A stretch of 35,847 nt of DNA from a virus: IMG/VR virus record IMGVR_UViG_3300027763_000014, positions 1 through 35,847 of that record. One strand, 5' to 3'. Positions 1-35,847 of this stretch are shown here, one piece after another. A model generated the notes under the pieces. The model was not told the DNA's origin, did no database searches, and was given only the letters and a program-made list of their open reading frames with translations. The position numbers and the translations under genes were made by a program. Position 1 is the stretch's first letter, and every line of letters starts with the position of its first letter.

Positions 1-127
1 CCCTCACAAGGGGAGTCCCTTTTATTTTTTTATAACCCCCTAACCACTTAGGAGCATTAAAAATGGCAATAGATAGCGATACTCAAGGTGCAGATGCACG
101 ATTAGCAGTCCAATTCTATAAAAAAAG
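1..127. repeat. Left copy of 127-bp terminal direct repeat
   Basis: These 127 bases recur without change at 35721-35847. They contain the distal half of a terminator hairpin, the leader, and the first 65 bases of the 205-aa gene. The repeat cuts through a gene and a hairpin. That is what an assembly overlap on a circular (or circularly permuted) molecule looks like, rather than a dedicated packaged terminal repeat. Confidence is high for the repeat and moderate for this reading. Confidence 0.95.
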
Positions 128-680
128 TCTTAAACAAGACATAGCTTCTGACGAAGCTGGTAGACCGATTTTTAAAGAATTTGATTTTGTCCGTATTATG
201 ATTCCTGGCGATAATTTGACAGAAATTGACACATACGCTCAAGAGTCCCATAAACAGCGTTTTCCACGCCAATGGGCGCATTACCAAAACCAAGTTTCAA
301 GCCATGAAGACATAGTAGGCACTCCTTTAGACCAATGGCCTCAAGTTACTCGTAGCCAAGCAGAAGAATTGCGTGGACTTAAATTCCACACAGTAGAGTC
401 TATTGCAGACTGTTCTGACCAACAACTGCAAAGAATTGGTATGGTAGCAGGAATGAGTCCGCATAATTTTCGCTTAAAAGCCAAGGCTTATTTGAATTTG
501 GCGACTAATTCTGCCGAAGTGGCACAAAGAGAAGCAGAAATGCAAGCATTACGCCAAGAAAATGATAAAATTAAGGCTGAAACGGATGCGAAGCTGGCTG
601 CTATGCAAGAGCAGATGTCAGCGCTACTTGCGGCTGTTGCGAAACCTAAAACACGCAAAACTAAAGTAGCCGAGGCTTAA
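63..680 (+). CDS. Head-tail region protein of unknown function with coiled-coil tail
   Basis: 205 aa, preceded by the SD TTAGGAGC about 8 bases before the ATG. It is the first gene after the terminator that ends the capsid block, and 1 base separates it from the adaptor gene, so it probably belongs to virion assembly. Residues about 90-145 (LRGLKFHTVESIA onward) look like a helix-hairpin-helix-like module. Residues about 150-190 form a charged helix rich in E, Q and K that should be a coiled coil. The C-terminus is basic (KPKTRKTKV). The family is not recognised by name. The first 65 bases are repeated at the far end of the window because of circular assembly. Confidence 0.8.
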   Translation: MAIDSDTQGADARLAVQFYKKSLKQDIASDEAGRPIFKEFDFVRIMIPGDNLTEIDTYAQESHKQRFPRQWAHYQNQVSSHEDIVGTPLDQWPQVTRSQAEELRGLKFHTVESIADCSDQQLQRIGMVAGMSPHNFRLKAKAYLNLATNSAEVAQREAEMQALRQENDKIKAETDAKLAAMQEQMSALLAAVAKPKTRKTKVAEA

Positions 681-681
681 T

Positions 682-1593
682 ATGTCCCAAACAATGTTGC
701 AACTGGTACAACAGACAACTGCTGAGTTGAATTTAGCAGTACCAACTTATGTAGCTGGTAACACTTCCCAAGATGTGCAACAAATCTTGGCGTTGATGAA
801 TGGCGCTGGTTATGAGCTTTTAAAAGAGCATGATTGGCAGTCGTTACAGGTGCAATATCGTTTCTACACGCAGTCTATTACCGCCAACGCCACAACTGTC
901 AATGGTTCGTATAACTTGACTTTTGATGGCGGCACAGATTTAAGCGCTGTTGATAGCCAATGGCAATTAACAGGCTATAACATCCCTCAAGACACTTATG
1001 TAGTTTCGGCAAATAACACTACAAAAGTCGTTGTAATGAGCCAAATGGCTAGTGGTAGTGGCACACAGTCAGTAGTATGCGCTCAAACTGCCTATGACCT
1101 TCCTAGTGATTTTGAAACCATTACTGACCGCACTCAATGGGACAAGTCTAAACATTGGGAAATGTTAGGGCCAGAAGATGCTCAACAATGGCAATGGTTA
1201 AAGTCTGGTTATATTTCAACTGGCCCACGGGTTCGTTGGCGTATTCTTGACGGGCAATTCCAAATATGGCCTGTAATGAATACTAATGAGTATTTAGGCT
1301 GGGAATATAGAAGTAACGCATGGGCAAGAAGCGCTGCTGGAGTTGCAAAAACTAGCTTTACTGTTGATACAGACACTACTGTATTTGATGACCGAATTAT
1401 GGTGCTTTACACCAAGCTCAAATATTTCCAAGTTAAGTCTTTTGACACTACTGCATTGCAACAAGATTATCAGCGTTATTTGACCATTGCTAAAGCTAAC
1501 GACAAAGGTGCACCTAATTTGTCATTTGCTCCATACCCAAGCAAAGTGCTTATTGGTTATGCCAATATTCCTGATACTGGCTATGGTAGTTAA
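682..1593 (+). CDS. Head-to-tail adaptor protein (SU10 adaptor-like)
   Basis: 303 aa. The N-terminus (about residues 1-55) is the helical segment typical of podovirus adaptors: a TAELN-type helix, then an ILALMNGAGYELLKEHDW stretch. A beta-rich insertion follows (about 60-130), then a module with the PSDFETITDR and WEMLGPEDAQQW motifs and a beta-rich C-terminus. This order resembles the SU10-type adaptor family that forms the ring under the portal. It lies directly before the large hub/nozzle gene, as in related podoviruses. The assignment rests on remembered family appearance and gene order. Confidence 0.65.
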   Translation: MSQTMLQLVQQTTAELNLAVPTYVAGNTSQDVQQILALMNGAGYELLKEHDWQSLQVQYRFYTQSITANATTVNGSYNLTFDGGTDLSAVDSQWQLTGYNIPQDTYVVSANNTTKVVVMSQMASGSGTQSVVCAQTAYDLPSDFETITDRTQWDKSKHWEMLGPEDAQQWQWLKSGYISTGPRVRWRILDGQFQIWPVMNTNEYLGWEYRSNAWARSAAGVAKTSFTVDTDTTVFDDRIMVLYTKLKYFQVKSFDTTALQQDYQRYLTIAKANDKGAPNLSFAPYPSKVLIGYANIPDTGYGS

Positions 1594-1595
1594 TT

Positions 1596-3371
1596 ATGCT
1601 ATTAAGCCCATCTAAAAAGTTTACTGCCAACACAGCGTCTTTGCCTTCTCCTATTGGGGGATGGAACGCTAGGGATTCGTTAGCTAACATGGCCCCAACG
1701 GATGCTGTACAGCTTACAAACTGGTTTCCTACGCCTACTGATGTAACCCTTAGAAAAGGGTATACCAAAAGTTCTACAGGAATTACAGGCACAGTAGAGA
1801 CCCTAATGAATTACGCTGGGGTAAGTTCACAAAAACTATTTGCCGTTGCAAATGGTGTTATATATGACGCTTCTACAAGCGTAGCAACCTCTGTATTTAC
1901 AGGGCTTACCAATAGTCGTTTTCAATTTATTAACATTACTACTGCTGGCGGTCATTTTTTAGTTGCTTGTAATGGTGATGACCCTACCATTATTTATGAT
2001 GGTTCTGCATGGTTTAAAGTAGCCACAACCACAACAGCACAAACCATTTCTACAATTACAAGAGGTGGTGCAGGTAATTTAACCGCTACGCTTACTACTG
2101 CTGTTGCTCATGGATTAGCTACAGGCAATAGAATTACTGTTTCTGGTGCTACACCTACGCAATTTAATGGCACTTATGTTGTTACAGTAACAGGCACAAC
2201 TACGCTTACTTACACAATGGCAAGCGCTCCATCAGGAAACGCTACTGTAGTAGGAGCTTATAGCATTATTGGTATTACAGGCATAAATTCCAATACATTT
2301 ATTAATGTAAACCTATTTAAAAACCGCTTGTATTTCACGGAAGAAAATTCCATGAATGTATGGTATTTAGATGTGGACTCTATTGGTGGACTTGCTGAGG
2401 TATTGCCTTATGGCTCTATTGCTAGAAATGGTGGTTTTGTACAAGCAGTAGGCACATGGACATTAGACGCTGGACAAGGTGCAGATGACTACTTTGTTGT
2501 AGTCACAAACATGGGTGAAGTTATTGTTATTAATGGCACAGACCCTACTGCGCCTGAAACATGGCAATTAAAAGGTGTTTGGCAAATGGGGCAAACCTTT
2601 GCTCGTAAATGCTTTTTTAAATGGGCTGGCGACCTTTTATTGCTAACTCAAGATGGAATTGTGCCTCTTTCTGCGGCATTGCAGTCTAGTAGATTAGACC
2701 CTAGAGTTAATATTACTGACAAAATTTACTATGCTGTAAGCCAAGCTGCAACTCAATATTATGACAATTTTGGTTGGCAAATACAGTATTTTGCTAGTGA
2801 AAATATGTTGATATTTAATGTTCCAGTTACAGGTGGAACACAACAATATGTAATGCACACCATTACAAAGTCATGGGCTAATTTTACAAATATTGAAGCT
2901 AGTTGCTGGGAAGTAAACGGTAAAGAAGGTATGTATTTTGGCGGTAATGGCTATGTAGGAAAATTCTATGATGGATTTAGCGATGCTGGCAATAATATTA
3001 ATGCAACTGCCCAACAAGCGTACAACTATTTTGACGCTAGAGGGCAATTAAAGCGCTTTACTATGCTTCGCCCTATTATTCAATCTGATAATGCCGTTCC
3101 AAGCCTTGCAATAGGCTTAAACATTGATTTTGATAACAATAATGTTAATGGCACTTTGACCTTTAACCCTTCTAATTTAACTACTGGTCGCTGGGATACA
3201 GCCACTTGGGATGACGATGTTTGGGGCGGTGGATTAACCACTACAAAGTTTTGGCAAGGTGTTACAGGATTAGGTTATGCAGCAGGCATTAATTTAACTG
3301 CCGCAGCGCAAAATATTGAAGTTCATTGGTCAAGCACCGATGTTGTAATGGAAAAAGGAGGGGTACTGTAA
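1596..3371 (+). CDS. Tail hub/nozzle-type structural protein
   Basis: 591 aa, only 2 bases after the adaptor stop. The start region PIGGWNARDSLANM followed by AVQLTNWFPTP is a signature of a podovirus structural family often annotated as hypothetical or as a stabilisation/hub protein (role comparable to P22 gp10). The body is beta-rich with repeated VANGVIYD-, TGLTNSRFQF- and NLFKNRLYF-like strands, consistent with a beta-propeller. A Thr/Ala-rich insertion occupies about residues 145-210. It probably forms the tail tube nozzle beneath the adaptor. The exact counterpart in P22 or T7 is uncertain. Confidence 0.6.
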   Translation: MLLSPSKKFTANTASLPSPIGGWNARDSLANMAPTDAVQLTNWFPTPTDVTLRKGYTKSSTGITGTVETLMNYAGVSSQKLFAVANGVIYDASTSVATSVFTGLTNSRFQFINITTAGGHFLVACNGDDPTIIYDGSAWFKVATTTTAQTISTITRGGAGNLTATLTTAVAHGLATGNRITVSGATPTQFNGTYVVTVTGTTTLTYTMASAPSGNATVVGAYSIIGITGINSNTFINVNLFKNRLYFTEENSMNVWYLDVDSIGGLAEVLPYGSIARNGGFVQAVGTWTLDAGQGADDYFVVVTNMGEVIVINGTDPTAPETWQLKGVWQMGQTFARKCFFKWAGDLLLLTQDGIVPLSAALQSSRLDPRVNITDKIYYAVSQAATQYYDNFGWQIQYFASENMLIFNVPVTGGTQQYVMHTITKSWANFTNIEASCWEVNGKEGMYFGGNGYVGKFYDGFSDAGNNINATAQQAYNYFDARGQLKRFTMLRPIIQSDNAVPSLAIGLNIDFDNNNVNGTLTFNPSNLTTGRWDTATWDDDVWGGGLTTTKFWQGVTGLGYAAGINLTAAAQNIEVHWSSTDVVMEKGGVL

Positions 3372-3815
3372 TTGCGTACAGTAACCACAGAAAAACAGCA
3401 ATATATGGGGGATTGGCTAGTCAGAATGATGAACCATCCCCTGCCAACAGAAACAGTATGTATAGGTCAAGAAATTGACGGTAATTTAGTGGCAGTAGTA
3501 GGATTTGCCAGTTTTATGCCAAAAGCGTGTCAAATGCACATTGCGGCAGTAAGTGAAGTAAATTGGATGAGTCGAGATTTGTTGTGGGCGGCTTTCGATT
3601 ATCCCTTTAATAAACTAAAAGTTAGCGTTATACTAGGGCAAGTTTGTGGCAGTAATGAAGATGCCCTAAAACTAAACCGACACCTTGGTTTTAAAGTGAT
3701 AGCCGAAATCCCAGATGCTCACATGGATGGTGACTTAGTGATTATGGCTATGAGGCGTGAAGATTGTCGTTGGCTCGACATCAAATGCCCTTTAAGGACA
3801 GCAAGAGGAGAATGA
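3372..3815 (+). CDS. GNAT-like N-acetyltransferase, TTG start
   Basis: 147 aa, starting at TTG immediately after the previous stop. A strong SD, AAGGAGGGG, lies about 10 bases upstream and supports the non-ATG start; the first in-frame ATG would remove a conserved-looking strand. The segment GNLVAVVGFASF, the central helix and the C-terminal SNEDALKLNRHLGFKVIAEI pattern match the GNAT fold, where the last motif is the classic end-of-domain N..L..LGF signature. Genes of this kind sit among tail genes in many podoviruses. The substrate is unknown. It could modify a virion or host protein, or be a structural adaptation of the fold. Confidence 0.7.
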   Translation: MRTVTTEKQQYMGDWLVRMMNHPLPTETVCIGQEIDGNLVAVVGFASFMPKACQMHIAAVSEVNWMSRDLLWAAFDYPFNKLKVSVILGQVCGSNEDALKLNRHLGFKVIAEIPDAHMDGDLVIMAMRREDCRWLDIKCPLRTARGE

Positions 3816-3816
3816 C

Positions 3817-4875
3817 ATGGGTGGTGGTGGATTTTTAGGATTAGGGCCTGCGCCAAGTGCGCCAGCAGCCCCAGATTACACAGGTGCAGCGCAAGCTACA
3901 GCACAAAGCAATCTTGATGCTGCTAGAGTAGCTACGGCTGCCAATCGTGTAAACCAAGTCACTCCTTATGGAAACTTAGATTATTCCGTTACTGGCGCTG
4001 ACCCATACGGAAACCCTACTTGGACTGCTACTACAAGTCTTTCTGATGTAGGACAACAACTTTTAAATAACCAAAACCAAGCTAGTTTAGGTCTTGGAAG
4101 CACAATTAATGCAGCATTAGGTAGAACTCAAGATGTAATGGGTCAAGGCTTTAACCCTAACCTTCCTTCTACTGGAATGAACCCTGGGCAGTCTTACCAA
4201 GACGCTTATATGCAACGCCTTGCTCCACAAATTGCCCAAAATCGTGAAATGACTACTGCTTCATTGGCAAACCAAGGAATTGTGCCAGGAACAGCAGCAT
4301 ACGATAACGCTATGCGCCAACAGTCTATGAAAGAAAACGACTTATTGCTAGGTGCTACTACTCAAGGTTTTGGTGTTGGTCAGCAAGCAAATCAACAAGC
4401 ATTTGGTCAAGAACTTACAAAATACAATATTCCGCTTAATACATTGAGCGCATTGCGTAGTGGCGCACAAGTACAAAACCCTACATTTGTAAATTCTGCA
4501 CAACAAGCAACAACTCAAGGCGCTGACATTTTAGGCGCTACTCAAATGGGTTACAACGCACAAATGGGCAACTTTAATGCTCAACAAGCGGCTCAACAAG
4601 GTTTTAACCAAGGTTTAATGGGATTAGGTGGCGCAGGAATTATTGCCGCTTCAGACATTCGCATGAAAGAAAACATTAAAGCTATTGGTTGGTTGCCTAA
4701 TGGTTTACCCGTATATGAATACGAATACAAGCCAGAATTTAAAAATAATGCATTTGCAGGCCATGGTAAATTTATTGGCGTTATGGCGCAAGAAGTTGAA
4801 ATGGTTAAGCCTGAAGCTGTTATTACAGGCACAGATGGTTACAAAATGGTTAATTACGGAGCACTAAATGCCTAG
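3817..4875 (+). CDS. Virion protein with C-terminal S74 intramolecular chaperone/peptidase domain
   Basis: 352 aa with SD GAGGAG. The N-terminus is Gly/Ala/Pro-rich (GGGGFLGLGPAPSAPAAP), then a QVTPYG repeat region and long Gln/Asn/Ala-rich helices, as in internal or ejection proteins of podoviruses. The C-terminus from about residue 275 is an S74 domain: SDIRMKENIKAIG, YEYEYK, FIGVMAQEVE. Ser279 and Lys284 have the five-residue spacing of the Ser-Lys catalytic pair in endosialidase-type chaperone domains, which cut just before the Ser. The domain normally ends tail spikes. Here the upstream part is not an obvious fibre. It overlaps the next gene by 8 bases. Confidence 0.8.
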   Translation: MGGGGFLGLGPAPSAPAAPDYTGAAQATAQSNLDAARVATAANRVNQVTPYGNLDYSVTGADPYGNPTWTATTSLSDVGQQLLNNQNQASLGLGSTINAALGRTQDVMGQGFNPNLPSTGMNPGQSYQDAYMQRLAPQIAQNREMTTASLANQGIVPGTAAYDNAMRQQSMKENDLLLGATTQGFGVGQQANQQAFGQELTKYNIPLNTLSALRSGAQVQNPTFVNSAQQATTQGADILGATQMGYNAQMGNFNAQQAAQQGFNQGLMGLGGAGIIAASDIRMKENIKAIGWLPNGLPVYEYEYKPEFKNNAFAGHGKFIGVMAQEVEMVKPEAVITGTDGYKMVNYGALNA

Positions 4876-5224
4876 TCCATATTTCACTACTGTTGCCCCT
4901 TATTTTGCTCAACAAGACCAAGGTTTAAGTCCTGTGTTTCAAAATATTGCACAGCAACAACAAAACCAAAATGCTGCCATGCAACAACAAATGCAAAATA
5001 ACCAAATGGCTGGTCAAGTTGGAAAACAAGGTGGCATGAACCCTATGGCTATGGCTATGGCGTTGCGTGGAAAACAACCGCAAACAGGCGCAGACGCAGC
5101 AAAAATGAATGAATTTGGTGCTTATATGCCTTGGAATCAAATGTCTGCGGCTGACCAATATGGTACAAACCCATACTCACAACAAAGTTTAATGTTGGCA
5201 TCACAAGATTTAGGGATAAAATAA
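4868..5224 (+). CDS. Gln/Met-rich virion-associated small protein
   Basis: 118 aa, starting inside the end of the S74 gene (8-base overlap). The N-terminus PYFTTVAPYFAQQDQGLSP is followed by a Gln/Asn/Met-rich low-complexity stretch (about residues 28-60) and a C-terminal MPWNQMSAADQYGTNPYSQQ segment. It lies between the S74 protein and two putative ejection proteins, so it is probably a minor internal virion protein. No family is recognised. Confidence 0.7.
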   Translation: MPSPYFTTVAPYFAQQDQGLSPVFQNIAQQQQNQNAAMQQQMQNNQMAGQVGKQGGMNPMAMAMALRGKQPQTGADAAKMNEFGAYMPWNQMSAADQYGTNPYSQQSLMLASQDLGIK

Positions 5225-5225
5225 C

Positions 5226-6392
5226 ATGGCAGAATATAACTTAGCCCAAGCAGGCACATTATCTCCAGAAGATTATGCACAACAACAACAATTAAACCGC
5301 CAACAACAAATGGCTGCTATGTTAATGCAACAAGGTATGCAACAACCACAGGGCCAAATGGTTAGCGGTCGTTATGTGCCAACTTCATTTTTTCAAAACC
5401 TTGTTCCATTAGCTAATATTGCCGCCTCTCAATATATTGGCAATAAAGCAGACACTAAAGCTGCTGAATTAGCACAAAAAATTCGTTTAGGCAAAGCTGC
5501 TGGAGAACAAAAAATTACTGATTTGGCTTTTGGAACTCCTGATGTAGCTACAGAAGTAGCTGGGCCTTATGCTGGTAATGTTCCTATGCCTGTTGCTGTT
5601 AAAGAAGGCTCTAAACCTAATTATGCCGCTGCTTTGCGTGAAATTGATAATCCAGCAAATTATGGCGCAGGAAAAGAAATTAAACCTTTGCTTTATAAGC
5701 AAATGATGCCTGAAAAACCTAGCGACCAATTAGGTTACGAACTTGCAAAATCACAAGGATTCCCAGGAACATTTATAGATTATAAAACTGGATTAGCAAA
5801 TGCTGGCGCTGCTCGTACATCATTAAATGTACAAAACCAATTACCATTTAAAGAGCAAATTCAAAAAGAAGCCGCAAGCGGATTAATGAAAAATTTTGAA
5901 ACATTGCAAAATGTACCTTCTGCATTGGCTAACATGGATAAAATGGTTGCTTTATCTAAACAACCTATTTACGCAGGTGTTGGCGGTGAAACTAAATTGC
6001 AAATTGCTAAATTGTTTAATAACAACTTTGGCACAAATATTTCTCCAGAAACAGTTAAAAATACTGAAGAATTTAAATCTGCTGCTTATATGGGTATTAT
6101 GGATAATCTTAAAAAGACAGATTCCAACCCAACAATGGCACAGCAAAATGCTCTTAAAGAAGCTATTGGTAGTTTAGGTACAGACCCATCCGCTATTCCA
6201 AGAGTTGTAAATGTTATGCGTGATGTATTAGTTAATAAAGCAACTCAACATAATGAGCTTGTACGCCAAACTATGCAAAGAGGCGTTGAATACCCATACA
6301 GTATTGAAGTACAGTTGCCAAAAACTTTGCCTGCACAGTCTGGAAATGTGCGGTCTTTGGCTGATGAAATCCTTAATAGGAAACCACAATAA
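5226..6392 (+). CDS. Probable internal virion (ejection) protein
   Basis: 388 aa. The N-terminal 40 residues are Gln/Met-rich (QQQQLNRQQQMAAMLMQQ), like the preceding small protein, and are followed by VPTSFFQNLVPLANIAASQY. The rest is mostly helical with Ala-rich stretches. The stop overlaps the ATG of the next gene by one base (TAATG), so the two are probably translationally coupled. Position and composition fit one of the proteins ejected with podovirus DNA. No catalytic motif is seen. Confidence 0.6.
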   Translation: MAEYNLAQAGTLSPEDYAQQQQLNRQQQMAAMLMQQGMQQPQGQMVSGRYVPTSFFQNLVPLANIAASQYIGNKADTKAAELAQKIRLGKAAGEQKITDLAFGTPDVATEVAGPYAGNVPMPVAVKEGSKPNYAAALREIDNPANYGAGKEIKPLLYKQMMPEKPSDQLGYELAKSQGFPGTFIDYKTGLANAGAARTSLNVQNQLPFKEQIQKEAASGLMKNFETLQNVPSALANMDKMVALSKQPIYAGVGGETKLQIAKLFNNNFGTNISPETVKNTEEFKSAAYMGIMDNLKKTDSNPTMAQQNALKEAIGSLGTDPSAIPRVVNVMRDVLVNKATQHNELVRQTMQRGVEYPYSIEVQLPKTLPAQSGNVRSLADEILNRKPQ

Positions 6393-8050
6393 TGGCTAGC
6401 GCTGACGATTACGCTAAGTGGATTGTTGATAACCAGAAGTTGCAAGGCACTCCTGAGTTTAATACTGTTGCTCAAGCCTATAAAGAGGCAACAGCACAAG
6501 AATCTACACCAGCGCAACCACAGAAATCAGGAATACCTGTTTATCAGTCCGCTATTGTTGGGGCTGGTAAAGGTATAACAGACCCATTATTGGCTGCTGG
6601 TCAATACATGGGTGGTAAACCTGCTGAGTTTTCAAATTTAGTTTTAAATAAAATGAAACCGTTTCAAGAAGCCAACCCAATGACATTTGGTGCTGGTCAA
6701 ATTGGTGGCGGAGTTTTATCTGGTGGTGCTTTAATGAAGGGCGCTGGCATGATTCCTAGTTTTGCTAGGGCAAATCCTTATTTGCAAGCTGGTGGTGTTG
6801 GCGCTGTAGCAGGTGCCTTAACTCCTAGCGAACAAGGTAAATCAGGTCTTGATGCGCTTGCAGAAGCACCACAAAAAGCTATGTATGGCGCTGGCGGTGG
6901 TGTTTTAGGAACAGGATTAGTTAGAGGCGTTGCCAATGTTGTAGGCCCTAATTTAGATTCTGCCGTTAAAAAATTAATTGGCGAAGGTGTTAATTTAACT
7001 CCTGGTCAAATGGTTGGCGGCTTTGCACAAAGATTAGAAGATAAACTTACTAGCGTACCTTTGCTTGGCGACATTATTCAATCATCAAGAACCAAAGGTA
7101 TTGAAGAATTTAACAAAGCAGCTTATAAGCGTGCTTTAGACCCTATTGGTGGCAAAGTACCTGAATCTACAGGTCGTGCTGGCATGGAATCTGTTAAAAA
7201 CCAAATTTCTGGTGCTTACAATGAATTATTGCCTAAATTAACATATCAAGTTGATGACCAATTTTTAAATAATTTATCTAATATAAAAAATAATGTAACT
7301 GGCATTGACCCTGCAAATGCTAAAAAAGTAGCTGATACAGTTTTTGATGTTATCTCTAGTCGTTTAGATAAAAATGGTCAAGTAAAAGGGCAAGAATTTA
7401 AGGTTATTGAAGAAAAGTTAGGCGGACTTGCAAAGACATATAGAGCAAGCCAAGATGCAGACCAAAAATTAATGGGCGATGCTTATGCTAATGCTTTAGG
7501 TGAATTGCGTCAAAACTTAGCTAGAAACAATCCTCAATTTGCAGAAGAATTAAACAAAATAAACACAAGTTTTGCTAATTTTGCAAGATTGCGTGGCGCT
7601 GGTTCTATGGCTAATACGCAAGAAATGTTTACTCCTAGTCAATTAGCCGCAGCAATTAAAGCTGCTGACCAATCTTCAGGAAGAGGTGCTACAGCTACTG
7701 GTAAAGCATTAATGCAAGATTTATCTGACGCTGGTGTACAAGTATTGCCAGGTAAAATACCTGATTCTGGTACTGCTGGCAGACAAGCTATTAACTCTGC
7801 TTTAGGCGCTTTGTTAGGTGGTGGTGGAGCTTATGCTGCACAAACTCAACCTGTAGCTACAGGAACTGCTGCATTATTAGGGGCTGCTGCTGCCGCACCT
7901 TATGCGCCTGGAGTTCGCAACCTAGTTACAATGTTGGGCGGAAAACGCCCAGAAGTAATACAAAAATTAGCAGATTTAATTCGTGAGTCATCACCGTATT
8001 TAGCTGCTCCAAGCGCACAAAAAGCAGTAGAAAAATCGGAGAATAAATAA
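6392..8050 (+). CDS. Probable DNA ejection/internal virion protein with hydrophobic Gly-Ala segments
   Basis: 552 aa, coupled by TAATG at both ends. Two Gly/Ala-rich hydrophobic regions stand out, about residues 100-180 and 465-510. They could insert in the host envelope during ejection. Between them is a helical segment (about 190-460). The family is not identified by name. Gene order (after the S74 and Gln-rich genes, before a fibre) supports an ejection protein. A transglycosylase domain was looked for and not recognised. Confidence 0.6.
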   Translation: MASADDYAKWIVDNQKLQGTPEFNTVAQAYKEATAQESTPAQPQKSGIPVYQSAIVGAGKGITDPLLAAGQYMGGKPAEFSNLVLNKMKPFQEANPMTFGAGQIGGGVLSGGALMKGAGMIPSFARANPYLQAGGVGAVAGALTPSEQGKSGLDALAEAPQKAMYGAGGGVLGTGLVRGVANVVGPNLDSAVKKLIGEGVNLTPGQMVGGFAQRLEDKLTSVPLLGDIIQSSRTKGIEEFNKAAYKRALDPIGGKVPESTGRAGMESVKNQISGAYNELLPKLTYQVDDQFLNNLSNIKNNVTGIDPANAKKVADTVFDVISSRLDKNGQVKGQEFKVIEEKLGGLAKTYRASQDADQKLMGDAYANALGELRQNLARNNPQFAEELNKINTSFANFARLRGAGSMANTQEMFTPSQLAAAIKAADQSSGRGATATGKALMQDLSDAGVQVLPGKIPDSGTAGRQAINSALGALLGGGGAYAAQTQPVATGTAALLGAAAAAPYAPGVRNLVTMLGGKRPEVIQKLADLIRESSPYLAAPSAQKAVEKSENK

Positions 8051-9024
8051 TGAGTAGAAACGGTAGCGGTACATACAATCTTCCAGCAGGTAATCCAGTA
8101 GTTACAGCAACTACAATTACTTCAACATGGGCTAATTCAACACTTGGCGATATTGCTACAGCCTTGACAGGCTCTTTAGCTGCTGATGGTCAAACTCCAG
8201 CTACAGGCAATCTCAATATGAATACTAATCAAATTAAGAATGTAGTAGACCCTACTTTAGCGCAAGATGCCGCTACTAAAGCGTATGTAGATGCTGGAAG
8301 CTCTATTTATTTGCTTAAAGCTAGTAATCTTTCAGATGTTGCAAATGCTACAACTTCTAGAACTAATTTAGTTGCGGCTAAATCAGGCGCAAATTCTGAT
8401 ATTACTTCTTTAACAGGGCTTACAACGCCTTTAACAGTAGCTCAAGGCGGTACAGGTGTTACCACTTCTACTGGTTCAGGAGCAAATGTATTAGGTACAG
8501 GCCCTACTATTTCAGGCGCTATTTTGTCATCTATGGCTAGTAGTGTTATTACTAGCGGTACTGCACAAGCCTCTACATCAGGTACAAGCATAGACTTTAC
8601 TAGCATACCTAGTTGGGTAAAGCGTATAACTGTAATGTTAAATGGTGTTTCTACTAATGGCTCTAGTCAATTACAGATTCAAATTGGAAATGGGTCATTT
8701 TCTACATCAGGATATGCTTCGGGAGCTAGTTACGCTGGAAGTGCTGGACAATTTACACCATCATTAATAACAACTGGTTTTATAGTAGAGCCAACTGGCG
8801 GTTGCACAGCGGCGGCATTAAGGTATGGAAGTGGTTTTATTGCCCTTATTGGTAGTAATACTTGGGTTTCGCAAACCAATGTTTATGGGACTGGTGCCTC
8901 TTGCACTTCTGCTGGTGGTGGTGTTTCTCCTGCTCTTGGCGGTTCTTTAGACCGAATTCGCATAACCACAGTAAACGGCACAGACACTTTTGACGCTGGT
9001 TCTATTAACATACTTTACGAGTAA
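8050..9024 (+). CDS. Tail fibre protein
   Basis: 324 aa. The N-terminus (MSRNGSGTYNLPAGNPVV, then NMNTNQIKNVVDPTLAQDA followed by ATKAYVDA) is the attachment-type region common to many podovirus and prophage fibres. The central VAQGGTGVTTSTGSGANVLG segment is the GGTG shaft motif. The C-terminal part (about 180-324) is Ser/Gly-rich beta sequence with SWVKRITVMLNGVST, a typical fibre tip. It is the last structural gene before the lysis cassette and is smaller than the second fibre at 27337. Confidence 0.85.
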   Translation: MSRNGSGTYNLPAGNPVVTATTITSTWANSTLGDIATALTGSLAADGQTPATGNLNMNTNQIKNVVDPTLAQDAATKAYVDAGSSIYLLKASNLSDVANATTSRTNLVAAKSGANSDITSLTGLTTPLTVAQGGTGVTTSTGSGANVLGTGPTISGAILSSMASSVITSGTAQASTSGTSIDFTSIPSWVKRITVMLNGVSTNGSSQLQIQIGNGSFSTSGYASGASYAGSAGQFTPSLITTGFIVEPTGGCTAAALRYGSGFIALIGSNTWVSQTNVYGTGASCTSAGGGVSPALGGSLDRIRITTVNGTDTFDAGSINILYE

Positions 9025-9027
9025 ATT

Positions 9028-9180
9028 ATGAACTTTACATTTACATGGATTTTAGACAAGTTTGGCTTTACACCTAAAGTTGAAACATTTGACTTTCCTT
9101 TTACACCTAAGCCTGTTGCCAAAAAAGTAGCAAAGAAAACAGTTAAAAAAGCGACTACTCGCAAATCTAAAATAAAGTGA
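9028..9180 (+). CDS. Small Lys-rich protein at head of lysis cassette
   Basis: 50 aa, below the usual ORF length cut. The ATG lies 4 bases after the fibre stop and the TGA is at 9178-9180. The N-terminal half is aromatic (FTFTWILDKFGFTPKVETF) and the C-terminal half is strongly basic (KKVAKKTVKKATTRKSKIK). Similar short proteins appear next to phage holins, but no function is assigned. Continuous spacing with its neighbours supports expression. Confidence 0.6.
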   Translation: MNFTFTWILDKFGFTPKVETFDFPFTPKPVAKKVAKKTVKKATTRKSKIK

Positions 9181-9188
9181 GAACGCTT

Positions 9189-9392
9189 GTGGAAATTGAC
9201 CCTGTAAAATTTGGCGTTACTTGGCAAAAAGTAGAAGCTATGGAGTACGAAGTAGCTGAATTGCGTAAAGATGTTAAGCAACTTCTTGAGTTAGCCAATA
9301 AAGGTCGTGGCGGTCTTTGGGCTGGCATGATGGTGGTTTCTGCCATTTCCGCTTTTGTAGGCTTTATAAGTCAATACCTTACTAATAAATGA
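9189..9392 (+). CDS. Small membrane protein, holin/antiholin candidate
   Basis: 67 aa if begun at GTG 9189 (MEIDPVKFG), or 71 aa from GTG 9177, which overlaps the previous stop. The N-terminal half is a heptad-like coiled coil (MEYEVAELRKDVKQLLELA). One transmembrane segment follows near the C-terminus (LWAGMMVVSAISAFVGFI). This is the single-span coiled-coil layout of XhlA/haemolysin-like lysis accessories. The TGA overlaps the next ATG (ATGA). The start is uncertain. Confidence 0.65.
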   Translation: MEIDPVKFGVTWQKVEAMEYEVAELRKDVKQLLELANKGRGGLWAGMMVVSAISAFVGFISQYLTNK

Positions 9393-9565
9393 TTAAAAGT
9401 AGGACAATGTGGTTTTCCTTTGCGCTAGTAGTATTTGGCGCATTAGAAGCTGGTTTTCCTTATTTACAGTCAGTCATTGACCCACAATACTATGGCGTTA
9501 TTTTGGTTACTATTGGTGTCATTGTTGCTGTACTTAGGTTTCTTACTACTGGGCCTTTGAAATGA
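9389..9565 (+). CDS. Two-span small membrane protein, probable holin
   Basis: 58 aa, with ATGA overlaps to the genes on both sides. Transmembrane segments lie at about residues 8-26 (WFSFALVVFGALEAGFPYL) and 36-52 (GVILVTIGVIVAVLRFL). The charge pattern MIKSR at the start and a short polar end fit a class II-like holin. The overall pattern matches a widespread family of short phage membrane proteins beside spanin genes. It would form the inner-membrane lesion that releases the muramidase, which has no signal peptide. Which of the two small membrane proteins is the holin cannot be decided from sequence. Confidence 0.7.
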   Translation: MIKSRTMWFSFALVVFGALEAGFPYLQSVIDPQYYGVILVTIGVIVAVLRFLTTGPLK

Positions 9566-9960
9566 TTGACTATGCAAAGCTGGCTATTCTCGGTGCTATT
9601 TGTGCTGTTGTTTTCGGTAGTGGCTGGTGGGTTGGCTACTCTAAATATTTGGACTTTAAAAAAGAAGTTGAAATTGCCGCCAAAACACAAGAAGAAAAAG
9701 TTAAATCCATTCGGTCACAGCAGGAACTCGTAACTAAGGGAATTGAGAAAGAATATGAAGCTAAACTTAATCTTTTGCGCCAGTATTATGCTAATGGGGT
9801 GCGCCAACCCAATACCAGCAAGTTGCCCACCTTTTCCAACGCCACCTCAGGTCTTGATGCAGTCACCGCCTACAATCTTCTTGCTGGACAATGTGCAGAA
9901 GCAACCCAGCAATTAATTAGTTTACAAGAGTGGACTAAAGAACAAATAGGTATTAAATGA
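9562..9960 (+). CDS. Rz: Rz-like inner-membrane spanin (i-spanin)
   Basis: 132 aa. An N-terminal membrane anchor spans about residues 7-27 (LAILGAICAVVFGSGWWVGY), followed by a periplasmic charged coiled coil (about 30-75) and a C-terminal LLAGQCAEATQQLISLQEW stretch typical of Rz/DUF2514 proteins. It would join the outer-membrane partner to disrupt the outer membrane at lysis. The partner Rz1 is encoded entirely inside this gene in the +1 frame (9755-9916). The stop overlaps the muramidase ATG. Confidence 0.85.
   Translation: MIDYAKLAILGAICAVVFGSGWWVGYSKYLDFKKEVEIAAKTQEEKVKSIRSQQELVTKGIEKEYEAKLNLLRQYYANGVRQPNTSKLPTFSNATSGLDAVTAYNLLAGQCAEATQQLISLQEWTKEQIGIK
9755..9916 (+). CDS. Rz1: Rz1-like outer-membrane lipoprotein spanin (o-spanin), nested in Rz
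   Basis: 53 aa, read in the +1 frame wholly inside the i-spanin gene. MKLNLIFCASIMLMGC is a lipoprotein signal peptide: a Lys after Met, a hydrophobic core, and lipobox L-M-G-C with Cys16 as the lipidation site. The mature peptide is short and Pro-rich (NPIPAS, PPFPTPP, SPP), the hallmark of Rz1. The embedded arrangement is known from lambda. The ORF is too short for a usual length cut and would be missed without looking for it. Confidence is high because frame, lipobox and Pro content all agree. Confidence 0.88.
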   Translation: MKLNLIFCASIMLMGCANPIPASCPPFPTPPQVLMQSPPTIFLLDNVQKQPSN

Positions 9961-10463
9961 GTTTTAAAGAATGTTTAGAGTTAGTGTTAAAGTCAGAAGG
10001 TGGTTGGGTTTATAACCCGCTTGACCCTGGCGGCGAAACCAATTTAGGCGTTACTCAGCGTGTCTGGGAAGAATGGGTAGGACACCCTGTAGAAACTATG
10101 AAGAATTTAACCCCTGAATTGGTTACACCTTTATACGAACAAAAATACTGGAGGCCTTGCTATGGAGAAGTATTACCTAGGGGACTCAACCTTGTTGTGT
10201 TTTCAATGGCAGTTAATGCAGGGCCAGGCAGAAGCGTTAAATTGCTTCAATCAGCTATTGGATGTGTACCTGACGGAGTTATTGGCCCAAGGACAAGAGA
10301 GCTTATTTGCGCCAGTAATAGTGCAACTCTTATCGCTAAATTCTCTGAAGCTCGCAGGGAATACTACCGTTCATTAAAAACTTTTCCTATTTTTGGCAAA
10401 GGCTGGCTTAACCGTGTAGACCACGAAGAAAAAGAAGCCATTAATATGGCAAAAAGTGGTTAA
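9957..10463 (+). CDS. Endolysin, GH108 muramidase with PG-binding domain
   Basis: 168 aa. The N-terminus has the GH108 motif LVLKSEGGWVYNPLDPGGET, with Glu14 as the probable catalytic acid, followed by NLGVTQ. The C-terminal part (about 90-168) contains AVNAGPGRSVKLLQ and PDGVIGPRTRELI, the PG_binding_3 pattern, then AKFSEARREYYRSL. Length fits the family. There is no signal peptide or anchor, so release through the holin is expected. The ATG overlaps the spanin stop. The gene's end overlaps the convergent leftward gene by 23 bases. Confidence 0.92.
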   Translation: MSFKECLELVLKSEGGWVYNPLDPGGETNLGVTQRVWEEWVGHPVETMKNLTPELVTPLYEQKYWRPCYGEVLPRGLNLVVFSMAVNAGPGRSVKLLQSAIGCVPDGVIGPRTRELICASNSATLIAKFSEARREYYRSLKTFPIFGKGWLNRVDHEEKEAINMAKSG

Positions 10464-10632
10464 GCACGCATAATGTAATAGCTAACGCTGACAATACCGC
10501 CAAAATGCTCCAAATGTGGCTGTATTCGCTTTTTTCAGGTCTAGTAATAGCTGTAGACCAAGTAGCATCTTTAAACGCCTCTTGAGCCGAATTATAGCTT
10601 TTACCTACCATTCCAAATGACCGTGTGCTCAT
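10441..10632 (-). CDS. Small single-span membrane protein
   Basis: 63 aa with SD AAAGGGGAAA just upstream of the ATG. The N-terminal half is polar (SYNSAQEAFKDATWSTAITR) and a transmembrane helix lies at about residues 40-61 (WSILAVLSALAITLCVLNHF). It is the last gene of the leftward unit and overlaps the convergent muramidase end by 23 bases. Its ATG overlaps the stop of the preceding 54-aa gene. Similar phage membrane proteins exist but the role is unknown. Confidence 0.72.
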   Translation of the reverse strand: MSTRSFGMVGKSYNSAQEAFKDATWSTAITRPEKSEYSHIWSILAVLSALAITLCVLNHFLPY

Positions 10633-10793
10633 TTTTTCCCCTTTTTAGCTTTTTTTTCTTGCTCAATATATTGGCGCAAAATACTAATAATTCCAGCCTC
10701 TACCAACATTCCTAACCCTTCTTTGTCAAAATGCACTAAAGCGTCTGCGCTACCGTCTTTATTCTCTTTTACTATTTCAATTTGAATTTGCAT
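10629..10793 (-). CDS. Small protein, beta start and charged end
   Basis: 54 aa. It has a good SD (GAGGAAA) 7 bases before the ATG and an ATGA overlap with the next leftward gene. The sequence begins MQIQIEIVKENKDGSADALV, followed by HFDKEGLGMLVEAGIISIL, and ends in a Lys-rich tail. It resembles a recurring phage hypothetical family (IEI..ENEDGSA pattern). Function is unknown; position suggests an early accessory gene. Confidence 0.7.
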   Translation of the reverse strand: MQIQIEIVKENKDGSADALVHFDKEGLGMLVEAGIISILRQYIEQEKKAKKGKK

Positions 10794-10941
10794 ACATTTC
10801 CTCGTATGTTAGCCAAGGTTTAGACACTAGGGTAAACCCAAATATGTAATGCAATGGGTTACATTTTGTTATTTCTTTGCGTTTTTCTTTGGCGCTAAGG
10901 TGTTGTAAATCAAAAATAAGGTGGTTATTGTTTTTAAACAT
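10777..10941 (-). CDS. Small hypothetical protein
   Basis: 54 aa from the ATG at 10941 (MFKNNNHLIFDLQHLSAKEK). An ATG 18 bases earlier (10959) would give 60 aa but has an SD-like AAGAG directly abutting it, which is poor spacing. It overlaps both neighbours by a few bases within the leftward unit. The C-terminus contains FGFTLVSKPWLTYEEMYA. No family is recognised. Confidence 0.55.
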   Translation of the reverse strand: MFKNNNHLIFDLQHLSAKEKRKEITKCNPLHYIFGFTLVSKPWLTYEEMYANSN

Positions 10942-11203
10942 CAAAAAGGTCTTTCCCATCTCTTAAACGCTTACGCAAATTGCGTAGGTAAGTTTTTAAA
11001 ACTGCGTCACTTTCAGGACTAAAAACCATTTTGTATAACTTTTTGTCTGGTTCGGTCTGCGGTTTATTTACCCATCTTTCTTCATTAATGTACCAAAGAA
11101 ACCTGCGGCAAGCCAATTCTTCTGTAGCACAACGCTGTTTATATTCACAGTATTGGCATGGGTTAGGTTCGTCTTCTAACCTTTTGTATATGTCGTTTCT
11201 CAT
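10934..11203 (-). CDS. Small Cys-cluster protein (probable metal binding)
   Basis: 89 aa with a compact cluster Cys16-x2-Cys19-x5-Cys25-x6-Cys32 (PCQYCEYKQRC then ACRRF), likely coordinating zinc or an iron-sulphur cluster. The C-terminal half is basic (VLKTYLRNLRKRLRDGK) and could contact nucleic acid. The ATG overlaps the stop of the upstream 57-aa gene (ATGA). Comparable CxxC-C-C proteins are common in phages of Burkholderiales. The role is unknown. Confidence 0.72.
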   Translation of the reverse strand: MRNDIYKRLEDEPNPCQYCEYKQRCATEELACRRFLWYINEERWVNKPQTEPDKKLYKMVFSPESDAVLKTYLRNLRKRLRDGKDLFDV

Positions 11204-11373
11204 GCTTGAGCATAAATTGCATCTTCAAATGTAGGCCATAAATCAAGCTCATGTGCCATTTCTGTAATGTCATTGTCTCCAATGTAAGCATAAGTTATTT
11301 CATTGTTATAACCACGCAATTCAACTGTAGTATTGCCAAAAACTACTGACTCTATGTAATGTCCGTCTTTCAT
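11200..11373 (-). CDS. Small hypothetical protein downstream of structured RNA region
   Basis: 57 aa. The ATG at 11373 is preceded by AAAGGGGAAATT, so it is preferred over the in-frame ATG at 11415, which lacks an SD. The sequence MKDGHYIESVVFGNTTVELR, with NNEITYAYIGDNDITEMAHE following, suggests a small alpha/beta protein. Its SD is the exact complement of the loop of the upstream hairpin at 11639-11648, in the same leftward transcript. Function unknown. Confidence 0.7.
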   Translation of the reverse strand: MKDGHYIESVVFGNTTVELRGYNNEITYAYIGDNDITEMAHELDLWPTFEDAIYAQA

Positions 11374-11443
11374 AATTTCCCCTTTAAAACTGTAATTTAT
11401 TGAAATTTCATGCACTTTTTAATAGGTGTTTACCCTTATTGTG

Positions 11444-11506
11444 GCAAATAAACAACATATACAAAATGTAGGGTATTTTATACATTTACCGACAATATGT
11501 ATAAAA
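11444..11506. promoter_or_regulatory. Operator-like region: 10-bp inverted repeat and shared 15-mer
   Basis: A perfect inverted repeat TTTTATACAT / ATGTATAAAA (11476-11485 and 11497-11506) is separated by 11 bases. It is AT-rich and has no adjacent T-tract, so a protein-binding dyad is more likely than a terminator. Just beside it (11444-11458) is GCAAATAAACAACAT, a 15-mer found again at 14083-14097 in the divergent control region of the Cro-like gene. Sharing it suggests that the same regulator acts on both. No clean promoter hexamer pair is seen here. Confidence 0.5.
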
Positions 11507-11530
11507 AAGGGCTGTATTTGGCAGTTGCTA

Positions 11531-11664
11531 GCCGTTAGGTGGAAAGCCGCAAAAACCCTAACTTACTGCATCCTACAACGGCGGCTTAACGCCCTTAAAT
11601 AAGGTGAGGTGGCAGGACTCCGTGATGTATGGTTGTGCAAAGGGGAAAGCACACCTACCACCTC
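11531..11664 (-). ncRNA. Candidate structured RNA with SD-complementary loop
   Basis: This gap holds no ORF but has nested complementarity. 11531-11539 pairs with 11572-11574 plus 11577-11582 (9 bp with a 2-base bulge). 11606-11616 pairs with 11654-11664 (11 positions). Inside the latter, 11634-11638 pairs with 11649-11653 (5 bp) around a 10-base loop. Read on the minus strand the loop is UUUCCCCUUU, the exact complement of the SD at three leftward genes. Position 11613/11657 is C-A on the plus strand but G-U on the minus strand, favouring minus transcription. It begins six bases after the exonuclease stop, so it may be processed from that mRNA. It resembles no RNA class that I recognise. Confidence 0.4.
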
Positions 11665-11669
11665 TTGAA

Positions 11670-12416
11670 TTAGTTTAACCCAGTTTTTAATTTGTAAATT
11701 TTCAAAAGACTTAAAAACATTTCGTAGCCATCACGAATGGCTTGCTCAGTATGTTCGTATATAGCCACCTCATTAGTTTCGCCATTAATGTATACATTGG
11801 CGCACCGTGCTGTAGGGGCTAAGACTTCTCTGTATGCTGCAAGCTGTAGGGTATGCTCTAGGTAGGGTGTTAAATCACCAGGACATTTTTCCGTCGTCTT
11901 GAAGTCAATTACTACCCCACCGAAGTCCCCTTTTGCTTTGCAATAAAGGTCGCATTTACCGCCATAGCCTTCTTGGTTTACTAGACTCTGCTCAGGAATC
12001 CATAGCTGCGCCCCAAAATGAGCCGTTATAGCGTCATCTACCTTGCGGACATAGGTAGGTAGCTCAGGTAGGTATTCTTGGTTGTAGAAGCTCTCTATAA
12101 AGTCATGTATAAGAGTTCCCCTAGCCATAGCGTCTTGGGACTTTCTTTTAGACAATTCCAGCACTCGGCTAATGTAGTCTTTTTCTTCTTCACCTTCTTG
12201 GCGAGGATTTTCCGCAGCCGCTTTAATGGCCTCAGTCTGTAACCATGTATTTAGCCCATCTTTAGACAACTGCCCATTTATGGTGGACACAGACGGTACT
12301 AGCGTTCCTGGCATTGCTTTGGCATCACGCAAGGTTACTGACCTTTCTTTGCCGTTTTTACCAGTCATGGTGTAGCGTGGTGCGCCAGTTAAGGCGCAAT
12401 ACCAATGTTGTGACAT
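11670..12416 (-). CDS. PD-(D/E)XK (RecB/Cas4-like) exonuclease
   Basis: 248 aa with SD AAAGGGGAAA. RecB-like nuclease motifs appear in order: G100-TLIH, GGKCDLY with Asp156, VVIDFKTT with Asp171 and Lys173, and Gln191-LAAY. These are the metal-binding and QxxxY elements of the family. Together with the ERF annealase and SSB-like protein in the same leftward unit it would form a lambda Red-like recombination module, degrading duplex ends so that the annealase can pair strands. The N-terminal 60 residues are family-specific. Confidence 0.85.
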   Translation of the reverse strand: MSQHWYCALTGAPRYTMTGKNGKERSVTLRDAKAMPGTLVPSVSTINGQLSKDGLNTWLQTEAIKAAAENPRQEGEEEKDYISRVLELSKRKSQDAMARGTLIHDFIESFYNQEYLPELPTYVRKVDDAITAHFGAQLWIPEQSLVNQEGYGGKCDLYCKAKGDFGGVVIDFKTTEKCPGDLTPYLEHTLQLAAYREVLAPTARCANVYINGETNEVAIYEHTEQAIRDGYEMFLSLLKIYKLKTGLN

Positions 12417-12435
12417 ATTTTCCCCTTTGTACCGC

Positions 12436-12633
12436 TTAATTAAGTAATTCTAAAACTGCATTTCTGTCTGTTTCATTTAAACAACAGTCGGCACAAGCTT
12501 GTATAACCTCACGAAGTACGGCAGCTAAATCATTAACCTCAAATGCTATTAACTGCCTTTCCTCGTCTACCCCAAATGGTTCAGTAGAAATGATGGCTTT
12601 GTCGCCAATAACATCACGAATTTGGCTTAACAT
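12436..12633 (-). CDS. Small acidic hypothetical protein
   Basis: 65 aa from the ATG at 12633, which has a GGGGGAAAAA SD. A start 4 codons earlier (12645) lies inside the methyltransferase gene and has no SD. The protein is acidic and helical (VNDLAAVLREVIQACADCC). It overlaps the methyltransferase end by 7 bases. Function unknown. Confidence 0.65.
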   Translation of the reverse strand: MLSQIRDVIGDKAIISTEPFGVDEERQLIAFEVNDLAAVLREVIQACADCCLNETDRNAVLELLN

Positions 12634-13145
12634 TTTTTCCCCCAAAAGTATAAGTCATGGCTGTCTGAATTTACTGCAAACCCAAAATGCTTAAAAATAG
12701 TGTGAAAGTCAAAGTTTTCTACAAGGTCGTGTATTGCAAGGTTTTTGTAATAATCGTTGGTAAATGGTGCTGCGTCTGCATTAGTCGCTGTAGTACCGTG
12801 CTCTGGCCTTCCAGTAGTAGCGCAAGTCATTATTACTAAGTCTTTAGACAGTTCGCACATTTTTTGAAATGTTTGAAGCCAATACTTGTCATGCTCTAAA
12901 CATTCGCAAGAAATAACGGTGTCAAAAGTTAAGTTTGGAAAAGGTAACTCATGGCCTTTACATACCATGTCTACATCTTTACCTTTTCCAATATCCACGC
13001 CCAAATAGTCGCACCCTTGAAAAAACTCCCTAACAGACCCATTTATGTTTAATGAGCCTACTTCAAGCACTTTTTTGTTGGCAAAACTGTCAGGAAAACA
13101 ACCCTGAACACTTTTTACAAATAACATTTGGTTAGGATGGCTCAT
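12627..13145 (-). CDS. Class I SAM-dependent methyltransferase
   Basis: 172 aa. Motif I is VLEVGSLNINGS (residues about 26-36). The acidic residue of motif II is in YLGVDIG (Asp51). Motif IV-like FDTVISCECLEH is at about 74-85, where LEH is typical of Methyltransf_11 proteins acting on small molecules, lipids or proteins. The NPPY/DPPY motif of N6-adenine or N4-cytosine DNA methylases is absent, so DNA methylation is not supported. It is coupled to the SSB-like gene by TAATG. The substrate is unknown. Confidence 0.8.
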   Translation of the reverse strand: MSHPNQMLFVKSVQGCFPDSFANKKVLEVGSLNINGSVREFFQGCDYLGVDIGKGKDVDMVCKGHELPFPNLTFDTVISCECLEHDKYWLQTFQKMCELSKDLVIMTCATTGRPEHGTTATNADAAPFTNDYYKNLAIHDLVENFDFHTIFKHFGFAVNSDSHDLYFWGKKC

Positions 13146-13387
13146 TAGAAAGGCAAGTCCGAGTCTACAATTTCGTCAGCGCCTTTAGGTGTAAACCCTT
13201 TAGCTTCTTTTTCTTTGCCAATAGAAACGCTAAAGAATTTCCCTTTAGCGCCTTCCTTAACCCACGCAGATAGGTAATGTTCACGGTTATTGACCATAAT
13301 GCTGCCTGTATAGTCTGGGTGATTTTCGGTTGTTTTGCGGTCATTTTTAAATAGTGAACCACTACCTTCCTTTGGAATGTACGCCAT
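13145..13387 (-). CDS. SSB-like protein with DLPF acidic tip
   Basis: 80 aa. The N-terminus GSGSLFKNDRK and the strand-rich middle (TGSIMVNNREHYLSAWVKEG, then KGKFFSVSIG) look like a short OB-type fold. The C-terminus EIVDSDLPF is the acidic tip by which bacterial SSBs recruit partner proteins. Its place directly after ERF supports single-strand DNA binding. It is shorter than classical SSB, so fold identity is inferred. It is tightly packed with its neighbours. Confidence 0.7.
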   Translation of the reverse strand: MAYIPKEGSGSLFKNDRKTTENHPDYTGSIMVNNREHYLSAWVKEGAKGKFFSVSIGKEKEAKGFTPKGADEIVDSDLPF

Positions 13388-13815
13388 TAGATTTCCTTTG
13401 CTTTTACTACTGGTTTAGGTGACGAAGCGGCATTACCGTCATCGTCTGCTTGTACTACTCCTACTACTGCTGCGAGGCTATAGCGCCTCATGTAGCTCAA
13501 ACACGAGCCGCATCCTTGGCTGTCCACTTTAGTAACAGGCACAGACATTTCTTGACTAATCCATTCACCAGAAGAATGGGTAAGAATGGTAGTTAAAGAC
13601 ATAGACTTGTCTAAGTCGGAATAAGTGCCAGGGAACTGAGCCACAGCCAAACCATTATTAGCCAGCAAATCACGGCAAGCATCCCACACAGACTCAAGGT
13701 CTGCATACTTACTTTTGAAAAAAGGGTTTGCAGAGTCTTTTTTAGCATGAGTTAGTTTTCCTTGTACTGTTGATAGCGCTTTGGCTAAATTTGCAATGCT
13801 TTCAGACTGTTGCAT
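13387..13815 (-). CDS. erf: ERF-family single-strand annealing protein
   Basis: 142 aa from the ATG at 13815, which has a GGAGGT SD. The longer frame to 13950 overlaps the previous gene and adds non-conserved residues. ERF features include KDSANPFFKSKYADL, VWDACRDLLANNGLAV, TILTHSSGEWI, GSCLSYMRRYSLAA and VVQADDDGN. The protein anneals complementary strands, probably working with the exonuclease and SSB-like protein nearby. It lacks the longer C-terminal tail of P22 Erf. Confidence 0.9.
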   Translation of the reverse strand: MQQSESIANLAKALSTVQGKLTHAKKDSANPFFKSKYADLESVWDACRDLLANNGLAVAQFPGTYSDLDKSMSLTTILTHSSGEWISQEMSVPVTKVDSQGCGSCLSYMRRYSLAAVVGVVQADDDGNAASSPKPVVKAKEI

Positions 13816-14005
13816 TTTGACCTCCAAAAACATTACCAAAGTCGTCAAATACGGTTTGTAATAGGACATTGCGTTTAGGTTTGCCACAAGCTGCACGAAT
13901 AACATCAATGTCATCCTGTGCCATTTCTGTGCCAAATTCCATGTTGTCAAGCGCTATTTCTAAGCGCTCTTCCATTTCCAGCATAAGTTGGTTTAATTCA
14001 CCCAT
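13802..14005 (-). CDS. Small acidic helical protein, first gene of leftward unit
   Basis: 67 aa from the ATG at 14005, preceded by AAGGGGA. It is the promoter-proximal gene opposite the Cro-like regulator and overlaps ERF by 14 bases. The N-terminal half is an acidic helix (LMLEMEERLEIALDNMEFG) and the C-terminus is NVLLQTVFDDFGNVFGG. Position recalls early regulatory or antirestriction-type proteins, but no family is recognised. Confidence 0.65.
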   Translation of the reverse strand: MGELNQLMLEMEERLEIALDNMEFGTEMAQDDIDVIRAACGKPKRNVLLQTVFDDFGNVFGGQNATV

Positions 14006-14115
14006 TTGAATCCCCTTAAATGGCATAGCGAAATTGCTATATAGACACTTTAACACAAGTGTATAAAAAATGTAAACTGTATGCAAATAAACAACATTTA
14101 AGTTAAACTGCGTGA
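14006..14115. promoter_or_regulatory. Divergent early promoter/operator region
   Basis: This gap separates the leftward recombination unit from the Cro-like gene. Two dyads share a 5-6-5 geometry: ATAGC..GCTAT (14025-14040) and CACTT..AAGTG (14046-14061), with centres 21 bp apart, two helical turns. Leftward hexamers may be TTGCAT (14081-14086) and TACACT (14058-14063) with 17-bp spacing. Rightward TTAACA (14050-14055) and TAAACT (14073-14078) also have 17-bp spacing. The 15-mer GCAAATAAACAACAT lies at 14083-14097. The dyads overlap both putative promoters, as expected of operators. Hexamer matches are moderate. Confidence 0.6.
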
Positions 14116-14394
14116 ATGGACACAAAACTAAAACTAACCGACACCGCCATAATTGACTTGCTAGGTGGGACTGCAAAGGTAGCAAGAATGTGCAAAGTAG
14201 ACCCAGCAGCCGTGTCTAATTGGCGTGTAAGAGGAATACCAGCCGACAAATATATGCTTTTGGGCGCAAGAATTGAAACTGAAAGTCATGGGCTTGTAAC
14301 TCGCCAAGATTTGTTTCCTAAAAACTTCTGGCTTATATGGCCTGAACTGTTGCCAAAAAACAACGCTTTTGGTGAACAGCATGGAATTGAGTAA
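14116..14394 (+). CDS. Cro/C1-like HTH transcriptional regulator
   Basis: 92 aa. The segment IIDLLGGTAKVARMCKVDPA, then AVSNWRVRGIPADKYMLL, is a helix-turn-helix of the Cro/YdaS type, with recognition helix around DPAAVSNWR. LVTRQDLFP followed by WLIWPEL is the C-terminal end typical of these proteins. It is divergent from the recombination unit across the dyad-bearing control region and is expected to bind there. No CI-type repressor gene is next to it, which is unusual for a Cro-like gene. Confidence 0.85.
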   Translation: MDTKLKLTDTAIIDLLGGTAKVARMCKVDPAAVSNWRVRGIPADKYMLLGARIETESHGLVTRQDLFPKNFWLIWPELLPKNNAFGEQHGIE

Positions 14395-14935
14395 TGTAAC
14401 CATTTGCGCCATAGACTCAGTTCAGCCTGACAAAGCTAAAAAAGCCATTGAAAGAAGCAAGCGCAACATTGAATTTGGTGGTGAATTGTTTATTGACCAC
14501 ATGAGCATTAATAGCAAACAGGCGTATAGCAAATTTGTGCTTCAGGAGCTACACAAATACATCCACACGGACTTTGTTTTGATTGTTCAATGGGATGGGT
14601 GGGTAATTGACTCAACAGCCTGGCAGCCTCAATTTTTAGACTATGACTACATAGGTGCTGTATGGCCTTGGCATCCTGAAGGACTGCGTGTAGGTAATGG
14701 AGGGTTTTCCCTTAGAAGTAAGAAACTGTTGGAATTAACCAACACTCCTAAGTTTGTTTACGACAATAAAAATGAAGATGATTTAATCTGTCATTTGAAC
14801 CGTGATTACTTGGTTAGCAATGGAATAAAGTTTGCCCCAGAAGAATTAGCAAGGTATTTTAGCTATGAAAGGGAAGTAACTAATTTGCAAACCTTTGGTT
14901 TTCATGGAGATTTTCACATGAGTAAATACTTGTAG
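14381..14935 (+). CDS. DUF5672-type glycosyltransferase-like protein
   Basis: 184 aa from ATG 14381, overlapping the Cro-like gene. The segments HTDFVLIVQWDGWVIDSTAW, FLDYDYIGAVWPW, VGNGGFSLRSKKLLEL and EDDLICHLNRDYL are the hallmarks of the DUF5672 family, thought to adopt a GT-A-like fold. The FVLIVQWDGW segment stands where a nucleotide-sugar site would lie. Substrate and role in phage are unknown; surface-sugar modification is one option. Confidence 0.78.
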   Translation: MELSNVTICAIDSVQPDKAKKAIERSKRNIEFGGELFIDHMSINSKQAYSKFVLQELHKYIHTDFVLIVQWDGWVIDSTAWQPQFLDYDYIGAVWPWHPEGLRVGNGGFSLRSKKLLELTNTPKFVYDNKNEDDLICHLNRDYLVSNGIKFAPEELARYFSYEREVTNLQTFGFHGDFHMSKYL

Positions 14936-15239
14936 TAGAATTACCTTCCTTTCTCGAGGCTCTAACGACATACCAGGGGAAAGGAATTACAGCGCTACTG
15001 GGGGTAATGGTTGAAACAGCGCAATATAGGTGGCGAAGTTAGTGCCTATACCATGAACGACTGACGGGTAAGCGATTCCTCAATGGAAGAACTTTTAAGG
15101 CAACCTAGGTAGGCTAGGTTCGCTCAAACCTCTTGGAAGTGGTATTAAAGCAACTAAGTATAAATACTAATAGATACTTTAAAGACTATGGGGCAAACTA
15201 CAAGAACTCAATAACGAGTAAACATTTAAGGGGATTTAA
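14936..15239 (+). ncRNA. Structured non-coding gap; candidate RNA or origin
   Basis: This 304-base stretch has no plausible ORF on either strand. Paired segments: TTCCTTTC 14946-14953 with GAAAGGAA 14979-14986; CCAG 14973-14976 with CTGG 14998-15001; ATGG 15007-15010 and TATAGG 15025-15030 with the contiguous CCTATACCAT 15045-15054. AACCTA 15102-15107 pairs with TAGGTT 15115-15120, and AGGTT 15116-15120 could instead pair with AACCT 15127-15131, making the two mutually exclusive. Near the end is an AT-rich dyad AAGTAT/ATACTT (15156-15179). It lies just upstream of the secreted and replication-type genes. It could be a phage RNA, a long 5' leader or a replication origin; sequence does not decide. 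Confidence 0.35.
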
Positions 15240-15551
15240 ATGAAAGATTTTATAGGTAGTTGTTTATTAGGCGCATTTTTTGCAGCTATGTTTGTCTACG
15301 GCATACCTGCTAAAGCGCAAACAGTTCAATTAACTGACGCACAAGGGTTTTACCGAGGCACAGTACAAATTAACGGTAACACCGCACAGTTTGTAAACCC
15401 AATGGGTTACACCACTCAGACTGCTACAATATATCCTAACCAAGTCGTAATCACGACACCAAATGGTTACACACAAAGCGTTGTTGGTAACACAGGCTAC
15501 ACAGTACCACCTAGCCCACCAACACCAATGTCCCCAAGGGTAATGCAGTAG
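15240..15551 (+). CDS. Secreted small protein with Sec signal peptide
   Basis: 103 aa with SD AAGGGGA. Residues 1-26 form a clear signal peptide (MKDFIGSCLLGAFFAAMFVY, then GIPAKA) with cleavage after Ala26. The mature part is Thr/Gln/Asn-rich with strand repeats (TVQLTDAQGFYRGTVQINGN, VVITTPNGYTQSVVGNTGY) and a Pro-rich tail. It resembles short secreted proteins of Betaproteobacteria. Expression of a secreted protein from an early phage region suggests alteration of the host envelope, for example superinfection exclusion, but this is inference. Confidence 0.75.
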   Translation: MKDFIGSCLLGAFFAAMFVYGIPAKAQTVQLTDAQGFYRGTVQINGNTAQFVNPMGYTTQTATIYPNQVVITTPNGYTQSVVGNTGYTVPPSPPTPMSPRVMQ

Positions 15552-15560
15552 GAGAAAGGA

Positions 15561-15932
15561 ATGTTTGATGAATTCTGGTCTTTATATCCACGAAAAATTG
15601 CTAAAGCAACTGCAAGAAAAGCATGGGCAAAATTGTCCGCAGAGCAACAACTTATGGCTGCAAAAGCTATTGACACACATTGCCAATACTGGAGCGCAAA
15701 AGAAACCGAGTTAGAGTTTATTCCGCACCCTGCTACTTGGATAAACCAAGAGCGCTGGGAAGATGAATTGGTAATTGAACCCAAAAAAGTAAAAGAATCT
15801 AAAGAATGGATGTTTAGCAATGAAGGCATTGAAGCTAAAGCTAGAGAACTTGGAGTTTTGGGGACAGGGTACGATTCATACGACAGCCTTAAACGCAAAT
15901 GTATGAACAAGCTAGGCATGAGTGTGGCGTAA
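15561..15932 (+). CDS. Replication-type protein (phage O C-terminal-like domain)
   Basis: 123 aa with SD GGAGAAAGG. FDEFWSLYPRKIAKATARKA, then WAKL, and FIPHPATWINQERWEDEL form a widespread module found at the C-terminus of phage replication initiators and helicase loaders. Here it stands alone without the usual winged-helix N-terminus. It may recruit the host helicase, fitting a genome without its own DNA polymerase or helicase. The next gene overlaps its 3' end by 34 bases. Confidence 0.72.
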   Translation: MFDEFWSLYPRKIAKATARKAWAKLSAEQQLMAAKAIDTHCQYWSAKETELEFIPHPATWINQERWEDELVIEPKKVKESKEWMFSNEGIEAKARELGVLGTGYDSYDSLKRKCMNKLGMSVA

Positions 15933-16111
15933 GGTATTTATGTTATTTGCGGCATAAAAAAGGGTTGGCTTGGTTTAGAAACTACATTAGTGACAAAAAC
16001 TTTAGCCAAGCATTATTAAACGATTTTTACACGCAGTACAAATTAGGTAACAAAGGGGAATGGGGATGTTGGAAAAAATTATTGTCGGAGCAACAGGGCT
16101 TGGGTATTTAA
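15899..16111 (+). CDS. Small basic/aromatic hypothetical protein
   Basis: 70 aa from the ATG at 15899, overlapping the replication-type gene. RHECGVRYLCYLRHKKGLAW, then FRNYI, recalls short phage proteins of the DUF7696 kind (RHE..VRY.L pattern). The SD is weak, so the start is uncertain; coupling to the upstream gene is likely. The 3' end overlaps the next small membrane-protein gene by 46 bases. Confidence 0.55.
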   Translation: MYEQARHECGVRYLCYLRHKKGLAWFRNYISDKNFSQALLNDFYTQYKLGNKGEWGCWKKLLSEQQGLGI

Positions 16112-16212
16112 TTGTCTGTCTTGCACAATTAAAAAAAGGTGCTACATCTAACGCAATGATTTGGGGTGGCTATGCTTTTGCTCAAATTGGATTGTGGATG
16201 GCCCTCAAATGA
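16066..16212 (+). CDS. Two-span small membrane protein
   Basis: 48 aa, starting at ATG 16066 after AAAGGGGAATGGGG. It has two hydrophobic segments, EKIIVGATGLGYLIVCLAQL and AMIWGGYAFAQIGLWMAL, joined by a KKGATSN turn. The AMIWGGYAFA..GL pattern is familiar from small phage membrane proteins. The TGA overlaps the next ATG. Function unknown. Confidence 0.72.
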   Translation: MLEKIIVGATGLGYLIVCLAQLKKGATSNAMIWGGYAFAQIGLWMALK

Positions 16213-17234
16213 AAACACTTTTAATTGAGTCTTGTGAAAAAGTAATTAAAGATAATTCATCTTCTATTGTTCATGTAAGAAACTCTGTCATTATAAAAGA
16301 CCATTTAAATTGTGATTTTGTTAGTCATCAATCTCAAATTGAGGCCGTAAAAAACAATAATTACGATGTAATAATTTGCGCTTATGGTTCTCCATATATG
16401 AAATACAACTCTTATTTAGAAATTTTGGATAACAGCCCAAATGCTAAATTGTTTTGGCTTGTAAACGACCATGATGTAGAAGATAATATTTTGCTTAGAA
16501 AGTGGCTGCTTAAATACAACAAGCCATACCACATGATTTGCAACAATCCAAGAGAAGGTTACAGGGGTTGGATTTTAAACAAAAACATGAATGGCAAAAA
16601 GTTAAATGATTGGATTGATGAATGGAACACAATCAATTTAAATTCTATTATTTTTGATGAAGATATTTACAATAAAACGCTAAATCAAAAAGAAAAACAA
16701 AACATTATTTATTACGGAACTTTTAGAAAACACCGTGTTAAAGATATGCTTGATTACAATGGTTCTGGCTATTATTTAAGCACCTCTAAGAAAAATCACG
16801 AAAAATACCAAAACGCAGGAATAGAGGCTAATTTTATTGAAAGAATGGATTGGCAAGATAAAGCTGCCGATATGTTTGATTTTACTGGGTTAAAGTTAAA
16901 TGATTTTTTAATTTCTATTTATTTTGAAGATGTGCATACGCATGATAATTATGCTTACATGGCTAATCGTTTTTATGAAGGCGTAATGAATAACACTTTA
17001 ATGGTCTATGACTATAGATGTCAAAACACCATAAATAAAAGTGGTTTTGAAATTCACCCTATGCAAATAATAAAAGATGCAGAAAGTCTTGTTTCTTTGT
17101 CTGAAAAATTAGCTATAGACTCTATTCTTTACAATGAACTTATGTCTGTTCAACAATCAAATGTATACAAAATTCTTGAAGAAAAGAAAAACGCTTTAGA
17201 TTCTATTAAGGGCATAATAAATGAAAGACTATGA
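16209..17234 (+). CDS. GT-B glycosyltransferase resembling T4 DNA beta-glucosyltransferase
   Basis: 341 aa from ATG 16209 (ATGA overlap); the upstream TTG-initiated extension is rejected. Motifs align in order with T4 BGT. FWLVNDHDV (Asp87) corresponds to the LFTDIR segment holding the catalytic Asp100. YYGTFRKHRVKDM (Arg173, Arg176) corresponds to the GSFRSGQRE UDP-contact loop. ANRFYEGVMNNTLMVYD (Arg254, Glu257) corresponds to the RVWETM segment (Arg269, Glu272). The C-terminal ELMSVQQSNVYKILEEKK helix is also similar. A DNA base glucosylation role is therefore possible, but no hydroxymethyl-pyrimidine synthesis gene is present. It could act on another acceptor. The gene looks more AT-rich than its neighbours. 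Confidence 0.65.
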   Translation: MKTLLIESCEKVIKDNSSSIVHVRNSVIIKDHLNCDFVSHQSQIEAVKNNNYDVIICAYGSPYMKYNSYLEILDNSPNAKLFWLVNDHDVEDNILLRKWLLKYNKPYHMICNNPREGYRGWILNKNMNGKKLNDWIDEWNTINLNSIIFDEDIYNKTLNQKEKQNIIYYGTFRKHRVKDMLDYNGSGYYLSTSKKNHEKYQNAGIEANFIERMDWQDKAADMFDFTGLKLNDFLISIYFEDVHTHDNYAYMANRFYEGVMNNTLMVYDYRCQNTINKSGFEIHPMQIIKDAESLVSLSEKLAIDSILYNELMSVQQSNVYKILEEKKNALDSIKGIINERL

Positions 17235-17550
17235 CCCAAATGATGCTATTGACTTCATCTTCAAAACAGCGCCCTTATACGCAAAAGCGAAAGGTGAACT
17301 CGCTCAGTTCGAGGCGTTTCGCCACAGTCTTAAAGCTATTGAAATGTCTAAGTCAGAGGCGCATACGATTGGGGGTAAAGAGATGGATGCGTATAAATCG
17401 CAGTCTTACCAAGAGTTATGTGAAGCCATTGGACTAGCGACAGAAGAAGCAGAAAGCCTACGCTGGCAATTAGAAGCCGCAAAAATGCGTTTTGAAGCAT
17501 GGCGTAGCCAAGAAGCAAGCAACCGAAATATTGACAGGATGACAAAATGA
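17221..17550 (+). CDS. Conserved phage helical protein
   Basis: 109 aa, overlapping the previous gene by 14 bases. DYDPNDAIDFIFKTAPLYAK, then AKGELAQFEAFRHSLKAIEM and EEAESLRWQLEAAKMRFEAW, match a recurring phage family in early replication/recombination regions. It is predicted all-helical with a C-terminal coiled coil. Function unknown. Confidence 0.75.
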   Translation: MKDYDPNDAIDFIFKTAPLYAKAKGELAQFEAFRHSLKAIEMSKSEAHTIGGKEMDAYKSQSYQELCEAIGLATEEAESLRWQLEAAKMRFEAWRSQEASNRNIDRMTK

Positions 17551-17726
17551 GCCAAGACTATTCTGAAAACTATTTGCGTATACAAAAGTTATTACGCTGT
17601 TACCACAACGCTACGCTTAAAAAACAATATGAAAAAGCTACGCTAATAGCCCATGATTTAGCAGAAGAAACCATAAAACTAGAGTTTTCTACCTACGCCC
17701 AAGTAAAGCAACAATGGCTATCTTAG
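17547..17726 (+). CDS. Small helical hypothetical protein
   Basis: 59 aa, just under the usual 60-aa cut, with an ATGA overlap to the upstream gene and a 13-base overlap with the downstream one. The sequence (YLRIQKLLRCYHNATLKKQY, then EKATLIAHDLAEETIKLE) is helical and charged. The tight coupling on both sides supports it. No family recognised. Confidence 0.7.
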   Translation: MSQDYSENYLRIQKLLRCYHNATLKKQYEKATLIAHDLAEETIKLEFSTYAQVKQQWLS

Positions 17727-18157
17727 ACTCTGGGTCAAATACTTACGCAGAACGACAAACTAGCACTAATGTTGCTGAGTTTTTATTTGAATATTATTGC
17801 GCTGAAAAAGAATATAAATTAACTCGTCTTGGTTTTGATGAAAAAAATAAAAATGTAGATAATTTTTTTAAATTAAATAAATTTTTAAGAAACATACCTG
17901 ATTACATTGTAAATACTCCAAAAGGAACATTTGTTGTAAATGTAAAAGGAACTGGCAATTTTAAAGAAAAAGAAATTGATTTGTTGCCGTATTTTAAACA
18001 ATGGTATTCAACAGAAGAAGCGCCATTAATTTATGCTTTTTGTTTTACAGGAAAAGACCCAATTCTTATTTATCCTGATAAGCTAATACAATTATGGGGC
18101 AAAGCAACAGATAAAAAATGGCCTGATGGTGTGGTATATAGAAATTTAGGAATATGA
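17714..18157 (+). CDS. PD-(D/E)XK-like nuclease-fold protein with Asn in motif
   Basis: 147 aa. NIPDYIVNTPKGTFVVNVKG has the layout of a PD-(D/E)XK core: Asp63 in PD, a strand, then x-V-K with Lys78. The acidic residue before V-K is replaced by Asn76, so metal binding may be weakened or the family may differ. Length and the small fold recall resolvase-like endonucleases. The following gene is a Ref-type nuclease (ATGA overlap). Base composition is notably AT-rich. Function uncertain. Confidence 0.55.
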   Translation: MAILDSGSNTYAERQTSTNVAEFLFEYYCAEKEYKLTRLGFDEKNKNVDNFFKLNKFLRNIPDYIVNTPKGTFVVNVKGTGNFKEKEIDLLPYFKQWYSTEEAPLIYAFCFTGKDPILIYPDKLIQLWGKATDKKWPDGVVYRNLGI

Positions 18158-18435
18158 CTAAAGATGAAAAGAAGTCACTTGATAAGATTAGTCGGCTCGG
18201 ATGTATTCTCTGTTCCACCGTCCTTGGGTTTGAAGACACCCCAGCAGAATTACACCACATCAGGCGTGCTGGCAAGAGGGCTACATCCCCTGTCATACCG
18301 CTTTGCCCAGAGCACCATAGGGGAAACGATGGTATTCACGGATTGGGTAGAAAGAGTTTTGAAGCTAAATACGGAGTTACCGAGGAGGAGTTGCTGGAGC
18401 GAACTAACCAGAAACTTGGAAAAGGAAATGTATGA
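18154..18435 (+). CDS. Ref-like (RecA-dependent) HNH nuclease
   Basis: 93 aa. LGCILCSTVLG (Cys17, Cys20), TPAELHHIR (His34, His35), IPLCPEHHRG (Cys51, His54, His55) and IHGLGRKSFEAKYGVTEEEL match the P1 Ref recombination-enhancement nuclease family, here in its short phage form without the long basic N-terminus. Such enzymes cut DNA at RecA filaments or D-loops. Neighbouring nucleases and the ERF module point to a recombination role. Confidence 0.85.
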   Translation: MTKDEKKSLDKISRLGCILCSTVLGFEDTPAELHHIRRAGKRATSPVIPLCPEHHRGNDGIHGLGRKSFEAKYGVTEEELLERTNQKLGKGNV

Positions 18436-18512
18436 ATGATATTTTGTTAGCTTTTGGAGTATTGGTTATATTGCTACCTATAATAGCCGTATGGATAAGC
18501 CTACAATTCTAG
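18432..18512 (+). CDS. Micro membrane protein
   Basis: 26 aa, with an ATGA overlap to the Ref gene. Nearly the entire peptide is one transmembrane helix (ILLAFGVLVILLPIIAVWIS). It ends the rightward unit and overlaps the convergent protease gene by 12 bases. Support is the overlap and hydrophobicity only. Confidence 0.45.
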   Translation: MNDILLAFGVLVILLPIIAVWISLQF

Positions 18513-18848
18513 AGGGTCAAACCCCAATTCAGACGAAATACGGAGCGCTCTATTACGAAACTCCTTATCGTGGTGAGTCCACTTGTTTGTTGTGTGACGG
18601 CTCATGTGGATACATTCGTGGCACAAAACACGAATTACTGTGTCAAGATGACCACACCGAGCAGACGAAATAGTAATAATGTGTTCAAAGTCTTCGCCTG
18701 TGTCATAGGTGTATGAACCCATAACGCCTGGGTCTTTGTCTACAATAAACTCTATTTCTTCAGGCAACGGCATATTCCAGCGATTAAAAGGCTGCATACA
18801 ATAAATTGCCGAATACAAATTCTGAAGAATAGCTGGTGTCAGTTTCAT
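18501..18848 (-). CDS. SprT-like zinc metallopeptidase
   Basis: 115 aa. VIRVLCHECIHMSRHTTNKW contains HExxH (His77, Glu78, His81). WTHHDKEF follows at 90-97 and could supply the third ligand, as in SprT/Spartan-like proteins where HG.EF follows. The zinc-ribbon domain of bacterial SprT is absent. Such proteases occur in phages and may act on DNA-bound proteins. The ATG overlaps the HNH gene stop. The substrate is unknown. Confidence 0.8.
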   Translation of the reverse strand: MKLTPAILQNLYSAIYCMQPFNRWNMPLPEEIEFIVDKDPGVMGSYTYDTGEDFEHIITISSARCGHLDTVIRVLCHECIHMSRHTTNKWTHHDKEFRNRALRISSELGFDPLEL

Positions 18849-19336
18849 GGCATATCAGGCCAATAACGATTGCTTTTGATTACATTTATCATAGGGTCTA
18901 ATAACTGAAGATTAGCCCAACAATGCAAACCACATACTTTTTTGCTTTTTAATGGAACAATGTGGTCTACCTCAAAACCCCATTCTTTTGCTTTTTGATA
19001 AACAATTTTAATTTGGTCTTTTTCAAACCATAATGGAGTTGCTTCTAATTTTGAAGCTCTGTATTTTGCAAGAATGGCATTTTTTCTTTGCTGATATTGG
19101 TCTTTCTTTTTTAAAACTGAAACTTTTTTTGCTTGTTTTGCTTTTTCTGGGTTTGCTATTCTATATTTAGCTACAGTAGCTTTTACAGCATCTAAATTTT
19201 TGGCGTAATATTGCTTATCTTGCTGTTTTTTGCAAGATTTACATTCATCAGAATAACCATCTTTTTTACTTTTGTTTTTACAAAAAGTATCTAAGATTTT
19301 GTTTTCTTTACATTTGTAACAAAATTTAGTCATCAT
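18845..19336 (-). CDS. HNH endonuclease with N-terminal Cys4 zinc motif
   Basis: 163 aa. The N-terminus has FCYKCKENK and ECKSCKKQQ (Cys6, Cys9, Cys32, Cys35), a recruitment-type zinc ribbon. A long Lys-rich helix follows (about 40-95). The C-terminal HNH module is WGFEVDHIVPL (Asp124, His125), then GLHCWANLQLLDPMINVIKS with His138 and Asn142. This resembles phage free-standing homing-type endonucleases. It is inserted between two genes with ATGA overlaps and is richer in A/T than they are. The target is unknown. Confidence 0.82.
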   Translation of the reverse strand: MMTKFCYKCKENKILDTFCKNKSKKDGYSDECKSCKKQQDKQYYAKNLDAVKATVAKYRIANPEKAKQAKKVSVLKKKDQYQQRKNAILAKYRASKLEATPLWFEKDQIKIVYQKAKEWGFEVDHIVPLKSKKVCGLHCWANLQLLDPMINVIKSNRYWPDMP

Positions 19337-20292
19337 ACTTGGTGTATTTTACCTCTCCATTCAACCTCATCCTCGCCCCAAACTCTTACCATTTCAGGCT
19401 GAAGCAATTTACTGCGCTCAAATGAAAGCATTACAAACCCTGAATTCCAATCTTTAGGAGTGTCCTCTGTATAAGAAAATTGTTGGCCGTTAGGGTCAGC
19501 AAGTGTGCCTGTTTGAACTCCCCAGCGTGTGCCGTTATAGTCATTAAAAGGTATGGCTGAAAGGACATGGGTGTGTCCTGTAATCATATTGACCCCTGAA
19601 TTGACAGCATTGTTTCTGCCGCCAGTCCAGCCACCTTTCCAACGGTGCTTAATGCAAGTGTCTTCATTTAGCCAAACACTCCAACATGGAAGCCACATAG
19701 GGAAATAGTCTTTAAGACTCGTGCCTGGTATACCCTCAAAGGAAGGTAGGTTAGCCACAATGTTAGCTTCTAAGCGTTGGTCGTGGTTTCCCATAGGAAA
19801 AAACAATTTAGCGCCCTTGGCTACGGCTTCAATTTCTCCTAAATAATGCTGACACGCTTCTAATTCTTCTTTCATTGTTGGCAGCTTATTCCAGTCGGTG
19901 CGTGGAAAGCGACTAATAGAAGCACCGTCAAGCGCATCACCATTACAGACTACTGCTGTAGGCTTAAACTCTTTAATCATTTCTATAAGGGCTTTAAACG
20001 CTGTAGTAGTTTCGTCAGGCCAAAAGTGTGCGTCAGAAAAGACAATGACTCGCCCTTTTTCTATTTCCATGCCTCTGCGTACATTGCCAGGGGTTTGCTG
20101 TATTTTCTTTACATAGGCAGGGTTGTGGCTATTGAAGGTATCTAATTTGATACCATGCCTGCTTTCTAATGCCCTGCGCCTAGACATTACATTTCTAATA
20201 GCTATTTGGTTTACTCTGGCAAATTCGCTAGGACTACCAATTTTATTCCAAGACTCAATCCACTCTTCATCCGTTAAATAATAACCAGCCAT
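19333..20292 (-). CDS. Calcineurin-like metallophosphoesterase with N-terminal HTH-like segment
   Basis: 319 aa with an AAGGGGA SD. Residues 1-50 (LTDEEWIESWNKIGSPSEFA) look like a DNA-binding helix-turn-helix. The phosphoesterase motifs are complete and ordered: SDAH (Asp87, His89), NGD (Asp119), GNHD (168-171), KHRW (His216) and TGHTHV (His240, His242). It should hydrolyse phosphodiester or phosphomonoester bonds with two metals. Similar proteins in phages are of unknown substrate; an HTH linked to a phosphatase suggests DNA or RNA ends. Confidence 0.85.
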   Translation of the reverse strand: MAGYYLTDEEWIESWNKIGSPSEFARVNQIAIRNVMSRRRALESRHGIKLDTFNSHNPAYVKKIQQTPGNVRRGMEIEKGRVIVFSDAHFWPDETTTAFKALIEMIKEFKPTAVVCNGDALDGASISRFPRTDWNKLPTMKEELEACQHYLGEIEAVAKGAKLFFPMGNHDQRLEANIVANLPSFEGIPGTSLKDYFPMWLPCWSVWLNEDTCIKHRWKGGWTGGRNNAVNSGVNMITGHTHVLSAIPFNDYNGTRWGVQTGTLADPNGQQFSYTEDTPKDWNSGFVMLSFERSKLLQPEMVRVWGEDEVEWRGKIHQV

Positions 20293-20337
20293 TCGATTCC
20301 CCTTATACTATAAGTTTACAAACACTAACATAGAATT

Positions 20338-20625
20338 ATGTCTTATATAAAAAAAGTTGATAAAAATCAGAAGGATGTTGTTAAAGCGCTACGAGATTAT
20401 GGCGCTGATGTTTTCCTTCTACATACAGTCGGCGGAGGAATCCCTGACCTTATGGTGTGTTACGAAGAGCAAACTATTTTACTTGAAGTTAAGGATGGGG
20501 CTGACAAGAAACTGACTCCCTTGCAAATTACCCTATTTGCTAACTGGCAAGGTGGCCCATTACACAGGGTAAATTCCGTGCAAGAAGCTATAGAAGTGCT
20601 AAAATTGTATGAAATGGAGTCTTAA
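20338..20625 (+). CDS. VRR-NUC-like PD-(D/E)XK nuclease
   Basis: 95 aa. GGGIPDLMV (Asp37), TILLEVKDG (Glu50, Lys52) and LTPLQITLFANW form the compact VRR-NUC core, here intact. Proteins of this size act as structure-specific or junction nucleases. It begins a short rightward unit opposite the phosphoesterase. The stop at 20625 lies 1 base before the next ATG. Confidence 0.82.
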   Translation: MSYIKKVDKNQKDVVKALRDYGADVFLLHTVGGGIPDLMVCYEEQTILLEVKDGADKKLTPLQITLFANWQGGPLHRVNSVQEAIEVLKLYEMES

Positions 20626-20626
20626 T

Positions 20627-20992
20627 ATGAATGAAACTCAAAATGTCGCTATGTTTGCCGCCACTATGTTGCATAGCGCAACCAATACTCATTTCTTCCA
20701 TTGGTCTACCAACTCTTATTCTCAGCACAAAGCATTGGGAAAATACTATGACGAAATAGTAGAGTTAGTAGACAACTATGTAGAAGCCTATATGGGTTGC
20801 TACGAGCAAGTTAAAGACTTCCCAAGCGTCTACCATCAACCTAAAGACGCACTTAAGTATATGGAATCATTAAAGAATTTTGTGGCAGAAGCCAATAACG
20901 ATTTGCCGCAAAAACAAGAATTGGTTAATATTGTTGCAGAAATACAACAGTTAATAGACTCTACCATTTACAAACTCAAATACCTTAAATAG
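20627..20992 (+). CDS. Dps/ferritin-like protein (DUF5856 type)
   Basis: 121 aa from ATG 20627, which has GGAG 7-8 bases upstream. THFFHWSTNSYSQHKALGKY, then YDEIVELVDNYVEAYMG, matches a four-helix Dps-like pattern. His22, His34, Asp49 and Glu53 have spacings 12, 15 and 4, the same as the ferroxidase ligands of Dps (E. coli His51, His63, Asp78, Glu82). The extra Dps Asp four residues after the second His is Gly38 here. It is shorter than bacterial Dps (about 165 aa) and lacks the basic tail. It could protect DNA by storing iron, or may only share the fold. Confidence 0.72.
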   Translation: MNETQNVAMFAATMLHSATNTHFFHWSTNSYSQHKALGKYYDEIVELVDNYVEAYMGCYEQVKDFPSVYHQPKDALKYMESLKNFVAEANNDLPQKQELVNIVAEIQQLIDSTIYKLKYLK

Positions 20993-21000
20993 GAAGCATT

Positions 21001-21183
21001 ATGCCAATGGACAAATCAGGCTCGGCTCAATCAGTCGGCAAGAATTACAAGACAGAAGTTGCCGCAGGAAAGCCAAAGAAACAAGCTCTTGCAATAGCAT
21101 TGAGTGAACAGCGTGCTCATTCTAAAGGCAAGGTTAAGTCTAAGCTGGAAGATGCTTATGCAAAGCACATGGAGTCCAAATGA
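21001..21183 (+). CDS. Small basic protein, DUF6496-like
   Basis: 60 aa with an AGGA SD. MPMDKSGSAQSVGKNYKTEV, then AAGKPKKQALAIALSEQRAH, is a widespread phage and plasmid pattern. It is Lys-rich and probably binds nucleic acid, though function is unknown. The TGA overlaps the ATG of the next gene. Confidence 0.75.
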   Translation: MPMDKSGSAQSVGKNYKTEVAAGKPKKQALAIALSEQRAHSKGKVKSKLEDAYAKHMESK

Positions 21184-21401
21184 AACACATGACTAGAAGC
21201 TACCCCCCTGAAGATGCTATGCTGCGAGCGCACAAAGAGTCTACTCTTGAAAAACAACAAAAAAAGCGTCAAGAGAAAAACCCACCTTTAGAACTTGAAG
21301 ACAATGGAATTCTCAATAAGAAAGCCAATGAAAGAATGAAGCGTAAAGAGGCTTTGTCTAAAGCTATGAACAGATTGCATGACCCTGACATTGTTGGTTA
21401 A
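21180..21401 (+). CDS. Small charged hypothetical protein
   Basis: 73 aa, with an ATGA overlap to the DUF6496-like gene. It is highly charged and helical (LEKQQKKRQEKNPPLELED, KKANERMKRKEALSKAMNRL). It ends the rightward unit, and the first of four tandem 19-bp repeats overlaps its stop. No family recognised. Confidence 0.65.
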   Translation: MKHMTRSYPPEDAMLRAHKESTLEKQQKKRQEKNPPLELEDNGILNKKANERMKRKEALSKAMNRLHDPDIVG

Positions 21402-21471
21402 AATTCAAAAGGGCTATTGAAATTCCAATACCCTATTAAAATTCAAATTGAGTATTAAAATTCAAATACCC
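21396..21471. repeat. Four tandem 19-bp imperfect repeats
   Basis: Units lie at 21396-21414, 21415-21433, 21434-21452 and 21453-21471, with no gaps. The shared core is TATTAAAATTCAAAT and units vary in the last 3-4 bases (GGGC, ACCC, TGAG, ACCC). Units 3 and 4 share 15 identical starting bases; units 1 and 2 are more divergent. They sit between a rightward unit and the leftward HTH gene. They could be iterons or regulator sites for that HTH protein, or a replication element. They are not CRISPR: there are no spacers. Confidence 0.85.
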
Positions 21472-21484
21472 CCCAAGAAATGTA

Positions 21485-21661
21485 TTACCCTGTTTTTATC
21501 ATTTGCTTCAAAGATAGGCAAGCCATTCCGACATGATTAGGGGCTTTCTGCGCTCCTGTTTCCCATCTGGTATAGGTAACCCTATGGACTCCCAAAAGCC
21601 TCGCAGCGCTCGATTGTGTAAGCCCTAGCCCTACCCTCCATTGTAGAAGGTTGTATTCCAT
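21485..21661 (-). CDS. 58-aa HTH (Xre-type) DNA-binding protein
   Basis: 58 aa, below the usual length cut. The ATG at 21661 follows GCGGGGAATTT. QWRVGLGLTQSSAARLLGVH, then RVTYTRWETGAQKAP, is a single complete Xre-type helix-turn-helix: LTQSSAARLLGV (helices 2 and turn), then HRVTYTRWETG (recognition helix). Four tandem 19-bp repeats lie 14 bases beyond its stop. An intrinsic terminator for the upstream leftward operon lies directly before its SD, so it is expressed by read-through or from a separate promoter. It is probably a small regulator. Confidence 0.78.
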   Translation of the reverse strand: MEYNLLQWRVGLGLTQSSAARLLGVHRVTYTRWETGAQKAPNHVGMACLSLKQMIKTG

Positions 21662-21672
21662 AAATTCCCCGC

Positions 21673-21699
21673 AAAAAAAGAGGGGAGCGAACCCCCCTT
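21673..21699 (-). terminator. Intrinsic terminator, leftward
   Basis: Read on the minus strand, an AAGGGG / CCCCT(T) GC-rich hairpin with loop around GGTTCGCT is followed by a run of seven T (21679-21673). It follows the leftward micro-protein operon stop at 21718 and precedes the HTH gene. Confidence 0.75.
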
Positions 21700-21717
21700 A
21701 TTGTTAATCAATAGTGC

Positions 21718-21984
21718 TTAATACTCTAAGCCTGCACAGTCCATCATTTGATATTGTTGTGCAATAAGATAAGACCTAAAAGCCTTTAAGGCATATTTAG
21801 TCTGATAGATGCTTGGATTTTCCCCTTCCATTGATTTAATAATGCAAGCCAATAAATTGTGCATTTCGTCAAAGTCGTCATATTGCATATATATCGCCTG
21901 CTCTAACATAGCGTTATTCATTTCCAGCTTTGCTATTTGTTCGGCTGGTGTTACTTTTTTAGCTGGTAGTTTCTTTGTGGTCAT
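21718..21984 (-). CDS. Small helical hypothetical protein
   Basis: 88 aa from ATG 21984 (SD AAGGGGT). A longer in-frame start at 22017 overlaps the previous gene and has no SD. The sequence starts MTTKKLPAKKVTPAEQIAKL, then has NNAMLEQAIYMQYDDFDEMH, and is helical. It is the last gene before the leftward terminator. Function unknown. Confidence 0.68.
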   Translation of the reverse strand: MTTKKLPAKKVTPAEQIAKLEMNNAMLEQAIYMQYDDFDEMHNLLACIIKSMEGENPSIYQTKYALKAFRSYLIAQQYQMMDCAGLEY

Positions 21985-22103
21985 AGTAATACCCCTTTTT
22001 TCTGTGTGTGAATCCATGCACCATAAGACAAGGTTTTAATGCCTTGCTTGGCGCATAGGTATAAATAAGCGTGATATTTAGTTGATAAAAATGGCTCGTT
22101 CAT
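21981..22103 (-). CDS. 40-aa micro-protein
   Basis: 40 aa with SD AAAAGGGG and ATGA overlaps at both ends. It contains NEPFLSTKYHAYLYLCAKQG, then IKTLSYGAWI. The pattern recalls short phage proteins with a Y-H-x-Y-L-Y-L-C-A-K-x-G run. No function known. Confidence 0.62.
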   Translation of the reverse strand: MNEPFLSTKYHAYLYLCAKQGIKTLSYGAWIHTQKKGVLL

Positions 22104-22225
22104 TGTGTAACCCCTTTTAAATAGTTAATTGCGTCTTTTTTACGGAAAAAAAACTTAAATTCAGTTGGCGACAGTCTTATGACATAGTTGCCAAAAGATG
22201 AGTTTGATTTTTCAATAGTTAGCAT
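22100..22225 (-). CDS. 41-aa micro-protein
   Basis: 41 aa from ATG 22225 with SD AAAGGA; a longer in-frame start at 22303 lacks an SD and overlaps the preceding gene. The sequence includes NSSFGNYVIRLSPTEFKFFF, then RKKDAINYLK, suggesting a beta hairpin and helix. The TGA overlaps the next ATG. Unknown function. Confidence 0.6.
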   Translation of the reverse strand: MLTIEKSNSSFGNYVIRLSPTEFKFFFRKKDAINYLKGVTQ

Positions 22226-22227
22226 TT

Positions 22228-22392
22228 TCAATCCTTTGCAAAATTGGCTACAAATTGAAATGATGGGTGAATTGCTTGTGCTGCCTGGATTGCGTCTTTG
22301 CACCTTTTATAGGCATTTGTAGACCAGGCATAGCACAAACCATTCTCACGCTTGTAATAAACATGGATTTTTTTTGTATAGACTTTAAACAT
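22228..22392 (-). CDS. 54-aa small protein
   Basis: 54 aa with the strong SD GGAGGAGG. It starts MFKVYTKKIHVYYKRENG, then LCYAWSTNAYKRCKDAIQAA. It is basic and aromatic at the start and helical after. It lies 2 bases from each neighbour in the leftward micro-protein operon. Unknown function. Confidence 0.65.
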   Translation of the reverse strand: MFKVYTKKIHVYYKRENGLCYAWSTNAYKRCKDAIQAAQAIHPSFQFVANFAKD

Positions 22393-22394
22393 GG

Positions 22395-22559
22395 TTAGAC
22401 CTCCTCCACGCTATCAATATCCCACTCTAATTCTGGCAGGTCATCCCATTCAAACTCTTGGTCTGACATAGTGACCAGTCCAATAGCATCAGACTGGCTG
22501 TCTGCCTCGATATTGATATATTCATAGCTTGTACGCTTTGCAATTACACGATATAACAT
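22395..22559 (-). CDS. 54-aa acidic small protein
   Basis: 54 aa from ATG 22559 with SD AAGGGGAAA; the longer frame from 22586 has no SD. The N-terminus MLYRVIAKRTSYEYINIEAD forms strands and the C-terminus is very acidic (EFEWDDLPELEWDIDSVEE). The latter resembles DNA-mimic-like acidity, but this is only a guess. Unknown function. Confidence 0.66.
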   Translation of the reverse strand: MLYRVIAKRTSYEYINIEADSQSDAIGLVTMSDQEFEWDDLPELEWDIDSVEEV

Positions 22560-22604
22560 AGTATTTCCCCTTGATGAAATGGGCAAAATAGCCCTTAAAA
22601 CGCT

Positions 22605-22694
22605 TTAAATTGCGTTGATTGAAGTTAAGTACCAGAAGTAATACAAAATTGCCGCCAAAGAAACTGAAATAAGCACCGCATGATAATTTTTCAT
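22605..22694 (-). CDS. 29-aa membrane micro-protein
   Basis: 29 aa with SD AAGGGGAA. KNYHAVLISVSLAAILYYFW is one transmembrane helix with a short polar tail. It lies within the leftward micro-protein operon. The SD and hydrophobicity are the only support. Confidence 0.55.
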   Translation of the reverse strand: MKNYHAVLISVSLAAILYYFWYLTSINAI

Positions 22695-22704
22695 AGTATT
22701 CCCC

Positions 22705-23043
22705 TTATCTGCAAACCCATAATTCTGAGAGTGCATCATCTAAGTCCATATAGTCATTGAATGAAGCTCTAGCATAGTCACCCCACCAATAACCTTCTAC
22801 AACATTACGCTGAGTATCAACCCAAATATTAGGACCTCCAAAAGCTACTAATATCCTAGCTCCTAAATACTCACCTTTACCGCTTACAATGTATTGAATG
22901 TCTAATACATCCTGTAAGTAGTCCATTGCTGTTTGAGTCTCTCCAAATTCATTGTCTTGCATATAACCTTCAAAGCCTTTGGATAAAGTCTCTGCAATGC
23001 TATCAACATGACTCTGTAAGTCTGATTTGTCTTTCTTACTCAT
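22705..23043 (-). CDS. Hypothetical protein, first gene of leftward micro-protein operon
   Basis: 112 aa with SD AAAGGGGAA. Segments include DNEFGETQTAMDYLQDVLDI, EYLGARILVAFGGPNIWVDT and VEGYWWGDYARASFN. This is a recognisable phage hypothetical family (a GGPNIW..T motif with W-W-G) without a known role. It is promoter-proximal, facing the terminase promoter. Confidence 0.75.
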   Translation of the reverse strand: MSKKDKSDLQSHVDSIAETLSKGFEGYMQDNEFGETQTAMDYLQDVLDIQYIVSGKGEYLGARILVAFGGPNIWVDTQRNVVEGYWWGDYARASFNDYMDLDDALSELWVCR

Positions 23044-23091
23044 TGTGATTCCCCTTTGATAAACACTTCATTAAACATACTGCATGAATGA

Positions 23092-23119
23092 ATTGTAGCG
23101 TTGCACTACACAATGTAAA
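23092..23119 (-). promoter_or_regulatory. Leftward promoter with internal dyad
   Basis: On the minus strand TTTACA (23119-23114) and TACAAT (23097-23092) are separated by 16 bp, a good sigma70 match. The dyad TGTAG-CGTTGCA-CTACA (23094-23110) covers the spacer and the -10, so a repressor could sit on it. It drives the micro-protein operon starting at 23043. Confidence 0.65.
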
Positions 23120-23163
23120 GATATATTTATGGCTTATAACTAAATAATATAAATAGTGTTGTT

Positions 23164-23192
23164 TTTACAGCATAACTATGAGTTTGTGATAT
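23164..23192 (+). promoter_or_regulatory. Candidate rightward promoter for virion genes
   Basis: TTTACA (23164-23169) and TGATAT (23187-23192) are spaced by 17 bp, about 60 bases before the small terminase ATG at 23253. This is divergent from the leftward promoter in the same 209-base gap, which otherwise is AT-rich with no ORF. The -10 match is moderate. Confidence 0.45.
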
Positions 23193-23252
23193 ATTGCGCT
23201 TAATAAATTCAATTACTTAGATTTATTTAATGCTGTTTTATACAGAAAGACT

Positions 23253-23684
23253 ATGGAAAACTCCAAAGCTATAACAAAAAGCTATAACAATCTGACTATC
23301 AACGAAGATGGTTCGACAGTTCAAACCAAAAAGATTCCACCTGGATTGACTAACGCTGGCAAAGGAAGGCCACCAGGAACTCCCAATAAAGTAACCAACA
23401 TAGCTAGAGAGGCCATTGCTAAATTCGTAGATAAGAATAGTCCTAGGATGCAACAATGGCTTGAAGATGTAGCGCATGGCATCCCTAAAACTGACAAAGA
23501 GGGATGTATTAAGTATGACAAAGAGGGAAACACTATATGGCTGGTGCAGCCTAACCCTGAGAGAGCCTTTCTTATGTTGCAAGCTGTGATGGAGTATCAC
23601 TTGCCTAAGCTGGCACGCCAAGAGGTTGTTGGGGATGAAGCAGCACCTCAGCGTATGGTTATATCCTGGAAGCGCCCAGAATGA
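23253..23684 (+). CDS. Terminase small subunit
   Basis: 143 aa. GKGRPPGTPNKVTNIAREAI is the DNA-binding signature typical of this TerS type. FVDKNSPRMQQWLEDVAHG and NPERAFLMLQAVMEYHLPKL form the helical core. It directly precedes TerL with an ATGA overlap. It recognises the packaging site and activates TerL. Confidence 0.88.
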   Translation: MENSKAITKSYNNLTINEDGSTVQTKKIPPGLTNAGKGRPPGTPNKVTNIAREAIAKFVDKNSPRMQQWLEDVAHGIPKTDKEGCIKYDKEGNTIWLVQPNPERAFLMLQAVMEYHLPKLARQEVVGDEAAPQRMVISWKRPE

Positions 23685-25030
23685 GTGAAGAGGGGTTATT
23701 AGAAGTAGAGATGGACTATTGCCCTCGTAAGGTCTTTGAAGACTTCCACGATAGACAGGAGAGATGGTCTTTAATCGTAGCCCATAGGCGGTGTGGTAAG
23801 ACGGTATTGTGTATAAATGACCTTATCTATAAGGCTCTCATGGATGATAAGGAGGATGGCAGATATGCCTATATAGCCCCTTACTATAGCCAAGCTAAAA
23901 ACATAGCCTGGGACTATCTAGTCAGGTTCTCTCAACCTGTATTAAGGAAAGCCAATCAGTCCGAGCTATGGGTAGAGCTAATCAACGGGGCTAGGATAAG
24001 GCTGTATGGTGCTGATTCTCCTGATGGACTTCGTGGAATCTTTTTGGACTCTGTCGTATTAGACGAATACGCTGATATGAAGCCCTCTATATGGGGGGCT
24101 GTGGTCAGGCCTCTTCTTACTGATAGGAAAGGTTCGGCTACCTTCATCGGCACTCCTAAAGGCCATAATGCTTTCTGGGAAATGTACCAGACGGCTGCCT
24201 CTAGTGGTGATTGGTATGTCAAAGTCTTGCGAGCTAGTCAGACAAACATACTAGACAAGGGGGAGCTAGAGGATGCTGCAAAGACAATGACAGAAGACCA
24301 GTATCTTCAAGAGTTTGAATGTGACTTTGAATCAGCTATCCTTGGCGCTTATTTTGGTAAAGAGATGAGGCAATTAACGGATGACGGCAGGATAAGGGAG
24401 GTTGAGTATGACCCTTTATTCCCTGTCCATACGGCATGGGACTTAGGGTACTCAGATGACACCGCTATATGGTTTTTTCAAGTAGTGCATGGGGAAATTA
24501 GGTGTTTAGACTATCACTCCTCTAACGGGCAACCTGTGGCTTTCTATGCGGGGATTATTCAGTCTAGAGAGAAAGAGAGGGGGTATGTGTACGGAACACA
24601 TTGGCTACCTCATGACGCTAGAGCTAAGACGCTATCTTCTAATCGTAGCGTTATTGAACAGCTTGGCGATAAAATCCCCTTAAAATCAATCAAAATTACA
24701 CCTAACCTTAAACTGCAAGACGGCATCCAGGCTAGTAGACTTGCCCTAACTAGAACTTGGTTTGACCATAAATGTGCGGATGGCATTGAATGTCTGCGTC
24801 AATACCAGCGAGAATATGATGAAGATAAAAAAGTATTCAGGGATAAGCCTCGCCATGATTGGACTTCTCATGGTGCTGATGCTTTTAGATATTTGGCGCT
24901 AACTTGGAAAGATGAGGCAAAAATAGTAGACCCTGAAGCGCCTATACGGGGGGTGTTTGTTGGGCAAACTGATGTCAGCCTTAATGACTTATGGAAAGAA
25001 ACCAAAGTAAAAGCAAACAATAGAATATAA
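23681..25030 (+). CDS. terL: Terminase large subunit (ATPase/nuclease)
   Basis: 449 aa. Walker A is AHRRCGKT (residues 34-41), Walker B is VVLDE (125-129) and the coupling motif is around FIGTPKG (155-161). The C-terminal RNase H-like nuclease has AWDLGYSDDTAIW with Asp254 and HDWTSHGADAFRYLAL near the end. It powers DNA packaging into proheads and cuts the concatemer. The type of end is not resolved from sequence. Confidence 0.95.
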   Translation: MSEEGLLEVEMDYCPRKVFEDFHDRQERWSLIVAHRRCGKTVLCINDLIYKALMDDKEDGRYAYIAPYYSQAKNIAWDYLVRFSQPVLRKANQSELWVELINGARIRLYGADSPDGLRGIFLDSVVLDEYADMKPSIWGAVVRPLLTDRKGSATFIGTPKGHNAFWEMYQTAASSGDWYVKVLRASQTNILDKGELEDAAKTMTEDQYLQEFECDFESAILGAYFGKEMRQLTDDGRIREVEYDPLFPVHTAWDLGYSDDTAIWFFQVVHGEIRCLDYHSSNGQPVAFYAGIIQSREKERGYVYGTHWLPHDARAKTLSSNRSVIEQLGDKIPLKSIKITPNLKLQDGIQASRLALTRTWFDHKCADGIECLRQYQREYDEDKKVFRDKPRHDWTSHGADAFRYLALTWKDEAKIVDPEAPIRGVFVGQTDVSLNDLWKETKVKANNRI

Positions 25031-25084
25031 AAAAGGTAAAATAAGCAAACATTTCGCCAAATATTCAAACATTAAGGCAACTCT

Positions 25085-27337
25085 ATGGCAAACGATAAAG
25101 CAACGGTAGACCACACATACGAAGATTGGTACAAAACAATTATGGGCTATGAGCGCTCATATAAGCGTTGGGAAGCCAGAGTAGACCGCATAGTTAAGAA
25201 ATACAAGGATGACTCTCGTTACGACAGAAACCCTAATGCTCGCTTTAATATTCTTTGGTCAAATGTCCAAACCATTCAACCTGCAATATTCGCCCGATTA
25301 CCTCGCCCTGATGTAAGCCGTAGATTTAGAGACAATGACCCTATAGGTCGTGTCGCCTCAATGATGCTTGAGCGAGCTTTAGAGTTTGAATTAGAACACT
25401 ATGGCGACTATAAGTCTGCTATGAATAACGCCGTACTAGACCGCCTGCTTGGTGGTCGAGGAGTAGCTTGGGTTCGTTATGAGCCGCATATTGTTGGCGA
25501 AGAAGCTGGCGTACCTGATGACGGCTTAGAAGTAACAGAGGACACAGACGAAGCCGAAACCATGGAAGGCATGGAGAATGAAGACCAAGAGCGCATTGAG
25601 TATGAGTGCTGCCCTGTAGACTATGTCCATTGGCGTGATTTTGGACATACAGTAGCTAGGACTTGGGAAGAGGTAACCGCAGTCTGGCGCAGAGTTTATA
25701 TGAACCGCCCTGCTCTTGTTGAGCGTTTTGGCGAAGAATTAGGCTACAAAATTCCATTAGACACAAAGCCTGACGATTTAAAACAGTCTTACAAGTCTGA
25801 CGACGGAGTATATGAGGCGCTAATATATGAAATATGGGACAAAGAAACAGGAAAAGTATTGTGGATTTCTAAGTCGCTCGGAAAGATATTGGATGAGCGT
25901 GATGACCCATTACAGCTTGAAAACTTTTGGCCTTGTCCAAAGCCTTTGTATAGCACCCTTACAACTGATAGCCTTGAGCCAATCCCTGATTTCGTCATTT
26001 ACCAAGACCAAGCAAGAGAATTAGATGTTCTGTGTGACAGAATTGATGGCTTAATTAACGCCCTTAAAGTCAGGGGTGTGTATGATGCCTCGGCTTCTGA
26101 ACTACAACGCCTCTTCTCCGAAGGCGAAAACAACACCATGATTCCAGTTCACAACTGGATGGCATTTGCCGAGAAACAAGGCATGAAAGGCGCTATTGAT
26201 TTAGTCGATTTAGCCCCATTTGCAAGCGCATTGATGTCCTGCTATCAGGCAATGGAGCAAGTTAAAGGTCAAATCTACGAATTAATGGGTATTGCTGACA
26301 TTCAGCGTGGTCAAACAGACCCTTCTGAAACTCTTGGCGCACAAATTATTAAGTCAAACAACGCTGCTGGCAGATTAAAGACTCAGCAACACGCAGTCGT
26401 AGACTTTGCTACCTCGCTTTTAACTATTAAAGCGCAGATTATTTGCAATCATTTTACTGATGACACGCTAGTTAAGATTTCTGGTGCAATGCAACTGTCT
26501 GAACAAGACAGACAACTTGTCCCACAAGCGCTTTTATTGCTAAGAGATGAAGCGGCTAAGAATTTCCGCATAGAAGTCACCTCTGACTCAATGATTTACC
26601 AAGATGAGCAGCAAGAAAAAGCCGACAGAACTGCATTTTTAGCTGCTGTTGGGCAATTTATTTCTATGGCGCTACCTACGGCTCAAGCTGCGCCTGAAAT
26701 GACACCTATGCTCTTAGAAATGCTTAAATTTGGTGTAACTGCGTTTAAAGCTGGCAAGCAATTAGAAGGAATTATTGACCAAACTGCTGATGACATGAAA
26801 AAACAATACGAAGCTAGTAAAGGTCAGCCTAAACCACCTCCTATTGAAATTCAAAAAGCGCAAATGGATAGCCAAGCTAAGACACAACAAATTCAAATGC
26901 AAGCTCAGGTTGAGCAGGCTAAGTTACAAGGTCAAATGCAGCTTGAAAAAGCTAAACAAGAGTACCAAGCCCAAGAAAACCAGCTTAAATTTCAACTTGA
27001 AGAGCAGCGTAACCGCATGGACAGAGAGATGGAAGTCAAAGTTGCTCAGATGAAAATGATGACAGAAAGAAACACTCAAGTTTTGTTAGCGCATATTAAC
27101 AATGGTGCTAAGATTGAGGTTGCTAGAATTGGCGCAGATGAGTCAGGTGGCGAAGCAGCTTATATGCACGAAGAAGATATGGCACAAGCTATGCAAAACC
27201 CAATGGAAACAGTCGCCTCTGCAATTAACAACAACAGCAACCAAATGGCTATGATGATTGCGGAAATGATGAATAAACTTAATCAACCTAAGACTGTAAT
27301 TCGTGGGCCTGATGGCAAAATAACTGGGGTTCAATAA
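25085..27337 (+). CDS. P22-like portal protein
   Basis: 750 aa. The N-terminal region (DWYKTIMGYERSYKRWEARV, NILWSNVQTIQPAIFARLPR, VASMMLERALEFELEHYGD) and the YECCPVDYVHWRDFGH and GIADIQRGQTDPSETLGAQI segments are characteristic of the P22_portal family. The C-terminal part (about 585-670) is a Gln/Lys/Met-rich coiled coil, comparable to the barrel of P22. It overlaps the fibre gene by one base (TAATG). It would form the dodecameric DNA gate. Confidence 0.93.
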   Translation: MANDKATVDHTYEDWYKTIMGYERSYKRWEARVDRIVKKYKDDSRYDRNPNARFNILWSNVQTIQPAIFARLPRPDVSRRFRDNDPIGRVASMMLERALEFELEHYGDYKSAMNNAVLDRLLGGRGVAWVRYEPHIVGEEAGVPDDGLEVTEDTDEAETMEGMENEDQERIEYECCPVDYVHWRDFGHTVARTWEEVTAVWRRVYMNRPALVERFGEELGYKIPLDTKPDDLKQSYKSDDGVYEALIYEIWDKETGKVLWISKSLGKILDERDDPLQLENFWPCPKPLYSTLTTDSLEPIPDFVIYQDQARELDVLCDRIDGLINALKVRGVYDASASELQRLFSEGENNTMIPVHNWMAFAEKQGMKGAIDLVDLAPFASALMSCYQAMEQVKGQIYELMGIADIQRGQTDPSETLGAQIIKSNNAAGRLKTQQHAVVDFATSLLTIKAQIICNHFTDDTLVKISGAMQLSEQDRQLVPQALLLLRDEAAKNFRIEVTSDSMIYQDEQQEKADRTAFLAAVGQFISMALPTAQAAPEMTPMLLEMLKFGVTAFKAGKQLEGIIDQTADDMKKQYEASKGQPKPPPIEIQKAQMDSQAKTQQIQMQAQVEQAKLQGQMQLEKAKQEYQAQENQLKFQLEEQRNRMDREMEVKVAQMKMMTERNTQVLLAHINNGAKIEVARIGADESGGEAAYMHEEDMAQAMQNPMETVASAINNNSNQMAMMIAEMMNKLNQPKTVIRGPDGKITGVQ

Positions 27338-30300
27338 TGGCTATAACAGTTAAGCACAAGTTTGTAAGTGCAATTCCTGACGGAACAGATGCAACAATAG
27401 TAAGACCGTCTAACTGGAATGATGACCATGACCTAACAGGCACTATTCCTGTTTCTAATGGTGGTACAGGTTTATCTTCATTAACAACTGGCTACATTCC
27501 TTACGGAGATGGCACAAACCCATTTGCGTCTAGTTCTGCGTTACAGTTTAATGGCACTAATTTAGTAACAAGTAATGATGCTTCTATTTCAGGTCTTACT
27601 GTTGGTAAGGGTGGTAATGCTGGTGCTGGAAATTCTGCATTTGGGTATAACGCTTTAGTTGCAAATACTACAGGCACAAACAATACTGCGACAGGCTATC
27701 AAGCATTAGGTGGTGCATATGTTACTGGTACAAATAATAGTGCTTATGGACAACAATCGTTATACAGCAATACTTCAGGTTCTTATAACATTGCATATGG
27801 TAACTATGCTTTATTTTCAAACACCACCGCATCTAACAACACCGCAGTAGGCTATGCGGCTGGATATAGCATAACTACAGGTAGTCAAAATTCTTTGTTT
27901 GGGAATCAAGCTGGCTATGCTATAACCACAGGATACAATGCAGGATTTGGTGATAGAGCATTAACAGCAACAACTACAGGAAATTATAACGCAGCATTTG
28001 GACAAACCGCTTTATACACAAACACTACTGGTGGAAACAATACAGCAGTAGGACAGTCTGCTTTATTTTCAAACACAACCGCTTCTAATAACACCGCAGT
28101 TGGTTATCAAGCTGGATATAGTAATACTACTGGTACTCCTATTGATTCTTTTGGTTATAAAGCTTTATATGCAAATACAACAGGCGGTCAAAATGCAGCT
28201 TTTGGTTCTTTAACTTTAACCAGTAACACAACTGGAAATTATAATGTAGCATTTGGCGCACAATCTTTAGCATTAAACACAACCGCATCTAATAACACCG
28301 CAGTAGGTTTTCAAGCGCTTTATACAGCAAACAGAACTGCTGATGTAAATGGTTTTAACACAGCAATAGGTATGCAAGCTGGTCAAAATATGACCACAGG
28401 ACAAGTAAATACTTTCTTGGGTGCTGTAGCTGGACAAGCCGTTACAACTGGTTCTAAAAACACTATTATTGGTGCTTACACAGGCAACAATGGCGGTCTA
28501 GACATCCGTACAGCAAATAATTACATTGTGTTATCTGATGGTGATGGTAATCCTAGACAGTATATTGATGGAAGTGGTAATACTACATTTAGCGGTAATG
28601 TAACCGCTTCTGCTGGTGCGTTTACCACTGTTACTGCTTCTACTAGCGTAACAACCCCTATTGTTCAGGCTACAAACTCTGCTGGTTTAGCACTTAAAAA
28701 CTCAGGCGGTACTACTCAAATTAGCATGGGTGCTGGCGGTGGTGATAATGTTACTGTTGCCGTTTCAACCAACTTAAATGGTACAAACGCACAAATTGAC
28801 ATTAGCCCTACTGGTACAGGTCATGTCCATATAAACCCTACTGGTTCAGGTTCGATTGAAATAAACCCTACAAGTGCTGGCACGATTAACAATATGTCTA
28901 TCGGTGCTATAACCCCTTCTACTGGTAAATTCACTACATTAGAAGCCACAGGAACAAGCAGTCTAGGTACAGGCTTTGCTAACTACATACAAGTTGCTGG
29001 TGCGTCATCAGGTAGCAATCCATCTCTTTCTGTTTTGGGTTCTGATGCAAGTAGAGGTTTTAACTATTTTTCTAAGGGAACTGGCGCACATAACTTCTAT
29101 AACGGAAGTTCCAATCAGCATTTTCAAATATTTACTGGTTCAACCGCAGTAAACTTTGTTCAAGTAACAGGTGCTCTCGCTACATTTGGCGCACAAGTAT
29201 CTGCTCAAGGTTCTGACACTAACATCCCATTAGTACTACAACCTAAAGGCACAGGCGCATTACAAGCACAACAAGCTGACTCTACTGCTACTGGTGGTAA
29301 CGCTAGAGGTGCTTATGCTGTTGATTGGCAGACACAAAGGGCAACTGCAGTTCAAGTAGCAAGTGGAACAAATGGATTTATTGGTGCTGGTTATGCCAAT
29401 CAAGCAAGCGGTAGTTATTCAACTGTAAGCGGTGGATATACTAATATTGCAAGTGGCTCTTTTGCTGTTGCTGGTGGATATGCCAATGTGGCAAGTGGTA
29501 TAGCTTCTATTGCAAGCGGTGGTTATAACAATACTGGTGCTGGATACTACAACTTTATTGGTGGTGGGCAGACAAATAGCGGAACAGCTAATGCCGCAGT
29601 AACAACTCAAGCCACAACAACTGTAACAAGCGGCTCTACTGCTGTAACACTTTCTGCCTCTAACGCTTCTATTAAAGTTGGTCAGTTAATAACTGGCACA
29701 GGAATTGCAACATTTCCACACACTTATGTTGCCGCTATTTCAGGCACATCCCTTACTCTTTCGCAAAACGCTAATGCTACTGGCACACCAACCCTATCCT
29801 TTTTTACTCCTCACGGAGTAGTAGTAGGCGGTGGTAATAACCAAGCAACAGGCTCTTATTCATTTATTGGTGGTGGTGGCGATGCTGGAACTGCGGCTAA
29901 TAGGAATACTGCATCAGGAGATTGGAGTTTTGTTGGTGGTGGTATTAAAAGCATTGCAAGCGGTGCTAATTCTGTTGTTTGTGGCGGTGGAACAAATGCC
30001 TATGCAAATACAGCAAGCGGACAAAATTCATTCATTGGTGGTGGTGGGCTTTATGGTCCAAGTACTGCAAGTGGCCCTGGAGCATTTATTGGTGCTGGCT
30101 GGTCTAATACGGCAAGCGGTGCTGCTGCTGTTTGTTTAGGAATTGGTGGTCAAGCAAATGCGGATTACTCGTCAGTAATCGGCGGTTCTTATGGAAACGC
30201 AAGAAGTATTCAAGGTAATACTGTTTTTTCCGCTTCTTCTGCACCTCTTGGAACAATTTATACAAACCAAGCCGCATTATTAATTCTTGCTCGTGAAACT

Positions 30301-30666
30301 ACAAATGCTACAGCTACAGTTCTTTGTTCTAGTGCTTCTGCCGCTGGTGGAACAAACCAAGTAATACTACCTAATAACTCCGCATACTATTTCAAAGGCT
30401 CTGTTATTGCTGGTGTAACTGGTGCTGGTGATACTAAAGGCTGGAGCATTGAAGGAGTTATCAAGCGTGGTGCTGGTGTAGGAACAACAGCGATTGTAGG
30501 AACTGCAACAGTTAGTTCTTTATACGCTGACGCTGGTGCGGCAACTTGGGCAGTAACGGCTTTGGCAGACACCACCAATGGTGGATTAAAGATTACAGTA
30601 ACAGGTGCAGCGGCAACTACAATCCGTTGGGTAGCTAAAGTAGAAACAACTGAAATGACATTCTAA
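27337..30666 (+). CDS. Giant repeat-built fibre protein, YadA-like rolls
   Basis: 1109 aa. The N-terminus MAITVKHKFVSAIPDGTDAT and VSNGGTGLSSLTTG is a fibre attachment region. Residues about 85-350 contain repeats of the form G..NTA.G..AL..NTT, and about 690-1000 contain SG..S.ASG..N.A-like repeats (SYSTVSGGYTNIASGSFAVA), both reminiscent of the left-handed beta-roll of trimeric adhesins. A GTGHVHINPTGSGSIEINP segment is a third repeat type. The C-terminal 110 residues form the tip (AVTALADTTNGGLKITVTG). Its place between portal and scaffold, away from the other fibre, is unusual. Near-identical DNA repeats at 27810, 28062 and 28266 may recombine. Confidence 0.82.
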   Translation: MAITVKHKFVSAIPDGTDATIVRPSNWNDDHDLTGTIPVSNGGTGLSSLTTGYIPYGDGTNPFASSSALQFNGTNLVTSNDASISGLTVGKGGNAGAGNSAFGYNALVANTTGTNNTATGYQALGGAYVTGTNNSAYGQQSLYSNTSGSYNIAYGNYALFSNTTASNNTAVGYAAGYSITTGSQNSLFGNQAGYAITTGYNAGFGDRALTATTTGNYNAAFGQTALYTNTTGGNNTAVGQSALFSNTTASNNTAVGYQAGYSNTTGTPIDSFGYKALYANTTGGQNAAFGSLTLTSNTTGNYNVAFGAQSLALNTTASNNTAVGFQALYTANRTADVNGFNTAIGMQAGQNMTTGQVNTFLGAVAGQAVTTGSKNTIIGAYTGNNGGLDIRTANNYIVLSDGDGNPRQYIDGSGNTTFSGNVTASAGAFTTVTASTSVTTPIVQATNSAGLALKNSGGTTQISMGAGGGDNVTVAVSTNLNGTNAQIDISPTGTGHVHINPTGSGSIEINPTSAGTINNMSIGAITPSTGKFTTLEATGTSSLGTGFANYIQVAGASSGSNPSLSVLGSDASRGFNYFSKGTGAHNFYNGSSNQHFQIFTGSTAVNFVQVTGALATFGAQVSAQGSDTNIPLVLQPKGTGALQAQQADSTATGGNARGAYAVDWQTQRATAVQVASGTNGFIGAGYANQASGSYSTVSGGYTNIASGSFAVAGGYANVASGIASIASGGYNNTGAGYYNFIGGGQTNSGTANAAVTTQATTTVTSGSTAVTLSASNASIKVGQLITGTGIATFPHTYVAAISGTSLTLSQNANATGTPTLSFFTPHGVVVGGGNNQATGSYSFIGGGGDAGTAANRNTASGDWSFVGGGIKSIASGANSVVCGGGTNAYANTASGQNSFIGGGGLYGPSTASGPGAFIGAGWSNTASGAAAVCLGIGGQANADYSSVIGGSYGNARSIQGNTVFSASSAPLGTIYTNQAALLILARETTNATATVLCSSASAAGGTNQVILPNNSAYYFKGSVIAGVTGAGDTKGWSIEGVIKRGAGVGTTAIVGTATVSSLYADAGAATWAVTALADTTNGGLKITVTGAAATTIRWVAKVETTEMTF

Positions 30667-30676
30667 GGAGAATTAA

Positions 30677-30946
30677 ATGGCACTAAAACTTAACCTAGAG
30701 CAAACTCAATTTGGTGTACCAGCACCACAAGCGTATGCTCGTATCACTAACTTCTTTGGCACTAAAGACCAAATCCAAGTGCAAGTAGCTATTCATTTTA
30801 ATGAAGATGCTAGGCATGGCAATATGGCTACTGTTAAAGAAAATGCTCACTACATCGCTATTGAAGACTTAAAGGGTGATTTAATCCCTGCAATTTATGA
30901 AGTTCTCAAGACTTTTAGTGACTACGCTGGCGCAGAGGATATTTAA
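30677..30946 (+). CDS. Small hypothetical virion-region protein
   Basis: 89 aa with SD AAGGAG. Segments ALKLNLEQTQFGVPAPQAYA, RITNFFGTKDQIQVQVAIHF and DLIPAIYEVLKTF suggest an alpha/beta fold. It follows the fibre within the structural run, so it could be a fibre or tail accessory protein. Unknown function. Confidence 0.7.
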   Translation: MALKLNLEQTQFGVPAPQAYARITNFFGTKDQIQVQVAIHFNEDARHGNMATVKENAHYIAIEDLKGDLIPAIYEVLKTFSDYAGAEDI

Positions 30947-30948
30947 TT

Positions 30949-31275
30949 ATGACAACTTATACATGGACAGTAACTGCCTTATATACAGTAAGTCAGCCTG
31001 ACCCCGACTATGTAGTAAACGCTATTTGGGAACTAACGGGCGTTGATGGTGACTACACAGCTTCTATTGGTGGCAATACTATCTTTACAAGCCAACAAGG
31101 TGCTACTTTTATTCCTTATGAAGAATTAACCGAAGAAATTGTTATTGGTTGGGTACAAGATTCATTAGGTGAAATAGGAATTTCTAATTACGAAGCTAAT
31201 GTGCAAGGTCAAATTGACAGTCAAATTAACCCACCAATTAGCCCACAAAATACGCCCTTACCTTGGGTAGCATAG
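30949..31275 (+). CDS. DUF7936-like small protein
   Basis: 108 aa, 2 bases after the previous stop. TTYTWTVTALYTVSQPDPDY, then VVNAIWELTGVDGDYTASIG and TFIPYEELTEEIVIGWVQDS, matches a recurrent phage protein (Ig-like start, then a W-V helix). It is found near tail and capsid genes in related phages. Function unknown; likely virion-associated. Confidence 0.7.
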   Translation: MTTYTWTVTALYTVSQPDPDYVVNAIWELTGVDGDYTASIGGNTIFTSQQGATFIPYEELTEEIVIGWVQDSLGEIGISNYEANVQGQIDSQINPPISPQNTPLPWVA

Positions 31276-31299
31276 TTTTTTAACACTTAGGAGAATGAC

Positions 31300-31509
31300 A
31301 TGGGACAAGATAAAAAGACCCCCATTATTATTGATGAAGTAGAGTATGTGTATGAGGATTTGACTACGGAACAGCAAACACTATTTAACCATTGTGTCGA
31401 TTTAGACCGCAAAATTAACTCTGCACAGTTCAATATTGACCAGCTTACTGTTGGCAAACAAGCCTTTATTGAGCGACTTAAAAAAGCTCTTGAGGTAGTC
31501 GTAGAGTAA
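31300..31509 (+). CDS. DUF6447-like small protein
   Basis: 69 aa with SD AGGAG. KTPIIIDEVEYVYEDLTTEQ, then LFNHCVDLDRKINSAQFNID, matches the beta hairpin plus helical hairpin of DUF6447. The stop overlaps the ATG of the next gene (TAATG). Possibly a virion or tail-associated protein. Confidence 0.72.
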   Translation: MGQDKKTPIIIDEVEYVYEDLTTEQQTLFNHCVDLDRKINSAQFNIDQLTVGKQAFIERLKKALEVVVE

Positions 31510-31973
31510 TGTTTCAAACTGCGTTTCAAGCTAATGCGTTTCAAAATAACGCATTTCAAATTGTCATTAAGCCTTTTGGTGGAGATGATGGTGGGGGCTG
31601 GACTAAAGAAGAAAGAAAGCGCAGAAAACAGTTAGACAAGAAATTAAGGCTTGCAGAAGAAAAACGCATAGCTGCGGTCAAAAATGACCAAGAGTCAAGA
31701 AAACAGGCCATTAGGGATTTAGTAGACCCTAAACCTGTTGCAAAAAAGAAACAAAGTAAAGTACAATCCAATCAACAGGTTAGCGAAGATACACCGTCAG
31801 AAGTAACCAAATATGATGCACTCATCGCTAATCTTGAACGACAAAAACAAGATTTGTTTGATGCGGTACTAATAAGACAAGCCAAGGTTCAGCTAGAGCA
31901 AGAATTGGCAGTTTTAGAGGCAAAGCGCAAACAAGAACAAGACGATGAAGAGGCCATATTACTACTCCTGTAA
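31509..31973 (+). CDS. Coiled-coil protein with FQxNAFQ start
   Basis: 154 aa. The N-terminus FQTAFQANAFQNNAFQI is a known phage repeat. A Gly-rich link and a strongly charged helical body (about 30-150) follow, rich in K, R, E and Q and probably coiled coil. Its 3' end overlaps the proposed ATT-started glycosyltransferase by 16 bases. Likely a minor structural protein; function unknown. Confidence 0.7.
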   Translation: MFQTAFQANAFQNNAFQIVIKPFGGDDGGGWTKEERKRRKQLDKKLRLAEEKRIAAVKNDQESRKQAIRDLVDPKPVAKKKQSKVQSNQQVSEDTPSEVTKYDALIANLERQKQDLFDAVLIRQAKVQLEQELAVLEAKRKQEQDDEEAILLLL

Positions 31974-32866
31974 ACCCACACGCAAAATACAAAGAAGCCT
32001 ACGAGCATTTACACCAAGGGCGCTATGACGCTGGATTTAGGCTGTTTGAATACCGTTGGCATCCTGAAATACTTGCCAACCAAGTAAGCGAATACACTAA
32101 AAAGCCCCCAAAACCTAAAGTATGGCGTGGTGAGTCCCTTTTAAACAAGTCTATTGTTATTCAAATGGAACAAGGTTTTGGCGACATTTTTATGTTTGCT
32201 CGTTTTTTGCCATTTTTAAAAGTAATGGGCGCACAAAAGGTTACATTGCTAACGCATGGCTCATTACTTGGGCTTTTAGGACAATTTGAGTGCGTTGATG
32301 TCCTTACAAACCAACCAGAATGTCCCGATGTGGTGGAATGTGACTACTGGATTGGCAATATGAGCCTTCCTTACTATATTTCATGCGCCAATAAGTACGC
32401 TAAGTCATTATTTCCCATTACAAACCAAAAGATTGTAGGGTCTGAAGGGTATTTAGACGCTAAACCTTCTAATATTGAGCCAAAAATAGGGGTAAATTGG
32501 GGCGCAAGTCGCAACATTTTATTTCATATTAAGTCTATTCCTGACCATCAAATGTACAGTTTAGTAGGGGATAACTGCTATTCATTGTCCCCAGACCATG
32601 ACGGCTTTTTTCACCCTTTGCCTAATGACGGTTGGAAAACCGACTGGAGCATCACAGCAAGCCACATGAAGGCTATGAAAGGCATTGTGACAGTAGACAC
32701 AGGCACAGCCCATTTGGCAGGCGCATTGGGCGTTAAAACCATTGTCTTGCTACCCAAAGAAGAATACATCTGTTGGCGTTGGAAAAACGCTAAATGGTAT
32801 GACTCTGTTGTTGCATTGCGTCAAGAAGAATATGACCAAGTACCTGAACTTTTAAGGAGAATGTAA
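31958..32866 (+). CDS. GT9-like glycosyltransferase with TPR-type start, apparent ATT initiation
   Basis: 302 aa if started at ATT 31958, which has GAAGAGG about 4-6 bases upstream. Reading only from the first ATG (32165) gives 233 aa and drops a conserved-looking N-terminus (NPHAKYKEAYEHLHQGRYDA, then GFRLFEYRWHP) that is part of the TPR-plus-glycosyltransferase family. No ATG, GTG or TTG occurs between the upstream TGA (31946) and that region. The C-terminus GIVTVDTGTAHLAGALGVKT, then IVLLP, is the GT9/heptosyltransferase signature. It is coupled by TAATG to the zinc-ribbon gene. It probably modifies a surface glycan. Confidence 0.72.
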   Translation: MTTPVNPHAKYKEAYEHLHQGRYDAGFRLFEYRWHPEILANQVSEYTKKPPKPKVWRGESLLNKSIVIQMEQGFGDIFMFARFLPFLKVMGAQKVTLLTHGSLLGLLGQFECVDVLTNQPECPDVVECDYWIGNMSLPYYISCANKYAKSLFPITNQKIVGSEGYLDAKPSNIEPKIGVNWGASRNILFHIKSIPDHQMYSLVGDNCYSLSPDHDGFFHPLPNDGWKTDWSITASHMKAMKGIVTVDTGTAHLAGALGVKTIVLLPKEEYICWRWKNAKWYDSVVALRQEEYDQVPELLRRM

Positions 32867-33243
32867 TGAATTGCCCTAACTGTGGTTATAGCGAGAGCAA
32901 CCATATTGAAGTTAAAAAGACTGACGAAGAGTTCTTTTTAGAGTGGTGGATACCAACTATTGGCGAAGAAGCTGCAAAGGCTTCTTGGCAAGACAAGGTA
33001 GCTATGAAGTCAAGAGAAGCCCCTACAGTCATTTCTGACATTGAAGGGCATATTTCTATGGCTGATGGCTCATGGATTGATAGTCGCTCTAAACACCGAG
33101 AAAACTTAAAACGCAACGGTTGTATTGAATTAGGCAACGATGTACCAATGAAGCGGCCAGAAGCAACAATTAGTCCAAAGTCCCAAGAAGCAAGAAAGCG
33201 TCAAATTGCCGAATTGGCTTATGCAAAACTTAATTACAGATAG
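32866..33243 (+). CDS. Zinc-ribbon protein of the capsid region
   Basis: 125 aa, overlapping the glycosyltransferase stop by one base. The N-terminus MNCPNCGYSESNH is half of a zinc ribbon (Cys3, Cys6). APTVISDIEGHISMADGSWI, then DSRSKHRENLKRNGCIELG, is a recognisable phage family. The C-terminus is basic. It directly precedes the scaffold, so a role in head assembly is plausible. Confidence 0.72.
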   Translation: MNCPNCGYSESNHIEVKKTDEEFFLEWWIPTIGEEAAKASWQDKVAMKSREAPTVISDIEGHISMADGSWIDSRSKHRENLKRNGCIELGNDVPMKRPEATISPKSQEARKRQIAELAYAKLNYR

Positions 33244-33251
33244 GAAAAACC

Positions 33252-34304
33252 ATGGAAGAGCAATTAGACCGCAGAGCATTACTAGAACAAGCAATGGAAG
33301 AGGCAGAAAATGAACCCGTGGAAACAGAGGAGATTCGCAGCGAAGATATTGCCGAGGAGTCCCCTAAAGAGGAAATTAGCGTTGCAGATGACAAAGAACC
33401 TGCCGAAAATGTTTCTATTGATGAACCTACGGATTCGCATGAAGAGGCGCAGGAGTTAGCAGAAGAAGTCAAGCCTATAAACAGACCTTCTACTTGGAAA
33501 AAGGAATATGTCACCATTTGGGACAAAATGGAAAAAGGCGAGCAAATTAGCAAAGACGACTTTACTAAGTTTGCCGAATATGCCAACCAGCGTGAGTCCG
33601 AATATAAGAAAGGCGTAAGCACCTATAAAGCGGAAGCTGACCGTGCTAGAGAATTAGAAAACGCTATTGCACCGTTTCAGCAAGAATTTTCGCAACAAGG
33701 TATTACTCCTGCCGCATGGATTAATAACCTTGGTAGGGCACACATGATTTTGTCTAAATCTGACCCAGCGCAAAAAATGCAAGTATTCCAACGACTTGCA
33801 CAAGATTATGGTATACAATTAAATAACGAGGGTCAATTTGTGCAACCACAAGTAGACGCTTATACGCAACAACTGATGAACCAATTAAATCAGGTAAATC
33901 AGGAAGTTTCAAATATTAAAGGTCGATTTGCCCAAGAGGAAAATCAACGCTTAATGGGTGAAATTGAAAGAGTAAGAAGTAATGTGGAGAAGTTTCCGCA
34001 TTTTGATGTGGTAAGGGAAGAAATGGCTCAACTACTTGAGCTAGGGAAAGCCCCAGACCTAGAAACGGCCTACAAGAAAGCCGTGCGTATGAATGATGAT
34101 GTTTGGGAATTGGAACAGGAACGACTCCTTAATACAGCCAAACAACAGGCATCCAAAGCACAGCAAGTAGCGAAGGCTAAGGCGGCAGCAGTAAGTCCGA
34201 AATCCGTTACTCCTAGCGGAAAAGTGACAGAACCTGGCGATAAAAAGGATAGACGGTCTTTAATTGCAGAACAATTAGGTGATGTAATGGGCCGCAGGGT
34301 TTAA
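33252..34304 (+). CDS. Scaffolding protein
   Basis: 350 aa, very acidic for the first 80 residues (EEAENEPVETEEIRSEDIAE), then helical and coiled-coil (about 100-315), ending with a basic tail (GDKKDRRSLIAEQLGDVMGR). This acidic-to-coil-to-basic layout, and its place immediately before the major capsid gene, is the standard scaffold arrangement. SD AGGA. The basic C-terminus would contact capsid subunits. Confidence 0.85.
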   Translation: MEEQLDRRALLEQAMEEAENEPVETEEIRSEDIAEESPKEEISVADDKEPAENVSIDEPTDSHEEAQELAEEVKPINRPSTWKKEYVTIWDKMEKGEQISKDDFTKFAEYANQRESEYKKGVSTYKAEADRARELENAIAPFQQEFSQQGITPAAWINNLGRAHMILSKSDPAQKMQVFQRLAQDYGIQLNNEGQFVQPQVDAYTQQLMNQLNQVNQEVSNIKGRFAQEENQRLMGEIERVRSNVEKFPHFDVVREEMAQLLELGKAPDLETAYKKAVRMNDDVWELEQERLLNTAKQQASKAQQVAKAKAAAVSPKSVTPSGKVTEPGDKKDRRSLIAEQLGDVMGRRV

Positions 34305-34342
34305 CTAGCCAATTTTGGCGCATTTTTTTAAGGATAATAATC
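34305..34342 (+). terminator. Weak terminator-like hairpin before major capsid gene
   Basis: GCCA-ATTT-TGGC followed by GCATTTTTTT forms a small hairpin with a T-run, in the gap before the capsid SD AAGGA. The stem is only 4 bp, so it may attenuate rather than stop transcription. Confidence 0.35.
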
Positions 34343-35323
34343 ATGGCATTTGCTAACTCAGCAATCACCGATATTATCGCTACCACGATTCAAAGTCGTA
34401 GCGGTGAATTGGCAGACAACTTAACACAAAACAACGCAATTCTTCAGCGCTTGAACCAGAAGGGCAATGTACGCCCATTCTCAGGCGGTAATGTAATTCT
34501 TGAGGAACTGTTTTATGACGATTCCGCAACTAACAACGCTTCTTCTTATAGCGGATACGAAGTATTGAACATTGCTCCAGACAGCCCTATTTCTGCTGCT
34601 CAGTTCAAAATTGCACAATACGCAGACTCAGTAACAATGTCTGGTCTTGAAATGTTGCAAAACTCAAGCAAAGAAGCAATCATTGACCTTTTAGATGGTC
34701 GTATGCAAGTTTCCGAAGCTCGTTTGCTTAACCGCATTTCTGGTGACTTGTATGGTGATGGTACTGGTAACGGCGGTAAAAACTTAGATGGTTTGGGCGC
34801 TGCTGTTGCTGCTTCCCCTACTTCAGGTACTTACGGTGGTATTAACCGTGCTACTTGGACTTTCTGGCAAAACCAAATTACTTCTGGTGCTACTTCTTCA
34901 TCAACCATCCTTGCTGCAATGACTACTGCTGCTATTAAGCAGATTCGTGGTACTGACAAGGCTGACTTGATTGTTGCTGGTAACACATTGTATGGTTACT
35001 ATGTAGGCGCATTGCAAGCTATTCAGCGTATTGCTGCTGAAGAGTCTGGCGCTGCTGGTTTCGCTTCCCTCAAGTTCTACGGTGGTGGTACTTCTGCCGA
35101 TGTGGTACTTGGTGGTGGTTATGGTTCACAAGAAACAGCTACCTATATGTATATGTTGAACACCAACTACATTTTCTTACGCCCACACAAAGAGCGTAAC
35201 TTTGTACCTATTGGTGGTGAGCGTCAATCTATTAACCAAGATGCGATTGTAAAATTGTATGGTTGGGCTGGTAACTTGACTACTTCTAACAGCTTCCTAC
35301 AGGGACTCTTGACAGGTAGTTAA
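34343..35323 (+). CDS. Major capsid protein
   Basis: 326 aa. MAFANSAITDIIATTIQSRS, then GELADNLTQNNAILQRLNQK and GNVRPFSGGNVILEELFY, is the N-terminal signature of a podovirus HK97-fold major capsid family. ADLIVAGNTLYGYYVGALQA and MLNTNYIFLRPHKERNFVPI are conserved later segments. It follows the scaffold and precedes a small capsid-associated gene. Protein length fits this type without a scaffold/protease fusion. Confidence 0.92.
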   Translation: MAFANSAITDIIATTIQSRSGELADNLTQNNAILQRLNQKGNVRPFSGGNVILEELFYDDSATNNASSYSGYEVLNIAPDSPISAAQFKIAQYADSVTMSGLEMLQNSSKEAIIDLLDGRMQVSEARLLNRISGDLYGDGTGNGGKNLDGLGAAVAASPTSGTYGGINRATWTFWQNQITSGATSSSTILAAMTTAAIKQIRGTDKADLIVAGNTLYGYYVGALQAIQRIAAEESGAAGFASLKFYGGGTSADVVLGGGYGSQETATYMYMLNTNYIFLRPHKERNFVPIGGERQSINQDAIVKLYGWAGNLTTSNSFLQGLLTGS

Positions 35324-35357
35324 TGGATAGGGGGAAACCCCTTTCTATTACTTGTCT
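35323..35357 (+). terminator. Attenuator-like hairpin after major capsid gene
   Basis: An AGGGG-GAAA-CCCCT hairpin starts a few bases after the capsid stop and is followed by TTCTATTA with few T residues. It could reduce read-through into the next gene or protect the capsid mRNA 3' end. Confidence 0.35.
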
Positions 35358-35382
35358 AATTAATTAATAAAGGAAATAAATC

Positions 35383-35682
35383 ATGGCATTTACAACACTA
35401 CCCATTGCAGGTGTAGACCTGGTAGATACACAAACAGTTGCAGAACAAGCATTAAATGGCGGGACAAACCCAACATTTGGCCCATTAGGCACACAAACTT
35501 TTGCTAATGACGGTTTGCGTTATGTTTGGGCAAAAGCTGGCGAAGCTATTACAGCTTCTACAGCAACTTGCTCAGTCAATACGACTACTTTCGTAGCAAC
35601 TGCTTCTGCTGGTACTTACAAAGCTCCAACAACCACTATGGCTTCAGGCGATTATGGTTGGTTCAGCAAGGCAAGCGTTTGA
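35383..35682 (+). CDS. Small capsid-associated (decoration-type) protein
   Basis: 99 aa with SD AAAGGA. It is strand-rich and Thr/Ala-rich with few charges (TTLPIAGVDLVDTQTVAEQA, AGTYKAPTTTMASGDYGWFS). It lies directly after the capsid gene and before the main terminator. This suits a capsid decoration protein but no family is recognised. Confidence 0.6.
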   Translation: MAFTTLPIAGVDLVDTQTVAEQALNGGTNPTFGPLGTQTFANDGLRYVWAKAGEAITASTATCSVNTTTFVATASAGTYKAPTTTMASGDYGWFSKASV

Positions 35683-35714
35683 TTAGCTTAAAAAGCTAAA
35701 ATGTAGTAAAAACT

Positions 35715-35751
35715 GGGATTCCCTCACAAGGGGAGTCCCTTTTATTTTTTT
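35715..35751 (+). terminator. Strong intrinsic terminator closing the capsid block
   Basis: GGGATTCCCT and GGGGAGTCCC pair over about 10 bp (with U-G pairs) around a CACAA loop, then TTTTATTTTTTT. It lies 33 bases after the 99-aa gene stop. Its distal half reappears at positions 1-31 because the circle was cut inside it. Confidence 0.85.
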
Positions 35752-35847
35752 ATAACCCCCTAACCACTTAGGAGCATTAAAAATGGCAATAGATAGCGAT
35801 ACTCAAGGTGCAGATGCACGATTAGCAGTCCAATTCTATAAAAAAAG
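35721..35847. repeat. Right copy of 127-bp terminal direct repeat
   Basis: Identical to 1-127. It contains most of the terminator, the leader and the first codons of the 205-aa protein. Joining the ends gives one continuous circle with an intact gene. Confidence 0.95.
35783..35847 (+). CDS. 5' part of the 205-aa head-tail gene (repeat copy)
   Basis: The ATG at 35783 starts the same reading frame as the gene at 63-680 and runs off the window end after 21 codons. It is the same gene seen twice through circular closure, not a second copy. Confidence 0.9.
   Translation, partial: MAIDSDTQGADARLAVQFYKK

Follow-up and report, generated by a model that had tools for sequence, protein, structure and literature searches.

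A conserved loop complementary to AAGGGGA Shine-Dalgarno sequences, carried on a covarying RNA scaffold behind a phage exonuclease gene

Directly behind a PD-(D/E)XK exonuclease gene, the minus strand of an uncultured phage encodes a structured RNA element with a conserved anti-Shine-Dalgarno (anti-SD) loop, as supported by the analyses below. These were carried out on the window, i.e. the whole 35,847-nucleotide stretch of IMG/VR virus record IMGVR_UViG_3300027763_000014, and on its relatives. Judged from this comparison of sequences, the element has a defined structure, strand and conserved loop, and the loop matches a gene-specific set of SDs with which it co-occurs. We consider it probable that the element is a 3'-UTR antisense regulator, the anti-SD loop of which would block, both in cis and in trans, an SD regulon of the phage. 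This is the best reading because the scaffold covaries, the loop is kept through changes of scaffold, the matching SDs are gene-specific, loop and motif are concordant, and the pairing energies agree. The parts of the element and the adjoining gene are as follows:

11603..11665, minus strand: the RNA element as a whole, a three-way junction located in the exonuclease 3' UTR (fold z-score, covariance-model match, covariation)
11664-11654 with 11616-11606, minus strand: P1, the 11-bp outer stem
11653-11649 with 11638-11634, minus strand: P2, a 5-bp stem
around 11628-11617, minus strand: P3, the third helix
11639..11648, minus strand: P2 loop of 10 nt, UUUCCCCUUU, with the heptamer UCCCCUU at 11646-11640
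11670..12416, minus strand: PD-(D/E)XK exonuclease gene (PHROG 298, PF12705), directly upstream of the element and also one of its putative targets

A preliminary description of this DNA had claimed a minus-strand hairpin with a 10-nt loop on a 5-bp stem inside an 11-position stem. This hairpin is present, the minus strand folding with a minimum free energy of -25.2 kcal/mol and a z-score of -3.5, with no shuffled sequence folding equally well; the z-score of the plus-strand fold was -1.3. Two features had escaped that description, namely P3, which is weak in the window copy and longer in relatives, and the location in the 3' UTR, the element lying a few bases past the exonuclease stop codon. 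The strand preference deduced there from a wobble pair holds up: this pair, in upper P1, is U-G when read on the minus strand but would be A-C on the opposite one, and the column is U-G or C-G in relatives, which favours a minus-strand RNA. Scanning the element against Rfam gave no match at the gathering score, an E-value scan returned only weak, unrelated families, and a search of a phage collection found no DNA relatives of the window. No promoter or terminator delimiting a discrete RNA was found at the element.

Two other identities were considered and rejected. An intrinsic terminator would have a GC-rich, short-looped hairpin and a U tract behind it, but the site has a three-way junction followed by ACCUUAUUU and is not among the terminator-like sites of the window. 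A CsrA/RsmA sponge would present conserved GGA in hairpin loops, but the CACGGA of P3 gives way to UCCGUG in scaffold type C and to CACACGAG in type B, and L358/L360 lack it.

Relatives of the exonuclease occur in many viral contigs, and the phages carrying the element are an uncultured, mainly freshwater family. Eight element copies were used to build a covariance model, which matched the window copy, itself identical to one of the model-building rows, with an E-value of 4.7e-15; the model gave at most one match per record, every time at the exonuclease-adjoining site, with types B and C scoring weakly. In the stem alignment, which was fitted to the covariance model and hence favours the model's own structure, 99.6% of the cells are paired, compared with 39-63% in slid controls, and double changes occur in 16 of the 19 pairs, with 216 double-change cells observed against 58.6 ± 5.8 in shuffles. 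The same covariation picture was obtained from a MAFFT alignment of eight type A copies. Behind the exonuclease, sequences as unlike as GAGGUGG, GAGGCUGG and GGGGGCG each have a matching partner and form the same outer stem. The heptamer UCCCCUU occupies the P2 loop in all 88 complete distinct core copies (88/88), with CCCCCCUUU in its place in one later variant (L346). Both the stem covariation and the conservation of the CCCC loop, for which the preliminary description had proposed to search, are found in relatives. A quick tree of the exonucleases shows at least 24 changes among scaffold types A, B and C, through which the loop is retained. The element is also retained where an ORF has been inserted between it and the exonuclease (L058, L069, L336/G033). 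Pattern matches away from the exonuclease are chance matches without a junction, except for two real copies beside an exonuclease gene truncated at the end of its contig. One 39.8-kb contig, IMGVR_UViG_3300021354_000015, has two exonuclease copies (L497/L500) with a type B element behind each, the second copy seeming to have a TTG start.

The SDs that the loop could pair with share the motif AAGGGGA and are distributed in the window as follows:

12421..12427, minus strand: AAGGGGA SD of the exonuclease gene (AAGGGG in 80/80 of the first loci; 121/121 loop-positive distinct exonucleases)
11378..11384, minus strand: AAGGGGA SD of gene 11200-11373, the first past the element (8/8 by gene cluster, 6/6 core orthologs)
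10637..10643, minus strand: AAGGGGA SD of gene 10441-10632 (9/14 core orthologs)
14011..14017, minus strand: AAGGGGA SD of gene 13802-14005, which heads a leftward run (21/25 core orthologs)
15228..15234, plus strand: AAGGGGA SD of rightward gene 15240-15551 (19/22 core orthologs; 0/2 outgroup orthologs found)
16053..16059, plus strand: AAGGGGA SD of rightward gene 16066-16212 (19/19 by gene cluster; 16/24 by tblastn start choice)
20298..20304, minus strand: AAGGGGA SD of gene 19333-20292, a metallophosphoesterase (PF00149) (16/18 core orthologs; 0/4 outgroup orthologs)
22566..22572, minus strand: AAGGGGA SD of gene 22395-22559
22700..22706, minus strand: AAGGGGA SD of a 29-aa ORF starting at 22694
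23050..23056, minus strand: AAGGGGA SD of gene 22705-23043

The preliminary description had named AAAGGGGAAA as the SD of the genes starting at 10632, 11373 and 12416, and its three minus-strand occurrences are all at those SDs; the AAGGGGA motifs that it placed before 14005, 20292, 22559, 22694, 23043, 15240 and 16066, and the AGGAG of late genes 63, 3817, 30677 and 31300, were likewise all seen. The motif lies 4-7 nt ahead of ATG, with a mode of 5. At the exonuclease, the full AAGGGGA occurs in 79/80 of the first loci, L081 having one extra G, and in motif-aligned upstream columns it is 100% conserved, the next two A residues 99% and 85%, and the positions before it 29-66%. In the start regions of 26 core genomes, no 7-mer is more frequent than AAGGGGA (100 in 1739), and a 7-mer of the element has a well-represented complement in these regions only if it lies in the loop or adjoins it. 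Elsewhere AAGGGGA was found in 8/1198 start regions of unrelated viral contigs and 1/454 of those in seven related outgroup genomes. The objection that it is simply the general SD of the host was not borne out in the two betaproteobacterial genomes checked, neither of them a proven host, in which AAGGAGA and AAGGGGA before ATG number 96 vs 12 (a MAG) and 91 vs 37 (Nitrosospira). A scan of one genome for the host yielded distant exonuclease relatives only.

An early-to-late translation switch had been suggested from the distribution of the motif. The late side of this suggestion stands, as none of the late genes checked has AGGGG (63, 3817, 32866 and 33252; 0/74 altogether in core orthologs), and late genes mostly have GGAG-type SDs. 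The early side does not: AGGGG, which also underlies the core-ortholog counts given above for 11373, 14005, 15240, 16066 and 20292, occurs in 26/26 core orthologs of the exonuclease but, among other early leftward genes, in 0/24 of Erf (13815), 0/26 of 12633 and 2/26 of 13387. AAGGGGA is thus not the general early SD. It marks a fixed set of genes in both directions, so that there is a gene-specific regulon and not a proven early-to-late switch. In the window, the marked genes 14005, 15240, 20292 and 23043 stand first in their run, and blocking them might affect the genes behind. The outgroup orthologs found of 15240, 20292 and 14005 are without AAGGGG, and the SD of late gene 32866 is unchanged there, AAGGAGAAUGUA.

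These distributions bear on a narrower reading, which we think unlikely, namely that the loop acts in cis only and pairs with the SD of the exonuclease itself, and possibly with that of 11373, in operon autoregulation, the other SDs being incidental or inherited. The element does always adjoin the exonuclease, bar the inserted ORF in a few phages, and no SD is more constant than that of the exonuclease. However, 15240, 16066 and 20292, which lie on the other strand or in separate runs, keep the heptamer in most core genomes, and it is absent from outgroup orthologs of such genes.

The loop changes only once on the quick exonuclease tree, i.e. in one transition, so that the sample of 192 distinct exonucleases is not an independent one; within it, 121 have the loop together with the SD motif, and 71 have neither, with 0 discordant cases. 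L500, the one apparent exception, does have AAGGGGA, ahead of its TTG start. Relatives lacking the loop or the AAGGGGA SDs would, according to the preliminary description, have refuted it, but relatives retain both, and a matching SD is found at every one of these 121 exonuclease loci. A sister clade (80 loci, with at least 81% identity to L380 and about half identity to L204) shares the scaffold: many members have a P1 and P3 of their own, and others just a P3-like hairpin. The P2 loop of this clade reads ACAAAA or ACACAA, and AAGGGGA precedes the exonuclease in 0/80 loci. That the scaffold is kept there without the anti-SD loop implies that the junction or P3 also serves some other function. 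Covariation between the bases flanking the heptamer and the SD flanks was not seen.

A role of the junction in 3'-end stability or processing, with the loop/SD match due to coincidence or shared ancestry, is in our judgement still less probable than action in cis alone. It would accommodate the scaffold and P3 of the sister clade, the position directly past the stop codon and the single transition behind the loop/SD association, but not readily the facts that the loop complements the single most enriched start-region 7-mer, that it is kept across at least 24 scaffold-type changes, and that the SDs of several genes differ across the same clade split. That AAGGGGA is instead a DNA or RNA site of a phage protein regulator and the loop an opposite-strand copy of it appears very improbable: the plus strand of the loop does read AAAGGGGAAA, the motif of the SDs, but in the genes the motif is on the sense strand and spaced as an SD, the loop RNA offers no GGGG to an RNA-binding protein, and the G-U pairs of the stem favour RNA.

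In outgroup phages around MW202674, several early genes have AGGUGA SDs; a structured UCACCU loop was sought there and none was found. Those designated L122 and L126-L131 have another structured element (GCGCCGAACGGGGUUGUCCCC...) behind the same exonuclease gene, and in three loci an 8-nt match of their element (UUGUUCCC) to the exonuclease SD is suggestive only.

In simple duplex calculations without loop penalties, the pairing energy of the loop is -11.5 to -14.0 kcal/mol for AAGGGGA start regions and -5.5 kcal/mol for AAGGAG late SDs; for a 16S tail, general for proteobacteria and not that of a known host, the values are -7.3 to -8.3 kcal/mol for GGGG SDs and -8.2 kcal/mol for late SDs. The A-to-G change in the SD strengthens the loop pairing by 6-8.5 kcal/mol and hardly alters the calculated 16S pairing. 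Thus, the RNA can tell the two classes apart by one SD base that makes hardly any difference to the ribosome.

As a 3'-UTR antisense regulator, the element would work as follows. The covarying three-way junction in the 3' UTR of the exonuclease mRNA displays a single-stranded UCCCCUU in its P2 loop, which would pair with AAGGGGA SDs and block 30S binding, in cis at the exonuclease and perhaps also at downstream 11373, and in trans at the remaining AAGGGGA-marked mRNAs. As the leftward transcript accumulates, the regulon would be shut down, and genes with AAGGAG-type SDs (late genes and Erf) would escape, one A-C mismatch breaking the loop pairing while ribosome pairing stays nearly equal. The pairing itself, the repression, the ends of the RNA, its abundance or processing and the timing in infection are inferred. 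Somewhat less firmly, we regard it as likely that a single SD base sets two translation classes, GGGG being silenced by the loop in cis and in trans and GGAG being immune. If so, this would be an SD code read by RNA, in which one base serves as an on/off tag at almost no cost in ribosome affinity, and the GGAG class would comprise late and some early genes. There would then be a natural example, documented by evolution, of translation being programmed by the phage itself through a dedicated SD variant and the antisense loop that fits it, which bears on the ways in which small phages regulate sets of genes with no additional proteins; the differing loop of the sister clade on a shared scaffold provides a natural comparison.

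With its conserved SD-complementary loop on a covarying scaffold, the element may be placed functionally among anti-SD-loop regulatory RNAs, the calculated energies being favourable for the predicted repression by pairing. In Gram-positives, RsaE and LhrC pair C-rich single-stranded loops with G-rich SDs in a similar manner, but, unlike the phage element, they are host sRNAs, and we know of no phage regulon or dedicated SD variant for sRNAs of this type. The alpha-r14/NfeR1 sRNAs of alpha-rhizobia, together with AbcR1/2, have an ultraconserved anti-SD motif unpaired in hairpins whose stems are highly divergent in sequence, and this motif pairs with initiation regions and blocks translation (PMC10746234). 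The phage element resembles them in its conserved, unpaired anti-SD motif on sequence-variable stems. However, they are host sRNAs with three hairpins and the motif CCUCCUCCC, directed at ordinary SDs of host mRNAs (PMC10746234), whereas the phage element has one UCCCCUU loop, on a three-way junction belonging to a phage 3' UTR, and is matched to a dedicated SD variant of the phage's genes; having one such loop and not three CCUCCUCCC hairpins, it was not assigned to that family. The c4 RNA of phages P1 and P7 has complementary sequences, probably in loops, and acts around the ribosome-binding site of a phage gene (PMC12197685), and is thus likewise a phage RNA with loop complementarity near such a site. 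It differs in acting on a single mRNA (ant), in immunity (PMC12197685), whereas many genes share one heptamer here, and membership in the c4 family was rejected, as the element gave no Rfam match to it at the gathering score. No prior report of the element was found in the open-licence papers searched.

The surroundings of the element hold further RNA features. Past it, at about 11512-11599 on the minus strand, lies a second conserved structured module with a GGGC/GCCC closing stem, in which AAGCCGC/GCGGCUU is interleaved with GUUAGG/CCUAAC in a pseudoknot-like manner; 97 distinct variants occur in the loci, including the sister clade, with 0 Rfam matches. Between the element and this module, L029-L033, L045, L076 and others carry short hairpin modules of the form NNNC-GAAAGCGUAAAGAAGCRAGUA-GNNN, which come and go between relatives, so that the intergenic region there is modular. 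In L274 and L312, an apparent tRNA gene (anticodon region CUGUUAAUC) stands immediately behind the element. On the plus strand, an Rfam Betaproteobacteria-1 RNA (RF02932, 95.8 bits) lies at 14946-15069, upstream of the AAGGGGA-marked gene 15240.
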